Source of the DNA: Sphingomonas sp. S1-29
GTDB lineage: Bacteria > Pseudomonadota > Alphaproteobacteria > Sphingomonadales > Sphingomonadaceae
Direction of reading: 5' to 3'
Length of the DNA: 64,000 bases
Assembly (NCBI RefSeq): GCF_026167545.1
Contig: NZ_CP110678.1
Span: 1,919,501 to 1,983,500 of the forward strand
A model generated the notes under the pieces. That model did not search any database. It saw nothing but the letters and a program-made list of their open reading frames with translations, and was not told the origin of the DNA. The position numbers were made by a program, and so were the translations under genes. How positions within the stretch are numbered: the first letter of the stretch is position 1; each line of letters starts with the position of its first letter. Shown here piece after piece: positions 1 to 64,000 of this stretch.

Positions 1-326
1 CCGACCGCCGCCGCGAGCTCGTCGAGCCCCGCGGGCGCGTCCTCGCCGCCGAGCAGCGCGACGGCGCGCGCCACCGCCAGCCGGTCGCGCCCCACTTCGT
101 CGGGCTTGCAGCGAAGGCACGCGCGGAACCCCGCGTCGCGCGCATCGGCGGGATCGCGATAGAATTGCACATGCGCGCGCAGCGGCCGCCGTGCGGGGCA
201 GCTCGGCTTGCAATAGATCCGCGTCGTCGTGACCGCGACGATCACCCGCCCGTCAAACGCCCGGTCGCGCGAATCGAACGCCGCCCAGGCATGATCGTCG
301 GTGATGTGGAACCGGGTGTTGCTCAT
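1..326 (-). CDS. ada: Ada, N-terminal part (methylphosphotriester repair / adaptive response regulator), cut by window edge
   Basis: The gene enters on the minus strand with ATG at 326-324 and runs off the window start after about 108 codons. The visible part matches the Ada N-terminal zinc domain: a YCKPSC motif (Cys39, Cys43) and, about 30 residues later, CLRC. These four cysteines bind Zn, and the first is the methyl acceptor for phosphotriesters in characterised Ada proteins. The rest, expected to be an AraC-type HTH and possibly the O6-methylguanine methyltransferase domain, lies outside. A start of an HTH region is just visible at the edge. Confidence is high for the zinc domain, but whether the methyltransferase domain is present cannot be seen. 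Confidence 0.88.
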   Translation of the reverse strand, partial: MSNTRFHITDDHAWAAFDSRDRAFDGRVIVAVTTTRIYCKPSCPARRPLRAHVQFYRDPADARDAGFRACLRCKPDEVGRDRLAVARAVALLGGEDAPAGLDELAAAV

Positions 327-385
327 GGGCGCCTCGATAGGCCTATGCGCGCGCCGATGCATCCCGCGGCTTGCCGCCAAAGCGA

Positions 386-1348
386 TCAGCCGCCGCGCGC
401 CGCCCGGCGCTCGGCGGCATCGGCGCGCGCGGTCATCGTCGCCTCCACCCGCGACAGCGCCTCGCGAATGTCGCTCGCGCGCGGCTCGATCGCGCTGGCT
501 GCGGCATAGATCGTACGCGCTTGCTCGAGCGAATCGGCTGCCTCGGCGCATAGCGCGCGGTTGAACACCACCGATGGATGGCCGGGCATCGCCGCTTCGA
601 TCGCATCGAATTCGCCGCACGCTGCGCGCAAGTCGCGCTGGGTCAGCCGGATCGCCTGCTTGAAGCGTTCGCCGGCCGCCTTGTCCATGCCCTTGCGCCC
701 CTCGCGAAAGCGGATGTTCACCCGCTCGGCGCGCGGCGTGAGGTCGTCGCGCACCTCGGCGGCGATCGTGTCGATCATTGCCGACACCCGGTCCTCGACC
801 CCGACCGGACTGGTGTCGCCGGGACACCAGCTGACTTCCTCACGCCTGGGATGCTGCTCGGCATAGAGGATCCGGCCATCGGCATTGCCCACCACGCGAA
901 GGTCGGCGCGCACGCTCAACACCCGTCGCCGGCAATCGAGCTCGACATTGCCGCGCTTCTTGCAGTCCTTGTCGCTCCCCTCGATGCAGCGGTTGCGCTC
1001 GAGCTTCACCCGGTTTTCCTGCACCTCGGAAATGACCGCGCCGTCGAGCACGCCATCGGCATCGGCCCCGCCGCCGCGCCGCCCCGCCATCAGGTCGAAA
1101 TGCGGCTGCCCGTCGGGGCCCGGCTGCGCCAGCGCGCGCTCGATCGCCATCGCCAGCCGCATTCCGTCCCCGCCGCCGAGCCGGCCGATCGCGAGCGAAT
1201 CGAGCATCGCCACCGCACGATTGCCCGCTGGGGTCTCGGCGACAAAGCCGACGCTTTCCGCCGCGGCGCCCGAAACCATGCTCGCCGCCAGTCCGATCGC
1301 GAAGCATTTCGCGCCCAACACCCCCGCCACCGTCATCCGATCCATCAT
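386..1348 (-). CDS. exported protein of unknown function with TPR-like C-terminus
   Basis: This 320-residue protein starts at ATG 1348, chosen because GGGGGAA lies just upstream and the following residues form a signal peptide ending in SGAAAES; the reading frame continues further upstream without signs of coding. The mature N-terminal half resembles CsgG-type domains (a short family assignment by eye, weak). A cysteine cluster lies around NRC, KDC and LDC. The C-terminal part (FNRALCAEAADSLEQA region) has the helical periodicity of one or two TPR units and ends in a charged Ala/Arg-rich helix. It is probably periplasmic. It sits between ada and the divergent atp operon. Function is not recognised. 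Confidence 0.7.
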   Translation of the reverse strand: MMDRMTVAGVLGAKCFAIGLAASMVSGAAAESVGFVAETPAGNRAVAMLDSLAIGRLGGGDGMRLAMAIERALAQPGPDGQPHFDLMAGRRGGGADADGVLDGAVISEVQENRVKLERNRCIEGSDKDCKKRGNVELDCRRRVLSVRADLRVVGNADGRILYAEQHPRREEVSWCPGDTSPVGVEDRVSAMIDTIAAEVRDDLTPRAERVNIRFREGRKGMDKAAGERFKQAIRLTQRDLRAACGEFDAIEAAMPGHPSVVFNRALCAEAADSLEQARTIYAAASAIEPRASDIREALSRVEATMTARADAAERRAARGG

Positions 1349-1480
1349 GCATTCCCCCGATTGCTGAACGACTTGTCGCGCAAAGATCGGCGATAGACAA
1401 CGGGGGCGTAACGATCGACGGCAACGCCTTCGCCGCAGGCCCCCCGTCCACGCCCCGCCAGGGCCACGCTGCCGCACCGC

Positions 1481-1509
1481 TTGCGAAACCCGCCACCCGA
1501 TGCTAGCAG
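1481..1509 (+). promoter_or_regulatory. candidate promoter for the atp operon
   Basis: TTGCGA (1481-1486) and TAGCAG (1504-1509) are separated by exactly 17 bases and lie about 85 bases ahead of the atpH start. The boxes are a modest match to a sigma70-type consensus, and no other candidate in the 244-base gap is better. This is an inference from pattern only. Confidence 0.3.
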
Positions 1510-1524
1510 CCCGCCAACCCATCA

Positions 1525-1550
1525 GGGCCGCACAGCTTGCGGCCCCTTTT
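1525..1550 (+). terminator. terminator-like hairpin in the atp leader
   Basis: GGGCCGC (1525-1531) and GCGGCCC (1539-1545) form a perfect 7-bp stem with a 7-base loop, followed by CTTTT (1546-1550). This is the form of an intrinsic terminator, but it lies upstream of atpH in the direction of atp transcription and no plus-strand gene precedes it. It could attenuate the operon or end a short leader transcript. The T run is short, so it may leak. Confidence 0.45.
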
Positions 1551-1592
1551 GCGTATGGGGCCAATTCTAGCTCCCAAGAGGAACCCGATCGC

Positions 1593-3700
<2,108 letters not shown>

Positions 3701-3709
3701 ACTAAAGAG

Positions 3710-3807
3710 CCCTCTCCCCTTCAGGGGAGAGGGTTGGGAGAGGGGCAGGTATGGACCCCCTCTCGTACTGCCCCTCTCCCCGGCCCTCTCCCCTGAAGGG
3801 GAGAGGG
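3710..3807. repeat. palindromic doublet, family A copy 1 (atpA-atpG gap)
   Basis: Two near-identical hairpins, 3710-3733 and 3784-3807, each have CCCTCTCCCCT arms around a 2-base loop, and the two halves are in inverted orientation around a 50-base spacer. The element fills the atpA-atpG gap, and its last G-rich arm lies near the atpG ribosome binding site. Architecture resembles REP doublets (BIME). Confidence 0.9.
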
Positions 3808-3821
3808 AGAAGGACACGAAG

Positions 3822-4705
3822 ATGGCCTCTCTCAAGGCGCTGAAACTGCGGATCGGGTCGGTCAAGTCGACCCAGAAGATCACCAAGGCGATGAAGATGG
3901 TCGCCGCCGCGAAGCTGCGCCGTGCGCAGGAAGCGGCCGAAGCCGGTCGCCCCTATGCCGAGCGGCTCGAAGCCGTCGTCGCGCGCCTCGCCGCCAAGGT
4001 TGCGGGCAGCGACAATGCGCCGCTGCTGCTGTCGGGCACCGGTAAGGACGATGTCCATCTGTTCGTCGTCGCAACCAGCGACAAGGGGCTCGCCGGCGCG
4101 TTCAACAGCAACATCGCGCGCATGGCGCGTCGCCGCGCGCAGGAGCTGATCGCGCAGGGCAAGACGGTGAAGTTCTACACCATCGGCCGCAAGGGTCGCG
4201 CGGTGCTCAACCGCATGTTCCGCGAGCAGATGGTGCATGGCATCGAGCCGGGCGACCTGGGCAAGCTCAAGTTCGATGATGCGCGCGGTTATGCCGATGA
4301 TCTGATCGCGCGCTTCCAGGCGGGCGAGTTCGACGTCGCGCATCTGTTCTACGCCACCTTCAAGACCGTGCTGACGCAGGAGCCGACCGAGCTCCAGCTG
4401 CTCCCCGTCGCGATCCCCGCTGCCAAGGCTGCCGCCGACAATGACGGCGGCGCGGTGATGGAATATGAACCCGACGAGGAATCGATCCTCGCCGATCTGC
4501 TGCCGCGCGCGATCGCGATCCAGCTCTATCGCGCGATCCGCGAGAATGCCGCGTCGGAGCAGGGCAGCAAGATGACCGCGATGGACAATGCCACGCGCAA
4601 CGCGGGCGATCTCATCAAGCGGCTGTCGATCGAATATAACCGCGCGCGCCAGGCGGCGATCACGACCGAGCTGGTCGAGATCATCTCGGGCGCCGAGGCG
4701 CTTTG

Positions 4706-4706
<1 letters not shown>
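3822..4706 (+). CDS. atpG: ATP synthase F1 subunit gamma
   Basis: Gamma subunit, 294 residues, the central rotor shaft. The conserved N-terminal LRIGSVKSTQKITKAMKMVAAAKL segment and the C-terminal ATRNAGDLIKRLSIEYNRARQAAIT-type helix are both present. The start ATG 3822 has GAGAAGGA upstream, lying at the edge of the preceding repeat doublet. Its stop overlaps the next start as TGATG (4704-4708), so a lipoprotein gene is translationally coupled to it. Confidence 0.98.
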
Positions 4707-6782
<2,076 letters not shown>

Positions 6783-6789
6783 GCTAAAT

Positions 6790-6886
6790 CCCCCTCCCGC
6801 TTGCGGGAGGGGCTAGGGGAGGGCCTGTTTCCGTCCGCCCCCAGATACACCCCCTCCCCCGACCCCTCCCGCAAGCGGGAGGGGGG
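6790..6886. repeat. palindromic doublet, family A copy 2 (atpD-atpC gap)
   Basis: Hairpins at 6790-6812 (CCCCTCCCGC arms, TT loop) and 6863-6884 (CCCTCCCGC arms, AA loop) are in inverted orientation. The right edge GGGGGGAGA supplies the ribosome binding site of atpC. Confidence 0.9.
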
Positions 6887-6896
6887 AGATCCAGAA

Positions 6897-7151
6897 ATGC
6901 CCCTGCACTTCGAACTCGTCACCCCCGATCGCCTCGTCCGTAACGAGGAAGTCCATATGGTCACCGTCCCCGGCACCGAGGGCGATTTCGGCGTGCTCGA
7001 AGGCCACGCGCCCTTCATGTCGACGATCCGCGACGGCGACCTGCTGGTCCAGAAGACCGCCAATGGCGCCGCCGAGACGATCCGCGTTGAAGGCGGCCTC
7101 GCCGAAGTCACCACCCGCGGCCTGACGATCCTCGCCGAAAAGGCGGCGTAA
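6897..7151 (+). CDS. atpC: ATP synthase F1 subunit epsilon, short form
   Basis: Epsilon subunit of only 84 residues. Start ATG 6897 is chosen by the GGGGGGAGA site at the end of the repeat and by the family N-terminus ([10 protein letters not shown]); upstream in-frame codons are the translated repeat. The N-terminal beta-sandwich is complete ([26 protein letters not shown]) but the protein stops at ILAEKAA, where full-length epsilon (about 130-140 residues) continues into two helices. The inhibitory C-terminal domain is therefore absent. It is the last gene of the operon. Confidence 0.93.
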
Positions 7152-7366
7152 CCCTTCTCTCTTCGCTGAATGCGTGCTGGGTCGGGGTCGGTCGAGTGCT
7201 CGCGCTACCGCGTCCGCCCGCTCCGCTGGCCGTACCGGCTGGACACCGCCCGCCCGGCCCCTTCCAGAGTGGGGAGGGCATCTGCCCCCGCCTCGAATGG
7301 TTAGGCAATTGTCAAACCTTGCGCGTTAACCCGACCGGATAAACCCGAACGGGCAAGGGAAGTGGC

Positions 7367-8902
7367 ATGAGTGCATTCGGCCGACGTAACGGCATCAGCG
7401 GCGGCGCGGGCGGCGGCAGGCCGGCATTCGGCGTTGCGCGCCCGATGCAGGGGCCGGGCGGCCCCCAGCGCGAAGCTGATGGCGGCGGTGATCAATTCCC
7501 GCCGCTCGATTCGATCCCGCTTCCCGGCAGCCTGCTCGACGACGATCTGTCGTCGAACCTGCTCAACGGCGATGCGATGCAGCGCCTCGCCGATCGCCAG
7601 GCGACCTCGGGCGACCAGGGCAACAGCCGCGTCGAAGGCTTCGAATCATCGATCCACCGTATCAAGGAACAGGTGCTGCCGCGCCTGCTCGAACGCGTCG
7701 ATCCCGAAGCCGCCGCGACGCTCAGCAAGGACGAGCTCGCCGAGGAATTCCGCCCGATCATCGGCGAGGTCCTCGCCGAGCTGAAGCTGACGCTCAACCG
7801 CCGCGAGCAGTTCGCGCTCGAAAAGGTGCTGGTCGACGAATTGCTCGGCCTGGGACCGCTCGAGGAATTGCTCGCCGATCCGGCGATCACCGACATCATG
7901 GTCAACGGTCCCGAACAGACCTTCATCGAGCGCAAGGGCAAGCTCGAGCTCGCCAACATCCAGTTCCGCGACGAGGAGCATCTGTTCCAGATCGCGCAGC
8001 GAATCTGCAACTCGGTCGGCCGCCGCGTCGACCAGACCACCCCGCTCGCCGACGCCCGCCTCAAGGACGGCAGCCGCGTCAACGTCATCGTGCCCCCGCT
8101 CAGCTTGCGCGGCACCGCGATCTCGATTCGTAAATTCTCGGCCAAGCCGATCACGCTCGACATGATGGCCAATGGCGGGTCGATGAGCCAGAAGATGGCG
8201 ACCGCGCTCAAGATCGCCGGGGCCTGCCGCTTCAACGTCGTGATTTCGGGGGGTACCGGCTCGGGCAAGACGACGATGCTCAACGCGCTGTCGAAGATGA
8301 TCGACCCTGGCGAACGCGTGCTGACGATCGAGGATGCCGCCGAGCTTCGGCTGCAGCAGCCGCACTGGCTGCCGCTCGAGACCCGTCCGCCCAACCTCGA
8401 GGGGCAGGGTGAGATCACGATCCGCGACCTCGTCAAGAACGCGCTGCGTATGCGGCCCGACCGGATCATCCTGGGCGAAATCCGTGGCTCGGAATGTTTC
8501 GACCTGCTCGCGGCGATGAACACCGGCCATGACGGATCGATGGCGACGCTTCACTCGAACTCGCCGCGCGAATGCCTCGCGCGCATGGAGAACATGGTGA
8601 TGATGTCCGACATCAAGGTGCCAAAGGAGGCGATCAGCCGCCAGATCGCCGATTCGGTCGACCTGATCATCCAGGTGAAGCGCCTGCGCGACGGTTCGCG
8701 CCGCGTGACCAACATCACCGAGGTGATCGGCATGGAAGGCCCGGTGATCGTCACCCAGGAGCTCTTCAAGTTCGAATATCTCGACGAGAGCGCCGATGGG
8801 AAGATCATCGGCGAATATCGCTCGATGGGGCTGCGGCCCTACACGCTGGAGAAGGCCAAGATGTTCGGCTTCGACCACGCGATGCTCGAGGCGTGCCTGT
8901 AA
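7367..8902 (+). CDS. cpaF: CpaF/TadA-type secretion ATPase
   Basis: A type II/IV secretion-system ATPase of 511 residues, the motor class that drives Flp/Tad pilus assembly. Walker A GGTGSGKTT is near residue 300; the Asp-box and Walker B region (RPDRIILGEIRGSE) and the AATLHSNS-type histidine motif follow. The Gly/Pro-rich N-terminus of about 80 residues is variable. AAGGGAAG lies before ATG 7367. No other tad/cpa gene (cpaB, cpaC, cpaE, tadB, tadC, pilin) is visible within the window, so this copy stands alone. It is followed three bases after its stop by a repeat doublet. Confidence 0.93.
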   Translation: MSAFGRRNGISGGAGGGRPAFGVARPMQGPGGPQREADGGGDQFPPLDSIPLPGSLLDDDLSSNLLNGDAMQRLADRQATSGDQGNSRVEGFESSIHRIKEQVLPRLLERVDPEAAATLSKDELAEEFRPIIGEVLAELKLTLNRREQFALEKVLVDELLGLGPLEELLADPAITDIMVNGPEQTFIERKGKLELANIQFRDEEHLFQIAQRICNSVGRRVDQTTPLADARLKDGSRVNVIVPPLSLRGTAISIRKFSAKPITLDMMANGGSMSQKMATALKIAGACRFNVVISGGTGSGKTTMLNALSKMIDPGERVLTIEDAAELRLQQPHWLPLETRPPNLEGQGEITIRDLVKNALRMRPDRIILGEIRGSECFDLLAAMNTGHDGSMATLHSNSPRECLARMENMVMMSDIKVPKEAISRQIADSVDLIIQVKRLRDGSRRVTNITEVIGMEGPVIVTQELFKFEYLDESADGKIIGEYRSMGLRPYTLEKAKMFGFDHAMLEACL

Positions 8903-8905
8903 TTA

Positions 8906-9032
8906 CCCCCCCTCCCTGAAAGGGAGGGGGCTGGGGTGGTCGAGTGCTCGCGATACGGCCGCCGAGCGTGGCGGCGGAGCCGTACCACGAGCCCCCTACC
9001 CACCCCCGACCCCTCCCTTTCAGGGAGGGGGG
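8906..9032. repeat. palindromic doublet, family A copy 3
   Basis: Inverted hairpins lie at about 8909-8930 (CCTCCCTGAAAGGGAGG) and 9009-9030 (CCTCCCTTTCAGGGAGG). A degenerate inner repeat (CGATACGG ... CCGTACCACG) makes the spacer longer than in other copies. It lies immediately after the cpaF stop. Confidence 0.85.
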
Positions 9033-9057
9033 ATTGCGCCCTTCTTCTTCCTTAAGC

Positions 9058-9080
9058 CCTCTCCCGCAGGCGGGAGAGGG
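9058..9080. repeat. single family A hairpin
   Basis: CCCTCTCCCGC and GCGGGAGAGGG form one hairpin without the second inverted partner. It lies just downstream of copy 3 and is followed by the family's usual TTGGGTGAGG flank. Confidence 0.8.
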
Positions 9081-9133
9081 TTGGGTGAGGGTGCTTCTTT
9101 TCCCTCTTCTCGCCCACCGCCCCCGCCCCGCCA

Positions 9134-9162
9134 TTGCCAAATCGGGTACGCTGCGCTACATA
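9134..9162 (+). promoter_or_regulatory. candidate promoter of the cold-shock gene
   Basis: TTGCCA (9134-9139) and TACATA (9157-9162) are 17 bases apart. This would leave a leader of about 120 bases before the ATG at 9290, which fits the long structured leaders known for cold-shock genes. The leader contains a CCCG...CGGG hairpin near 9248. The match is inferred by eye. Confidence 0.45.
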
Positions 9163-9289
9163 GGGCAAGCTACAGTCGCAAATTGACGGTGAATGGTGCT
9201 TTGCGGCTCCTGTTTCCTTCTTTCCCTGCCCCTTAAGCGCCGGACGTCCCGGCAGTCGGGTCGCCCTACAAGAAAGAAAGGATGCACTT

Positions 9290-9502
9290 ATGAGCATCAC
9301 CGGAACCGTAAAGTTTTTCAACGCCGACAAGGGCTATGGCTTCATCACCCCCGATGGCGGTGGCCAGGACGCATTCGTCCACATCAGCGCAGTCGAGCGT
9401 GCGGGTTTTTCGACCCTGCGTGAAAACCAGCGCGTCAGCTATGAGCTCGAAGCCGGCAAGAGCGGCAAGTCGAGCGCAGTGAATCTCGAAGCAGCGAGCT
9501 GA
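9290..9502 (+). CDS. cold-shock protein, CspA family
   Basis: A single cold-shock domain of 70 residues. The two RNA-binding motifs are visible: KGYGFITP (RNP1) and DAFVHISAV (RNP2). Such proteins bind single-stranded RNA or DNA and unfold mRNA. AAAGGA precedes ATG 9290 by a normal distance. The gene stands alone behind the repeat-rich gap and is followed by a GC-rich hairpin at 9509-9549. Confidence 0.96.
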   Translation: MSITGTVKFFNADKGYGFITPDGGGQDAFVHISAVERAGFSTLRENQRVSYELEAGKSGKSSAVNLEAAS

Positions 9503-9508
9503 ACTGTC

Positions 9509-9549
9509 GCAGCGGGTGGCGCGGCCTTCGGGCTGCAGCCGCCCGCTGC
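9509..9549 (+). terminator. GC-rich hairpin downstream of the cold-shock gene
   Basis: GCAGCGGG (9509-9516) pairs with CCCGCTGC (9542-9549), with an inner GGCC-TTCG-GGCT-like stem. No T run follows, so termination is uncertain; it may only protect the 3' end of the message. Confidence 0.4.
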
Positions 9550-9591
9550 ACATGCTGCAAACCTACCCGCTTACTTGAAGGAATATATCCA

Positions 9592-9831
9592 ATGGCAAGC
9601 GAACCCAGCTATTACCGTGCCCAGGCCGCGCTTGCAGAAGCCGAAGCCGATGGTGCGATGCTCGACAATGTCCGCGATCGCCATATGCGATCAGCACAGG
9701 CATTCAATCAAATGGCCGAGCGACAGGAAAAAGTCGCGGTCATGCGCGCCGCGCGCGAAGCCGCCAGCGGCTCGAACGCCCCCGGCGCTCCCTACCCCCA
9801 GGAATCCTTAATTGAACCGCATACCGACTGA
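9592..9831 (+). CDS. small hypothetical protein
   Basis: A 79-residue hydrophilic protein predicted to be mostly helical (Ala/Glu/Arg-rich from residue 8 to about 62), with no signal peptide or membrane segment. GAAGGA lies 9 bases before ATG 9592, and the codon pattern is like the neighbours. It follows the cold-shock gene in the same direction. No family is recognised. Confidence 0.6.
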   Translation: MASEPSYYRAQAALAEAEADGAMLDNVRDRHMRSAQAFNQMAERQEKVAVMRAAREAASGSNAPGAPYPQESLIEPHTD

Positions 9832-10029
9832 ATTTTTTCGCTTTTCTACCGCTGCTTCCAACTGCCGGTCGATCCCTTCCCCGGCCATCATCCACGCCAC
9901 CGCATTACGCCGCCGATGTGCCGTTGCGCACGCCGCCGCGATCGAAGTGCTCGGATGAATTAATACGCCACCGCAACCTTCCACCCGCTTCCCGCATTGT
10001 TGCGGTTCAACGGTATGATGAAGGAGCGG

Positions 10030-10461
10030 ATGATGCGTGGACTGACATTGGCGACGGTCGCAGCGGCGACAATGGTCGCGGGTTGCGCCGGCGGCATGGG
10101 CGGCGGGCTTGGCGGCTTCGGTGGTGGCCTTGGTGCCAGCAGTGGCTATGACTATAACCGTCCCGACCCGTCATACGGCGGTTACGAAGCCGATCGCTAT
10201 TATCGCGAAAATCCGCGCATCCAGCCGCGCCGCCTGAGCGCCAATGACCGCGTCTATCGCGGTCGCGACAATCGCTATTATTGCCGCCGCAACGACGGCA
10301 CCACCGGCCTGATCGTCGGCGGTCTGGCAGGCGGCACGCTGGGCAGCATCCTTGCACCCGGCGGCTCGTCGTTGCTCGGAGCATTGCTCGGCGGCGCAGC
10401 GGGCGCAGCAGGCGGCCAGGCGCTCGATCGCAACGGCAACAACCAGGTCGAATGCCGCTAA
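10030..10461 (+). CDS. lipoprotein with glycine-zipper domain (17 kDa surface antigen type)
   Basis: The protein is 143 residues from ATG 10030; a second ATG at 10033 has better spacing to AAGGAG (10021-10026). The signal sequence ends in the lipobox VAGC. The mature start is Gly-rich, followed by a Tyr/Arg-rich stretch, then a glycine-zipper pair (GLIVGGLAGGTLGSIL and LLGALLGGAAGAAGG), typical of the outer-membrane glycine-zipper 2TM family. It is probably anchored in the outer membrane. A perfect terminator follows at 10472-10506. Confidence 0.85.
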   Translation: MMRGLTLATVAAATMVAGCAGGMGGGLGGFGGGLGASSGYDYNRPDPSYGGYEADRYYRENPRIQPRRLSANDRVYRGRDNRYYCRRNDGTTGLIVGGLAGGTLGSILAPGGSSLLGALLGGAAGAAGGQALDRNGNNQVECR

Positions 10462-10471
10462 AGCGGTAAAC

Positions 10472-10506
10472 AATACCGGGCGGCGTTCGCGCCGCCCGGT
10501 ATTTTT
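10472..10506 (+). terminator. intrinsic terminator, probably bidirectional
   Basis: A perfect 14-bp stem (AATACCGGGCGGCG, 10472-10485) with a TTCG loop (10486-10489) and its complement to 10503 is followed by T residues. It lies between the convergent glycine-zipper lipoprotein gene and the phosphatase gene ending at 10505, and the A-rich left flank would serve the minus strand as well. Confidence 0.9.
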
Positions 10507-11005
10507 AAGCCTTGGTGGGCGCTGCCATCAGCAAGGCGACGATCCCCTCGGCACCCGAGTGGACCTCGTCCCAGGTCGCAGCAAAGCCGTGTTCGTCGCC
10601 GAAATAGGGGTCGATCACCCCCTGCCCTTCGAACCCGGGCACATGATCCAGCAGCAGCGACAGCCGCGCGCTGGCATCGGCCGGGCGGATTGCGGCAAGG
10701 TCCGACAGGTTTCGCGCGTCGAGCGCGATCACATGATCAAATTCGTGAAAATCGGCCGCGCTAACCTGCCGCGCGCAATATTTCGAAATATCGGTACCCC
10801 GTCGCCGCGCTTCAGCCTGCGCGCGCGGATCGGGCGCGCCGCCGACATGCCAGTCGCCAGTGCCCGCCGAATCGACCCGCACCGGAAGGCCCCTGGCCTG
10901 CGCCACCTGCCGAAGCGCAGCCTCGGCCAGCGGCGATCGGCAAATATTGCCCAGGCACACGAACAGCACCGACGGCATCGCCGCCGGTGCCGCCGCACGC
11001 GTCAT
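10505..11005 (-). CDS. low-molecular-weight protein-tyrosine phosphatase
   Basis: A 166-residue protein with the catalytic loop CLGNICRS (C-X5-R-S) near the N-terminus and the general-acid DPYFG motif near residue 130. Such enzymes remove phosphate from tyrosine; arsenate reductases share the fold, but the DPY motif favours the phosphatase. ATG 11005 overlaps the sodC stop as ATGA, so the two are translationally coupled. An internal ATG (10978) next to the catalytic domain is an alternative start. Confidence 0.92.
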   Translation of the reverse strand: MTRAAAPAAMPSVLFVCLGNICRSPLAEAALRQVAQARGLPVRVDSAGTGDWHVGGAPDPRAQAEARRRGTDISKYCARQVSAADFHEFDHVIALDARNLSDLAAIRPADASARLSLLLDHVPGFEGQGVIDPYFGDEHGFAATWDEVHSGAEGIVALLMAAPTKA

Positions 11006-11532
11006 GCCGCGCGGAACACGCCGCAGGCGATCCGGCTGCCGCTATTGCCCGACGGATCGGTCTTCATGTCGTCGGGGCCGGCATGGATCATCATCGCCGC
11101 GCCATCGGCGTCGAGCAGCCCCGAGATCGTCGCGCCGCCCAGCGTATAGGTCAGCGACCCGCTGCCATCGCTGCCGACGTCGAGGTTGGGCGCATCGCCG
11201 ACATGCGGCCCGGCGGGGTTCTGCATGCCATGCTGCTTGGTGGTAGGGTTCCAATGCCCGCCCGCGCTCTCGAAGGTCGGTGCGTCGCAGCGACCGACGG
11301 TGTGGATATGCGCGCCATGCGGCCCCGGCGGCATCGCATTGCCCTCGACCACCAATTGCAGCCCATCGACCATCTCGGTCGCGGTCACGGTGCCGACCGA
11401 CTGGCCGTTGGCGGTGATCAGCTGCGCGGTCGCAACCGCGCCTTCGCCGGCTGCGCCGCCCGCGGTGTCGGTCATCGCACAACCGCCCAGCGCCAGCGCG
11501 CCCATCGCCGTCATCATCATGAACTTGGTCAT
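11002..11532 (-). CDS. sodC: superoxide dismutase [Cu-Zn], lipoprotein form
   Basis: A 176-residue protein from ATG 11532, with GGGAGA upstream and a lipobox signal sequence (ALALGGC). Copper and zinc ligands are visible in GAHIHTVGRC, GGHWNP, the HG/PHVGD segment and MIHAGPDD; the C-terminal disulfide Cys is in RIACG. It acts in the periplasm on superoxide. It lies 76 bases downstream of the periplasmic aldehyde oxidoreductase genes, whose turnover may generate reactive oxygen, and is coupled to the phosphatase gene. Confidence 0.93.
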   Translation of the reverse strand: MTKFMMMTAMGALALGGCAMTDTAGGAAGEGAVATAQLITANGQSVGTVTATEMVDGLQLVVEGNAMPPGPHGAHIHTVGRCDAPTFESAGGHWNPTTKQHGMQNPAGPHVGDAPNLDVGSDGSGSLTYTLGGATISGLLDADGAAMMIHAGPDDMKTDPSGNSGSRIACGVFRAA

Positions 11533-11608
11533 CGCGCGTCTCCCTGTATGAATCTCGATAGCCGAATGGTTGGGCAGGGGTGCAGGTTCCCCCGCACCCC
11601 CATCGCGG

Positions 11609-13810
11609 TCACGCGTCGTAGCGCGGCAGTCCCGGCAGGATCTTGTCGAGCGTGATCGGGAACTCGCGCACCCGCACGCCGCAGGCATTGTACACCGCGT
11701 TCGCCACCGCGCCGCCGACCCCGCAAATGCCGAGCTCGCCGACGCCCTTGGCCTTGATCGGCGACGATTTGTCGTCGAGCTCGTCGAGGAAGATCACGTC
11801 GATATCGGGAATGTCGGCGTGTACCGGCACATGATATTCGGCCAGATCGTGGTTGACGAAATAGCCGAAGCGCTTGTCGACGACGCATTCCTCCATCAGC
11901 GCGGCGCCGATTCCCATCGTCACCCCGCCCAGGCACTGGCTGCGTGCGGCGATCGGGTTGATGATCCGCCCCGCCGCGCATACCGACAGCGCGCGCCGCA
12001 CGCGCACCTCGCCGGTGTGGATGTTCACCCCCGCCTCGATGAAGTGCGCGCCGAAGCCTGCCTGCGCATATTTCTTGTCGAGATCGCCGAAGGTCACGTC
12101 GCCCTCGGCCACCACGCCGTCGGGGCCAGCGGCCTCGCCCAGCGGCACGCTGCGCCCGCCGGCGACGATGTTGCCGCCTTCGAAGGTCACCTCGGCGGTG
12201 TTGAAGCCCGCCTTCTGCGCCAGCGCCGCGCGGAGATTCTCGCAGGCATAATAGAGTCCCGCCGATGCCGAATTGGCGCCCCATGATCCGCCCGACCCCG
12301 CTGACCGCGGAAAGTCGCTGTCGCCCAGCCGCACCTGGACGCGCTCGATCGGCAGCCCAAGCATCTCGGCGCCGACTGCGGCGAGCACGGTATAGCTGCC
12401 GGTGCCGATATCGGTCATCTGCGTCTCGACGATCAGGATGCCGTCGCTCCCCATCCGCACCCGCGCGCCCGATGGCATCATCAGATTGTTTCGCAGTGCC
12501 GACGCGACGCCGATCCCGACCAGCCAGTCGCCGTCGCGGACCTGCGCGGGCTTGGGATTGCGCCGGTCCCAACCGAACTTCTCGGCCCCGGTGCGCAGGC
12601 ATTCGACCAGCATCCGCGTCGAAAACGGCCGCGACGGCCCGACCGAGGGGTCATATTGCACGTCGTTGGCGATCCGGAACGCCACCGGGTCCATCCCGAT
12701 CTTCTCGGCCAGTTCATCGATCGCGCTTTCAAGCGCGAGCAGCCCCACCGCCTCGCCCGGCGCGCGCATCGCGGCACCCCTGGGCAGGTCGAGCACCGAC
12801 AGCCGAGTCTCGATCAAGCGGTTCTCGCCGCCATACATCAGCTTGGTCTGTTCGGACGCGTTCTCCGATCCCGCGTCGGGCAGATTGCCCGACCAGGTCA
12901 TGTGTCCCACCGCGGTGAGCTTGCCGTCGCCGTTCGCTGCCAGCCGCACGCGCTGGATCGTCGCGGGGCGATGGCTGGTGTGGTTGAAAATCTGCGGCCG
13001 GGTCAGCGCCACCTTCACTGGCCGTCCCAATTCACGCGCCGCCAGCGCCGCCAGGATCGGATCGCTGTACAAAAACAGCTTCGACCCGAAACCGCCGCCG
13101 ACATAGGGGGTGAGCACCCGCACATTGGCCTCGGGGATTTGCAGCGTGGCGGCAATGCCGCGCGTGGCCCAATGGACGATCTGATGCGACGTCCGCACCG
13201 TCAGCCGGTCCCCCTCCCACAGCGCGATCGACGCCTGCGGTTCCATCATCGCATGCGATTCATCGGGGGTGGTATAGGTTTCGTCGACCTTGAACTCGGC
13301 CTTGGCAAAGGCGCCGGCGAAGTCGCCCTTGCGAACGTCGGGCGCATCGGCAACCGGCTTGCCCTGATCCTTCACCTGGGCCAGCTCGAACGCGCCCTTG
13401 GCCTGGGCATAGTCGATCCGCACCAGATTGGCTGCCGCGCGCGCCTGTTCGAAGGTTTCGGCGACGACGAATGCGACCGACTGGTCGAAATGCTTGATCT
13501 CGGGCCCCTGCAATTGCGGCACCGCGCCGCGCCCGCTGGTCGCCTGTTTCGGCACGTTCTGATAGGTCAGCACCAGCAGCACGCCCGGCGCAGCCTCGGC
13601 CTCGCGCACGTCGATCGACGTGATCCGCCCCTTGGCGATGCCCGCCCCGCGCATCACGCCATAGGCGACGTTCGGCCCGACATCGTGATATTCATAGGCA
13701 TAGGTCGCGCGCCCGGTGACTTTCAGCGGTCCTTCGACACGGGTATGCGGCTGGCCGACCACCCGTTCCTGGTCGATCGGGTTGATCCCGGCGGGGGTAT
13801 CGAACTTCAT
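11609..13810 (-). CDS. paoC: periplasmic aldehyde oxidoreductase, molybdenum-binding subunit (PaoC-like)
   Basis: A molybdopterin-binding subunit of the xanthine dehydrogenase family, 733 residues, close to the size of E. coli PaoC. Start ATG 13810 ([13 protein letters not shown]); the frame is open upstream over paoB but that part is a shadow. GGGFGSK, MRAPGE and the C-terminal GVGELGICG segment, which holds the catalytic Glu in this family, are visible. It partners the FAD and 2Fe-2S subunits encoded just upstream with 4-base overlaps. The natural substrate is not readable; aromatic aldehydes are usual for Pao. Confidence 0.9.
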
Positions 13811-14760
13811 GCCTGACGCTCCTGCGCGCTGGCCTCGGCAAGCGCTGCGGCGAGCGTGCGCTCGGCCAGCGGCAGCTTGAAGGCATTCTGGGACGTGGTC
13901 TTGGCGCCGGCAAAGGCGGCGGCAGCGATGGCGCGCGGAGTGTCGAGCGCCTCGGCAGCCTCGACGCGCCACGGCTTGGCGCCGATCCCGCCGAACGCGA
14001 TCCGGCGGCCATTGGCGGTTTCGACCAAGGCAACCGATACCAATGCGAACGCATAGGACGCACGATCGCGCACCTTGCGGTACAAATGCCGCCCACCCAG
14101 CGGCTTGGGCAAGGTCACTGCGGTGATCAGCTCGCCGGCTTTCAGCGTCGTTTCGATATGCGGGGTGTCGCCCGGCAGCGTGTGGAAATCGGCGATCGGT
14201 ATCGATCGCTCGGTCCCGTCGGGGCCCAGCGTCTCGACCACCGCGTCGAGCGCGCGCATCGCCACCGCCATGTCGGAGGGATGCTGCGCGATGCACGCAT
14301 CGCTCACCCCCATCACCGCCAGATTGCGGCTGAACCCGCCGATCGCGGCACAGCCCGATCCCGGCACGCGCTTGTTGCACGGCTTGCTGGTGTCGTAGAA
14401 ATAGGGGCAGCGCGAACGCTGGAGCAGATTGCCCGCGGTCGTCGCCTTGTTGCGAAGCTGCGGCGATGCGCCCGACAGCAGCGCGCGCGACAGCACCGCA
14501 TAGTCGCTGCGGATCCGCGCATCGGCGGCAAGCGCGGTGTTGCGCACCAGCGCGCCGATCCGCACGCCGCCCTCGTCAGTCCGCTCGATCCGGTCGAGCT
14601 TCAGCCGGTTGATGTCGATCAGCGTCGATGGCCGCTCGATGTCGAGCTTCATCAGGTCGAGCAGATTGGTACCGCCCGCGATGAACTTCACGCCGGCGCC
14701 GGTCGCGCCCGCCGCTGCCTGTTTGGGCGCGGTCGCGCGGGTGTAGCTGAACGCCCTCAT
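13807..14760 (-). CDS. paoB: periplasmic aldehyde oxidoreductase, FAD-binding subunit (PaoB-like)
   Basis: A 317-residue FAD subunit, start ATG 14760 (MRAFSYTRA), overlapping both neighbours by ATGA. The FAD pyrophosphate-binding segment [14 protein letters not shown] is at residues about 24-38, and the [15 protein letters not shown] segment and a small Cys cluster ([20 protein letters not shown]) follow. PaoB-type subunits carry an extra 4Fe-4S cluster bound by such an insertion, and its presence supports the Pao subfamily over cytosolic xanthine dehydrogenases. Confidence 0.9.
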
Positions 14761-15395
14761 GCCCGCTGCCCCTGCACATCGCGGATCGCCGCGACGATGT
14801 TGGGATAGGCGGCGCAGCGGCAGATGTTGCCGCTCATCCGTTCGCGCACCTCGGTATCGCTGAACGCCACGTCGTCGAGGTCGGCGGTCACATGGCTCGG
14901 AATACCGTCCTTGATCTCCTCGAGCATGCCCACCGCCGAGCAGATCTGCCCGGGGGTGCAATAGCCGCACTGGAAACCGTCATGGGCGACGAACGCCGCC
15001 TGCATCGGGTGGAGCTTGTCGGGGGTGCCGAGGCCCTCGATCGTCGTCACTTCGTCGCCGTCGTGCATCACCGCGAGCGTCAGGCAGCTGTTGATCCGCT
15101 GCCCGTCGACCAGCACGGTGCAGGCGCCGCATTGGCCGTGATCGCAGCCCTTCTTGGTGCCGGTCAGCTGCATATGCTCGCGCAGCGCGTCGAGCAGCGT
15201 GGTGCGCGGATCGAGCGTCAGCCGCTGCTTGCGGCCGTTCACCGTCAGCATCGTCGCCACCGGGGTGATCGGTGCAGCCTTGGCCGGCGTATCCTGTGCC
15301 ACCAACGGTCCCGCTCCCATCACTGCGGCGCCAGCGGCACCCCCCGCCAGCACGCCGCGGCGCGTGACGCCGCCCGTTTCGCGATCACTTTGCAT
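14757..15395 (-). CDS. paoA: periplasmic aldehyde oxidoreductase, 2Fe-2S subunit with Tat signal (PaoA-like)
   Basis: A 212-residue subunit with a twin-arginine signal ([14 protein letters not shown]) at residues 11-24. Two [2Fe-2S] sites are complete: plant-type Cys84, 89, 92, 104 ([10 protein letters not shown]) and the helical site Cys143/146 and 192/194 (CGYC, CRC). The Tat signal carries the folded complex to the periplasm. It is first in the paoABC order and starts at ATG 15395 with GGGGAA upstream. A Mo-cofactor chaperone of the PaoD type is not visible nearby. Confidence 0.92.
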
Positions 15396-15535
15396 TGCAT
15401 TCCCCGTTCCGCATTCGACAAGCTAGTACGCAGGCGAGCCCGATAGGCTCCGCTTGCGAGGTGTTCGCACATTTCGGCGATAATCGCGAGCATTCCCCGG
15501 CGCATGCCCGATCCCCGCGCAACCCGCCGACCGCG

Positions 15536-15564
15536 TTGACAGCGTCGCGGCTTTTGGCAAATAT
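15536..15564 (+). promoter_or_regulatory. candidate promoter of chrA
   Basis: TTGACA (15536-15541) is a perfect -35 box, and AAATAT (15559-15564) follows after 17 bases. It lies about 90 bases before the chrA start in the gap between divergent genes. Confidence 0.5.
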
Positions 15565-15654
15565 TCCGCTTCCCGGGCAGTGCGGCGCCCGTCCAGACGG
15601 CGATCGTCCAAGTCCGCTCCATCAGCCGGCTGTGCGGCTCGGGAGCGCTTGACC

Positions 15655-16848
15655 ATGGATGCCACGACCGCCGCCAACCTTGCCCGCCCACCGCAGATCG
15701 GCCTCGTCGCGCTGTTCCTCAAATTCCTGCGCTTCGGGTTACTGGCGTTCGGCGGCCCCGTCGCGCAGATCGCGATGATCCGCGAGGCGCTGGTCGAGGA
15801 CGAACGCTGGATCGATCGCGCGCGCTTCAATCGCCTGCTCGCGGTGCTGCAGATTCTGCCGGGGCCCGAAGCGCACGAGCTTTGCGTACACCTTGGCATG
15901 CTTGCGCGCGGCCGGATCGGCGGGCTGCTGGCGGGGCTGGGTTTCATGCTGCCCGGCTTCGCGCTGATGCTGGTCGCGGGCTGGTTCTATGTCTCGCAGG
16001 TCGCAGGGGTGGCGGCATGGACCGGCGCGCTCCTAGGCGTCCAGATCGCGGTGCTGGCGATCATCCTGCGCGCGGTGGTGCGGATCGGGCAGCATGCGAT
16101 CGAAGACCGCTCGCTCGCCGCAATCGCCGCCGCCAGCCTGATCGCCACGCTGCTCGGTGTCGCATTCTGGATTCCTCTGGTCGCCGCTGGGCTGGTCTAT
16201 GCCGCAGCAGGGAGGCGCGCGCTGATCGCGCTGGTGCTGGTCGGCGCGGTAACCGCTGCGCTCCTTCTTGGCGGCGGCAATACCAGCGCCCCGCCGGTGG
16301 CGAGTGCGCAGGCGCTGACGATCGGCGCGCTGTTCGTGGCGGGGCTGAAGGGCGGGCTGCTGACCTTCGGCGGCGCCTATACCGCGATCCCCTATGTCCG
16401 CGCCGACACCGTCGGTCGCGGCTGGATCAGCGACGCCGCGTTCCTCGACGGGGTGGCGATCGCCGGGGTGTTGCCCGCGCCGCTGGTGATCTTCGCGACC
16501 TTTGTCGGCTATATCAGCGGCGGGCTGGGTGGCGCGCTGGCGATCACCGCGGGCATGTTCCTCCCCGCCTTCGCCTTCTCGATGATCTGGTTCGAACGGC
16601 TCGAGGCGGTGGTCGAAGCGCCCGCGCTGCACCGCGTGCTCGCCGGGGTCGCCGCTGCAGTGGTCGGGATCATCGCAGGCACCTTCGTGCAGCTGTCGGC
16701 GGCCACCGTCGCGCGCCTGCCGCAGGTGCCCCTGGGCATCCTGTTGTTCACGATCGCGCTGGCGCTCGCATGGCGGCTCAAGGGCGGATGGGTTACCCCG
16801 GCGATCGTCGCAGGGGGCGCTATAGCTGGATGGGCGCTGCTGTCCTGA
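15655..16848 (+). CDS. chrA: chromate transporter family protein, two-domain form
   Basis: A 397-residue membrane protein with two homologous CHR halves: FLRFGLLAFGGPVAQIAMIRE near the N-terminus and FVAGLKGGLLTFGGAYTAIPYV in the middle. It is strongly hydrophobic with about ten or more membrane segments. ATG 15655 is chosen for GGGAG upstream and the family start; the frame extends further upstream. ChrA proteins export chromate with proton exchange, but many family members have no tested substrate. No chrB or chrF regulator is adjacent. Confidence 0.9.
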   Translation: MDATTAANLARPPQIGLVALFLKFLRFGLLAFGGPVAQIAMIREALVEDERWIDRARFNRLLAVLQILPGPEAHELCVHLGMLARGRIGGLLAGLGFMLPGFALMLVAGWFYVSQVAGVAAWTGALLGVQIAVLAIILRAVVRIGQHAIEDRSLAAIAAASLIATLLGVAFWIPLVAAGLVYAAAGRRALIALVLVGAVTAALLLGGGNTSAPPVASAQALTIGALFVAGLKGGLLTFGGAYTAIPYVRADTVGRGWISDAAFLDGVAIAGVLPAPLVIFATFVGYISGGLGGALAITAGMFLPAFAFSMIWFERLEAVVEAPALHRVLAGVAAAVVGIIAGTFVQLSAATVARLPQVPLGILLFTIALALAWRLKGGWVTPAIVAGGAIAGWALLS

Positions 16849-17193
16849 CATAGCGAAATTCGGTGCGGTTCCGAACCGAAGCGCGCGCTGTCGCACTTGT
16901 GGGCTCGCTACGTCGACAGGCCACCAGTTGTGCCGGTGACGGCACCTACCCACAACCAGTAGTGGCATCCCCCATCAAAATCGTCTGCCGGGCAAAGTTT
17001 CCAGTGGCGATCGGCGGCCATCTCGTTTACCCATGGTGACTCGCCGCGAGGCCGTTGGGCACCCCGCCCACGGCGCTCGCCGGTACGGTTCTCATGCAGG
17101 GCGAAGGGGGTGTCGATGCCAGTAGCAGCTACCCGATTCGCCCGCAGGCCGGATGCCGCGCCCGCCAGGTGGCGGCAGGCGCGGCGCTCGGAA
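16849..17193. other. gap without a supported gene
   Basis: 345 bases between chrA and the DUF2171 gene. The only structure seen is an imperfect nested inverted repeat at 16921-16965 (CCAC-CAGTTGTG ... CACAACCAG-TA-GTGG with an inner TGCCG/CGGCA), which could end the chrA message, although no T run follows. I tested it by eye for a cobalamin-type riboswitch ahead of nrdB and found no matching box. Confidence 0.4.
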
Positions 17194-17457
17194 TCAGTCG
17201 TCGGCGGCGTCGCCGCTTTCCTCTTCCTCGAACTGCAGCGCGTTCGCCGCGGTCGCGCTCAGCCGGACCGTGTCGCCCTCGACCTCGGCAACGAGGCCGC
17301 CCGACAGATAATGGTGATGCCCTTCATGCGCGCCTTCGCCCGAATCGGCCTTGGTCAGCTTGATGCGGTCGCCCTCGACCTTGTCGACGGTGCCGACATG
17401 GACGCCGTCGGCGCCGATGACTTCCATATGCTCGCGAATGTTGCTCAGATCGGCCAT
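17194..17457 (-). CDS. DUF2171 family protein (PRC-barrel-like)
   Basis: An 87-residue protein: MADLSNIREHMEVIGADG then a short beta-rich core (VGTVDKVEGDRIKL), a His-rich HEGHHHYL turn and an acidic tail. This is the pattern of DUF2171, a PRC-barrel-like stress-associated family of unknown biochemical role. AGGAG precedes ATG 17457. It is divergent from the small membrane protein at 17511. Confidence 0.85.
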   Translation of the reverse strand: MADLSNIREHMEVIGADGVHVGTVDKVEGDRIKLTKADSGEGAHEGHHHYLSGGLVAEVEGDTVRLSATAANALQFEEEESGDAADD

Positions 17458-17510
17458 GGTCGTTCTCCTGTAGTGACGATCGCCAAACGCGCGTGCAGGG
17501 GTTCCGCTGC

Positions 17511-17711
17511 ATGAGCCTGTCGATCGCGATCATGTATGGTGTCGCCGCGATCGCGGCAATCACCGGGCTATGGCTGCTGCTCGCGCTTCGCCGTCCCTCG
17601 GGCCCGGCGCGCGTCTATGTTTTCCGAATGTGCGGCATCATGGCGCTCGCGCTTGGCGTCGTCCTGACGATGTCGGCAACCGCGCTGTGGCGAACCGAAC
17701 AACCCGCTTGA
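17511..17711 (+). CDS. small membrane protein
   Basis: A 66-residue protein with two hydrophobic helices (SIAIMYGVAAIAAITGLWLLLAL and CGIMALALGVVLTMSATALW) separated by a basic loop, predicted as an inner-membrane hairpin. ATG 17511 is preferred over the in-frame ATG at 17493, but the ribosome binding site is weak. It is 38 bases ahead of nrdB in the same direction. No family is recognised. Confidence 0.55.
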   Translation: MSLSIAIMYGVAAIAAITGLWLLLALRRPSGPARVYVFRMCGIMALALGVVLTMSATALWRTEQPA

Positions 17712-17749
17712 ACCCTTTTTCACCGATCACCGCCTGAAGGACCGCCCCC

Positions 17750-18802
17750 ATGTCGCTCACCGAAGCCCGCAAGCAGTACAAGCCCTTCGAATACCCTTGG
17801 GCGTTCGATTTCTGGAAGCGCCAGCAGCAGCTTCACTGGCTGCCCGAGGAAGTGCCCCTGGGCGAGGATTGCCGCGATTGGGCGCAGAAGCTGTCGGATC
17901 ACGAGCGCAACCTGCTAACGCAGATCTTCCGCTTCTTCACCCAGGCCGATGTCGAGGTGCAGGATTGCTACCACGAGAAATATGGCAGCGTGTTCAAGCC
18001 GACCGAGATCAAGATGATGCTGACCGCGTTCAGCAACATGGAGACGGTCCACATCGCGGCCTACAGCCATCTGCTCGACACCATCGGCATGCCCGAGAGC
18101 GAATATGGCGCCTTCCTCGATTATGCCGAGATGAAGGACAAGCACGACTTCATGCAGCAGTTCGGCGTGGCCAACGACGAGGATATCGCGCGCACGCTGG
18201 CGATGTTCGGCGGCTTCACCGAGGGCGTCCAGCTGTTCGCGTCGTTCGCGATGCTGATGAACTTCCCGCGCTTCAACAAGATGAAGGGCATGGGCCAGAT
18301 CGTCACCTGGTCGATCCGCGATGAATCGCTGCATTGCGAAGGCATCATCAAGCTGTTCCACGCCTTCACCCAGGAGCGCGGCTGCCTGACGCGCGCGGTC
18401 AAGGACGACATCGCCGATGTCTGCCAGACCACGATCCGGCTCGAGGATGCGTTCATCGACCTCGCCTTCGAAATGGGCCCGGTCAACGGCATGACCGCCA
18501 AGGAGATCAAGAAGTATATCCGCTTCATCGCCGATTGGCGGATGAATCAGCTCGGGCTCAAGCCGATCTACATGATCGACGAACATCCGCTGCCGTGGCT
18601 CGCCCCGCTGCTCAACGGCGTCGAGCATGCCAATTTCTTCGAGACGCGCTCGACCGAATATTCGAAGGGCGCGACCAAGGGCAATTGGAACGACGTGTGG
18701 GGCAGCTTCGACAAGCGCCAGTCGGCCAAGAAGGGCAGCATCGTCGCCAACGAGGACGAAGCCAGCGACATGTTCGCGAATGCCGGGGTGGCGGCGGAGT
18801 AA
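17750..18802 (+). CDS. nrdB: ribonucleoside-diphosphate reductase, beta subunit (class Ia type)
   Basis: The radical-generating subunit of ribonucleotide reductase, 350 residues. Metal ligands in order are Asp67, Glu98, His101, Glu158, Glu192 and His195; the radical Tyr105 is present in the E-x2-H-x3-Y arrangement. The C-terminal tail that contacts the alpha subunit is present. nrdA is not beside it, which is unusual because the two genes are often paired; it must lie elsewhere in the genome. Confidence 0.95.
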   Translation: MSLTEARKQYKPFEYPWAFDFWKRQQQLHWLPEEVPLGEDCRDWAQKLSDHERNLLTQIFRFFTQADVEVQDCYHEKYGSVFKPTEIKMMLTAFSNMETVHIAAYSHLLDTIGMPESEYGAFLDYAEMKDKHDFMQQFGVANDEDIARTLAMFGGFTEGVQLFASFAMLMNFPRFNKMKGMGQIVTWSIRDESLHCEGIIKLFHAFTQERGCLTRAVKDDIADVCQTTIRLEDAFIDLAFEMGPVNGMTAKEIKKYIRFIADWRMNQLGLKPIYMIDEHPLPWLAPLLNGVEHANFFETRSTEYSKGATKGNWNDVWGSFDKRQSAKKGSIVANEDEASDMFANAGVAAE

Positions 18803-19037
18803 CGATCGGTTAACTTTTTGCATGAGGGCGGGGAACACCGCGCGGGTCGGTTGGTTCATTCCCCAACGATCATAGTTTCCCTTGCTACGGATCGACCATC
18901 CCCGAACCGGGGCGCTACGGAATGCTCGGTTCGTCACTGTTATCGGCGTCGCCTTCCCCCGGGGCGACGCCGCTTTCGTGTGGAGCCGGGCCGATTCGGG
19001 CTGCCGCAGGGCGTCGGGCTGTGGCATCGTCGCGCGC

Positions 19038-19460
19038 ATGACCACGCTTCGCCCTTTCCATCTCGCCTTCCCCGTCCACGACCTCGCCGCCGCGCGCGCT
19101 TTCTATCGTGACGTGCTCGGCTGTGCCGAGGGGCGCTCGAGCGATCACTGGATCGACTTCGACTTTGCCGGCCACCAGATCGTCGCGCATCTCTCGCCCG
19201 ATGCCCGCGCCGCCGAAGTCACCAATGCCGTCGACGGCCATGCCGTGCCCGTCCCGCATTTCGGCATCGTGCTGACGATGGACGATTGGCAGGCGCTCGC
19301 CGATCGCGTCGCCGCGGCGGGCATCGCCTTCGGCATCGCGCCGCACATCCGCTTCCAGGGGCAGCCCGGCGAGCAGGCGACGATGTTCTTTCGCGACCCC
19401 AGCGGCAACGCATTGGAGTTCAAGGCGTTCGCCGATGACGCGATGTTGTTCGCCAGCTGA
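19038..19460 (+). CDS. VOC (glyoxalase/dioxygenase fold) family protein
   Basis: A 140-residue protein starting [28 protein letters not shown], the standard VOC opening with a first metal-ligand His (FHLAFPV). A second [11 protein letters not shown] and a final Glu in [12 protein letters not shown] complete the usual ligand set. ATG 19038 is chosen because the domain starts there; the upstream open frame does not look coding. The substrate is unknown. It is followed after 13 bases by the PHA-system gene. Confidence 0.87.
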
Positions 19461-19473
19461 AAGGCCCAGATTC

Positions 19474-19779
19474 ATGACCGAACCCGTTACCGTCGACATC
19501 CCCCATTCGCTCACCCAGGCCGATGTCCGCGCCAAGATGGACGGCGGCATCACCAAGCTGGCGGGGATGTTTCCCGGCGGATCGGTGGTCGATCATCGCT
19601 GGGAGGACGACAGCACGATGACCTTCACCGTCTCGGCGCTGGGCCAGCGCGTGGCGAGCCGCGTCGAGCTGCTCGAAGGCCGCGTCCGGGCGACGATCGA
19701 CCTGCCGCCGATGCTTGCGCTGTTCGCCGACAAGCTGCGCTCGAAGCTCGCCAAGGACGGCCCGGGGTTGCTGAAATAG
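19474..19779 (+). CDS. polyhydroxyalkanoic acid system family protein
   Basis: A 101-residue protein. The MTEPVTVDIPHSLTQADVRAKM opening, the WEDDSTMTFTVSALGQRV core and the C-terminal ALFADKLRSKL match the short PHA granule-associated family (PHA_gran_rgn type) known from sphingomonads. The exact role is unclear. Start ATG 19474; the longer in-frame start at 19435 would overlap the VOC gene. Confidence 0.75.
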   Translation: MTEPVTVDIPHSLTQADVRAKMDGGITKLAGMFPGGSVVDHRWEDDSTMTFTVSALGQRVASRVELLEGRVRATIDLPPMLALFADKLRSKLAKDGPGLLK

Positions 19780-19850
19780 CCACGATACCTCCCAAGGGAA
19801 CCGATCGGCGTTCCAGACGATACAAGCGGCAGCGAAAAAGGGGAATTCCG

Positions 19851-20099
19851 ATGCTGCAATCGTTACGCTGGCTTGCGCTGCTCACGCTGCCGGCGTTCGC
19901 GATCGGCATTCCCGCAGGCGTCGCGCTGGGCAGCTTCGCCGCCGGCGAGCCCACCACCGGCTACATGGAGGGCTATCTGCCCCCCGACGCCGGTGCCGAG
20001 CTGCAATCGGCGAGCGCCGCCGACGCGCTCCAGCCCGCCGACGAAGCCTTCATCCCCGAGGATCGCTATATGACCGCGGCTCAGCGCTTCGCCGACTGA
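19851..20099 (+). CDS. small exported or membrane-anchored protein
   Basis: An 82-residue protein with one N-terminal hydrophobic helix (LRWLALLTLPAFAIGIPAGVALG) and a hydrophilic acidic remainder. AGGGGAA lies just before ATG 19851. Its 3' end overlaps the convergent dehydrogenase gene by 19 bases. No family is recognised. Confidence 0.55.
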   Translation: MLQSLRWLALLTLPAFAIGIPAGVALGSFAAGEPTTGYMEGYLPPDAGAELQSASAADALQPADEAFIPEDRYMTAAQRFAD

Positions 20100-21421
20100 C
20101 CCGCCGGGCTGACGCGCCAGATCACGTTGCCGACATCGTCGGCTACCAGCAGCGCGCCGGTGCGATCGCCGATCACCCCCACCGGCCGCCCGCGCGCCTG
20201 GTCGTCGGCGTTGAGGAAGCCCGTCAGCACGTCGATCGGCTTGCTGCCCGCCACCGGATAGCCGTTGGCACCGAACGGCACGAACACGACCTTGTACCCC
20301 GCGGGCGGCTCGCGATTCCACGATCCGTGCTGGCCGATGAACGCGCCGCGCGAGAAGCGCTGCCCCAGTTGCACTTCATCGGCAAAGGTCAGCCCCAGCG
20401 ACGCGGTATGCGCGCCCAGCGCATAATCGGGCCGCCGCGTATATTCGCGCAGATCAGGCCGGCCGGGCGACACGCGGGTGTCGGTATAGCCGCCCCAATA
20501 GCTGTACGGCCAACCATAGAAGCCGCCGAACTCGACCTGCGTCAGATAATCGGGCGGCAGGTCCGATCCCAGCATGTCGCGCTCGTTGACGACGGTCCAC
20601 AGCGCCTGCGTCACCGGGTTGATCGCCATCCCCACCGGATTGCGCAGGCCGGCCGCATAGATGCGGAACCGCTTCGCCGCGGGATCGACCTCGAGGATCG
20701 TCGCGCGGTTCTTCTCCACCGCCAGCCCGTTCTCGGCGATGTTGCTCGCCGACCCCACCGAGACGAACAACTTCTCGCCATCGGGGCTGGCAATGACGTT
20801 GCGCGCCCAATGATTGCCGCCGCCGGGAAGGTCGACGATCTTCTCGGCCGGCGCATCGATCTTGGTCTGCCCCATGCGGAAGGGGAAGCGCACCAGCGCA
20901 TCGGTGTTGGCGACATAGAGCCAGTCACCCTGCACGACCATGCCGAAGGGCGAATTGAGCCCGGTCAGCAGCACCGATCGTTGCTCGGCGACGCCATCGC
21001 GGTTCGCATCGCGCAGCAGGGTGATCCGGTTGGCCGAGGGCACGCCGGCGCCCGCACGCGCCATCAGGAAGCTCATGATCTTCGCGGTGATCCCGCCGCC
21101 CTCGCGCGGCGGCGAATTGGTCTCGGCCACCAGCACGTCGCCATTGTCGAGCCGGTACATCCAGCGCGGATGATCAAGATCGCCGGCAAAGGCGTTGACC
21201 TGCATCCCCGCCGCCGCGACGGGCTTGCCGCCCTCCCAGCCCACCGGCTTGGCGATGCCGATCGTCGGGAAGGTCTGCTCGCGCGGTTCGCTGATCTGCG
21301 GCGCGGTGCCCATCACCGCGTCGTTGGGCAATTGCGCCACGTCGGGCCGCAGGAACAGGAACCACACGGCCAAGGCGAGGACGACGAGCACCCCAAGGGC
21401 GATCAGCAGTTTTTTGCGCAT
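20081..21421 (-). CDS. sorbosone dehydrogenase family protein (PQQ/glucose dehydrogenase-like beta-propeller)
   Basis: A 446-residue protein with an N-terminal membrane anchor (LLIALGVLVVLALAVWFLFL) followed by a six-bladed propeller. Family marks are the NGDVLVAETN blade, LNSPFGMVV, the GGGNHWARNV segment with its catalytic-type His, and AAGLRNPVGMAINP. Such proteins oxidise sugars or sugar aldehydes with PQQ in the periplasm, but many homologues are untested. The anchor implies periplasmic exposure. It overlaps the gene at 19851 tail to tail. Confidence 0.88.
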   Translation of the reverse strand: MRKKLLIALGVLVVLALAVWFLFLRPDVAQLPNDAVMGTAPQISEPREQTFPTIGIAKPVGWEGGKPVAAAGMQVNAFAGDLDHPRWMYRLDNGDVLVAETNSPPREGGGITAKIMSFLMARAGAGVPSANRITLLRDANRDGVAEQRSVLLTGLNSPFGMVVQGDWLYVANTDALVRFPFRMGQTKIDAPAEKIVDLPGGGNHWARNVIASPDGEKLFVSVGSASNIAENGLAVEKNRATILEVDPAAKRFRIYAAGLRNPVGMAINPVTQALWTVVNERDMLGSDLPPDYLTQVEFGGFYGWPYSYWGGYTDTRVSPGRPDLREYTRRPDYALGAHTASLGLTFADEVQLGQRFSRGAFIGQHGSWNREPPAGYKVVFVPFGANGYPVAGSKPIDVLTGFLNADDQARGRPVGVIGDRTGALLVADDVGNVIWRVSPAGQSAKR

Positions 21422-21473
21422 GGCGTCCAGATAGGCCGGCGGCGGGGAAGCGCCAAGGCGAAAAGCCGAAGGC

Positions 21474-22394
<921 letters not shown>

Positions 22395-22403
22395 GGTCGG
22401 TCT

Positions 22404-22916
22404 TCAATCCTCCGTCACGGGATAGGGGTCGTGCAGGCCGAGTTGGTCGAGCGCGAGGCGTTCGATCGCCTCCATCCCGTCCGCCTCGGCATCGCCCTGA
22501 TGGTCATAGCCTAGCAAATGCAGGCACCCATGAACAATCAGATGCGTCGCATGATCCGCGACGCTGATATTTCGTTCCTGCGCCTCGGCGGCGCACACCC
22601 CGTGCGCCAGGACGATATCGCCAAGCAGCACCTCGCCATCGTCGCTGTTCTGCGTGACGGTGTCGAGCAGATCGGGCTGGATCATCGGGAAGGACAGGAC
22701 GTTGGTCGACTTGTCCTTCTGGCGATATTGGCGGTTGAGCGTGTGGACTTCGTCGTCCGAGGTCAGCCGGATCGCCACCTCGATCACCACCGACGCGGTC
22801 GCCCATTCGGCCTGCGGCGTCCGCTCGAGTGCGGCGGCAACCGCGCGCTCGGCCAGCGCCTGCCAATCGGTATCGCTGCCCCAATCGGGCTCGGCATGGA
22901 CGGCGACGTCAAGCAT
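22404..22916 (-). CDS. ybeY: endoribonuclease YbeY
   Basis: A 170-residue protein with the metal-binding signature HGCLHLLGYDH near residues 133-143 and the STNVLSFP family segment. YbeY acts in 16S rRNA 3' maturation and ribosome quality control. ATG 22916 overlaps the vapC stop by one base (TGATG), so here ybeY translation is coupled to an inserted toxin gene instead of to phoH. Confidence 0.95.
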   Translation of the reverse strand: MLDVAVHAEPDWGSDTDWQALAERAVAAALERTPQAEWATASVVIEVAIRLTSDDEVHTLNRQYRQKDKSTNVLSFPMIQPDLLDTVTQNSDDGEVLLGDIVLAHGVCAAEAQERNISVADHATHLIVHGCLHLLGYDHQGDAEADGMEAIERLALDQLGLHDPYPVTED

Positions 22917-23311
22917 CAGGCGAGATCGGTCTGGGCAAAGTCATTCCCCTTGTAGAGCAGGCGCGCATTATTGGTCTTGACACAGGCATAGGCGAAACAG
23001 TCACCCATGTTGAGGCGGGCGGGATGCTGGCCCTTACCATAACGGCTATAGGCATCGAGCGCGATCCGGCTTTCGCGCTCGCCGATGCTCACCATCTCGA
23101 AACCGAAGGTCTGCAAAAAGCTGTCGAGCCGTGCGCGCGCAACCAGCTCGGAGACCGCGTGGCCGCGCCGCAGCGTCACCAAGCTCTCCCAGGCCACTAC
23201 CGGCGATAACAACAGCCGCGACGCCTGCCCGAGTTGCGCTTCGAACGCTTCGTGGTCGGACTCGGGTGCCAGGACGGCAACCAGCGCCGATGCATCAACG
23301 AAAAGGATCAA
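22916..23311 (-). CDS. vapC: VapC-type PIN domain toxin
   Basis: A 131-residue protein from TTG 23311, giving the usual VapC opening (M)ILFVDASALVAV. PIN acidic residues are visible: Asp in FVDAS, Glu in AWESL and Asp in MGDCFAYA, with a last Asp in GNDFAQ. An ATG at 23344 would add 11 residues. The start overlaps the end of vapB, as in most vapBC pairs. It is expected to cleave RNA when released from VapB. Confidence 0.88.
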   Translation of the reverse strand: MILFVDASALVAVLAPESDHEAFEAQLGQASRLLLSPVVAWESLVTLRRGHAVSELVARARLDSFLQTFGFEMVSIGERESRIALDAYSRYGKGQHPARLNMGDCFAYACVKTNNARLLYKGNDFAQTDLA

Positions 23312-23570
23312 CCACGTCTTCCTCGCCCGAAAGCCAGTCGGCATAGTCCTTGTCGGCGGCGAGCCCCGTCGGCGGCAGCGGCGGATGTTCGAGTCGCCAG
23401 CGCGCGATCCGCTCGGCAAAACTTGGCGGCGCGTCTTCGCCCTTGGCCAAATCTACCTCGAGCGCGTCGAGCGCGCGACTGATCGCCTCGGTCTTGGTGG
23501 TGCCCAGCCGATGCGCAAACTGCGCGGCGCGTTCGGCAACCCGGCTATCCTTGATATACAATGCTGCCAT
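23295..23570 (-). CDS. vapB: VapB-type antitoxin (Rv0623-like)
   Basis: A 91-residue protein. The N-terminal MAALYIKDSRVAERAAQFAHRLGTTKTEAISRAL matches the Rv0623-like (PSK) antitoxin family, with a short DNA-binding start and a C-terminal toxin-binding tail rich in acidic residues (WLSGEEDVVDPF). AGGAG precedes ATG 23570. Two GGATATCC palindromes lie between this gene and phoH, a likely self-regulating operator. Confidence 0.88.
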   Translation of the reverse strand: MAALYIKDSRVAERAAQFAHRLGTTKTEAISRALDALEVDLAKGEDAPPSFAERIARWRLEHPPLPPTGLAADKDYADWLSGEEDVVDPFR

Positions 23571-23584
23571 GCGATGCGGCTCCT

Positions 23585-23615
23585 GGGATATCCCAAATAT
23601 AGTTTAGGATATCCC
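23585..23615 (-). promoter_or_regulatory. vapBC operator candidate
   Basis: GGGATATCCC (23585-23594) and GGATATCCC (23607-23615) are two self-complementary boxes whose centres are 21-22 bases apart, two helical turns. They sit 15 bases upstream of the vapB ATG and just behind the phoH stop (23621-23623). Paired palindromes in this position are the usual binding sites for a VapBC complex. Confidence 0.7.
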
Positions 23616-23620
23616 CACCA

Positions 23621-24619
23621 TCAAGCTTCCTGCCCCTCATAGGCATCGACGATCCGCCCGACGATCGGGTGGCGCACCACGTCGGCGCTGGTGAAGCGGA
23701 CGATCGACAGCCCGTCGACGCCTTCGAGCCGTTCTACCGCGTCGTTCAGCCCCGATGCGTTCATGCCGCCGGGGAGATCGGTCTGGCGCGGATCGCCGCA
23801 CACCACCATCCGGCTGTTCTGGCCGAAGCGCGTGAGGAACATCTTCATCTGCGCCGGCGTGGTGTTCTGCGCCTCGTCGAGGATTACGAAGGCATCGGCC
23901 AGCGTGCGCCCGCGCATGAAGGCGATCGGCGCGATCTCGATCTCGCCGCTCGCGATCCGCCGCTCGACCTGTTCGGCGGGCAGACAGTCGTTGAGCGCGT
24001 CGTAGAGCGGCCGCAGATACGGATCGACCTTGTCCTTCATGTCGCCGGGCAGGAACCCGAGTTTCTCGCCCGCCTCGACCGCGGGGCGCGACAGGATCAG
24101 CCGCTGGACATTGCCGGTGATGAGCTGCGCCACCGCCTGCGCGACGGCGATATAGGTCTTGCCCGTCCCCGCCGGCCCCAGCGCGAAGATGATGTCGTTC
24201 GAGACGAGCTGGCTCATATAATAGGTCTGCGCGGCCGATCGCGGCACGATCGTCTTCTTGCGCGTCCGGATCATGATCGGCGGCGGCGCCGAGGGATCGC
24301 GGCGGATGATGCCGTCGAGCGTCGGCTCGCTCGCCATCGCGATCACCGCGTCGACCAGCCCGGGATCGACCGCCTGCCCCTGCAGCAACCGCGCGTGCAG
24401 CGCCTGCAGCGCATCGCGCGCCAGCGCCACCGCCTCGGCACTCCCCTCGAGCACCACGCGATCGCCGCGCGCGGTGATATACACCCCCAGCCGGTTTTCG
24501 AGCGCCACCAGATTGGTGTCATATTCGCCGAACAATTGCGGCAGCAATTCGGGCCGGTCGAACGTCAGCTCGATACGCGACTTGTCGCCCGCGCGGGCGG
24601 GGACTGGCTTACGGCTCAT
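23621..24619 (-). CDS. phoH: PhoH-like ATPase (YbeZ)
   Basis: A 332-residue P-loop ATPase. Walker A is GPAGTGKT, Walker B AFVILDEAQN, and GDPRQTDLPGG follows, all typical. An N-terminal KH-like region precedes the ATPase core. ATG 24619 has AAAGGA upstream; the open frame continues 171 codons further, but that part is the translated gap and repeat. PhoH works with YbeY in RNA metabolism. Normally ybeY follows directly; here vapBC lies between. Confidence 0.95.
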   Translation of the reverse strand: MSRKPVPARAGDKSRIELTFDRPELLPQLFGEYDTNLVALENRLGVYITARGDRVVLEGSAEAVALARDALQALHARLLQGQAVDPGLVDAVIAMASEPTLDGIIRRDPSAPPPIMIRTRKKTIVPRSAAQTYYMSQLVSNDIIFALGPAGTGKTYIAVAQAVAQLITGNVQRLILSRPAVEAGEKLGFLPGDMKDKVDPYLRPLYDALNDCLPAEQVERRIASGEIEIAPIAFMRGRTLADAFVILDEAQNTTPAQMKMFLTRFGQNSRMVVCGDPRQTDLPGGMNASGLNDAVERLEGVDGLSIVRFTSADVVRHPIVGRIVDAYEGQEA

Positions 24620-24843
24620 GCAATCCTTTCGGGGGTGCCAAAGGGGGCAAGGTGACGGGGTGCGAAGGAGGTACCGATGCCGCCGGCCTGCCGCACGTTC
24701 GGGCAAAGCGGCGCGGGGGCGGCGGGTAGGACGGGCTGCATCGCACCTCGATTGTGGCAGACCAAGCGAATGTAGGACAGGGAAAGTTTCCCGCAAGCGC
24801 CGGTGTCCTACCCTGCACCCGTCCGTTGCCCGCTCCCCCCACC

Positions 24844-24920
24844 CCGTTCGTTTCGAGCGAAGTCGAGAAACCGCCATGTAGCGCCAAGCCACGTTTCTCG
24901 ACTTCGCTCGAAACGAACGG
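24844..24920. repeat. palindromic doublet, family B copy 1
   Basis: CCGTTCGTTTCGAGCGAAGT begins the left arm (28 bases, 24844-24871), and its exact inverse ends at 24920 with GAAACGAACGG. The roughly 21-base spacer differs from the other copies. It lies between miaB and phoH. Confidence 0.9.
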
Positions 24921-24951
24921 ACGGGGATGCCCCTCACCAACCCCGGATAAG

Positions 24952-26271
24952 CTAAGCCGCCACCCGCACCCGCTCCTGCCCGGCGAGCGAATTGGGATCG
25001 GCGCGGACGATATCCACCTCGACCAGATCGCCCACCGCGGCGTCGGTGATCAAATGCACCGATTGCAGCCAGGGCGACTTGCCCAGCATCTGGCCGGCCA
25101 ACTTGCCCTTGCGATCGATCAGCACGCTGCACCGGCGCCCGAGCGTCGCGGCATTGAACGCCGCCTGGTCGCGGTTGATTGCCGCCTGCAGCCGTTGCAA
25201 CCGCTCGTCCATTACCTCCGCCGGCACCGCGCCCGCCATGTCGGCAGCAGGGGTGCCGGGACGCGGCGAATATTTGAAGCTGAACGCCTGGGCATAGCCC
25301 ACCGCCTCGACCAGCTTCAGCGTCTCGGAAAACTCCGCCTCGGTCTCGCCGGGAAAGCCAACGATGAAATCGCCCGACAGCGCAATGTCGGGACGGCTTG
25401 CGCGCACCTTGTCGAGCAGCCGCAAATAACCATCGGCGGTGTGCGCGCGGTTCATCGCCTTGAGCACCCGGTCGCTGCCGGCCTGCACCGGCAAATGCAG
25501 GAACGGCATCAGTTTCTCGATATCGCGATGCGCGTCGATCAGCCCCTGCGTCATGTCATTGGGGTGGCTGGTCATGTAGCGGATCCGCGCGAGCCCCGGC
25601 AGCGCATCGAGCGCGGCGATCAGCAGTTCAAGGCCCCGCCCATCCGCATCGCGCCAGCCATTGACGTTCTGCCCCAGCAAGGTGATTTCACGCGCGCCGG
25701 CATCGACCAGCGCCCGCGCCTCCTCGACGATCGCCGCGAACGGCCGGCTCACCTCGGCCCCGCGGGTATAGGGCACCACGCAATAGGTGCAGAATTTGTC
25801 GCAGCCTTCCTGCACCGTCAGGAACGCGCTCGGCCCCACCCGCCGCCGCGCCGGCAGCGCGCCGAACTTGCTCGCGATCGGCATGTCGGTGTCGAGCGCG
25901 GGCGTCCCCGCCGCCGCCTGGGCCACCAACGCCGGCAGGTTATGATACGCCTGCGGCCCGACCACCACGTCGACCTTGGCGCGACGAACAATCTCGGCGC
26001 CCTCTGCCTGCGCGACGCATCCCGCCACCGCGATCATCGGCTCGCGCCCCAGCGCGCGCGCATCCTTTCGCAGCCGGCCGATGTCCGAATAGACCCGGTC
26101 GGTCGCCTTTTCGCGGATGTGGCAGGTGTTGAGCACCACCAGATCGGCGGAGCTCGCATCATCAGTCGCGGTCATCCCCTGCGCGGTCATCAGCTCGCCC
26201 ATTCGTTCGCCGTCATAGACGTTCATCTGGCAGCCGAAGGATTTGACGTGGAAGGTGCGCGGGGAGTTCAT
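24952..26271 (-). CDS. miaB: tRNA-2-methylthio-N6-dimethylallyladenosine synthase
   Basis: A radical SAM methylthiotransferase of 439 residues that modifies A37 of tRNAs reading U-starting codons. N-terminal UPF0004 cysteines (FGCQMN, NTCHIR, AGCVAQ), the radical SAM triad CDKFCTYC and a C-terminal TRAM domain are all present. ATG 26271. The window also holds a tRNA-Phe, a typical MiaB substrate. It lies upstream of phoH on the same strand with a family B repeat between. Confidence 0.97.
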
Positions 26272-26318
26272 GGCGGGCCTCTATCACCTAGCGAGCAGAA
26301 ACGGGAGGGCCGTCCTTC

Positions 26319-26424
26319 TCCCCTCCCTGAAAGGGAGGGGCTGGGGGTGGGTAGGCCCGTTGGCAGGCGCAACGTCCGATTACCGGCCAACCCACCCCCG
26401 CCCCTCCCTTCCAGGGAGGGGAGA
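26319..26424. repeat. palindromic doublet, family A copy 4
   Basis: Two inverted hairpins (CCCCTCCCTGAAAGGGAGGGG at about 26319-26340 and CCCCTCCCTTCCAGGGAGGGG at about 26401-26422) enclose a spacer containing CCCGTTGGCAGG. It lies between miaB and plsC. Confidence 0.88.
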
Positions 26425-26447
26425 TTAACGAAGGGAGGGGAGAGGGT

Positions 26448-27287
26448 TCACCCCGCCGCCAACACCTCATGCCCCACGAACGGCCGCAGCGGTTCGCCCA
26501 GCACCCCCTCGAGCGCCTCGGTCAGCCGCCGCCGGCTCTCTGCCGCGATCGCCTTGCGCCCCGAAATCGCGCTCGGGCAGAAGGGCTCGAGATAATGCAC
26601 CCGCACCGGGAAGCTCCCCGCGCGGCTCAGCACCCGGATCGCATTGTCGCGCCCACTTTCGGCGCCGATCCACGCAATCTCCTCGCCGACCGCGCCGAAA
26701 TCCATCAGCACCGGCTGTACCCGCACGCCCTCCGGCGGCGGTTCGAGCACCTTGAGCATCGGCGTCTTGAACGGCAGCAGCGACCGGCCGTCGGTGGTCG
26801 TCCCCTCGGGGAACACCGTGATCGCCCAATTCTCGGCGATCGCGTCGCGCAATTGGTTGATCTGGTCGGCCACCCCCAGCCGGTCCTCGCGGCTGACGAA
26901 CACCGTGCGGTTGAGCGTCGAGAGCCAGCCGACGATCGGCGACGCGCCGATCTCGCGCTTGGCGACGAACGCCGATCCGCTGGTGCCGCCGATCGCCAAT
27001 ATGTCGATCCACGACAGATGATTGGCGACATAGAACACGTTGCGCTTGAGCGGGGTGCCGACGCGCGACACCCGCGCGCCGCTGATCCGCCCGACACTGC
27101 CAAGGAAAATGCGCGGCCAGGGCGAATGCAAGCGGAAGAGCCGCCACAGATAATGCAGCGGCACCGTTACCAGCGCCGCCAGCGCCATCATCGCCACGCG
27201 CGACCACAGCCGTACCCATCCGATCGCGCCGATGCGCGGCGGACGCCCCGCCGCTGCCTCGCGCCGCGCGTCGATCGGCTCAGCCAC
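26448..27287 (-). CDS. plsC: 1-acyl-sn-glycerol-3-phosphate acyltransferase
   Basis: A 279-residue membrane-associated acyltransferase. The catalytic HX4D motif NHLSWID, the REDR-containing block III and FPEGTTTDG are present in normal order, and one hydrophobic segment lies near residues 28-48. It makes phosphatidic acid or a related lipid. ATG 27287 lies 2 bases beyond the fur stop, so both are likely co-transcribed. Confidence 0.9.
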   Translation of the reverse strand: MAEPIDARREAAAGRPPRIGAIGWVRLWSRVAMMALAALVTVPLHYLWRLFRLHSPWPRIFLGSVGRISGARVSRVGTPLKRNVFYVANHLSWIDILAIGGTSGSAFVAKREIGASPIVGWLSTLNRTVFVSREDRLGVADQINQLRDAIAENWAITVFPEGTTTDGRSLLPFKTPMLKVLEPPPEGVRVQPVLMDFGAVGEEIAWIGAESGRDNAIRVLSRAGSFPVRVHYLEPFCPSAISGRKAIAAESRRRLTEALEGVLGEPLRPFVGHEVLAAG

Positions 27288-27289
27288 GC

Positions 27290-27712
27290 CTAGCCGTTGC
27301 GCTCGAGCGAGACCCCGTACAATTCCATCCGGTGGTCGACCAGCCGGAAGCCCAATCGCTCGGCGATCTGCTTTTGCAGCAGCTCGAGCTCGGGATCGAC
27401 GAATTCGATCACGCGGCCGCTTTCGACGTCGATCAGATGGTCGTGATGCGCCTCGGGCGCGGGCTCGTAGCGCGCGCGGCCATCGCCGAAGTCATGCCGG
27501 TCAAGGATCCCCGCCTCTTCGAACAACCGCACCGTGCGATACACGGTGGCGATCGAGATGCCGGGGTCGATCGCTGAGGCGCGGAAATACACCTTCTCGA
27601 CATCGGGGTGGTCTTCGGCTTCGGACAGCACCCGGGCGATCACGCGGCGCTGCTCGGTGATGCGCAGGCCCTTTTCGTGGCACAGGGCTTCTAGATCAAT
27701 CTTGCGGGGCAT
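27290..27712 (-). CDS. fur: Fur family metal-responsive regulator
   Basis: A 140-residue protein with a winged-helix domain (GLRITEQRRVIARVL, ISIATVYRTVRLFEEAGIL) and the metal site HHDHLIDVESGRVIEF. The C-terminal CxxC zinc pair of classic Fur is absent, as in many alphaproteobacterial Fur/Mur proteins, so the sensed metal (Fe or Mn) cannot be decided. ATG 27712 has no strong ribosome binding site. Confidence 0.92.
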   Translation of the reverse strand: MPRKIDLEALCHEKGLRITEQRRVIARVLSEAEDHPDVEKVYFRASAIDPGISIATVYRTVRLFEEAGILDRHDFGDGRARYEPAPEAHHDHLIDVESGRVIEFVDPELELLQKQIAERLGFRLVDHRMELYGVSLERNG

Positions 27713-27769
27713 TTGCGCGATGTAATCGCAACCGGCGCGCGAGGGAAGGGCAGCGGCGCCGCGAACGAC

Positions 27770-27810
27770 TCGCAAACGAAAGGGCCCGGAAGCGCGATGC
27801 TCCGGGCCCT
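27770..27810 (-). terminator. intrinsic terminator of mucR
   Basis: AGGGCCCGGA (27781-27790) and TCCGGGCCCT (27801-27810) form a perfect 10-bp stem. On the minus strand it is followed by TTTCGTTT. It lies 27 bases beyond the mucR stop and before the fur start. Confidence 0.85.
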
Positions 27811-27836
27811 GTCGGCTTGGCGGTAAGCGCGAAGGC

Positions 27837-28253
27837 TCAGACGCGCTTGCGGCGCTTGGTACCCAGACCGATCTTCTTGGCGAGCGTGCGACGCTGCTCG
27901 GCATAGTTCGGCGCGACCATCGGGTAGTCGGCGGGCAGGTTCCACTTGGCGCGATACTGCTCGGGGGTCATCTGATAATGCGTCATCAGGTGGCGCTTGA
28001 GCATCTTCAGCTTCTTGCCGTCTTCAAGGCAGACGATGTAGTCGGGCTTGATCGACGAGCGCACCGAAACCGCTGGCTCCTGCTTCACTTCGGGCTCGAT
28101 CACCGGATCGCCCAATCCCGTCAGCGCGCCATGCACGTTCGAAATCAGCACCGGCAGGTCCGATACAGCCACGCTGTTGTTGCTGACGTGCGCTGCGACA
28201 ATATCCGCAGTCAAAGTGATGAGAGTTTCCTGCAATTCCATCTGCGTATCCAT
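27837..28253 (-). CDS. mucR: MucR/Ros family transcriptional regulator
   Basis: A 138-residue regulator with the prokaryotic zinc finger [18 protein letters not shown] and a very basic tail ([10 protein letters not shown]). MucR proteins act as H-NS-like silencers and often regulate themselves, exopolysaccharide and cell-cycle genes. AAGGA precedes ATG 28253 by 6 bases. The region upstream (28254-28352) is AT-rich compared with the surroundings, as expected for a MucR-bound promoter. An own terminator follows. Confidence 0.95.
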
Positions 28254-28352
28254 GATCGTCCTTCTGACCCAAGAATTATGGCCCTATTGGGCTTGGTTTA
28301 CCTAATATGACTCTATCGTACTTCGCTTCGCAAACCGCAAGCACTATCAACA

Positions 28353-28841
28353 TCAGCGTTCAAAGTTGTCGAGTAAGCGCATGAAGCTATGCGCATCGAA
28401 TGCGCCACCGCTGCCACCGCGATAATAGTTACGTCGCTCACCAGTCTTGGAAAAACCTTCGCGTTGATAAAGACCTATCGCCGCATTGCCCGCGCGTACT
28501 TCGAGATGGAGCTTGCGCGCGCCGCGGTCGCCAGCATCGCGCATCACCGATCGTAGTAATTGGCCACCCACCCCGCGTCGGCGCCATCGTGGCGAAGTTG
28601 CCAGCAACAGTAATTCGGCTTCGTCGAGCGTGCTGCGTGCCAGCGCGAAGCCTGCCGGGGCGCCATCGATACTCGCCAGCGTCAGCCAGACACCCGAGAG
28701 CGACAGGATCCCCAGGCACTGCCCAGCGGTCCATGCTTCGCCATAGGCAGGGTCGAACGCCTCGGCCATCAGCGTGGTCACTACCGCCATATCGGCAGGT
28801 CCGCCGGGGCGAAGGTCGATCGCGGCGAACACCGAGCTCAT
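28353..28841 (-). CDS. rimI: ribosomal-protein-alanine N-acetyltransferase (RimI-like)
   Basis: A GNAT-fold acetyltransferase of 162 residues. The acetyl-CoA loop RRRGVGGQLLRSVM and the C-terminal AIGLYQREGF motif are typical of RimI. The start overlaps the tsaB stop as ATGA, the usual tsaB-rimI pair, which supports the name over other GNATs. Confidence 0.9.
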   Translation of the reverse strand: MSSVFAAIDLRPGGPADMAVVTTLMAEAFDPAYGEAWTAGQCLGILSLSGVWLTLASIDGAPAGFALARSTLDEAELLLLATSPRWRRRGVGGQLLRSVMRDAGDRGARKLHLEVRAGNAAIGLYQREGFSKTGERRNYYRGGSGGAFDAHSFMRLLDNFER

Positions 28842-29476
28842 CGCGCGCGCGCCGCGCGCTCGGCGATCGACAGCGCGTCGGGCCCGCGGCCATAGATCGG
28901 GGTCGCCGCCAGCGCGGTGAATGCGCCCGGCAGCAGCCGTGCCGCCGCGGCATCGGGCAGCGCAAGCGTGTGGGGAAGCTCAGGCGCCAGCGCGAGCAGC
29001 CGGCGCGCGCCGTCGCCAACCACATGGGCATCGCCCACCGCCGCCAGCGCGACATCGGGGGCGAGCGATGCGAAGGGCTCGAGCGCGGCGAAGGGGCGCG
29101 CGGCGAAGCGCTGGACGAAGACCTCGCCATGCCCGCCCTCCATCACCACCGCCACCGTTTCGCGCGAAGCTTCAGCGGCGAAGGCGGCAGCTGCGACCAC
29201 CGCGGGCGCGCTATACCCGCTGACCGGGACGCCCCAGCCAAGGCCGAGCCCGCGCGCTGCGGCGATGCCGACGCGGATCCCGGTAAAGCTGCCCGGCCCG
29301 CAATCGACCAGGACCGCATCGATCGCGGTGTCGCCCACCACTTCGCCGATCATCGGCACCAGCCGCTCGGCATGGCCGCGCCCGACGACTTCGTGCAGCG
29401 ACGACGCCACCTCGCCATCCTCAAGCAGCGCGACCGAACAGGCGGCGGTGGCGGTTTCGATGACGAGGATGCGCAA
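28838..29476 (-). CDS. tsaB: tRNA threonylcarbamoyladenosine biosynthesis protein TsaB
   Basis: A 212-residue ASKHA-fold protein: MRILVIETATAACSVAL at the start, HAERLVPMI, and GPGSFTGIRVGIAAARGL, all TsaB hallmarks. It supports the TsaD/TsaE complex that makes t6A37 in tRNA. It is coupled to rimI by a 4-base overlap. Confidence 0.95.
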   Translation of the reverse strand: MRILVIETATAACSVALLEDGEVASSLHEVVGRGHAERLVPMIGEVVGDTAIDAVLVDCGPGSFTGIRVGIAAARGLGLGWGVPVSGYSAPAVVAAAAFAAEASRETVAVVMEGGHGEVFVQRFAARPFAALEPFASLAPDVALAAVGDAHVVGDGARRLLALAPELPHTLALPDAAAARLLPGAFTALAATPIYGRGPDALSIAERAARAR

Positions 29477-29495
29477 CCGCCGGTCCTGCTGCGCG

Positions 29496-30089
29496 TCAGG
29501 CGACGCGGTTGAACTGGTCGAATTCGGGCCGCGGGCTGCGGTCGAAGATCGACGAAGGATCGCCCTTGCCCAAAGTCGCGATGAAGTTGACCTTCACCGC
29601 CGGCTGGTCGGCGAAGAACGCGGCATTTACCTTGTCGGCATCGAAGCCCGACATCGGCCCGACGTCCCAGCCGAGCGCGCGTGCGGCGATGATCAGATAC
29701 GCACCCTGAAGCGAACCGTTGCGCAGCGCGCTCAGCTTGCGGCCTTCGGGATCGCCCTCGAACCACGCCTTGGCGTCGGTATGCGGGAACAGCCAGGGGA
29801 GCTGTTCGTGGAATTCCTCGTCCATCCCGATGACCACCGCGGCGGGCGCTTTGCGGATCTTGTCGGCGTTGCTGTCGCTCGCGCACGCCGCCAGCGTATC
29901 GCGCGATGCCTGGTCGAGGCACCACACGAAGCGCGACGGCTGCTGGTTCGCCGAGGTAGGCCCCATCTTGAGCAGGTCGTAGATCGCGCGCGCATCGGCT
30001 TGCGTGAACGGCGCGTCGGTGAAGCCGTTATAGGTGCGCGCGGCGCGGAAGATCGTATCGAGCGCCGCTGCGTCGAGGGGTTGGGCCAT
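29496..30089 (-). CDS. nitroreductase family protein, RutE-like (malonic semialdehyde reductase family)
   Basis: A 197-residue FMN oxidoreductase. GPTSANQQPSRFVW is the FMN-binding start and GWDVGPMSGFDADKV the late conserved segment; both match RutE-type reductases. ATG 30089 is chosen because AAGGA lies 6 bases upstream; ATG 30095 would abut the site directly. No other rut gene is near, so a role in pyrimidine breakdown cannot be claimed from context. Confidence 0.87.
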   Translation of the reverse strand: MAQPLDAAALDTIFRAARTYNGFTDAPFTQADARAIYDLLKMGPTSANQQPSRFVWCLDQASRDTLAACASDSNADKIRKAPAAVVIGMDEEFHEQLPWLFPHTDAKAWFEGDPEGRKLSALRNGSLQGAYLIIAARALGWDVGPMSGFDADKVNAAFFADQPAVKVNFIATLGKGDPSSIFDRSPRPEFDQFNRVA

Positions 30090-30120
30090 CGTCATTCCTT
30101 CGGATCGTTCGGATAGGGTG

Positions 30121-30705
30121 TCAGACCGCGCGAACTTCGGTCACTTCGGGAACATAATATTTGAGCAATTGCTCGATCCCGTTCTTCAGCGTTGCCGAAG
30201 ACGACGGGCATCCCGCGCACGCCCCCTGCATCTGCAGATACACCTTGCCCTCGTTGAACCCGCGATAGACGATGTCGCCGCCGTCGTTGGCGACCGCGGG
30301 ACGGACGCGAGTCTCGATCAGGTCGCGGATCTGCGCGACGATATCGGCATCCTCGGGATTGTCGCCGAAATCACCGCTCTCGGCGGGCACCGAAATGCCG
30401 CCCGCGCTGCCGGGGCGGAACAGTGGCATGTCACCCGCAAAATGATCGAGCAGGATCGCCAGCACGTCGGGCTTCAACCCGACCCATTCGACACCCGGCG
30501 CCGCGGTGACCGACACGAAGTCCGATCCGAAGAACACCCCGGTCACGTCGCCTAAGTCGAACAACGCCTGTGCCAGCGGCGATGCCTCGGCATCCTCGGG
30601 ATCGGCGAAGTCGCGCGTGCCCGACGGCATCACCGTGCGGCCCGGCATGAACTTCAGCGTGGCGGGGTTGGGGGTGGTTTCGGTTTCGATCAGCATCACT
30701 GGCAT
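30121..30705 (-). CDS. NifU-like Fe-S cluster carrier (Nfu type)
   Basis: A 194-residue protein with an N-terminal Nfu domain (IETETTPNPATLKFMPGR) and a C-terminal NifU domain holding the cluster pair CAGC. It delivers Fe-S clusters to client enzymes. ATG 30705 or ATG 30696 (MLIETETTPNP) are both possible; the family usually begins with the latter. It is divergent from purB. Confidence 0.92.
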   Translation of the reverse strand: MPVMLIETETTPNPATLKFMPGRTVMPSGTRDFADPEDAEASPLAQALFDLGDVTGVFFGSDFVSVTAAPGVEWVGLKPDVLAILLDHFAGDMPLFRPGSAGGISVPAESGDFGDNPEDADIVAQIRDLIETRVRPAVANDGGDIVYRGFNEGKVYLQMQGACAGCPSSSATLKNGIEQLLKYYVPEVTEVRAV

Positions 30706-30844
30706 GTGGCGGCCAGCAGGGGCGCGATCAACCCCGAAACGCAGCCGCAGCCCGGTTTGCGCCGCCGTCGCCCCTTTGCTAGCGCTCGCGGCACCGCGCG
30801 CCGCTCCGCTCGATGCCCGGATTCGCCATTCGAAAGGACATATC

Positions 30845-32188
30845 TTGGTTCCTCGCTACGCCCGCGCTGCCATGACCGACCTCTGGACGCCCGAGGCGCG
30901 CTTCCGCATCTGGTTCGAGATCGAAGCGCACGCGACCGACGCGCTCGCCGACCTCGGCGTCGTGCCGCGCGAGGCCGCGCAGGCGTTGTGGGACTGGTGG
31001 AACGCCGCGCGCGCGGCCTCTGCCGATGGCGAGGCACCGATCGACGTCGCCGCGATCGACGCGATCGAGGCGGTGACCAAGCATGACGTCATCGCCTTCC
31101 TCACCTGGGTTTCCGAGCAGGTCGGCCCGCAGGCGCGTTTCATGCACCAGGGCATGACCTCGTCCGACGTGCTCGACACCTGCCTCGCGGTCCAGCTCGC
31201 GCGCGCCGCCGATCTGCTGATCGCCGATCTCGACGCGCTGCTGGCGGCGATCAAGACCCGCGCGTTCGAACACAAGCTCACCCCGACGATCGGCCGCAGC
31301 CACGGCATCCATGCCGAACCCGTCACCTTCGGCCTCAAGCTCGCCCAGGCCTATGCCGAATTCGCGCGTAATCGCGAACGGCTGGTCGCCGCGCGCGCCG
31401 ACATCGCCACCTGCGCGATTTCGGGCGCGGTCGGCACCTTCGCCAATATCGACCCCGCGGTCGAAGCGCATGTCGCCGCCAAGATGGGCCTCAGCGTCGA
31501 GCCGGTGTCGACCCAGGTCATCCCGCGCGATCGCCACGCGATGTTCTTTGCCACGCTCGGCGTGATCGCCAGCTCGATCGAGCGCCTCGCCACCGAAGTC
31601 CGCCACCTCCAGCGCACCGAAGTCTTGGAGGCCGAGGAACATTTCTCGCCCGGCCAAAAGGGCTCGTCGGCGATGCCGCATAAGCGCAACCCAGTATTGA
31701 CCGAAAACCTAACCGGCCTGGCCCGCATGGTCCGCGGCTATGTCACCCCCGCGCTCGAGAATGTCGCTTTGTGGCACGAGCGCGACATCAGCCATTCGTC
31801 GGTCGAGCGCTATATCGGCCCCGATGCTACGATCACCCTCGATTTCGCGCTCGCCCGCCTCACCGGGGTGATCGAAAAGCTGGTCGTATACCCGGTGCGG
31901 ATGCAGAAGAATCTCGATCGCATGGGCGGCCTCGTCCATTCGCAGCGCGTCCTGCTCGCGCTCACCCAGGCGGGCGTCAGCCGCGAGGATTCCTACCGCC
32001 TCGTCCAGCGCAACGCGATGAAAGTGTGGGAAAGCGACGGCGAATTGTCGCTGCTCGAACTGCTAAAGGCCGACCCCGAAGTCACCGCCGCGCTGCCGGT
32101 CGAGGAGATCGAGGCGAAGTTCGACCTCGGCTATCATTTCAAGCACGTCGACACGATCTTCGCGCGGGTGTTTGGCACGGGGGGCTAG
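30845..32188 (+). CDS. purB: adenylosuccinate lyase
   Basis: A 447-residue lyase catalysing two steps of purine synthesis. The fumarase/aspartase signature SSAMPHKRNP and HQGMTSSDVLDT are present. The start is TTG 30845, with AAAGGA at 30834-30839 directly upstream, giving (M)VPRYARAAM; the first ATG in frame (30872) would lose conserved residues. The frame is open far upstream but that part is antisense to nfu. Confidence 0.95.
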   Translation: MVPRYARAAMTDLWTPEARFRIWFEIEAHATDALADLGVVPREAAQALWDWWNAARAASADGEAPIDVAAIDAIEAVTKHDVIAFLTWVSEQVGPQARFMHQGMTSSDVLDTCLAVQLARAADLLIADLDALLAAIKTRAFEHKLTPTIGRSHGIHAEPVTFGLKLAQAYAEFARNRERLVAARADIATCAISGAVGTFANIDPAVEAHVAAKMGLSVEPVSTQVIPRDRHAMFFATLGVIASSIERLATEVRHLQRTEVLEAEEHFSPGQKGSSAMPHKRNPVLTENLTGLARMVRGYVTPALENVALWHERDISHSSVERYIGPDATITLDFALARLTGVIEKLVVYPVRMQKNLDRMGGLVHSQRVLLALTQAGVSREDSYRLVQRNAMKVWESDGELSLLELLKADPEVTAALPVEEIEAKFDLGYHFKHVDTIFARVFGTGG

Positions 32189-32264
32189 GCTGGAGGGTCG
32201 TCAACGCGGTCGGTCGGCACGCGATAGCTAGCTGGGCGAGAGCCGTGCTCGTCTCGGCTCCTCG

Positions 32265-33824
32265 CTAGATTTCGGCTTCCAGCTCCCGCAAGCTGCGACC
32301 CCGCGTTTCACGACCAGCATAGCCGACCAGCCCTGCCGATGCGGTCATGGGCACCAACAAGGCGAGGGCGGCCCCCCCTAGCGTTGGAATAAGGCCGACC
32401 AGAGCGAAGCCCTGCGCCGCCACGCCACCAAACTTGCTGCTGGCAGCGATCAAGCCGGTTGCGCGGCCGCGCACACCAAGCGGGTAGTTCTCCGCCGCGT
32501 ACGGCAGCAACACCGCGATCATGCCGTTGCTGCCAACGACCAGCAGCGCGATAACCGCGATCAGCACCGGGGGGGAAGAAAGTGCGGTGGCGGGAAGCAG
32601 TGCTCCGCCCAGTCCCATCAGCGTCAGCATGATGGTTCCGACCAGCGTCCATTTGCTGCTCCAGCGGCTGTAGAGCAGGGCTGCAACCATGATCGTTGGT
32701 AGTGCGACCAGCGCCGAGCTAGCGATGATCCCGCTGGCAAGCTCCGCGCTGAAGCCGCGATCGCGAAGATCGGATGGCAGCCAGAGCAGCAGTCCGAAAG
32801 TAACAAAGCTCCACGACAAGGCGGAGATCACCAGCGCTGCCGTCAGTTGTCGGTGATGCTGAGCTGCGAAGGCAGCATTGGGGGGCGTTGGTGCCGCCTG
32901 ACGCCGCACAATACCGAACCGGTCAGCCATTTGCGCCAACTCCGCCTCTCGCCCCTGCTCCAGTAGAAAGCGCGGGGATTCTGGGATCCACCTTGCCAGC
33001 GCGAGCAGCAGCAGGCCGGTCGGAAAACCCTGGAGCCACAAGCTTCGCCAACCAAACGCCGGCTCGAACAGGTGAGCGGCCCCGCTAGCGGCAAGGTAGC
33101 CGCCGACCAGACCGGTCCCGCCCACGAGCACCAGCACCCAGCTGCGATGCCGCGGTGGCATCACTTCGGCCAGCAAGGTGTAGACGACCGGCAGCATGCC
33201 CCCGGCCGAACAACCCATCAGGAAGCACATCAGCAGGTTCCACTCGAACGAGGGCATCGCCCCGCAGATGGATGTGGAGACGAACAGGATGGTCGACAGC
33301 AGAATGGACACGCGGCGGCCATAGATGTCCGCCAGCCAACCCCAGACAAACGATCCAATGGTGGTACCAAGGAGGGCGACGAACGGCAGCATGGCCGCGG
33401 ACGCCGCAGCGATGCCGTACTCGTCGCGCATGCCGGGCAGCACGAAACCCAGCGTCGCGGGTTTCATCGTGTCGATGATCAGGCCCAGCGTCAGGACCAG
33501 AAGCACCGTAGCGTGCCAACGGCCAAACGGTGTCTCGTCCGGGGCCTCGAACATCGTTGCGGCATGTGCATCATGCGTAACGCGTCGCTTTGGAAGCGCC
33601 CCGAAGATTGCCGCCGGCACGCCGAAAAGGATCAGCGCCATGCCCGCGTACATCCAGCCGTCCATCGGCATGCCGGCCAGATGATTGCCCATCTGGTGCG
33701 CCATTGCGAGCATCGGCAGGTGCAGAGCCACGCCGACACTGATCGCCGCGCAGCCCGCCCAGAAGATGGGCCAGCGTTCGCCGATTACCGATGCGCGACG
33801 CACCGCGTGGTTGCTTCGTGTCAT
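32265..33824 (-). CDS. MFS transporter, unknown substrate
   Basis: A 519-residue protein with about twelve membrane segments in two halves. The MFS loop motif GWLADIYGRR follows TM2 and RWIPESPRFLLEQGRE in the central loop is typical of sugar/organic acid porters. ATG 33824 with GGGGAG upstream. It points toward purB and away from uvrA. Codon choice looks slightly less GC-extreme than in neighbours, a weak hint of later arrival. The substrate is not inferable. Confidence 0.88.
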   Translation of the reverse strand: MTRSNHAVRRASVIGERWPIFWAGCAAISVGVALHLPMLAMAHQMGNHLAGMPMDGWMYAGMALILFGVPAAIFGALPKRRVTHDAHAATMFEAPDETPFGRWHATVLLVLTLGLIIDTMKPATLGFVLPGMRDEYGIAAASAAMLPFVALLGTTIGSFVWGWLADIYGRRVSILLSTILFVSTSICGAMPSFEWNLLMCFLMGCSAGGMLPVVYTLLAEVMPPRHRSWVLVLVGGTGLVGGYLAASGAAHLFEPAFGWRSLWLQGFPTGLLLLALARWIPESPRFLLEQGREAELAQMADRFGIVRRQAAPTPPNAAFAAQHHRQLTAALVISALSWSFVTFGLLLWLPSDLRDRGFSAELASGIIASSALVALPTIMVAALLYSRWSSKWTLVGTIMLTLMGLGGALLPATALSSPPVLIAVIALLVVGSNGMIAVLLPYAAENYPLGVRGRATGLIAASSKFGGVAAQGFALVGLIPTLGGAALALLVPMTASAGLVGYAGRETRGRSLRELEAEI

Positions 33825-34014
33825 TGTGCTCCCCGACGGGGCGCTCCTAGCCTGCCAAGCGCAGCGCGCCAACTTGCCACTTGGGGCGCAGCGCGGTTTA
33901 TCGGCTCACCCCCACGGCAGTCACGGCGCGCGAAAGCCGCACCACCACCCCCCTACCAGCCCCGTGATCGCGCCCCTATCTCGTGCCCCGGCCTTGGCCC
34001 TAGCCCTAGCTCCA

Positions 34015-34029
34015 GAACGAAGATAGAAC
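34015..34029 (+). promoter_or_regulatory. LexA (SOS) box of uvrA
   Basis: GAACGAAGATAGAAC is a GAAC-N7-GAAC direct repeat, the complement form of the alphaproteobacterial LexA consensus GTTC-N7-GTTC. It ends 7 bases before the uvrA ATG, so a bound LexA would block a promoter or early elongation. Position in front of a classic SOS gene supports the call. Confidence 0.85.
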
Positions 34030-34036
34030 GCACCGC

Positions 34037-37048
<3,012 letters not shown>

Positions 37049-37170
37049 GCCCTTTCTAATCGGGGGAGAGGATGGGGCCGGCCAGATTCGTATTTCGACC
37101 TTGTTCGGATTGGCTATCTTACCGATTGCGGGGACCGAAAAAACCACTTTACTTGGTTGCCGGTAAAACT

Positions 37171-37195
37171 CACTTTGCCGTTAACGGCGAAAGTG
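37171..37195 (+). other. inverted repeat before the OLD-type gene
   Basis: CACTTTGCCG, TTAA, CGGCGAAAGTG form a hairpin with one bulge, ending 7 bases before the ATG at 37203. A related CACTTT...GCCGGTAA lies 25 bases upstream. It may be an operator or may hide the start codon in structure. Either role is inference. Confidence 0.5.
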
Positions 37196-37202
37196 GATCG
37201 AG

Positions 37203-39095
37203 ATGAGATACCTGAAATTCCGCATTCTCAACTTTAAGGGTATCAAGGAAGCTAATATTGACCTTCGCTCTATGACCGGAGCGAACGTTTTTTCGTTAGT
37301 CGGACTGAATGAAAGTGGAAAAACCACAATCCTTGAAGCTATCCATAGCTTCTCACCGGACTATTTAACAAATAGCCTCAGAAAGACCAAGTCGAAAACT
37401 GCTGCTGACTCTGCCAAAGACCGCCTTCCTCGACATTTACTCGCACGGTTTACGGGATCCATTATCGTCGAAGCGACCGTAGAAATATCCGAGAAGGAAA
37501 AGTCGGATATTGCCGATGACATTAGGGGTGAGACCGGCATATTTATATTGAAGGACGATTTACCAGATACCTTTACGTTGTGTCGCTCTGATGTATTTGA
37601 ACGCGGGGACTATGTTGACACAACAAGGCGGTTCGGATTCGAATTGAAAGGAAAGCGTCAAGGCGATCGCAAACGCAAGGTTATATCGGGAGACGATTAT
37701 AACGCAGTGTATGATTGCCTTTGGGGCGCGACGCCGGACATAGCCTACTACGACAGCTTCATATTTGATTTCCCCAAAAGGATATACCTCACCAACCGTC
37801 CAGGCGCGGGGAGCTGGGTATACCGTAAAATGTTCGAAGACGTTCTAGCAGCAGGCAAGGTAAAATATAAACTCGACGATATCGTCCGACGCATACAGAA
37901 TGACCACTATAAGCGATCCTGGTTAGAGTTTTTCATTGCATGGAGCGAGGAAGATGAAAAATCTCGCGTTCAACAAATAATTGACCAAGCGTCAAATACG
38001 ATTACGGAATCTGTTTTTGGCAAGTGGAACAAGATTTTTGGAGAAGATGTTGGAGATAAAGAAATATCCGTCGAGTTTGGCGTAGAGGAAGGGCGGGTTT
38101 TAGATAAGTCCTCAAAGTCATATTTAGCATGCGACAACCACGACCTTTATATTTCTCTACAGATAAAGCAAGGAACAAGGCGCTTTCCGATCCAGGATAG
38201 GTCATTGGGCTTTAGATGGTTTTTCGCCTTTTTGCTCTTTACGCAGTTTAGAACGAAAAGAAGTGAATTCCGTCCAGTGCTGTTTTTGTTTGATGAGCCT
38301 GCTGCCAATTTACATTCGGCTGCGCAAGAACGCTTGATAGAGAGTTTTCCGGAAATTGCGACCGGCAATAACATGCTATTATACACTACTCATTCTCACT
38401 ACATGATAAGTCCAGATTGGCTAGAGCAGACCTTCATCGTAACCAATGCAGCTGATGCACCTGGGGTCAGCATGGTGGACTCTGCCATCATAGATGACGA
38501 GTTTTTGGACATAAAAGCCCAGCGATATCGCGATTTTGCAAATGCCCATCCGTCTGAGACTAGTTACTTCCAGCCTATAATGGATCGCCTCGAAGTACGG
38601 CCTAGTAGATTTGATGCATCATTGCCAAGTGTCGTTCTGGAAGGAAAATCGGACTATTACTTACTGCGTTACGCATCTATACTTCTAGATTGTAAAAATG
38701 TACGCCTTATTCCTGCAACAGGATCGGGGACGTTCTCCGCGCTTATTGGGTTAGGAGCAGCCTGGGGTACCAAGTTCGTTTTCCTACTCGACAGTGACAA
38801 TGCCGGGATCAAAGAGCGAGCTAGATACGCACTCGACCATGGGGCTCGAGCCGAGGCAATCTGCTGCTTGAGGGATTTCGATGATAGCCTCTCTGATATC
38901 GAATCATTGTTGGACACCCAGTCACGTGAATTAATCTCTACTTATCTTAAAGTAGAAAGGTTGTCTAAGAAGACCATAATGCGCTTTTTCCAAGAACAAC
39001 TTGCCAAACGTGATATTTTCTCTTTAGGCTCTGGGTTCGAGCAGCGGGCCGGCGCTGTTCTTCTTGGACTTAATGGGAAAATCGAATCTCTTTGA
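37203..39095 (+). CDS. OLD-type ATPase/TOPRIM nuclease, probable phage-defence gene
   Basis: A 630-residue protein. The N-terminal ABC-type ATPase has Walker A GLNESGKTT (residues 34-42), Walker B LFLFDEPAANLH (near 361-370) and an H-loop YTTHSHYMI. The C-terminal TOPRIM domain shows VVLEGKSDYY (acidic residue near 479) and LLDSDNAG (near 528). This order defines the OLD (overcoming lysogenization defect) family, whose members act in phage defence alone or with partners (Gabija, PARIS, retron-Eco8). No UvrD-like helicase, reverse transcriptase or AriB partner is seen. Base composition differs sharply: two sampled 60-base lines (37321, 38281) hold 24 and 27 G+C against 36 at 36001. Recent transfer is likely. 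Confidence 0.85.
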   Translation: MRYLKFRILNFKGIKEANIDLRSMTGANVFSLVGLNESGKTTILEAIHSFSPDYLTNSLRKTKSKTAADSAKDRLPRHLLARFTGSIIVEATVEISEKEKSDIADDIRGETGIFILKDDLPDTFTLCRSDVFERGDYVDTTRRFGFELKGKRQGDRKRKVISGDDYNAVYDCLWGATPDIAYYDSFIFDFPKRIYLTNRPGAGSWVYRKMFEDVLAAGKVKYKLDDIVRRIQNDHYKRSWLEFFIAWSEEDEKSRVQQIIDQASNTITESVFGKWNKIFGEDVGDKEISVEFGVEEGRVLDKSSKSYLACDNHDLYISLQIKQGTRRFPIQDRSLGFRWFFAFLLFTQFRTKRSEFRPVLFLFDEPAANLHSAAQERLIESFPEIATGNNMLLYTTHSHYMISPDWLEQTFIVTNAADAPGVSMVDSAIIDDEFLDIKAQRYRDFANAHPSETSYFQPIMDRLEVRPSRFDASLPSVVLEGKSDYYLLRYASILLDCKNVRLIPATGSGTFSALIGLGAAWGTKFVFLLDSDNAGIKERARYALDHGARAEAICCLRDFDDSLSDIESLLDTQSRELISTYLKVERLSKKTIMRFFQEQLAKRDIFSLGSGFEQRAGAVLLGLNGKIESL

Positions 39096-39158
39096 TAGCC
39101 AGCGCTTACGCAAGCTTGAACAGTCCTTGCTTGTGGCTGGTAGAATGAGTTGCACCCT

Positions 39159-39434
39159 TCAACCCAACCCCGCCGCCTTCCGTAGCGCCTCGTTCATCCG
39201 CGCCTGCCACCCCGGCCCGCCTTCGCGAAACTTCTCGATCACGTCGGGATCGAGCCGCAGCGTCACCTGGCGCTTCGCCGCGCCGCGCAGCGGCGGGCGG
39301 CCCTTCGCGACGCCGCTGCGCCCCAGATAGCCCGTCGCCGGGCGGATCACCTTGCCGCCGATCGCGATCTCGGCGACCTCGGCCATTACCGCCGTCAGCT
39401 CGGGGGCATCGTCCGGGTCAGTCCAGTCCGACAT
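39159..39434 (-). CDS. brnA: BrnA-type antitoxin
   Basis: A 91-residue protein ending in RQVTLRLDPDVIEKFREGGPGWQARMNEALRKAA, the C-terminal ribbon-helix-helix of BrnA (RLDPDVIEKF, GWQxRMNEAL). The N-terminal part is acidic and would bind the toxin. The reading frame is intact and its start overlaps the end of the broken brnT. It normally neutralises BrnT and represses the operon. Confidence 0.88.
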   Translation of the reverse strand: MSDWTDPDDAPELTAVMAEVAEIAIGGKVIRPATGYLGRSGVAKGRPPLRGAAKRQVTLRLDPDVIEKFREGGPGWQARMNEALRKAAGLG

Positions 39435-39689
39435 GCTTGATCTCCCATTGGTGCAAGCGCTGCACCGAAATCACGCGGCGGGCACCCTCGCGCTCGGTCC
39501 ACACGACGGCGACGGCAACCTGCTCGATCCAGCCATAGCTGACGTACCGGGTCTCGCCGTAATCGACCGGTCGTCGACCAGCGTCTTCACGCGGCCATCG
39601 AACACCGATCCGGCATCGGCAAAATCCAGTCCCCGCTCGCGCAGCGTCGCGTCACGCTTGGCCGGATTGAGGCTGATCTCGACGTATCG
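39418..39689 (-). pseudogene. brnT: brnT toxin remnant, frameshifted
   Basis: On the minus strand, 39689 to about 39583 reads RYVEISLNPAKRDATLRERGLDFADAGSVFDGR... then LVDDR, and the continuation DYGETRYVSYGWIEQVAVAVVWTEREG..RRVISV..HQWEIKHVGLD lies in the next frame and ends at TGA 39420-39418. Between CGG (Arg) and GAT (Asp) only TC remains, where BrnT usually has Phe (TTC) in DDRFDYGE, so one T is missing. No ATG, GTG or TTG precedes the fragment in frame (TAG lies shortly upstream). Both defects suggest the RNase toxin is dead. A sequencing error could explain the shift but not the missing start. Confidence 0.82.
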
Positions 39690-39706
39690 ATTATGTAACT
39701 ACGATA
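39685..39706 (-). promoter_or_regulatory. possible BrnA operator
   Basis: TATCG (39685-39689) and CGATA (39702-39706) form an inverted repeat around an AT-rich centre at the former brnT start, where BrnA normally binds. It is short and could be chance. Confidence 0.3.
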
Positions 39707-39879
39707 TGCGTGCGGTCGATGCGGGGTTGCTGGTGGTGCTTCTGCCTTGCTCCCAAAGGCCCCGCCGCGGCAAAGCCGCGTCGTCGGTCGGGCTGGCTTC
39801 GCCACCCGCCGGCCGGGCTTGCCGGTGCCTTCGCACCGTGCTGGATTTAGCTGTCGCTAAATCCTAGCATTCGCGCGCC
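39690..39879. other. gap between brnT remnant and cupin gene
   Basis: 190 bases without a supported gene. It holds several short hairpins, the clearest being GGATTTAG-CTGT-CGCTAAATCC at about 39842-39866, just ahead of the cupin start, and GCGGCAAAGCCGC near 39774. Such scrambled hairpins often mark old insertion edges. Confidence 0.4.
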
Positions 39880-40275
39880 ATGCCCCATCTCCCCACCAAC
39901 CCCGCCCATCTCGGCCTTGGCGCAACCGCCAGCGTCGAACCCGCGATCACCGACGAAAGCTGGTACGCCGCCTATGCCGAGCGCCACGCCGCCGACGGCA
40001 TCGAAGGCCGGCTTGTCTCGCAATATGACTTCACCGAGAGCTGGGCTGCATGGGAGGTCCACCCGCACGGTGCCGAGCTGGTGATCTGCACCGCGGGCCG
40101 CATGACGCTGCACCAGGAACATCCCGACGGCACCACCGCCACGCTAACGCTCGGCCCCGGCGACTATGCGATCAATCCGCCGGGCGTGTGGCACACCGCC
40201 GACATTGCGCCCGGCAACAGTTGCACCGCGATCTTCATCACCCCTGGTGAAGGTACCGCGCACCGCCCGCGGTAA
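39880..40275 (+). CDS. cupin domain protein
   Basis: A 131-residue single-domain cupin. Motif 1 is WEVHPHGAELVICTAGRMTLHQE (His, His, Glu ligands) and motif 2 is GDYAINPPGVWHTADI (His). It is likely a metal-binding enzyme or sensor with unknown substrate. It stands alone between the brn remnant and a family C repeat. Confidence 0.85.
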   Translation: MPHLPTNPAHLGLGATASVEPAITDESWYAAYAERHAADGIEGRLVSQYDFTESWAAWEVHPHGAELVICTAGRMTLHQEHPDGTTATLTLGPGDYAINPPGVWHTADIAPGNSCTAIFITPGEGTAHRPR

Positions 40276-40292
40276 GGGGGCGTGCGCTCTCC

Positions 40293-40396
40293 CGTCACCC
40301 CGGCCTTGAGCCGGGGCCCAGGGCGGCGGGCGCGACGTTCGCGCCTCTTGCCGCATCGCTCGCGGCCCTGGGCCCCGGCTCAAGGCCGGGGTGACG
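40293..40396. repeat. palindromic doublet, family C copy 1
   Basis: The 28-base arms 40293-40320 and 40369-40396 are exact inverses, each a hairpin (CCCCGGCCTTGAGCCGGGG). A further partial GGGGCCGGGGTGACG follows to about 40412. It sits between the convergent cupin and trhO genes. Confidence 0.92.
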
Positions 40397-40443
40397 GTGA
40401 GGGGCCGGGGTGACGATGGGGGGCTGGGGCTACGGTGGGAACG

Positions 40444-41397
40444 TCATTCCTCGCCCTCGCCCGCCCCCAGCACCGCGCCGACATGTGCCACCCCGCGCGC
40501 TTCGGCCAGCCGCTCCTGCCGGTGCCGCTCGGCATAGCCCGCGCGCTGCTCATCGGTGCGCTCGGCATGGCAGGCGGGGCAGCTCACCCCCTCGACATAT
40601 AGCGGCGAGGCGCGCTGCTGCGGCGTCACCGGCATCCGGCACGCGCGGCACAGCGCGTTGTCGCCGGGCTGGAGCCCATGCCCCACCGACACCCGCTCGT
40701 CGAACACGAAGCACTCGCCCTGCCACCGGCTCTGCTCGGGCGGCACGGTTTCGAGATAGGCGAGGATGCCCCCCTGCAAATGATAGACGTCGTCGATCCC
40801 CTCGGCTTTAAGGAACGCGGTCGCCTTCTCGCAGCGGATGCCGCCGGTGCAGAACATCGCCACCTTGGTCGCGCCGCTGGTTACCCGCTCGCGATTGGCG
40901 CGGAACCAATCGGGAAAGTCGCGGAAGGTCCGCGTCGCCGGATCGATCGCCCGGTCGAAGCTGCCGAGCGCCACCTCGTAATCGTTGCGGGTGTCGATGA
41001 CGACCGTATCGGGCTGCTCGATCAGCGCGTTCCAGTCGGCGGGGGGCACATAATGGCCGACGCCGGCAAGCGGATCGATGTCGGGCTCGCCCATCGTCAC
41101 GATCTCGCGCTTCAGCCGCACCTTCATCCGGTGGAACGGCATCTCTGCCGCCCGCGATTCCTTCACCTCGATATCGGCGCACCCCGGCAGCGCCCGGATA
41201 TGCTCCAGCACCGCCTCGATCCCCGCATCGCTCCCCGCGATCGTCCCGTTGATCCCTTCGCGCGCCAGCAGCAGCGTGCCCTTGACGCCGTGCGCGGCGC
41301 ACAAGGCGGCGAGCGGCGGCTGCAGCGCGGCGCAATCGGCAAAGGTGGCGAACCGATACAGCGCGATGATGCGTATCGGCGGTTGGACTGGCGGCAC
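40444..41397 (-). CDS. trhO: tRNA uridine(34) hydroxylase, rhodanese-related
   Basis: A 317-residue protein of the TrhO (YceA) family, which forms ho5U34 in tRNA using oxygen. The rhodanese active loop CTGGIRCEK, the family [12 protein letters not shown] segment and a C-terminal zinc ribbon (CRAC...CPAC) are visible. The start is GTG 41397, with AGGGA 5 bases upstream, giving (M)[15 protein letters not shown]; the ATG at 41457 adds 20 residues foreign to the family. Confidence 0.92.
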
Positions 41398-41519
41398 GGC
41401 GATCCCTAATGGTGGTGAGCCGCGCTCTCTAGCAGACCCGGCGTCGCGAATGAACATGGCTGAACCATTTGCGCGGGCACCCGTTCGGGTAGGAACGGCG
41501 ACACAGCAGCGAGGAATCG

Positions 41520-43808
41520 ATGAGCAAGCAGCATTCGGACAAGCCGCAGATCGAACGCTTCAAGGGCCCCGCGGGCGGCTGGGGATCGGTCCGCTCGCTC
41601 GCCGACATCCTCCCGCGCGAACGGCTGAGCCCCGCCGCGGTCGCCGAGCTGGCGCGCCAGAACAAGCCCGAAGGCTTTGCGTGCGTCAGCTGCGCCTGGG
41701 CCAAGTCGGCCAACCCGCTCCCCGCCGAATTTTGCGAGGAAGGGGCCAAGGCGACCGCGTGGGAGCTGACCGCGCACCGCACCACCCCCGCCTTCTTCGC
41801 CGAACACACGCTCAGCGAACTGCGCGGCTGGACCGATTACGACCTCGAGCAACATGGCCGGCTGACCCAGCCCTTGCGCTACGACGCCGCGACCGACAAA
41901 TATGTCGCGGTGGCGTGGCACGAGGCGTTCGACGCGATCGCCGCCGAACTGCGCGCGCTCGATCCCAAATCGGTGGTGTTCTACGCCTCGGGCCGCGCCA
42001 GTCTCGAGGCGACGTACATGTACGCGCTGATGGCGCGGATGTACGGCAACCAGAACCTGCCCGACAGTTCGAACATGTGCCATGAATCGACCTCGGTCGG
42101 GCTCAAGGCATCGATCGGCGAAGCTACCGGCACCACCCGGCTGCACGATTTCGAGCATTGCGACGCGATCTTCTTCTTCGGCCAGAATGTCGGATCGAAT
42201 GCGCCGCGGATGCTGCACGATCTCAAGTCGGCGCGCGACCGCGGCGTGCCGATCGTTACGTTCAACCCTTTGCGCGAACGCGGGCTCGAACGCTTCACCG
42301 ACCCGCAGAACCCGGTGCAGATGGCGACGCTCGGCGAGACGCGGATCTCGACCCAATATCACCAGGTGAAGGCCGGCGGCGACATCGCGGTGATGATGGG
42401 GATGGCCAAGTTCCTGGTCAAATGGGACGACGCGGCCAAGGCCAGCGGCGAACCACGCGTGCTCGACCAGGCGTTCATCGACCAGCACACGCATGGTGTG
42501 GACGACTTCCTGGCGTCGGTGCGTGCCGCCTCCTGGGAAGCGATCGTTGCCGAAGCGGGCATTTCGAAGACCGATCTCGAGCGTGCCGCGCGCGTCTATG
42601 CCGATGCCAAGGCGGTGCTCGGCATCTACGGCATGGGGCTGACCCAGCATGTGAAGGGCGTCGAGAATGTCCGCATGCTGGTCAACCTGCTGCTGCTGCG
42701 CGGCAATATCGGCAAGCCCGGCGCCGGCCCCACCCCGGTGCGCGGCCATTCGAACGTCCAGGGCCAGCGCACCGTCGGCATGACCGAAAAGACCGAGCTC
42801 GCCCCGGTCGACAAGCTGCGCGAACTCTATCATTTCGATCCGCCCACCGAAAAGGGATTGGACACCGTCGAAGCTTGTCGCGGGATCATCGACGGATCGG
42901 TCAAGGCGCTGATCGGTCTCGGCGGCAATTTCCTGCGCGCAGTGCCCGAAACCGGGCCGATGGAGGCGGCATGGCCCAATCTGCGCCTGTCGGTGCAAAT
43001 CGCGACCAAGCTCAATCGCAACCATCTGTTCGCTGGCGACGTGACTTACCTGCTCCCCTGCCTCGGCCGGATCGAGCGCGACATGCAGGCAACCGGCGCG
43101 CAGGTGGTGTCGGTCGAGGATTCGACCAGCTGCATCCACGGCTCGCGCGGCAAGGCAGATCCCGCGAGCAAGCATCTGATGTCCGAACCCGCAATCGTCG
43201 GCGCGATCGCCAAGCGTATCCTGCCGCCCAATCCCGCGATCGATTGGGATGCATGGGTCGGCGATTACGCACTGATCCGCGACGCGATCGAGGCGACCTA
43301 CCCCGACAAGTTCGCCGACTATAACGCAAGGCTGTTCACCCCCGGCGGCTTCTGGCGCGGCAACAAGGCCGCCGAGCGGATCTGGCAGACGCAGAGCGGC
43401 AAGGCCGAATTCCTCGCTCCCACCGGCCTTTCGGCAACCGGCTTTGCCGACGCGCCCGGCCGTTACCGGCTGATGACGCTGCGGTCGAACGACCAGTTCA
43501 ACACCACCATCTATGGCTATCACGACCGGTTTCGCGGGGTGAAGGGCACGCGCGACGTGCTGTTCATGAACATCCATGACATGGCGGCGGCAGGGGTGAA
43601 GCGCGACCAGATCGTCGCGCTCGAAAGTGATGCCAAGGATGGCCAGACGCGCCGGCTAGAGGGGCTAATTGTAACGCCGTACGACATTCCCGCGGGGTGC
43701 CTGGGGGCCTATTATCCTGAGGCCAATGTCCTGATGCCGCTCGAGCATCATGCCGAGGAAAGCCATGTGCCCGCGGCGAAATCGGTGCCAGTCCGGATCG
43801 TCGCTTGA
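41520..43808 (+). CDS. FdhF/YdeP family molybdopterin oxidoreductase
   Basis: A 762-residue protein of the formate dehydrogenase alpha-like FdhF/YdeP family. It has CVSC plus FCEEG near the N-terminus, a reduced Fe-S ligand set as in YdeP, and the active-site Cys in [11 protein letters not shown] where formate dehydrogenases use Cys or selenocysteine. The C-terminal molybdopterin dinucleotide-binding domain ([13 protein letters not shown]) is present. GAGGA precedes ATG 41520. It is followed by fdhD and mobA, which supply sulfur and the guanine dinucleotide to the cofactor. The substrate is unproven; YdeP is linked to acid resistance. Confidence 0.9.
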
Positions 43809-43832
43809 GCGGCGCGCATATGACCACCCTCC

Positions 43833-43909
43833 CCGTTCGTTTCGAGCGAAGTCGAGAAACGGGGCCCAGCGCAACGCTTCGGTTTCTCGACTTCGCTCGA
43901 AACGAACGG
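43833..43909. repeat. palindromic doublet, family B copy 2
   Basis: The same 28-base arms as copy 1 (24844) occur in inverse orientation around a different spacer. It lies in the fdhF-fdhD gap; its right end GAACGG-AGGG contributes to the fdhD ribosome binding site. Confidence 0.92.
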
Positions 43910-43920
43910 AGGGCGGCAAG

Positions 43921-44697
43921 GTGCCCGTGAGCGCATCCCAGGTGCCATTCGCGCGGATATCGGCGGACGGTGAGTCAACGCCAATCGACCGCGCAATCGC
44001 CGAGGAAACCCCGATCGCGATCGAGTGCAACGGCATCGGCTATGCGGTGCTGATGGCGACCCCCGCCGATCTGCCGGACCTCGCTTATGGCTTTGCCTTG
44101 GCCGAGCGGCTGATCGACCGCGCCGACGACGTAATCGATGTCAACGAGCACGCCACCGACGCCGGCATCGTCCTGCGCGTTACCCTCGCCGAGCGCGTGG
44201 CGATGCGGATCGTCGATCGCGTGCGGCATCGCGTATCCGAATCGGCGTGCGGGCTGTGCGGGATCGAAAATCTCGAACAGGCGCTGCGCCCCCTGCCGCG
44301 CGTCGAACCCGCCGACATCGACGATGCCGCGATCTTCGCCGCGCTGGCGCAGCTCGACCAGCACCAGCCGCTGCACCGCCAGACCGGCGCGGTCCACGCC
44401 GCCGCCGCCTGCACCGCCGATGGAGAGCCCTGGCTGGTGCGCGAGGATGTCGGGCGGCACAACGCCTTTGACAAGCTGATCGGCGCGATGCTGCGCGCCG
44501 GCGCCGATTGGGACGGCGGCTTCGCGCTGCTGACCTCGCGCTGCTCCTACGAACTCGTCGAGAAGGCGGTGCTCGCGGGCTGCCCGCTGCTCGCGACGAT
44601 CTCGGCCCCCACCACGCTCGCGATCGCCCGCGCCGCGCAAGCCGGGCTGGCGCTGCGCGTCCTCGCGCGGCGCGATGCGCTGCTGGCACCGCGATGA
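43921..44697 (+). CDS. fdhD: formate dehydrogenase accessory sulfurtransferase FdhD
   Basis: A 258-residue sulfurtransferase that passes sulfur from IscS to the Mo cofactor. The mobile Cys loop is ESACGLCGIENL, and GAVHAAAAC...VREDVGRHNAFDKL and SRCSYELVEKA are family hallmarks. The start is GTG 43921 with GGAGGGCGG upstream; GTG 43927 is possible. The open frame upstream runs through the repeat and into fdhF. It overlaps mobA by ATGA. Confidence 0.93.
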   Translation: MPVSASQVPFARISADGESTPIDRAIAEETPIAIECNGIGYAVLMATPADLPDLAYGFALAERLIDRADDVIDVNEHATDAGIVLRVTLAERVAMRIVDRVRHRVSESACGLCGIENLEQALRPLPRVEPADIDDAAIFAALAQLDQHQPLHRQTGAVHAAAACTADGEPWLVREDVGRHNAFDKLIGAMLRAGADWDGGFALLTSRCSYELVEKAVLAGCPLLATISAPTTLAIARAAQAGLALRVLARRDALLAPR

Positions 44698-45209
44698 GAC
44701 TGCTCGGCGCGGTGCTCGCGGGCGGACTGTCGCGGCGGTTCGGATCGGACAAGGCCGAGGCGCTGCTCGATGGCGAGCGCCTGATCGACCGGGTGGTCGC
44801 CGCGCTTGGCTCGCAGGTCGACGCGGTGATCCTCTGCGGCCGCGCGCCCGGTCTGCCCGATCGCCCCGCCGGCGGGCTCGGCCCGCTCGCCGGGCTGAAC
44901 GCCGCGCTCCACCACGCCCGCACCCACGGCTTCGATGCGGTGCTGAGCGTCCCCTGCGACGCCCCCTATCTGCCGAGCGACCTGCGTGCGATCCTCGGCG
45001 ACGGCCCCGCCTTCATCGCCGACCAGCCGGTGATCGGCATCTGGCCGGCAGCGCTCGCCGATCGGCTCGACGCGCATCTGCGCGGCGACGACCGATCGCT
45101 ACGCTGCTGGGGCCGCGCGACCGGCGCGTCGCCACGCACTGCGCCGCCGATCGCCAACATCAATACCCCGGCAGACCTTTCGGCGCTGGGCTTTGCAGAC
45201 AAGTCGTAA
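44694..45209 (+). CDS. mobA: molybdenum cofactor guanylyltransferase
   Basis: A 171-residue protein with the nucleotidyltransferase opening AVLAGGLSRRFGSDKA and the VPCDAPYLP Asp motif. It joins GMP to molybdopterin, producing the dinucleotide that the preceding oxidoreductase binds. ATG 44694 overlaps the fdhD stop. It is a little shorter than typical MobA (about 190 residues). Confidence 0.92.
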   Translation: MRLLGAVLAGGLSRRFGSDKAEALLDGERLIDRVVAALGSQVDAVILCGRAPGLPDRPAGGLGPLAGLNAALHHARTHGFDAVLSVPCDAPYLPSDLRAILGDGPAFIADQPVIGIWPAALADRLDAHLRGDDRSLRCWGRATGASPRTAPPIANINTPADLSALGFADKS

Positions 45210-45274
45210 CGCGCGCGCCATGAACAACTTTCGACCAGTATTGCCACCCGGCGCCGCACTTCTATAGCGTCACG

Positions 45275-46306
45275 ATGATGGCCAGCGGCAAACCAACGAT
45301 CAACGACGTCGCGCGTATCGCCGGCGTTTCCAAGAAAACCGTCAGCCGGGTCATCAACCGCTCGCCGCTGCTCCATGTCGACACCCGCGCGCGCGTCGAA
45401 CACGTGATCGCCGAAATGGGGTTCGTCCCCAACCCGCAGGCGCGCGCACTGGCGTTGCGGCGCAATTTCCTGATCGGGCTGATCCACGACAACCCCAATG
45501 CGCAGACCGTGCTCAACGTCCAGCAGGGGATGCTCGAGGGGCTGCGCGATACCGAGTTCGAACTGATCGTCCGCCCGATCAACCGCCACAGCCCACAGAT
45601 GCTGGGTGACGTCCGCCGCTTCCTCGAACGCCAGCGACCGCACGGCGTGCTGCTGATGCCGCCGATCGCCGAGAATCCGGCACTCGCCGAGCTCTGCCGC
45701 GACGTTGGCTGCCGCTATGTGCGGATGGGTTCGGCCGCGCTCGATACGCCCGATCGGATGGTCGCATCGAACGACAGCGAAGTCGTCGGGCTCGCGGTCG
45801 CGCACCTGGTCGATCAGGGGCATCGGCGGATCGCGATGATCGCGGGGCCCGACGGCTTCCTGTCGGCCGCCGAACGCCGCAAGGGCTTCGATGCCGCGCT
45901 CGCCAAGGCGGGGATCACACTGCCACCGGGCTTCGTCGCCGAGGGCGGCTATACCTTCGAATCGGGGATCGCCGCCGCCGATCTGCTGCTCGATCTCGAA
46001 GAGCCGCCGACCGCGATCTTCGCGGGCAATGACGAGATGGCGGCGGGCGCGCTCCACGCCGCGCGGCGCCGCGGCATGAGCGTTCCCGAAGACCTGTCGC
46101 TGATCGGCTTCGACGACACCGGCCTCGCCGCGCATCTGTGGCCGCCGCTCACCACGGTGCATTGGCCGGGCATCATGCTCGCCCGGCTCGGCGCGCGAAA
46201 GCTGATCGCCGATACCTTCGACGAATCGGACCCCGAGGACGATTCGTGGCTGTACGAATCGCAACTGGTGCATCGCGATTCGGTGGCGCCACCCCGCGCC
46301 GGCTAA
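45275..46306 (+). CDS. LacI family regulator, probably of hexuronate genes
   Basis: A 343-residue regulator. The HTH TINDVARIAGVSKKTVSRVIN and the hinge are at the N-terminus, and the periplasmic-binding-protein-like domain shows GHRRIAMIAGP and FAGNDEMAAGAL. It is convergent with kdgK (7-base gap) and next to uxaC and fructuronate reductase, so hexuronate or a 2-keto-3-deoxy acid is the likely effector. An ACCGGT-centred operator at 50361 fits this family. Confidence 0.9.
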   Translation: MMASGKPTINDVARIAGVSKKTVSRVINRSPLLHVDTRARVEHVIAEMGFVPNPQARALALRRNFLIGLIHDNPNAQTVLNVQQGMLEGLRDTEFELIVRPINRHSPQMLGDVRRFLERQRPHGVLLMPPIAENPALAELCRDVGCRYVRMGSAALDTPDRMVASNDSEVVGLAVAHLVDQGHRRIAMIAGPDGFLSAAERRKGFDAALAKAGITLPPGFVAEGGYTFESGIAAADLLLDLEEPPTAIFAGNDEMAAGALHAARRRGMSVPEDLSLIGFDDTGLAAHLWPPLTTVHWPGIMLARLGARKLIADTFDESDPEDDSWLYESQLVHRDSVAPPRAG

Positions 46307-46313
46307 GCCAAGG

Positions 46314-47315
46314 CTAGCGCCTGACGTCGAGCCCCTCGTCGTGAAACGCCGCCAGGTCACGCACGGTGAACAGGCTAGCATCCCCCGGTAGCGAGTGCTT
46401 GAGGCACGTCAGCGCCAGCCCGTCGCGCGCCGCCTGGTCGGGCCCGCCCTGCGCCAGCCCGTGCAGCACGCCTGCGGCGAAAGCATCGCCCGCGCCGATC
46501 CGGTCGACGATCCCCGCGATCGAGACCTCGTCGGTCTGGCACACCGCCTCGCGCGTCTCGACCCGCGCCGACAGCCGGTGGTGATCGGCATCGATCACGT
46601 CGCGCGCGGTCGAGGCGATCACGCCTAGGTTCGGAAAAGCCTCGAACGCCGCCAGCGCCGCCTCGCGCCGCCGCTCGGTACCGTCGCCCGAAAAGGGCTT
46701 GTCCAGCAGCAGCGCGACATCGCGATGGTTGCCGAACAGGATGTCGGCGTGCGCCACCAGTTCGGTCAGCACGCCGCGCGGATCGCTGTCCCACGCTTCC
46801 CACAGCCGCGCGCGATAATTGCCGTCGAACGACAACCGCATCCCGCGCGCCTTGGCCGCGCGCGCGGCGGCTAGCGCGGCGGCGGCGGTATTGGGCCCCA
46901 GCGCCGGGGTGATCCCCGACAGGTGCAGTGCGTCGCAGCCCTCGAGCAGCCGGTCCCAGTCCCAATCCTCGGCGCCGCGCAACGCGAACGCCGAATGCGC
47001 GCGATCATAGATCACCTCCGACGCGCGAAGCCCCGCGCCGGGGGTGAGGAAATACAGCCCCAGCCGCCCCGGCGCCGCCTCGACATGGCGAACGTCGACT
47101 CCGTGCCGCCGCAACTCGCCGCGCGCGGTCTCGCCGATCTTGTGGTCGGGCACCACGCTCAGCATCCGCACCGAATGGCCAAGGCTCGCCAGCCCGATCG
47201 CGACATTCGCCTCGGCCCCGCCGACATGGACGTCGAGGCTGGGGCGTTGGAACAGCAATTCGCGCCCCGGCGGCGACAGGCGGAGCAGCAGCTCGCCGAA
47301 GAAGGCGGTGGTCAT
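46314..47315 (-). CDS. kdgK: 2-dehydro-3-deoxygluconokinase
   Basis: A PfkB/ribokinase-family sugar kinase of 333 residues. GGAEANVAIGLASLG lies near the N-terminus, and the anion hole and catalytic Asp are in DRIGAGDAFAAGVLHGL. Start ATG 47315; the open frame upstream is antisense to uxaC. Its start overlaps the uxaC stop by 4 bases. In this neighbourhood KDG is the natural substrate, the last intermediate before the Entner-Doudoroff aldolase. Confidence 0.9.
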   Translation of the reverse strand: MTTAFFGELLLRLSPPGRELLFQRPSLDVHVGGAEANVAIGLASLGHSVRMLSVVPDHKIGETARGELRRHGVDVRHVEAAPGRLGLYFLTPGAGLRASEVIYDRAHSAFALRGAEDWDWDRLLEGCDALHLSGITPALGPNTAAAALAAARAAKARGMRLSFDGNYRARLWEAWDSDPRGVLTELVAHADILFGNHRDVALLLDKPFSGDGTERRREAALAAFEAFPNLGVIASTARDVIDADHHRLSARVETREAVCQTDEVSIAGIVDRIGAGDAFAAGVLHGLAQGGPDQAARDGLALTCLKHSLPGDASLFTVRDLAAFHDEGLDVRR

Positions 47316-48760
47316 GCCGCCGCGGCGATCGGCGCGGCGCCGTCCGCGTCGAGCTTGTAGGCCTGCCGTACCAGCCCGACCGTCAGCGCGCGGGCGACAT
47401 CGTGTGCTTCGTCCTCGTACAGCCGCCCCTCGGCGACCAGCCGCGCCAGGAAGCCGCAATCGACTCGTCGCGCGACATCGTGCCGCGCAGGGATCGACAG
47501 GAAAGCGCGGGTATCGTCGTTGAAGCCGACGGTGTTGTAGAAGCCCGCGGTTTCGGTCGTCTGCTCGCGGAACCGGCGCATCCCCTCGGGGCTGTCGTGG
47601 AACCACCATGCCGGCCCCAGCTTCAGGCACGGATAATGCCCCGCCAGCGGCGCGAGCTCGCGCGAATAGGTCGTCTCGTCGAGCGTGAAGAGGATGATGG
47701 TCAGATCGGTGCGCGTGCCGACGACGTCGAGCATCGGTTTCAACGCGGCGACATAGTCGGTGCGCATCGGGATGTCGGCACCCTTGTCGCGGCCATGGCT
47801 CGCGAACAGCCCGTGGTTGTGGTTGCGGAAGCTGCCGGGATGGATCTGCATCACCATCCCGTCGTCGCACGACAGCTTGGCCATTTCGGTCAGCATCTGC
47901 GCGCGGAAGAGCTCGGCATCGGCGGCGGTCCAGTCGCTGCCGGTGACGCGCGCGAACAGCGCCTCGCTTTCGGTAGACGACAGGTTCGCGGTGCGCGCGG
48001 TGGCGTGGCCATGATCAGTCGCGGTCGCCCCCGCCGCGCGGAAATCGGCGCGGCGCTTGGCGTGCGCGGCAAGATAGCCGCGCCACGAATACACGTCCTC
48101 GCCGGTCAGTTCGGCAAAGCGCGCCATCGATGTCGCAAAGCCCTCATGCTCGACATCGATCACGGCGTCGGGACGATAGGTGGTCGCGACGCGCCCCTGC
48201 CAGCCCGAGGCGCGGATCGCGGCGTGGTGCGCCAGCGGATCGTCGGCGCCCTCGGTGGTGCCTAGGAACGCGATGTCGAAGCGCTCGAACAGCGCGCGCG
48301 GGCGGAACGCATCGCTCGCCAATGCTTCGCCGATCGCGTCGAAATAGAAGTCGGCGGTGCCGGCATCGAGCGCCTGTTCGAACCCGAACACTTCGGCGAA
48401 TACATGATCGAGCCACAGCCGCGACGGCGTCCCGCGGAACAGATGCTGGTTGGCGGCGAACAAGCGCCACGCCGCGCGCGGATCGGTCGCGGGCGCGCCG
48501 TCGCGATCGGGCACGCCGAGGTCGGCGAGCGCGATCCCCTGCGAATACAGCATGCGGTACAGATAATGATCGGGCGCCAGCAGCAATTCGGTCGCGTTGG
48601 TCCAGTTCGCATTGGTCGCGAACCAGCGCGGATCGGTATGGCCATGCGGGCTGACGATCGGCAGCGATGCGACCTCGGCATAGAGCGCGCGCGCGATGTC
48701 GCGGGTGTGCGGATCGGCGGGAAACAGCCGATCGGGATCGAGCCTCAGCGGGCGGGTCAT
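47312..48760 (-). CDS. uxaC: glucuronate/galacturonate isomerase
   Basis: A 482-residue amidohydrolase-superfamily isomerase converting glucuronate to fructuronate. SPHGHTDPRWFATN (metal His pair) and the GCNDDTRAFLSIPARHD-like C-terminal segment (here VGFNDDTRAFLSIPARHD) are family marks. It is followed by kdgK with a 4-base overlap and preceded by fructuronate reductase, forming an operon. Confidence 0.95.
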   Translation of the reverse strand: MTRPLRLDPDRLFPADPHTRDIARALYAEVASLPIVSPHGHTDPRWFATNANWTNATELLLAPDHYLYRMLYSQGIALADLGVPDRDGAPATDPRAAWRLFAANQHLFRGTPSRLWLDHVFAEVFGFEQALDAGTADFYFDAIGEALASDAFRPRALFERFDIAFLGTTEGADDPLAHHAAIRASGWQGRVATTYRPDAVIDVEHEGFATSMARFAELTGEDVYSWRGYLAAHAKRRADFRAAGATATDHGHATARTANLSSTESEALFARVTGSDWTAADAELFRAQMLTEMAKLSCDDGMVMQIHPGSFRNHNHGLFASHGRDKGADIPMRTDYVAALKPMLDVVGTRTDLTIILFTLDETTYSRELAPLAGHYPCLKLGPAWWFHDSPEGMRRFREQTTETAGFYNTVGFNDDTRAFLSIPARHDVARRVDCGFLARLVAEGRLYEDEAHDVARALTVGLVRQAYKLDADGAAPIAAAA

Positions 48761-48818
48761 CGCAAAAACTCCATCGTCATGCTCGTCTGGGCTGGTGCGT
48801 GGTCGGGGGTGCTGCGGG

Positions 48819-50249
48819 TCAACCTAGGCCCCCCGCCGTCACGTCGCGATAAGCCTTTGCCACCGCGGCGCGGAAATCGGCGTCGTTCGCCAGCGATACC
48901 GGGAATATCGCGTCGATCGCCAGCATCTCCCCAACGATCGCGTCGCCCTCTGGTTGCGCCATCACCGCTGCCGCCAGCTGGTCGGCGAGCGGATCGGCGA
49001 TCGCCTCGCCGCGTTCAGCGCGGTCGCGCAGGAAGGCGATCCATGCCGCGATCGGCACCGCCAGCCGCGCGATCGGGCGTCCCGCCGCGCGCGCCTCGGT
49101 AACGGTATCGAGGATGCGATAGGGCAGCTTCTGCGACCCGTCGCCGGCGATCTGCGAGAGCAGATGGCGGATTTCGGGGTTGCGGAAGCGATCGAGCACC
49201 GCACCGGCATAGGCCTGGACATCGAAGCCGGCGATCGCGCCAAGCGAAGGCACGATGTCCTCGCGGACCATCGCCTCGACGAACGCCGCCAGCGGTGCAT
49301 CGGCCATCGCCTCGCCGACACTCGCATGGCCGCGCGCCAGCCCGACATAGGCAAGCGTCGAATGCGCGCCGTTCAGGATACGCAGCTTGGCGCGCTCATA
49401 GGCCGCGACGTCGCCGGTGCGGATCACCCCGACGCTCGCCAGATCGGGATCGCCGGGCAGCGCGACGTCCTCGAGCACCCACTGCGTGAACGCCTCGCGC
49501 TGTACCGCGGCCAGGTCGGCCACCCCCAGCGCCCCGGCGGCGCGCGCGAGGTGTGCGTCGTCGGTGGCGGGGGTGATCGAATCGACCATCGAATCGGGAA
49601 ACACCACCGTCTCGCCGATCCAGGCAGCAAGCGCCGGATCGCGCATCTCGGCCAGCGCGATTACCGCTGCACGAAGCTTGCGCCCGTTGCCCGTCATGTT
49701 GTCGCAGCACAGCACTGCGAACGGCTCGGTGCCCGCGGCGCGCCGCGCGGCGAGCCCGGCGACGATCCAGCCGATCAGGCTATGGGGGTCGTCGGGATTG
49801 GCAGCGTCATGGACGATATCGCGATGCGCGGTATCGAGCGTCCCGTCGCTGCGCAGGCAATAGCCCTTCTCGGTGACCGTGCTGGTCACCAGCCGCACCG
49901 CCGGATCGGCGAGCAGCGCATGCACCCGCGCGCCCTCGCCGGGCCCGACCCAGGCGCGATGCGCGCCGATCACCCGCGTCTCGACCGCGGAATCGAGGAT
50001 CGTCAGGCTATAGAGCCCGTCCTGCGCTGCCAGCGCCTCGACCAACTCGGGGGTACGCAACGAAACCGCGGCGATCCCCCAGCGCGGGTCGGTGGCGAGC
50101 AGCGAATCGAAATACGCCGCCTGGTGCGCCCGGTGGAACGCACCGGGGCCGAAATGGACGATACCGATCTGCACGTCCGCACCGGTATTGCCCGGCCGCC
50201 CGACATTCGTGGGCAGATGGTCGAGCGTCGCTCGCGATAAACGGGTCAC
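48819..50249 (-). CDS. uxuB: fructuronate reductase / mannitol dehydrogenase family
   Basis: A 476-residue long-chain polyol dehydrogenase. The NAD-binding start GIVHFGPGAFHRAHQAAY and the KLRILNGAHSTLAYVG segment with the catalytic Lys are typical. Mannitol dehydrogenase and UxuB share this sequence pattern; the uxaC-kdgK context favours D-fructuronate to D-mannonate. Mannonate dehydratase (uxuA) is not in the window, so the pathway must be finished elsewhere. Confidence 0.88.
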   Translation of the reverse strand: MTRLSRATLDHLPTNVGRPGNTGADVQIGIVHFGPGAFHRAHQAAYFDSLLATDPRWGIAAVSLRTPELVEALAAQDGLYSLTILDSAVETRVIGAHRAWVGPGEGARVHALLADPAVRLVTSTVTEKGYCLRSDGTLDTAHRDIVHDAANPDDPHSLIGWIVAGLAARRAAGTEPFAVLCCDNMTGNGRKLRAAVIALAEMRDPALAAWIGETVVFPDSMVDSITPATDDAHLARAAGALGVADLAAVQREAFTQWVLEDVALPGDPDLASVGVIRTGDVAAYERAKLRILNGAHSTLAYVGLARGHASVGEAMADAPLAAFVEAMVREDIVPSLGAIAGFDVQAYAGAVLDRFRNPEIRHLLSQIAGDGSQKLPYRILDTVTEARAAGRPIARLAVPIAAWIAFLRDRAERGEAIADPLADQLAAAVMAQPEGDAIVGEMLAIDAIFPVSLANDADFRAAVAKAYRDVTAGGLG

Positions 50250-50360
50250 GCGCCCACCATTTGCTGGTCAGCCACGCGCAGGCCCTGCGCCGAGCGCCAG
50301 GGCGCAGTCATTCGGAAATGCCATCGATTCATCCGTCCCCTGTACCGCGGTATTCCGCGT

Positions 50361-50397
50361 TGTCACCGGTATCATATGGATTTGGCAGCGGCGGTAA
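50361..50397 (-). promoter_or_regulatory. hexuronate operon promoter with LacI-type operator
   Basis: TGTCACCGGTATCA (50361-50374) has the ACCGGT core and TG/CA ends of LacI-family operators. On the minus strand TTACCG (50397-50392), 17 bases, TGATAC (50374-50369) form a fair promoter whose -10 box overlaps the operator, which would give repression. It lies about 115 bases before the fructuronate reductase start. A second hairpin CGCGG-TATT-CCGCG follows at 50346-50359. Confidence 0.65.
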
Positions 50398-50432
50398 AGC
50401 GGGTTTGTGACGCGTCGCCTAGCGATGCGTGG

Positions 50433-51860
50433 TCAATACTCGGCAGCGATCAGGTTGAGCGCGCGTTCGGCCGCCAGGGTCGTCGCGCCGCCGCCCGAGG
50501 GGCGGTCATTGGCGAACGACGAAAAGGTCAGCGTCCGCCCGCTCGCGGTAGTCAGGAACCCCGATAGCGCCGCGGTCCCCTTGAGCGATCCGGTCTTGGC
50601 GAACACCCGCCCGGCAAGCGGCGTGTCCTTGAACCGATTGGTGAGCGTGCCGTCGACCCCGCCGACCGGCATCGTATCGCGATAGTCGGCGCCCCAGGGC
50701 TGCGCCTGCGACCAGCGCAACAGCCCGACCACCGCGCGCGGCGACAGCCGGTTATAGACCGACATCCCGGAACCGTCGAACAGGTCCCACTCCGCGCGCG
50801 CGACGCCGGCCTGCGCGAACATCGCGTCGATCGCGGCAAAGCCATCGGCGGTTCCGCGATCGCCCCGCCGCGCCGCCACTCGCCGCAGCAGCATTTCGGC
50901 GTACAGATTCTGGCTGACCTTCATCGTCTCGCGTACCGCCTCGGCATAAGGCGGCGGATCGAGCCGTGCGACGACTCCCGTCACCGCCGGCCGGGGGTCC
51001 CCCGGCGCGCGATGCCGCCCCTTCGCCGCCTCGGCCACCGTCACGCCGCGCGCGCGCAGCAACCGCGCGAAGCGATACGCCGCCCATTCGGCGGGATCAT
51101 CGACCCCCAGCCGGATCGTCTGCACCGGTGCATCGGCGGCGATCGTCCCGAACACCCGCACCGTCCGGCTGCCCGGCAGCCGCTCGACATCAAGCGCTGT
51201 GGTCGTCCCCGCCGCCACCCGATTGTCGATCGCGAACCAGCCATCCTCGCTCACGACCAACGGCACCGCCCCCGCGGTGACGGTAACGCTGGTGACATTG
51301 TCGTTGAGCGTCAGCGCCGACACTGCGGTGCCATAGCGCCCCTGCAGATCGTCCCAGCTCCAGCCCTGCCCCCAGCGTTCGTCGGGATAGGCGCGATCGT
51401 CGCCGATCACCCCGCGCACCGCCTTGGTCCGGGCCGCCACCGCATCGGCGAGCGTGGCGAGGCAATTGGCGATGCAATCGGCGGTATCGCGCAGCAACGG
51501 GTCGCCGCTGCCGACCAGCACGACATCGCTAGCGCCGACCGCCGGCTCGATCGCGACCGCAGTCCCCTCGATCGGCGTCGCCATCAGCCCCGGCTCGGCA
51601 TGCAGCGCAGCGATCGTGACGAGCTTGGTGTTCGACGCGGGCAGGAAGCGATCGTCGGGCGCGATCGCCACCACCTCGCGCCCCGCCTCATCGACTACCA
51701 GCAACCCCCACCGCGTCCCCGCGACCGAAGGATCGTACAGCACCGCGCGCACGCGCTCGTCGAGCGAAGCCGCGCGGTCGAGCGGCACGCGGCCAGGCGC
51801 CGCGCACCCCGCCAGCGCCAGCAGCGCCAGCATCATCGCCTTGCTCGTTCCTGCCCCCAT
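50433..51860 (-). CDS. dacB: D-alanyl-D-alanine carboxypeptidase/endopeptidase (PBP4 type), lipoprotein
   Basis: A class C penicillin-binding protein of 475 residues. The lipobox signal LALLALAGC is followed by the catalytic triad of motifs: SNTK (Ser76, Lys79), SQN and KTG (AKTGSLKGTAALSG). It trims D-Ala or cuts cross-links in the periplasm and is anchored by lipid. It lies 10 bases behind the carboxylate symporter, which is unusual company for a PBP4 gene and suggests recycling of its products. Confidence 0.93.
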   Translation of the reverse strand: MGAGTSKAMMLALLALAGCAAPGRVPLDRAASLDERVRAVLYDPSVAGTRWGLLVVDEAGREVVAIAPDDRFLPASNTKLVTIAALHAEPGLMATPIEGTAVAIEPAVGASDVVLVGSGDPLLRDTADCIANCLATLADAVAARTKAVRGVIGDDRAYPDERWGQGWSWDDLQGRYGTAVSALTLNDNVTSVTVTAGAVPLVVSEDGWFAIDNRVAAGTTTALDVERLPGSRTVRVFGTIAADAPVQTIRLGVDDPAEWAAYRFARLLRARGVTVAEAAKGRHRAPGDPRPAVTGVVARLDPPPYAEAVRETMKVSQNLYAEMLLRRVAARRGDRGTADGFAAIDAMFAQAGVARAEWDLFDGSGMSVYNRLSPRAVVGLLRWSQAQPWGADYRDTMPVGGVDGTLTNRFKDTPLAGRVFAKTGSLKGTAALSGFLTTASGRTLTFSSFANDRPSGGGATTLAAERALNLIAAEY

Positions 51861-51869
51861 CGCCCGCTC

Positions 51870-53126
51870 CTATCCTGCTTCGCGCCCCTCAGCGCGCACC
51901 CCCGCCAACCGATCGTCAAGCGCCCCCTCCCAGCGCGCGACCGTCGTCGCCACCGTCAGGTTCGCCGAAGCGCTCGGCACCGTGCGCGTCATGTCGAGCA
52001 GCCGGTCGAACGGCAGCACGAATCCGACGATCAGCGCGGTCTGTTCGGGCGACACCCCCACCGCCGCGAGCACCGCCGCCAGCATGAACAGCGATGCCGA
52101 CGGCACCGGCGCGGTGCCGAACGCCGCCAGCGCGCCGGTCACCAGCACCACGAACCAGTCGGCGGTCGCCATCGGATGGCTCAGGGCCTGCAGGCTGAAG
52201 ACGCTCAGCAACCCGACATACATCGCGGTGCCGTCCTTGCCGATGCTCGCGCCCAGCGGCAGCACGGTCGAGGCAACGGGCTTGGCCACCCCCAGATTGT
52301 CCTGCGCACATCGGATCGCCACCGGCAGCACCGCCGAGCTCGACGCGGTCGAAAACGCGATCGCCAGCGCATCGACGATGCCGCGATAGAATCGCCCGAT
52401 GGGCACCCGCGCCAGCAGCTTGAGCATCGCGGCATGGACGATCACGATCTGCAACACCGATCCGATGACGACGCACAAGGCCAGCCAGCCGACATTGGCG
52501 AACACCGCAACGCCATTGGCCGCGACCGCGCCCGCGATCAGCGCGAACACGCCGAACGGGGTGACCTCCATCACCAGCCGAACGATCGTCAGCAGCACGC
52601 TCGATGCCGACGCCAGGAATCGCGCGAACGGCGCCCCCGCCTCGCCCGCCACCACGGTGCCAGCGCCGATGAGGATCGCGGTGAAGATCAGCGCGAGCAT
52701 GTCGCCCTTGGCCAGCGCATCGACGATGTTCAGCGGCACGATGCCGACGAGCGTATCATACAGCGTCCTTGGCTCGCCCAAAGCCTGCGCCTGCGCGCTC
52801 CCCAGCGCCGCCCCCACCCCCGGCTGCACCACCACCGCCACCGCCATGCCAAGCGCGACCGCGATCAAGGTGGTCGCGGCGAACAGCCCGACGGTCTTGC
52901 CGCCAAGCGGCCCGAGGCGCTTGGGATCGGCCATCGAGGCGATACCCGAGGCGATCGTCACCAGCACGATCGGCGCGACGAGCATGCGGATCAGCCGGAC
53001 GAAAACATCCCCCAGAAACGCGACCGAAGGCGCGGCGTCAGGCCAGAACAGCCCCAGCAGCACGCCGAGCACCAACCCGCCCAGCACCCGCTGCCACAGC
53101 GGTATCGCGAACCAGGCGCGCATCAT
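51870..53126 (-). CDS. dicarboxylate/amino acid:cation symporter (DAACS family)
   Basis: A 418-residue membrane protein of the glutamate transporter fold. The family segments FVRLIRMLVAPIVLVTIASGI, the serine-rich reentrant loop (FSTASSSAVLPV) and the late PVPSASLFMLAAVL / TVPSASANLTVAT regions are visible. It takes up glutamate, aspartate or C4-dicarboxylates with Na+ or H+. Its position between dgcA and dacB points to glutamate or N-acetylglutamate, but selectivity cannot be read. Confidence 0.9.
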   Translation of the reverse strand: MMRAWFAIPLWQRVLGGLVLGVLLGLFWPDAAPSVAFLGDVFVRLIRMLVAPIVLVTIASGIASMADPKRLGPLGGKTVGLFAATTLIAVALGMAVAVVVQPGVGAALGSAQAQALGEPRTLYDTLVGIVPLNIVDALAKGDMLALIFTAILIGAGTVVAGEAGAPFARFLASASSVLLTIVRLVMEVTPFGVFALIAGAVAANGVAVFANVGWLALCVVIGSVLQIVIVHAAMLKLLARVPIGRFYRGIVDALAIAFSTASSSAVLPVAIRCAQDNLGVAKPVASTVLPLGASIGKDGTAMYVGLLSVFSLQALSHPMATADWFVVLVTGALAAFGTAPVPSASLFMLAAVLAAVGVSPEQTALIVGFVLPFDRLLDMTRTVPSASANLTVATTVARWEGALDDRLAGVRAEGREAG

Positions 53127-53133
53127 CTGTCGC

Positions 53134-53232
53134 CCCCCTCCCGCTTGCGGGAGGGGCCGGGGGTGGGGTCATCCAGCAGTGCTCCGGACGTTGATAGCCC
53201 CACCCCTAACGCCTCCCGCAAGCGGGAGGGGG
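53134..53232. repeat. palindromic doublet, family A copy 5
   Basis: Hairpins with CCCTCCCGC arms lie at 53135-53156 and about 53210-53232 in inverted orientation. It fills the gap between dgcA and the symporter gene within one transcription unit. Confidence 0.88.
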
Positions 53233-53250
53233 ACGGTGCCGTCCCGCTAA

Positions 53251-54240
53251 TCAAACCCCGCCCCAGAAGCCCGGCGCCGGCGGGTGCAGCATCCCGCCTT
53301 CGATCCGTACCCCCCCGCCCCGATCCTGCGCCAACCACCATGGTCCATCGCAATCGACGAACCCCGCCCGGCTGGCAAGCGCCAGTGCCGGCGCGATCCC
53401 CAACGACGAACACACCATGCAGCCGAGCATCAGCTCGAACCCCGCAGCTTGCGCGGCATCGGCAAAGGCGAGCGCGGCGGTCAGCCCGCCGGTCTTGTCG
53501 AGCTTGATGTTCACATAGGCGTAGCGCCCCTGCAGCCGATCGAGATCGGCGATGCCGTGCGCGCTTTCGTCGGCGCAGATCGGCACCAGCGGCACGAAGC
53601 CGGCGAGCGCCGCATCGGCATCGGCGGGCAGCGGCTGTTCGAGCAGCCCCACTTGCGCATCGGCGAGCACCGGCTGGATCGCCTCGACCAGGTCCATCGA
53701 CCAGCTTTCGTTGGGATCGACGATCATCCGCGCATCGGGCAATGCCGAACGTACCGCAGCGATCCGCTCGGCCACCAGCTGGTCGTCGACCTTCACCTTG
53801 ACCAGCGGCACCGAACCCAACGCAATCGCCGCGCGGTGCATCGCCTCGGGGGTGTCGATGCCGATTGTCACCGCGGTCTCGACCGGCACCAGCGGCGGTT
53901 GGCCCAGCAGCATTCCCACCGTCGTTCGCGCGAGCTGCGCATCGAGGTCCCACAACGCGCCATCGACCGCGTTGCGCGCCGCCCCCGCGGGCATCAGCAC
54001 CAGCAGCTCCTCGCGTCCCGCGCCCTGCGCCAGCGCCGGGGTGACCGCGGCGATATCCGCCAGCGCCGCCTCGATCGTCTCGCCATAGCGCGGATAGGGC
54101 ACCCCCTCGCCGCGCCCGGTCAGGCCGGCGACCGCGATCTCGACGGTGACCACATCGGCGTCGGTCTTCACCCCGCGCGCGATGCGGAAGGGCGATTTCA
54201 GCCCGAAACGGTCGTGGCGAGCGGCGACGGTGCGAAGCAA
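53251..54240 (-). CDS. dgcA: N-acetyl-D-glutamate racemase / dipeptide epimerase family (enolase superfamily)
   Basis: A 329-residue enolase-superfamily enzyme. The KVKVD lysine motif, DPNESW, LLEQPL, CADESAH and NIKLDKTGG (second Lys) complete the two-base racemase site. The start is TTG 54240, with GAGGAG 8 bases upstream and the family opening RHDRFGLKSPFRIARGVKT; it overlaps dgcN by 43 bases. Classic annotation is L-Ala-D/L-Glu epimerase; DgcA, beside DgcN, racemises N-acetyl-D-glutamate. The pairing favours the second, without excluding the first. Confidence 0.87.
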   Translation of the reverse strand: MLRTVAARHDRFGLKSPFRIARGVKTDADVVTVEIAVAGLTGRGEGVPYPRYGETIEAALADIAAVTPALAQGAGREELLVLMPAGAARNAVDGALWDLDAQLARTTVGMLLGQPPLVPVETAVTIGIDTPEAMHRAAIALGSVPLVKVKVDDQLVAERIAAVRSALPDARMIVDPNESWSMDLVEAIQPVLADAQVGLLEQPLPADADAALAGFVPLVPICADESAHGIADLDRLQGRYAYVNIKLDKTGGLTAALAFADAAQAAGFELMLGCMVCSSLGIAPALALASRAGFVDCDGPWWLAQDRGGGVRIEGGMLHPPAPGFWGGV

Positions 54241-55241
54241 CGCGCGATCTCCTCGATGATGGGGGCAACGCCAAAGCGGACCGGATCGGTGCACGGCAGC
54301 GAAAATCGCTGCCCGGCATCGGCGCAGAATGCCAGCGCCTCGGCCTCGCCCAGACGCGAGGTGTTGATGCACACCCCCACCGCCTGCACCTGAGGGTTGG
54401 TCAGCCGCGCGGTGCGCAGGTTCGCCTCGAGACATTCGGCAAGCTCGGGCACCGCGAAATGCGGTAGCCCGCGCATGTGCGGGCGCCCCGCCTCGTGGCA
54501 CAGCACCAGCGCATCGGGCTGGGCGCCGTGGAGCAGTCCCGTCGAGACGCCGGCGAACGACGGGTGGAACAGCGATCCCTGCCCCTCGATCACGTCCCAG
54601 CCATCGTCGCTCCGCGCGGGTGAAAGCACCTCGACCGCGCCCGAGATGAAATCGGCGACCACCGCATCGACCGCGATTCCGCGCCCCGCGATCAGGATGC
54701 CGGTTTGTCCGGTCGCGCGGAAATCGGCGGCGAGACCAGCCGCCTGCATCGCCCGTTGAAGCGCGATGCTGGTGTACATCTTGCCCACCGAACAATCGGT
54801 CCCCACCGTCAGCAGTCGCCGCCCCGCGCGCTTGCGGCCGCTTCCCACCGGCAAATCCGCGGGCGCATCGCGCACGTCGAACAACGTCACCCCCGCCGCG
54901 CGCGCCGCTTCGACCAAGGCGGGCACGTCGCGCAGCCGATGGTGCAGCCCCGCGGCAACGTGCATCCCCAATGCGATCGCCACCAGCGCGTCCTCTACCA
55001 GCGCCTGCCCCATGCTGCCGCCCGGATTGGCGATCCCCAGCACCAACGTGTTGGCCCCGCGCGCGCGCGCCTCCTCGATCGTCAGCCGCTCGATCCCCAA
55101 GGTCAGCGGGCAATCGTCGTGGCGAAATTCGCCGACGCAATGCTCGGGCACGAAATGCGCGAGCCCGCGCGAGGTCTTGATGCCCAGCGGATCATCGCTG
55201 TGGCCAAGATACAGGAGATAGGGGGTCGGGATCATGCGCAA
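54198..55241 (-). CDS. dgcN: D-glutamate N-acetyltransferase, DUF1611 family
   Basis: A 347-residue DUF1611 protein with a P-loop-like TVGTDCSVGKMYTSIAL motif near residues 146-162 and VIEGQGSLFHPSFAGVS. DgcN was described in marine bacteria as acetylating D-glutamate before DgcA converts the product to the L form. The dgcN-dgcA order and overlap are conserved here. ATG 55241; ATG 55235 is possible. The longer reading frame across both genes (to 55140) is not a fusion. Confidence 0.85.
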   Translation of the reverse strand: MRMIPTPYLLYLGHSDDPLGIKTSRGLAHFVPEHCVGEFRHDDCPLTLGIERLTIEEARARGANTLVLGIANPGGSMGQALVEDALVAIALGMHVAAGLHHRLRDVPALVEAARAAGVTLFDVRDAPADLPVGSGRKRAGRRLLTVGTDCSVGKMYTSIALQRAMQAAGLAADFRATGQTGILIAGRGIAVDAVVADFISGAVEVLSPARSDDGWDVIEGQGSLFHPSFAGVSTGLLHGAQPDALVLCHEAGRPHMRGLPHFAVPELAECLEANLRTARLTNPQVQAVGVCINTSRLGEAEALAFCADAGQRFSLPCTDPVRFGVAPIIEEIARCFAPSPLATTVSG

Positions 55242-55303
55242 ACCCTAGAGCGGCGGCGGCCCGGCTGCGAATAGCGACGCAGGGGCTGGGTCATAACGCC
55301 GGG

Positions 55304-56185
55304 TTATAGGACGTCGATCGAGGCACGGAGTTCATCGAGGAACGACAGCGCCAGCGTCGAGGGCGGGCGGTTCTCGAGGAACATCGCATGGACGTCGAAG
55401 GTGATCGCCGGCCGCAATGGCCGAAACGCCAGCCCCGCCGACAGCGACGCCGCCGCGGTGAAGCTGTCGACCACCGCGATCCCCACTCCGGCGCGCACCA
55501 GCGCGGCGGCGATGTAGAAGGTGCGCGTCGATACCACTTCGTCGAACGCCACTCCCAGCCGGTCGCATTCGGCGGAGAACATCTGCCCCAGCGGCCCGCT
55601 GCGCGCCAGGCTGATGAACGGGCGATCGGTCAGCGCCGCCAGGTCGAGCCGCGCGGGGGCGTCGGGCAGGTCGCTCTCGCGGTACAGTACCACCAGCTCG
55701 CCCTCGCCCAGCGCGTGCGCCGCGACCGGCGCTGCCGGCGGCACTTCATAGGCGATCGCGACATCGCATTCGCGCTCGTACAGTTTGCGCAGCAGATCGT
55801 CGTGATGGACGGTCTGAAGGTCGAACGACACCCCCGGGGTCCGCTTGAGCACCCGTGCCACCGCGCTCGGCAACACCCCCAGCGCCAGCGAGGGCAGCGC
55901 CGAGATCCGCAGCGTGCCAGCGCCACGCCGCAGGTTGCGGCTGGTATCGCGCAGCGACTGCACCCGCTCCTGGATCGCGCTCGCCTCGGTGAACAGCTGA
56001 TGCGCGTCCTCGGTCGGCACCAGCCGCCCCTTGGTGCGGGTGAACAGGTCGAACCCCAGCAGGCTCTCGGCATGGCGCAGCATCTTGGTGACCGAAGGCT
56101 GCGACACGTTCAGCGCGCGCGCAGCGTTGCTCACCGATCCGTGGACATAGACCGCGTGGAAGATCTCGACATGGCGAAGGTTCAT
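55304..56185 (-). CDS. LysR family regulator, probable dgc regulator
   Basis: A 293-residue LysR-type regulator: HTH MNLRHVEIFHAVYVHGSVSNAARALNVSQPSVTKML and a two-lobe effector domain. Start ATG 56185; it overlaps the serine hydrolase stop by 4 bases. It lies 62 bases ahead of dgcN in the same direction, so it may share the transcript. D-glutamate-responsive LysR regulators (DgcR) are known beside dgcN-dgcA; the same role is an inference here. Confidence 0.9.
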   Translation of the reverse strand: MNLRHVEIFHAVYVHGSVSNAARALNVSQPSVTKMLRHAESLLGFDLFTRTKGRLVPTEDAHQLFTEASAIQERVQSLRDTSRNLRRGAGTLRISALPSLALGVLPSAVARVLKRTPGVSFDLQTVHHDDLLRKLYERECDVAIAYEVPPAAPVAAHALGEGELVVLYRESDLPDAPARLDLAALTDRPFISLARSGPLGQMFSAECDRLGVAFDEVVSTRTFYIAAALVRAGVGIAVVDSFTAAASLSAGLAFRPLRPAITFDVHAMFLENRPPSTLALSFLDELRASIDVL

Positions 56186-57354
56186 CGGCCGCGCGCCAAT
56201 CGTTCCTCGATCGCGGTGAACGCCGAACTGCCCCTGGGCGCGTCGCTCGCCACCCCGGTCGCGTAATAGGCAACGCCGCTGCCGCCCGCGCGATCGACCC
56301 ACAACCCCGATCGTAGCCGATAGGCGTCGCCGGCATGGCCGATCCGCACCCGCCCGTCGCCGAACGGATCGTCGGCGCACCCCGCTACCCGCGTCGCGGT
56401 GAAGGTGACGCCCAGCCCATAGCTGCAGTAAAAACCGCCCTCGGTCTCGCCATTGCTGCCGTCATAGGTCCAGAGCGGGGTCGCCAGCGCCGCGAACGAC
56501 TCAGGCGACAATAACCGCACGCCATCGACCACGCCTTCGCCAGCGAGCAATCGCCCGATCCGCGCAAGGCCTTTGGCCGAAATCCGCATCCCCCCCTGCG
56601 GCGAGAAGATCGCGCCGTTGCGCCCCGCCACCCAGCGCGACAGGTCGCAGGCGCCATCGGTTGCGGGGGTCACCGAACAGGCGGGCTTGGCACCGCGATT
56701 GTCGTCGCGAAGCGCGGTGCCGTCGGGCTCGTACAGCACCACCGCGCGCGCCGCGGTCGCCGCGCTGCAGCTTTCCCAGTTGAAGCACGCCTGGATCCCC
56801 AGCGGCCCGAACAGTTGCGCTTGCATCACCCGGTCGAAGCGCTGCCCGGTGGCGCGCTCGATGATCGCGGCGACCACCGGATAGTTCATGTTGGTGTAAC
56901 GGAAATAGGTCGCCGGCGCGTTCGCGGTGTCCCATGCCTTCGGATCGGCGACCACCTTTCGCAATTCGGCATCGAGCGGCAGCACGTAATCGACCGCATC
57001 GGTCAGGCTCGAACGGTGCGAGAGCAGCAGCCGGAGCGTGATCGGCACCTGCGGATACGCCGGATTGCGAAGGCGCCACCCCAGCCGGTCGGACACATCG
57101 GCATCGAGATCGAGCATTCCCGCCTCGACCAGCCGCAGCACCACGATCGCCACCGCCAGCTTCGAGATCGACGCGACGCGCACCGGATCGTCGGCGGTCA
57201 GCCGGCGCGCGGCGGCGATGTCGGCATAGCCAGCGGCCTGCGCCGGCGCCACGCCATCGCGGTCGAAAGCGACGCGCGCGCCGGCTAGCGGCTCGGCGGC
57301 AACGGCCTGGCCGGCAAGGGCTTGGACGGCAAGCAGCGACAGGAGGATCGACAT
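56182..57354 (-). CDS. serine hydrolase, class C beta-lactamase family, exported
   Basis: A 390-residue protein with a signal peptide (LLSLLAVQALAGQAVAAEP). Catalytic motifs are SISK (Ser-x-x-Lys), YTN in YFRYTNMNYP, and HAG (RIGHAGDAY) in place of KTG, as in D-aminopeptidases, esterases and PBP-like hydrolases. It may hydrolyse D-amino acid peptides or esters. Being coupled to the LysR gene and upstream of dgcNA makes a D-peptide substrate plausible but unproven. Confidence 0.88.
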   Translation of the reverse strand: MSILLSLLAVQALAGQAVAAEPLAGARVAFDRDGVAPAQAAGYADIAAARRLTADDPVRVASISKLAVAIVVLRLVEAGMLDLDADVSDRLGWRLRNPAYPQVPITLRLLLSHRSSLTDAVDYVLPLDAELRKVVADPKAWDTANAPATYFRYTNMNYPVVAAIIERATGQRFDRVMQAQLFGPLGIQACFNWESCSAATAARAVVLYEPDGTALRDDNRGAKPACSVTPATDGACDLSRWVAGRNGAIFSPQGGMRISAKGLARIGRLLAGEGVVDGVRLLSPESFAALATPLWTYDGSNGETEGGFYCSYGLGVTFTATRVAGCADDPFGDGRVRIGHAGDAYRLRSGLWVDRAGGSGVAYYATGVASDAPRGSSAFTAIEERLARGR

Positions 57355-57415
57355 CGCCGCGACGCTAGCATGGCCGCGGGGCGAAACAACCTGTGGGATT
57401 TCTTCGGTGGGGAAA

Positions 57416-57491
57416 TGGTGCCCGAGGACGGATTCGAACCGCCGACACTGCGATTTTCAGTCGCATGCTCTACCAACTGAGCTACTCGGGC
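57416..57491 (-). tRNA. tRNA-Phe (GAA)
   Basis: A complete cloverleaf of 76 bases on the minus strand: acceptor GCCCGAG/CTCGGGC, D arm AGCTCAGTTGGTAGAGC, anticodon loop CTGAAAA (GAA), T arm with GGTTCGAATCC. Discriminator A and the CCA tail are encoded (TGG on plus at 57416-57418). Confidence 0.97.
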
Positions 57492-57522
57492 GCACCCGAT
57501 GGGACGTCGGGGAGCGCGGGTC

Positions 57523-57723
57523 TTAGTCGCGCTCGCCGGACGTGTCCAGCCTGCTTTGTGCGCCTTCGGCATCGTCGGGATCGACATGCTCGCCGGGAAT
57601 GCGATAGCCCTCGCCCAGCCATTGCAGCAGATCGCGGTCCTTGCACCCGCGCGAGCAGAAGGGCTTGTGCTCGGCAAGCGTGGGTTGGCCGCATACGGGG
57701 CAGCCGGAACGCCGGGCCATCAT
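57523..57723 (-). CDS. yacG: DNA gyrase inhibitor YacG family zinc protein
   Basis: A 66-residue zinc protein with CPVCG and CSRGCK ligands (C-x2-C, C-x3-C) and the DLLQWLGEGYRIPG segment of YacG. It binds GyrB in E. coli. ATG 57723 overlaps the stop of the RNase E/G-like gene (ATGA), with AGGAG 5 bases upstream. It ends about 30 bases from tRNA-Phe. Confidence 0.92.
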   Translation of the reverse strand: MMARRSGCPVCGQPTLAEHKPFCSRGCKDRDLLQWLGEGYRIPGEHVDPDDAEGAQSRLDTSGERD

Positions 57724-58679
57724 CGGTTCTCCTGTCGTGTCTCGAAACGCGCCTCGCCGCCGGTGCGGCGGGCGAGTTCGGCGAGCCAATCGGGCTGGCG
57801 TGCCAGCCGGCGGGCGATCGCCTCGGGCACGATATGGGAAGCCGGTGGCGGCGGGGGAATACGCTCGATCCGGCGCAGCAACGCGCGTGCCTCATAGCCC
57901 GCGCGATCGGCGGCGATCGCTTCGGGCAGCGACGCGCGCTCGCGGCGGCGGACGATTTGGAGGAAGCCGAAGCCGTTCATCGCGGTGCGCTCGAACGGCT
58001 GCGGCAGCGCGGCGTCGATCGCGTCGGCAACCGCTTGGCGCTCGGCCTTGTTGGCGAGCGTGGGAAAGTCGATGCCGATCGACCCGCCGATGCCGTGGCG
58101 CTCGACCGCGCGCGCGACGGCGTGCGCGGCGGCGATCGACAGCGGGCCGTGCGGCGGCGCGCCATCGACGTCGAACAAGGTCATCGCCGGGGTCACCGCC
58201 ATGCGCAGCCAGCCGCCGGGAAAGGCGATGTCGCCGCTGACCGCCTCGTCGAGCATTTCGGACCAGCCGGCTTCCTCGAACGCGTCGGCCTCGTGCGCGC
58301 GGCAGAGGCGGACCGGCAGGCCGGTGGCGGTGATTCGCGCGAGCAGGTCGGGGCCGGGCTGCGGCGCGCCCTCGCCGGGCACCGCCTTTGGAAGCCGCAG
58401 CTTGCCGCGCTCGTAAATGCCTTCGCGGACGATCCGCACCGTCAGCGCAGCGCCCTGCGTCGTCCCCGCAGGAAAGGGTTCGAGCAACGCATCGCCGCCG
58501 CCGTCGAGTGTCACCTTGGCGGTGCGCGGGCCGGTGATCTCATTCAGCCGTGCGCGGTGGATGCCGCCGATTCGCGGGGCATCGGCTGCCACCTCGATCC
58601 GCGCCTTCCAGATTTCGCCGCGCGAAACCAAAATGGCGCGGGCTTCGCCGATGCCGGCTTCGTACAGCCACTCAGCCAA
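57720..58679 (-). CDS. ribonuclease E/G family protein, reduced form
   Basis: A 319-residue protein starting at TTG 58679, (M)AEWLYEAGIGEARAILV, 8 bases inside the maf stop. It keeps the RNase E/G landmarks GGSIGIDF (first catalytic-type Asp) and GFGFLQIVRRRERASL, but it is much shorter than RNase G (about 490). The zinc-link CPxC and C-terminal small domain are missing. By hand alignment the second Mg ligand (Asp346 of RNase E) falls on a Leu. It may be a non-catalytic or altered RNA-binding relative. It is coupled to maf and yacG. Confidence 0.78.
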   Translation of the reverse strand: MAEWLYEAGIGEARAILVSRGEIWKARIEVAADAPRIGGIHRARLNEITGPRTAKVTLDGGGDALLEPFPAGTTQGAALTVRIVREGIYERGKLRLPKAVPGEGAPQPGPDLLARITATGLPVRLCRAHEADAFEEAGWSEMLDEAVSGDIAFPGGWLRMAVTPAMTLFDVDGAPPHGPLSIAAAHAVARAVERHGIGGSIGIDFPTLANKAERQAVADAIDAALPQPFERTAMNGFGFLQIVRRRERASLPEAIAADRAGYEARALLRRIERIPPPPPASHIVPEAIARRLARQPDWLAELARRTGGEARFETRQENR

Positions 58680-59241
58680 GGACGATCCCGGCGCTTTCGA
58701 GCAATGCGCGCGTCTCGAACAGCGGCAGGCCGACCACGCCCGAATGGCTGCCCGACAGGAAGCGGACGAATGCCTCGGCGCGGCCCTGGATCGCATAGCC
58801 GCCGGCCTTGCCCAGCCCTTCGCCGCAATCGAGATAGCGCTCGATCTCCTGCGGGGTCAGCCGCTTGAACGCGACGACGGTGTCGGCGACCCGGGTGCGC
58901 GGCTTGCCGTCGGGACCGATCACGCAGATCGCCGACAGGCAATGATGGCGGCGGCCCGAAAGCTTGCCCAGCAGGTCGCGCTGGATATCGAGCGTGTCGG
59001 CGGGCGGCAGGATGCGCCGTCCCAGCGCGATCGTGGTATCGCCCGCCAGCACGATCTCGTCGTCGGCGCGGGGGACCGCCCGCGCCTTGGCGATGGCAAG
59101 CCGCAGCGCATAGGCGCGCGGCGCTTCGTCCTTCAGCGGGCTTTCATCGATATCGGGCGAGACGACGCGCACGGGCACCGCACCGATGCGGGCAAGCAGG
59201 TCGCAGCGGCGCGGGGAAGATGAGGCGAGGACAAGGTTCAT
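58672..59241 (-). CDS. maf: Maf-like nucleoside triphosphate pyrophosphatase
   Basis: A 189-residue protein: LVLASSSPRRCDLLARIG at the start is the Maf signature, and the later IERYLDCGEGLGKAGGYAIQG motif completes it. Maf proteins hydrolyse modified or canonical NTPs, usually dTTP/UTP or m7GTP. It is part of an infA-maf-RNase-yacG group on the minus strand. Confidence 0.93.
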   Translation of the reverse strand: MNLVLASSSPRRCDLLARIGAVPVRVVSPDIDESPLKDEAPRAYALRLAIAKARAVPRADDEIVLAGDTTIALGRRILPPADTLDIQRDLLGKLSGRRHHCLSAICVIGPDGKPRTRVADTVVAFKRLTPQEIERYLDCGEGLGKAGGYAIQGRAEAFVRFLSGSHSGVVGLPLFETRALLESAGIVLG

Positions 59242-59278
59242 GCGGTTCCTAGGTCCCGCGGGTTCCGGCGCGACATTG

Positions 59279-59356
59279 CCGTTCGTTTCGAGCGAAGTCG
59301 AGAAACGGCAATCCGGGCGCGTGGGGCGGTTTCTCGACTACGCTCGAAACGAACGG
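59279..59356. repeat. palindromic doublet, family B copy 3
   Basis: The same arms as copies 1 and 2 occur, with one mismatch (CGACTACGCTCG instead of CGACTTCGCTCG) in the right arm. It lies between infA and maf. Confidence 0.9.
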
Positions 59357-59411
59357 GGTGGCTATGCTGGGTACCGAGGGTGCAAGGGCACCGCCCGAGC
59401 ATCACCAACCG

Positions 59412-59630
59412 CTATTTGAAGCGATAGGTGATCCGGCCCTTGGTGAGATCATAGGGGGTGAGTTCGACGAGCACTTCGTCGCCGACCAGCACGCGGATGC
59501 GGTTCTTGCGCATCTTGCCCGCGGTGTGGCCCAGAATCTCGTGATCGTTTTCAAGCTTGACCCGGAACATCGCGTTGGGGAGCAATTCCACCACGCGACC
59601 GCGCATCTCAAGCAGTTCTTCTTTAGCCAA
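59412..59630 (-). CDS. infA: translation initiation factor IF-1
   Basis: IF-1 of exactly 72 residues from TTG 59630: (M)[23 protein letters not shown]. The S1-like fold segments [25 protein letters not shown] and [14 protein letters not shown] are complete. GAGGAC lies upstream. No ATG fits the family start, so a TTG initiation of an essential initiation factor is well supported. Confidence 0.96.
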
Positions 59631-59742
59631 AAATAGTCCTCGTGGGTTCGCAAAGTGGCGTGCGCCATACGCGGTATAGCGTGAAAAGGGAAGTGTTCGC
59701 CGCATATGACGAAGTGGATGGAGTAGAAGCGTAGCCCCTCTT

Positions 59743-59865
59743 CGTCACCCCGGCCTTGTGCCGGGGTCCACGGTGCCAGGCGCGGTCGGCATCAGCGCTG
59801 GCGGAACGACGGGGGCGAGTGAAACTAGAAGGCCCTCACCCGGCCTCTCCCGCAGGCGGGAGAGG
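59743..59865. repeat. single hairpins of family C (59743-59773) and family A (59844-59865)
   Basis: CGTCACCCCGGCCTTGTGCC begins half of a family C doublet, and CCTCTCCCGC...GCGGGAGAGG is half of a family A doublet. The two unrelated halves stand about 70 bases apart in the gap between infA and the methyltransferase gene, with no partner arms. Confidence 0.8.
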
Positions 59866-59878
59866 GGCAGAAGAAGGA

Positions 59879-61509
59879 TCACAGCAGGCTAGGCTGCGCG
59901 CCGGGTTGATGGCTCGGGCGGATTTCGACTCGGGTGGCCTTCTTCACCGGGCTGATCGTCGGCGGCAGCTTGGGCTTCAGCCCCATCATCAGTTCGGCGA
60001 GGGTGACGAACTGCAGCGCGGGGAACTTGCCCCATTCGGTTTCGATCAGCGGCTGCGAGGCGGCCTCCTGCACCATGCCGCGCGTCGGCATCGCCTTCAT
60101 CACGAACAGCCCGAAGCGATGCTTGTCGCGCTCCATCACCCGGCCCAGATCGCGCACCATATGGGGGCTGACATTGTCGCCCGCTTTCACGCTGATGACG
60201 CCGGTTTCGATCCGCCCGCCACCCCTAGCGTGGGTGCCCGCAAGATAGTTGAACCAGCCATCGACCCCCTTGTCGCCGCCCTTCTTGTCGCGCGGATAGC
60301 CGCCGACCTGCCAACACACCCATTGCTGGAACTGGTGCGGATCGTCGGCGGCAAGGCGTTCGGCGCTGGCAAGATCGCGCGGCACGCCGATCGTTTCGAA
60401 ATCGATGCCGGGATAGCCCTCGCGCAGCCGTTCTCGATCATGCCGATCGCGATATGGGTGACGTCGATGCCGATCCAGCGCCGGCCCAATTTCTGCGCGG
60501 CATCGACCGCGGTGCCGCAACCGCAAAAGGGATCGAGCACGACATCGCCGGAATCGGACGAGGCGGCGATGATCCGCTCGAGCAGCGCGCGGGGCTTTTG
60601 GGTGGGGTAGCCAAGGCGTTCCTGGGCCTGGGAGTTTAGCGGCGGAATGTCGGTCCAAACATCGCCCAATGCGACGCCCCGTTGCTCGTCGAGATACCGC
60701 TTGAGTTGGGGAACCCGGCCCGGACTGGTTTGGATGACCAACCCGTCTGCGTGCGCTTGCTCCATTCGAACCCTGGTCCACCGCCAGACTCGGGTAACGC
60801 CCAAGAATTCATAGGTTAGATTAGGCCGGTTGGGGTTTGGATTGATCAGGCTGTCGAGCCGATAGACCCTACCCTGTTCATCCCGATGGCAATATTTTGT
60901 TCGGGTCTTTTCAGGCAGGTTGCGTTGATCGTAGCGTTGGAAAACAGCTTCGAGGTTCCAAACGGACTCGTCGCTTCTACCATAGGCCAAAATCGTATCA
61001 TGGTTCGTCGGTAGCCGGCGCGTCATCAGCGCCTTCCCAGTCGACCGCTGCCAAACAATCTCGTTCCGGAAATTCTCCGCCCCGAACACAGCGTCGAGCA
61101 CCAGCTTGAGGTAGTGGCTCGCGGTGGGGTCGCAGTGGAGGTAGAGCGAGCCGGTGGGCTTGAGCACGCGGTGGAGCTCGACCAGCCGCACCGCCATCAT
61201 CGACAGATACGCCATCAGCGGGTTTTCGCCGACCGCCGAGTGCATCGCCTGCATCATCACCGTCAGCGGGCGATTGGTGCCTGCGGCGATGTCCATAAGT
61301 GCTTCCTTGGCGCTGTCGCCCCAGGTCCAGGTATCGTCGAACGCCTCGATACTCGCGTCGGTGCCCGCGCCGTTCGCCGATTTGAACAACACGTTATAGC
61401 CCGCATTCGAATTGAACGGCGGATCGAGATAGACGAGGTCGACGCTGGCATCGGCGACCTGACGCCGAAGCACGTCGAGATTGTCGCCGTAATAGAGCTG
61501 GTTGCGCAT
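59879..61509 (-). pseudogene. DNA methyltransferase fused to Mrr-like nuclease domain, split by a frameshift
   Basis: From ATG 61509 the first frame encodes a beta-class amino-methyltransferase: LVYLDPPFNSN (catalytic DPPF, residues 29-32), then VLDPFCGCGTA (SAM motif I) near residue 325. At about 60428 the protein falls out of frame after GMIEN; the next frame continues with LREGYPGIDFETIGVPRDLASAERLA and a C-terminal domain with KKGGDKGVDGWFNY and GVISVKAGDN, a D-xn-(x)VK pattern like Mrr/PD-(D/E)XK nucleases. Restoring one base gives 543 residues. Between AAC (60432-60430) and CTG (60427-60425) only two bases are left. As it stands, translation ends at 60187 after 440 residues, the last 78 out of frame. 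A sequencing error is possible. Confidence 0.8.
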
Positions 61510-61637
61510 GGGCGGAGGATGCGCGGGTCGCGGGTGCCGTCCAGCGGGTGGCTCCGCAATGGAGTCGATCGGTGGTGGTCGACGGTGGGTTATTGCCGTT
61601 TCGGATCAAACGATTGAGCGTTGGCGCAACCCCTAAC

Positions 61638-61733
61638 CGTCACCCCGGCCTCCGTGCCGGGGTCCACCGTTCCGCGCACGCTAAGGCGTGGTGGCCGGGG
61701 CGCCGTGGACCCCGGCACGAGGCCGGGGTGACG
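61638..61733. repeat. palindromic doublet, family C copy 2
   Basis: The arms 61638-61666 and 61706-61733 are inverted copies (CGTCACCCCGGCC ... GGCCGGGGTGACG), each a hairpin. It lies 11 bases beyond the hppA stop, between hppA and the methyltransferase start. Confidence 0.92.
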
Positions 61734-61744
61734 AATGCGGCTCC

Positions 61745-63904
61745 CTACCCCGCCAGCGCCGCCAGCAGCAGCAGCGCGACGATGTTGGTGATCTTGATCA
61801 TCGGGTTCACCGCAGGGCCGGCGGTGTCCTTGTACGGATCGCCGACGGTGTCGCCGGTTACCGCTGCCTTATGCGCCTCACTGCCCTTGCCGCCGTGATT
61901 GCCGTCCTCGATATATTTCTTGGCATTGTCCCACGCGCCGCCACCGCTGGTCATCGAAATCGCGACGAACAGCCCCGAGACGATCACCCCGAGCAGCATC
62001 GCACCCAAAGCGGCAAAGCCCTGTTCCTGGCCGGCGACGGCGGTGACGATGAAATACACCGCGACCGGCGACAGCACCGGCAGCAGCGAGGGCACGATCA
62101 TCTCGCGGATCGCAGCCTTGGTGACGATATCGACGGTGCGCGCATAATCGGGGCGCGAGGTGCCGAGCATGATGCCGGGGTTCGAGGCGAATTGCTCGCG
62201 CACGTCCTTCACCACCGCGCCCGCCGCGCGGCCGACGGCGGTCATGCCGAACGCGCCGAACAGATAGGGGAGCAGCGCCCCCAGCAGCAGCCCGACGATG
62301 ACATAGGGGTTCGACAGGCTGAAATCGACGGTGAGCTCGGGGAAGAACTCGCGCAAATCGGTGGTGTACGCCCCGAACAGCACCAATGCGGCGAGCGCTG
62401 CCGAGCCGATCGCATAGCCCTTGGTCACCGCCTTGGTGGTGTTGCCCACCGCGTCGAGCGCGTCGGTGCGCTGGCGGACATCATCGGGCAGCCCCGCCAT
62501 TTCGGCGATGCCGCCGGCATTGTCGGTGACCGGCCCATAGGCATCGAGCGCGACCACCATGCCGGCGACCGCGAGCAAAGAAGTAGCGGCAAAGGCGACG
62601 CCGATGATACCTGCGAACTGATACGCCGCGACCACCGCGACGACGATCACCAGCGTCGGCAACGCGGTCGATTCGAGGCTGATCGCGAGGCCCTGAATCA
62701 CATTGGTGCCGTGGCCGGTTTCGGATGCCTTGGCGATCGAGCGGACCGGGCGATGGTTGGTGCCGGTATAATATTCGGTGATCCACACCAGCAATCCGGT
62801 GACCGCCAGCCCGATCATCATGCACCAGAACAGGTCCATGCCGGTGAACGCCATCCCGCCGATCGCCTCGGCCCCGAGCGTGGCTTCGGTGGTGAGGCCA
62901 TCGGTTGCCGGATCGAGGAAGCCGGCCCCGCCGATCACAGCGCGCATATCGCCCAGCACATAAGCGGTCGCGCCATAGATTGCGGGGACCGAGAGCAGGA
63001 TCGTCGTCCAGAACCCCTTGTACAGCGCGCCCATGATCGACTGGCTGCTGCCCAGCCGCACCATATAGGTGCCGATGATCGAGGTGAGGATGCACACTCC
63101 GCCGACGAGCAGCGGCAGCGCCATCAATGCCAGCAATTGTTCGGTCGGCGCGCGCACCAGCAAGGCGATCGACACCATCGTCAGCCCGAGCGTGACGACA
63201 TAGGTTTCAAAAAGGTCGGCGGCCATACCGGCGCAATCGCCGACATTGTCGCCGACATTATCGGCAATCACGGCGGGGTTGCGCGGGTCGTCCTCGGGGA
63301 TTCCCGCCTCGACCTTGCCGACTAGGTCAGCGCCGACATCGGCGGCCTTGGTAAAGATGCCGCCGCCCAGCCGCGCGAAGATCGAGATCAGCGATGCGCC
63401 AAACGCCAAGGCGGTGAGCGTGTCGATTACCCGGCGGCCATTGGGGGCATCGCCCGCAACCGCGACCAAATACCAGAAGATCCCCGCGATCGAGAGCAGC
63501 CCCAGCCCCGCCACCAGCATGCCGGTGATCGCACCCGATCGAAAGGCGAGCGTCAGGCCGCCCTGAAGCGAGGTGCGCGCAGCCTCTGCAGTGCGGACAT
63601 TGGCGCGCACCGAAATGTTCATGCCGACATAGCCAGCAACCCCCGACAGCACCGCACCGATGAGGAAACCGATCGTCGAATAGATGCCGAGCGTTGGGAG
63701 CAGGATCACCGCGACGATCGCGCCGACGATGCCGATCGCGGTATATTGCCGGCCGAGATACGCCTTGGCCCCTTCCTGGATCGCGGCGGCGATGTCCTGC
63801 ATCTTTTCGTTGCCGGCGGGGGCGCGGATGACTGCTTGCGCGGTCACGAAGCCATAGAGCACCGCGACGACACCGCAGAGCATGGCGAAATAGACGATCG
63901 TCAT
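61745..63904 (-). CDS. hppA: membrane proton-translocating pyrophosphatase, K+-independent type
   Basis: A 719-residue integral membrane pyrophosphatase with about 16 membrane segments, coupling PPi hydrolysis to proton export. Active-site segments [11 protein letters not shown] and [19 protein letters not shown] are intact. [10 protein letters not shown] carries Lys (residue 491) and Thr at the two positions that mark K+-independent enzymes. Start ATG 63904 with GAGGGACC upstream; the open frame to 63985 is an extension. It ends 11 bases before a family C doublet. Confidence 0.96.
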
Positions 63905-64000
63905 ATCGCTGATGGTCCCTCTTCCTGAAGGTGCCGCCGCGGTCTGGTGCCGCATTCGGTCACGCTGGCGCGAATAGAGACCCAAAAGCGGGGGGCGCGC

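Follow-up and report, generated by a model that had tools for sequence, protein, structure and literature searches.

OLD-family proteins have been divided into classes by gene context (PMC10568477), and those of Class 1, such as the T. scotoductus protein TsOLD (6P74), phage P2 Old and E. coli YbjD, are each encoded by one gene combining an SMC-like ATPase with a C-terminal TOPRIM domain. Links to phage defence exist for only a few stand-alone OLD proteins, and a review has asked whether one alone suffices (PMC10568477). As summarised from cited work in PMC13261556, P2 Old is triggered when RecBC function is lost and then cuts a host tRNA, and the TOPRIM domain of YbjD is dispensable (PMC13261556). 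OLD-family proteins can also serve otherwise, an archaeal member acting in the cell cycle (PMC12796447). Defence genes are also known from hotspots between core genes, and hotspots that lack mobile elements have been described as changing by recombination in the core genes on either side (PMC5635113); for cDHS1 and cDHS2 of P. aeruginosa, transduction together with recombination in conserved flanks has been proposed (PMC10250203). Neither Class 1 OLD proteins nor defence hotspots bordered by core genes are new in themselves.

Here we analyse an OLD gene in a 64,000-nucleotide stretch (the window) of the Sphingomonas sp. S1-29 genome, which is held in one contig of 3.38 Mb. With a probability of roughly 75%, we consider the gene to be a horizontally acquired, Class 1-type OLD that at present fills a single-cargo defence hotspot, one that is specific to the family and bounded on the left by the uvrA stop codon.

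Architecture and class of the OLD protein

The OLD gene (37203–39095, + strand) is full length and encodes 630 amino acids with zero internal stops. Pfam recognised AAA_15 (9.5e-22) and AAA_21 (3.5e-12), and OLD-like_TOPRIM scored 0.0053, under its curated cut-off. Motif invariance was assessed in nine sequences, the window protein plus eight homologues with 30–69% identity. On the + strand, the Walker A motif GLNESGKT (residues 34–41; 37302–37325) has G34, L35, N36, E37, G39, K40 and T41 invariant; the ABC signature-like motif RSLGFR (residues 333–338; 38199–38216) has R333, S334, G336, F337 and R338; the Walker B motif LFLFDEP (residues 360–366; 38280–38300) has D364, E365 and P366; and all residues of the TOPRIM catalytic core (E480, D530xD532 and E567; 38640–38903) are invariant. 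The best PDB chain retrieved with a nine-homologue profile was T. scotoductus OLD (6P74, 1e-9), with ATPase and TOPRIM pieces aligned in identical order, and P2 Old could be aligned from Walker B through TOPRIM with a probability of 97%.

An AlphaFold2 model of the protein (mean pLDDT 82.7) gave GajA (E 1.4e-14) and TsOLD as top whole-chain Foldseek matches, OLD proteins of known structure being about 14% identical to it; the whole-chain TM-scores to GajA and TsOLD are low (0.33–0.40), so that the modelled domain arrangement is tentative. The ATPase part is nearest to the heads of SMC, Rad50 and RecF (Z about 20), and the TOPRIM domain, when modelled by itself, comes closest to OLD TOPRIMs (6NK8, Z 10.9, 141 residues, 3.3 Å). 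A viral structure library returned just general SMC/Rad50-like and ATP-dependent endonuclease matches. The protein has the two-domain architecture of the OLD family, an SMC/Rad50-type ATPase followed by a C-terminal TOPRIM domain with predicted nuclease function, and the complete ATPase/TOPRIM protein proposed by an earlier sequence-only reading of this DNA is confirmed by reading frame, Pfam, profile and fold.

Placed by profile, fold and context, the protein is a Class 1 OLD according to its gene context and domain length, because it has no partner gene and its TOPRIM lacks the Class 2 insert. The TOPRIM segment comprises 160 model residues, as in TsOLD (366–525), compared with about 205 in Class 2 OLD proteins and GajA. 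While Gabija GajA, a Class 2 OLD, resembles the window protein in whole-chain Foldseek, the window gene has no adjacent UvrD-like helicase, and its TOPRIM is about 45 residues shorter, leaving no room for the Class 2 insert. As the earlier reading had observed, no helicase, reverse transcriptase or AriB adjoins the gene, whose neighbours are uvrA and BrnA/BrnT. Searches for a Class 3 (retron) arrangement found no adjacent reverse transcriptase and no Rfam match at 36800–40400, and the NCBIfam Eco8 effector model scored 19.8 bits against a cut-off of 250. For PARIS, no second accessory gene lies beside OLD except BrnA/BrnT; the PADLOC AriA match to the OLD protein derives from an AAA_15-like model. 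By inspection, no gene recurs beside OLD at homologous loci, except BrnTA at two. OLD and BrnTA were found together in the window and in L077 (G101; 6347–9006), where the OLD homologue stands beside an apparently intact BrnT/BrnA pair near phage terminase genes. The window protein is distant from the described Class 1 OLDs, has no close named relative and is longer (630 against 528 and 586 amino acids); P2 Old is carried by a prophage, whereas the window gene is chromosomal. OLD biology thereby gains a chromosomal Class 1 family. Since Class 1 OLDs have been described before (PMC10568477, PMC13261556), the phrase 'undescribed defence activity' used in the earlier reading was too strong.

We infer an anti-phage activity from family membership, the lack of a partner, mobility and genomic position. 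The OLD protein would act alone: its SMC/Rad50-like ATPase would restrain the TOPRIM nuclease until a phage-caused signal, such as the loss of RecBC function in the case of P2 Old, which would release DNA or RNA cleavage and so halt the phage, probably with some cost for the host cell. A nuclease step is not to be assumed, because the TOPRIM domain is dispensable in YbjD. The prediction of a stand-alone OLD defence gene draws support from the fold, the motifs, the missing partner, the patchy distribution and the defence systems that relatives carry at the same position.

The AT-rich islet and the distribution of OLD homologues

The gene lies in an AT-rich islet of 2.08 kb (37084–39163; 46% GC), delimited as the maximum-scoring AT segment and by composition profile, which forms the variable cargo segment of the site downstream of uvrA. 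GC content per kb is 0.45–0.47 inside and 0.65–0.70 outside, and the base composition previously noted as far below that of the neighbours thus holds (46% versus about 65% GC). On the left the islet follows uvrA (34037–37048, + strand; from the ORF list), a core gene present across the genus that bounds the hotspot on the left with its 3′ end and whose product here has a C-terminal tail unlike the usual ...VAAE. The right neighbour, here and in many relatives, is the BrnA antitoxin gene (39159–39434, − strand; Pfam BrnA_antitoxin 8e-21), which forms the same right border in other genomes. The adjoining BrnT toxin gene (39421–39683, − strand) is frameshifted, its two frames joining near 39567 in a tblastn comparison with the intact BrnT of L068. 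Of the decayed toxin-antitoxin genes described previously, the toxin is therefore decayed and the antitoxin is intact. A cupin-domain gene follows (39880–40275, + strand; Cupin_2 2.5e-7), the right border of the hotspot in relatives, located 1.8–4.4 kb past uvrA in G116, G198, G098, G219, G199, G016 and G195. After it, at 40294–40400, is a long GC-rich inverted repeat (CACCCCGGCCTTGAGCCGGGGCCCAGG ... CCCTGGGCCCCGGCTCAAGGCCGGGGTGAC) that resembles REP/BIME-type intergenic repeats and of which a 29-base match also occurs in L068. No tRNA gene that could provide an attachment site was found at 30000–46000 and no uvrA 3′ remnant in the window. A plasmid or phage origin of this OLD copy was considered and set aside, as PLSDB and INPHARED held no full-length relative.

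Inverted repeats flank the gene, as previously reported. An imperfect palindrome ahead of the start codon (about 37170–37196, + strand; CACTTTGCCG-TTAA-CGGC(G)AAAGTG) can form an RNA hairpin (−13.1 kcal/mol for 37165–37205), and a second hairpin follows the stop codon. The 5′ palindrome was not seen at ten OLD homologues and matches no Rfam family, and the suggestion that a start-site hairpin controls OLD was consequently dropped: the palindrome is real, yet it is specific to the window. It may be a local regulatory element, and nothing links it to OLD function.

Clear OLD homologues are present in 6 of the 295 genomes examined for the genus and in 7 of the 398 for the family, at differing loci, the opposite of the conservation at this site in all relatives that the sequence-only reading had expected of a housekeeping clade. 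They are lone AT-rich genes (about 40–50% GC) in GC-rich hosts, and their neighbours include terminase genes (L077) and integrases (L075, L076). In Novosphingobium (L008) a homologue is found 1.4 kb after uvrA, between uvrA and argG, and in Altererythrobacter argG likewise lies downstream of the homologue. Further islets hold homologues 3′ of typA (L078), 3′ of lepA (L119) and upstream of the str operon (L118). The copy in L078 (G048; 7024–8923), immediately after typA within an islet of 43% GC, is decayed and split into two frames, and that in L119 (G656; 6592–8526) starts 240 bp past lepA. These positions hint that the 3′ ends of translation-GTPase genes (typA, lepA) possibly accept such islets too.

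This distribution fits a mobile accessory gene, not a housekeeping gene. It bears on the alternative that OLD is a host DNA-repair or cell-cycle gene linked to uvrA, with a placement that is functional. The resemblance of its ATPase fold to SMC, Rad50 and RecF heads, the cell-cycle role of the archaeal OLD-family ATPase (PMC12796447) and the second occurrence near uvrA in Novosphingobium are all consistent with such a role, but OLD is missing from about 98% of congeners although uvrA is genus-wide, most homologues sit elsewhere than near uvrA, with three adjoining phage or integrase genes, and other species have unrelated genes at its place. We regard a housekeeping function linked to uvrA as very unlikely.

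Occupancy, cargo and junctions of the site downstream of uvrA

Comparing the DNA downstream of uvrA among relatives, which the sequence-only reading had proposed, turned up alternative defence genes and a hotspot at which that reading had merely hinted. Of 49 species in the genus, each represented by a single genome and counting that of the window, 35 have an AT-rich islet after uvrA (median 1667 bp, IQR 1373–1862), and the islet begins within 60 bp of the uvrA stop in 22 of these 35, often within 5 bp. Two control genes, purB and typA, were used for comparison, together with a test scoring GC falls that exceed 0.12 inside the first 1.4 kb downstream; for the family, one genome per genus was sampled. 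Such a drop follows uvrA at 22/30 sites in the genus, compared with 0/29 for purB (p 7e-10), and at 16/29 sites across the family, compared with 0/30 for purB (p 6e-7), the sampled species being phylogenetically non-independent and the p values a guide only. Other alphaproteobacterial families have it at 2/26 uvrA sites (p 1.6e-4 versus the family), the GC drop being a proxy that misses GC-rich cargo and is affected by host GC. The 3′ end of typA was discarded as a general hotspot, with a drop at 2/30 sites only, though one OLD homologue is located there. The uvrA site has the same core flank throughout, unrelated cargo, and controls that are nearly or wholly empty, as in a core-gene-bordered hotspot.

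The cargo consists of one unrelated system per species, with one or two genes in each annotated islet. The islets that take the place of the OLD islet elsewhere are alike in overall length, and many of their genes are known or candidate defence systems. In the genus it includes an HD dGTPase-like protein with a nucleotidyltransferase (L058), DUF4238 (L061), GmrSD/NsnA (L063 and L093; NsnA 1e-56 and 2e-68), DUF4365 with PDC-M02B (L064; 8e-88), RT_UG17 (L066; 7e-128), a ParA-like ATPase (L067), DUF6414 (L068), DUF4062 (L079 and L090), dCTP deaminase (L081; dCTPase 4e-147), an HATPase (L087), a ResIII-type helicase (L088), DUF3644 (L091), HEC-01 with DUF4276 (L092; HEC-01A 2e-189), bSEFIR (L095; 5e-88), a weak ApeA match (L099), NACHT (L100) and Kiwa KwaB (L110; 2e-81), and PDC-S60 (8.5e-34) is also among the matches. 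Islets of other genera contain dCTP deaminase (7e-126), PDC-S49 (8e-60), a Mrr-type nuclease and HEPN. Strong PADLOC matches were obtained at 9 sites in the genus and 2 in other genera, and the cargo appears enriched in defence genes as judged by site counts rather than against a formal background rate. Eleven of the 20 genus islet proteins scanned with PADLOC had no strong match, so the site is not purely defensive by the 2023 catalogue. Islets lacking a PADLOC match are L060, L065, L067, L068, L087 and L100 (L104 was scanned by Pfam only), and their proteins include ParA-like, DUF6414, HATPase and NACHT types and some outside any Pfam family; by position, these are candidates for defence proteins. 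A usually GC-rich, nucleotidyltransferase-like gene (...RPVLVGGAAVELYSxSxxATGDFDL...) recurs as the first gene after uvrA in L071, L084, L086, L097 and L107, and could represent either an earlier occupant or a partner of antitoxin type.

AT-rich foreign genes frequently settle at tolerated sites, and the islet could accordingly be neutral foreign DNA whose insertion after uvrA is harmless, with OLD as a passenger. Several islets do carry genes without a defence match, but many occupants strongly match defence systems, most OLD homologues keep intact frames and motifs (the split G048 copy being the one exception), and purB has no islets and typA few. Neutral settlement therefore appears improbable, and we favour the view that the window OLD is this genome's occupant of a Sphingomonadaceae defence hotspot that is integrase-free and takes a single cargo.

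Close pairs of genomes show where homology ends. Between L060 and L063, uvrA is 96.5% identical to within 2 bases of its end, the islets hold unrelated cargo, and the two sequences match again from the cupin start codon; homology breaks in the same way on the uvrA side in L067/L068 and L065/L066. On the right, islets often end directly at the BrnA stop or at the start of the cupin gene. A 3′ remnant of uvrA lies downstream of the intact gene at 10 of 78 sites (6/49 in the genus, 4/29 in the family), compared with 0/59 for purB and 0/30 for typA. The remnants are 46–424 bp long, 72–93% identical and variable in start point. In L071, L094, L099 and L107 the AT-rich cargo begins about 55 bp or less from the expected stop codon of the remnant, so that cargo stands behind a remnant in the same geometry as behind intact uvrA. 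L107 (G010) has two extra uvrA 3′ copies within 0–10.4 kb past uvrA (93% over 424 bp and 87% over 305 bp), with AT-rich cargo after the first, as if insertions had been stacked one after another.

Sharp borders at the uvrA stop, and duplicated uvrA 3′ ends that look like the duplication of an attachment site, could point to a transposon or small integrative element with its own recombinase targeting uvrA. However, annotation of the islets revealed no recombinase or integrase, their space being taken up by the one or two cargo genes; in 22 islets neither direct nor inverted terminal repeats were in excess (6.09 versus 5.91 shuffled; 5.86 versus 5.85), and target duplications did not go beyond chance; and the remnants vary in length and start, unlike a fixed attachment site. 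We therefore think it unlikely that the islet is such an element. For an integrase-free hotspot, the most economical account is that incoming DNA with a uvrA 3′ end and cargo would recombine into uvrA. Homologous recombination in both flanks, uvrA and the right-hand neighbour, would swap the cargo, and recombination on the uvrA side alone would place new cargo in front and leave the old uvrA 3′ end as a remnant. A bolder version, which we offer tentatively and hold to be possible rather than probable, is that the uvrA 3′ end is a dedicated landing site, Sphingomonadaceae-wide, for unnamed integrase-free, non-autonomous units, each comprising one defence system and a uvrA 3′ end, which would insert exactly behind the uvrA stop, restore uvrA and stack newer units before older ones.

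Comparison with known defence hotspots

No uvrA-bordered or Sphingomonas defence hotspot was found in the literature searched, subscription papers and most preprints lying outside it. A fixed site at which each species carries one small, usually different system could serve as a filter and catalogue for new anti-phage systems, with islets unmatched in databases being strong defence candidates from position alone. It also raises the question of how defence genes of 1–2 kb cross species without a recombinase of their own and arrive base-exact behind a stop codon.

Like the hotspots diversified by recombination in core flanks (PMC5635113), the uvrA site has no recognisable mobile element, and its content appears to be swapped between conserved flanks; unlike them, its uvrA remnants suggest one-ended or single-crossover insertions as well. 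With cDHS1 and cDHS2 of P. aeruginosa (PMC10250203) it shares fixed core-gene borders, low GC content, hypervariable defence content and the lack of a single mobile element. The cDHS loci have median cargo sizes of 26 kb and 6 kb, whereas the uvrA site holds one small system with a median of 1.7 kb. It differs further in that its border is exactly the uvrA stop codon, its range is family-wide and its uvrA 3′ remnants mark repeated insertion. Relative to cDHS, the new features are thus the small single-system cargo, the stop-codon-exact border, the family range and the uvrA 3′ remnants.
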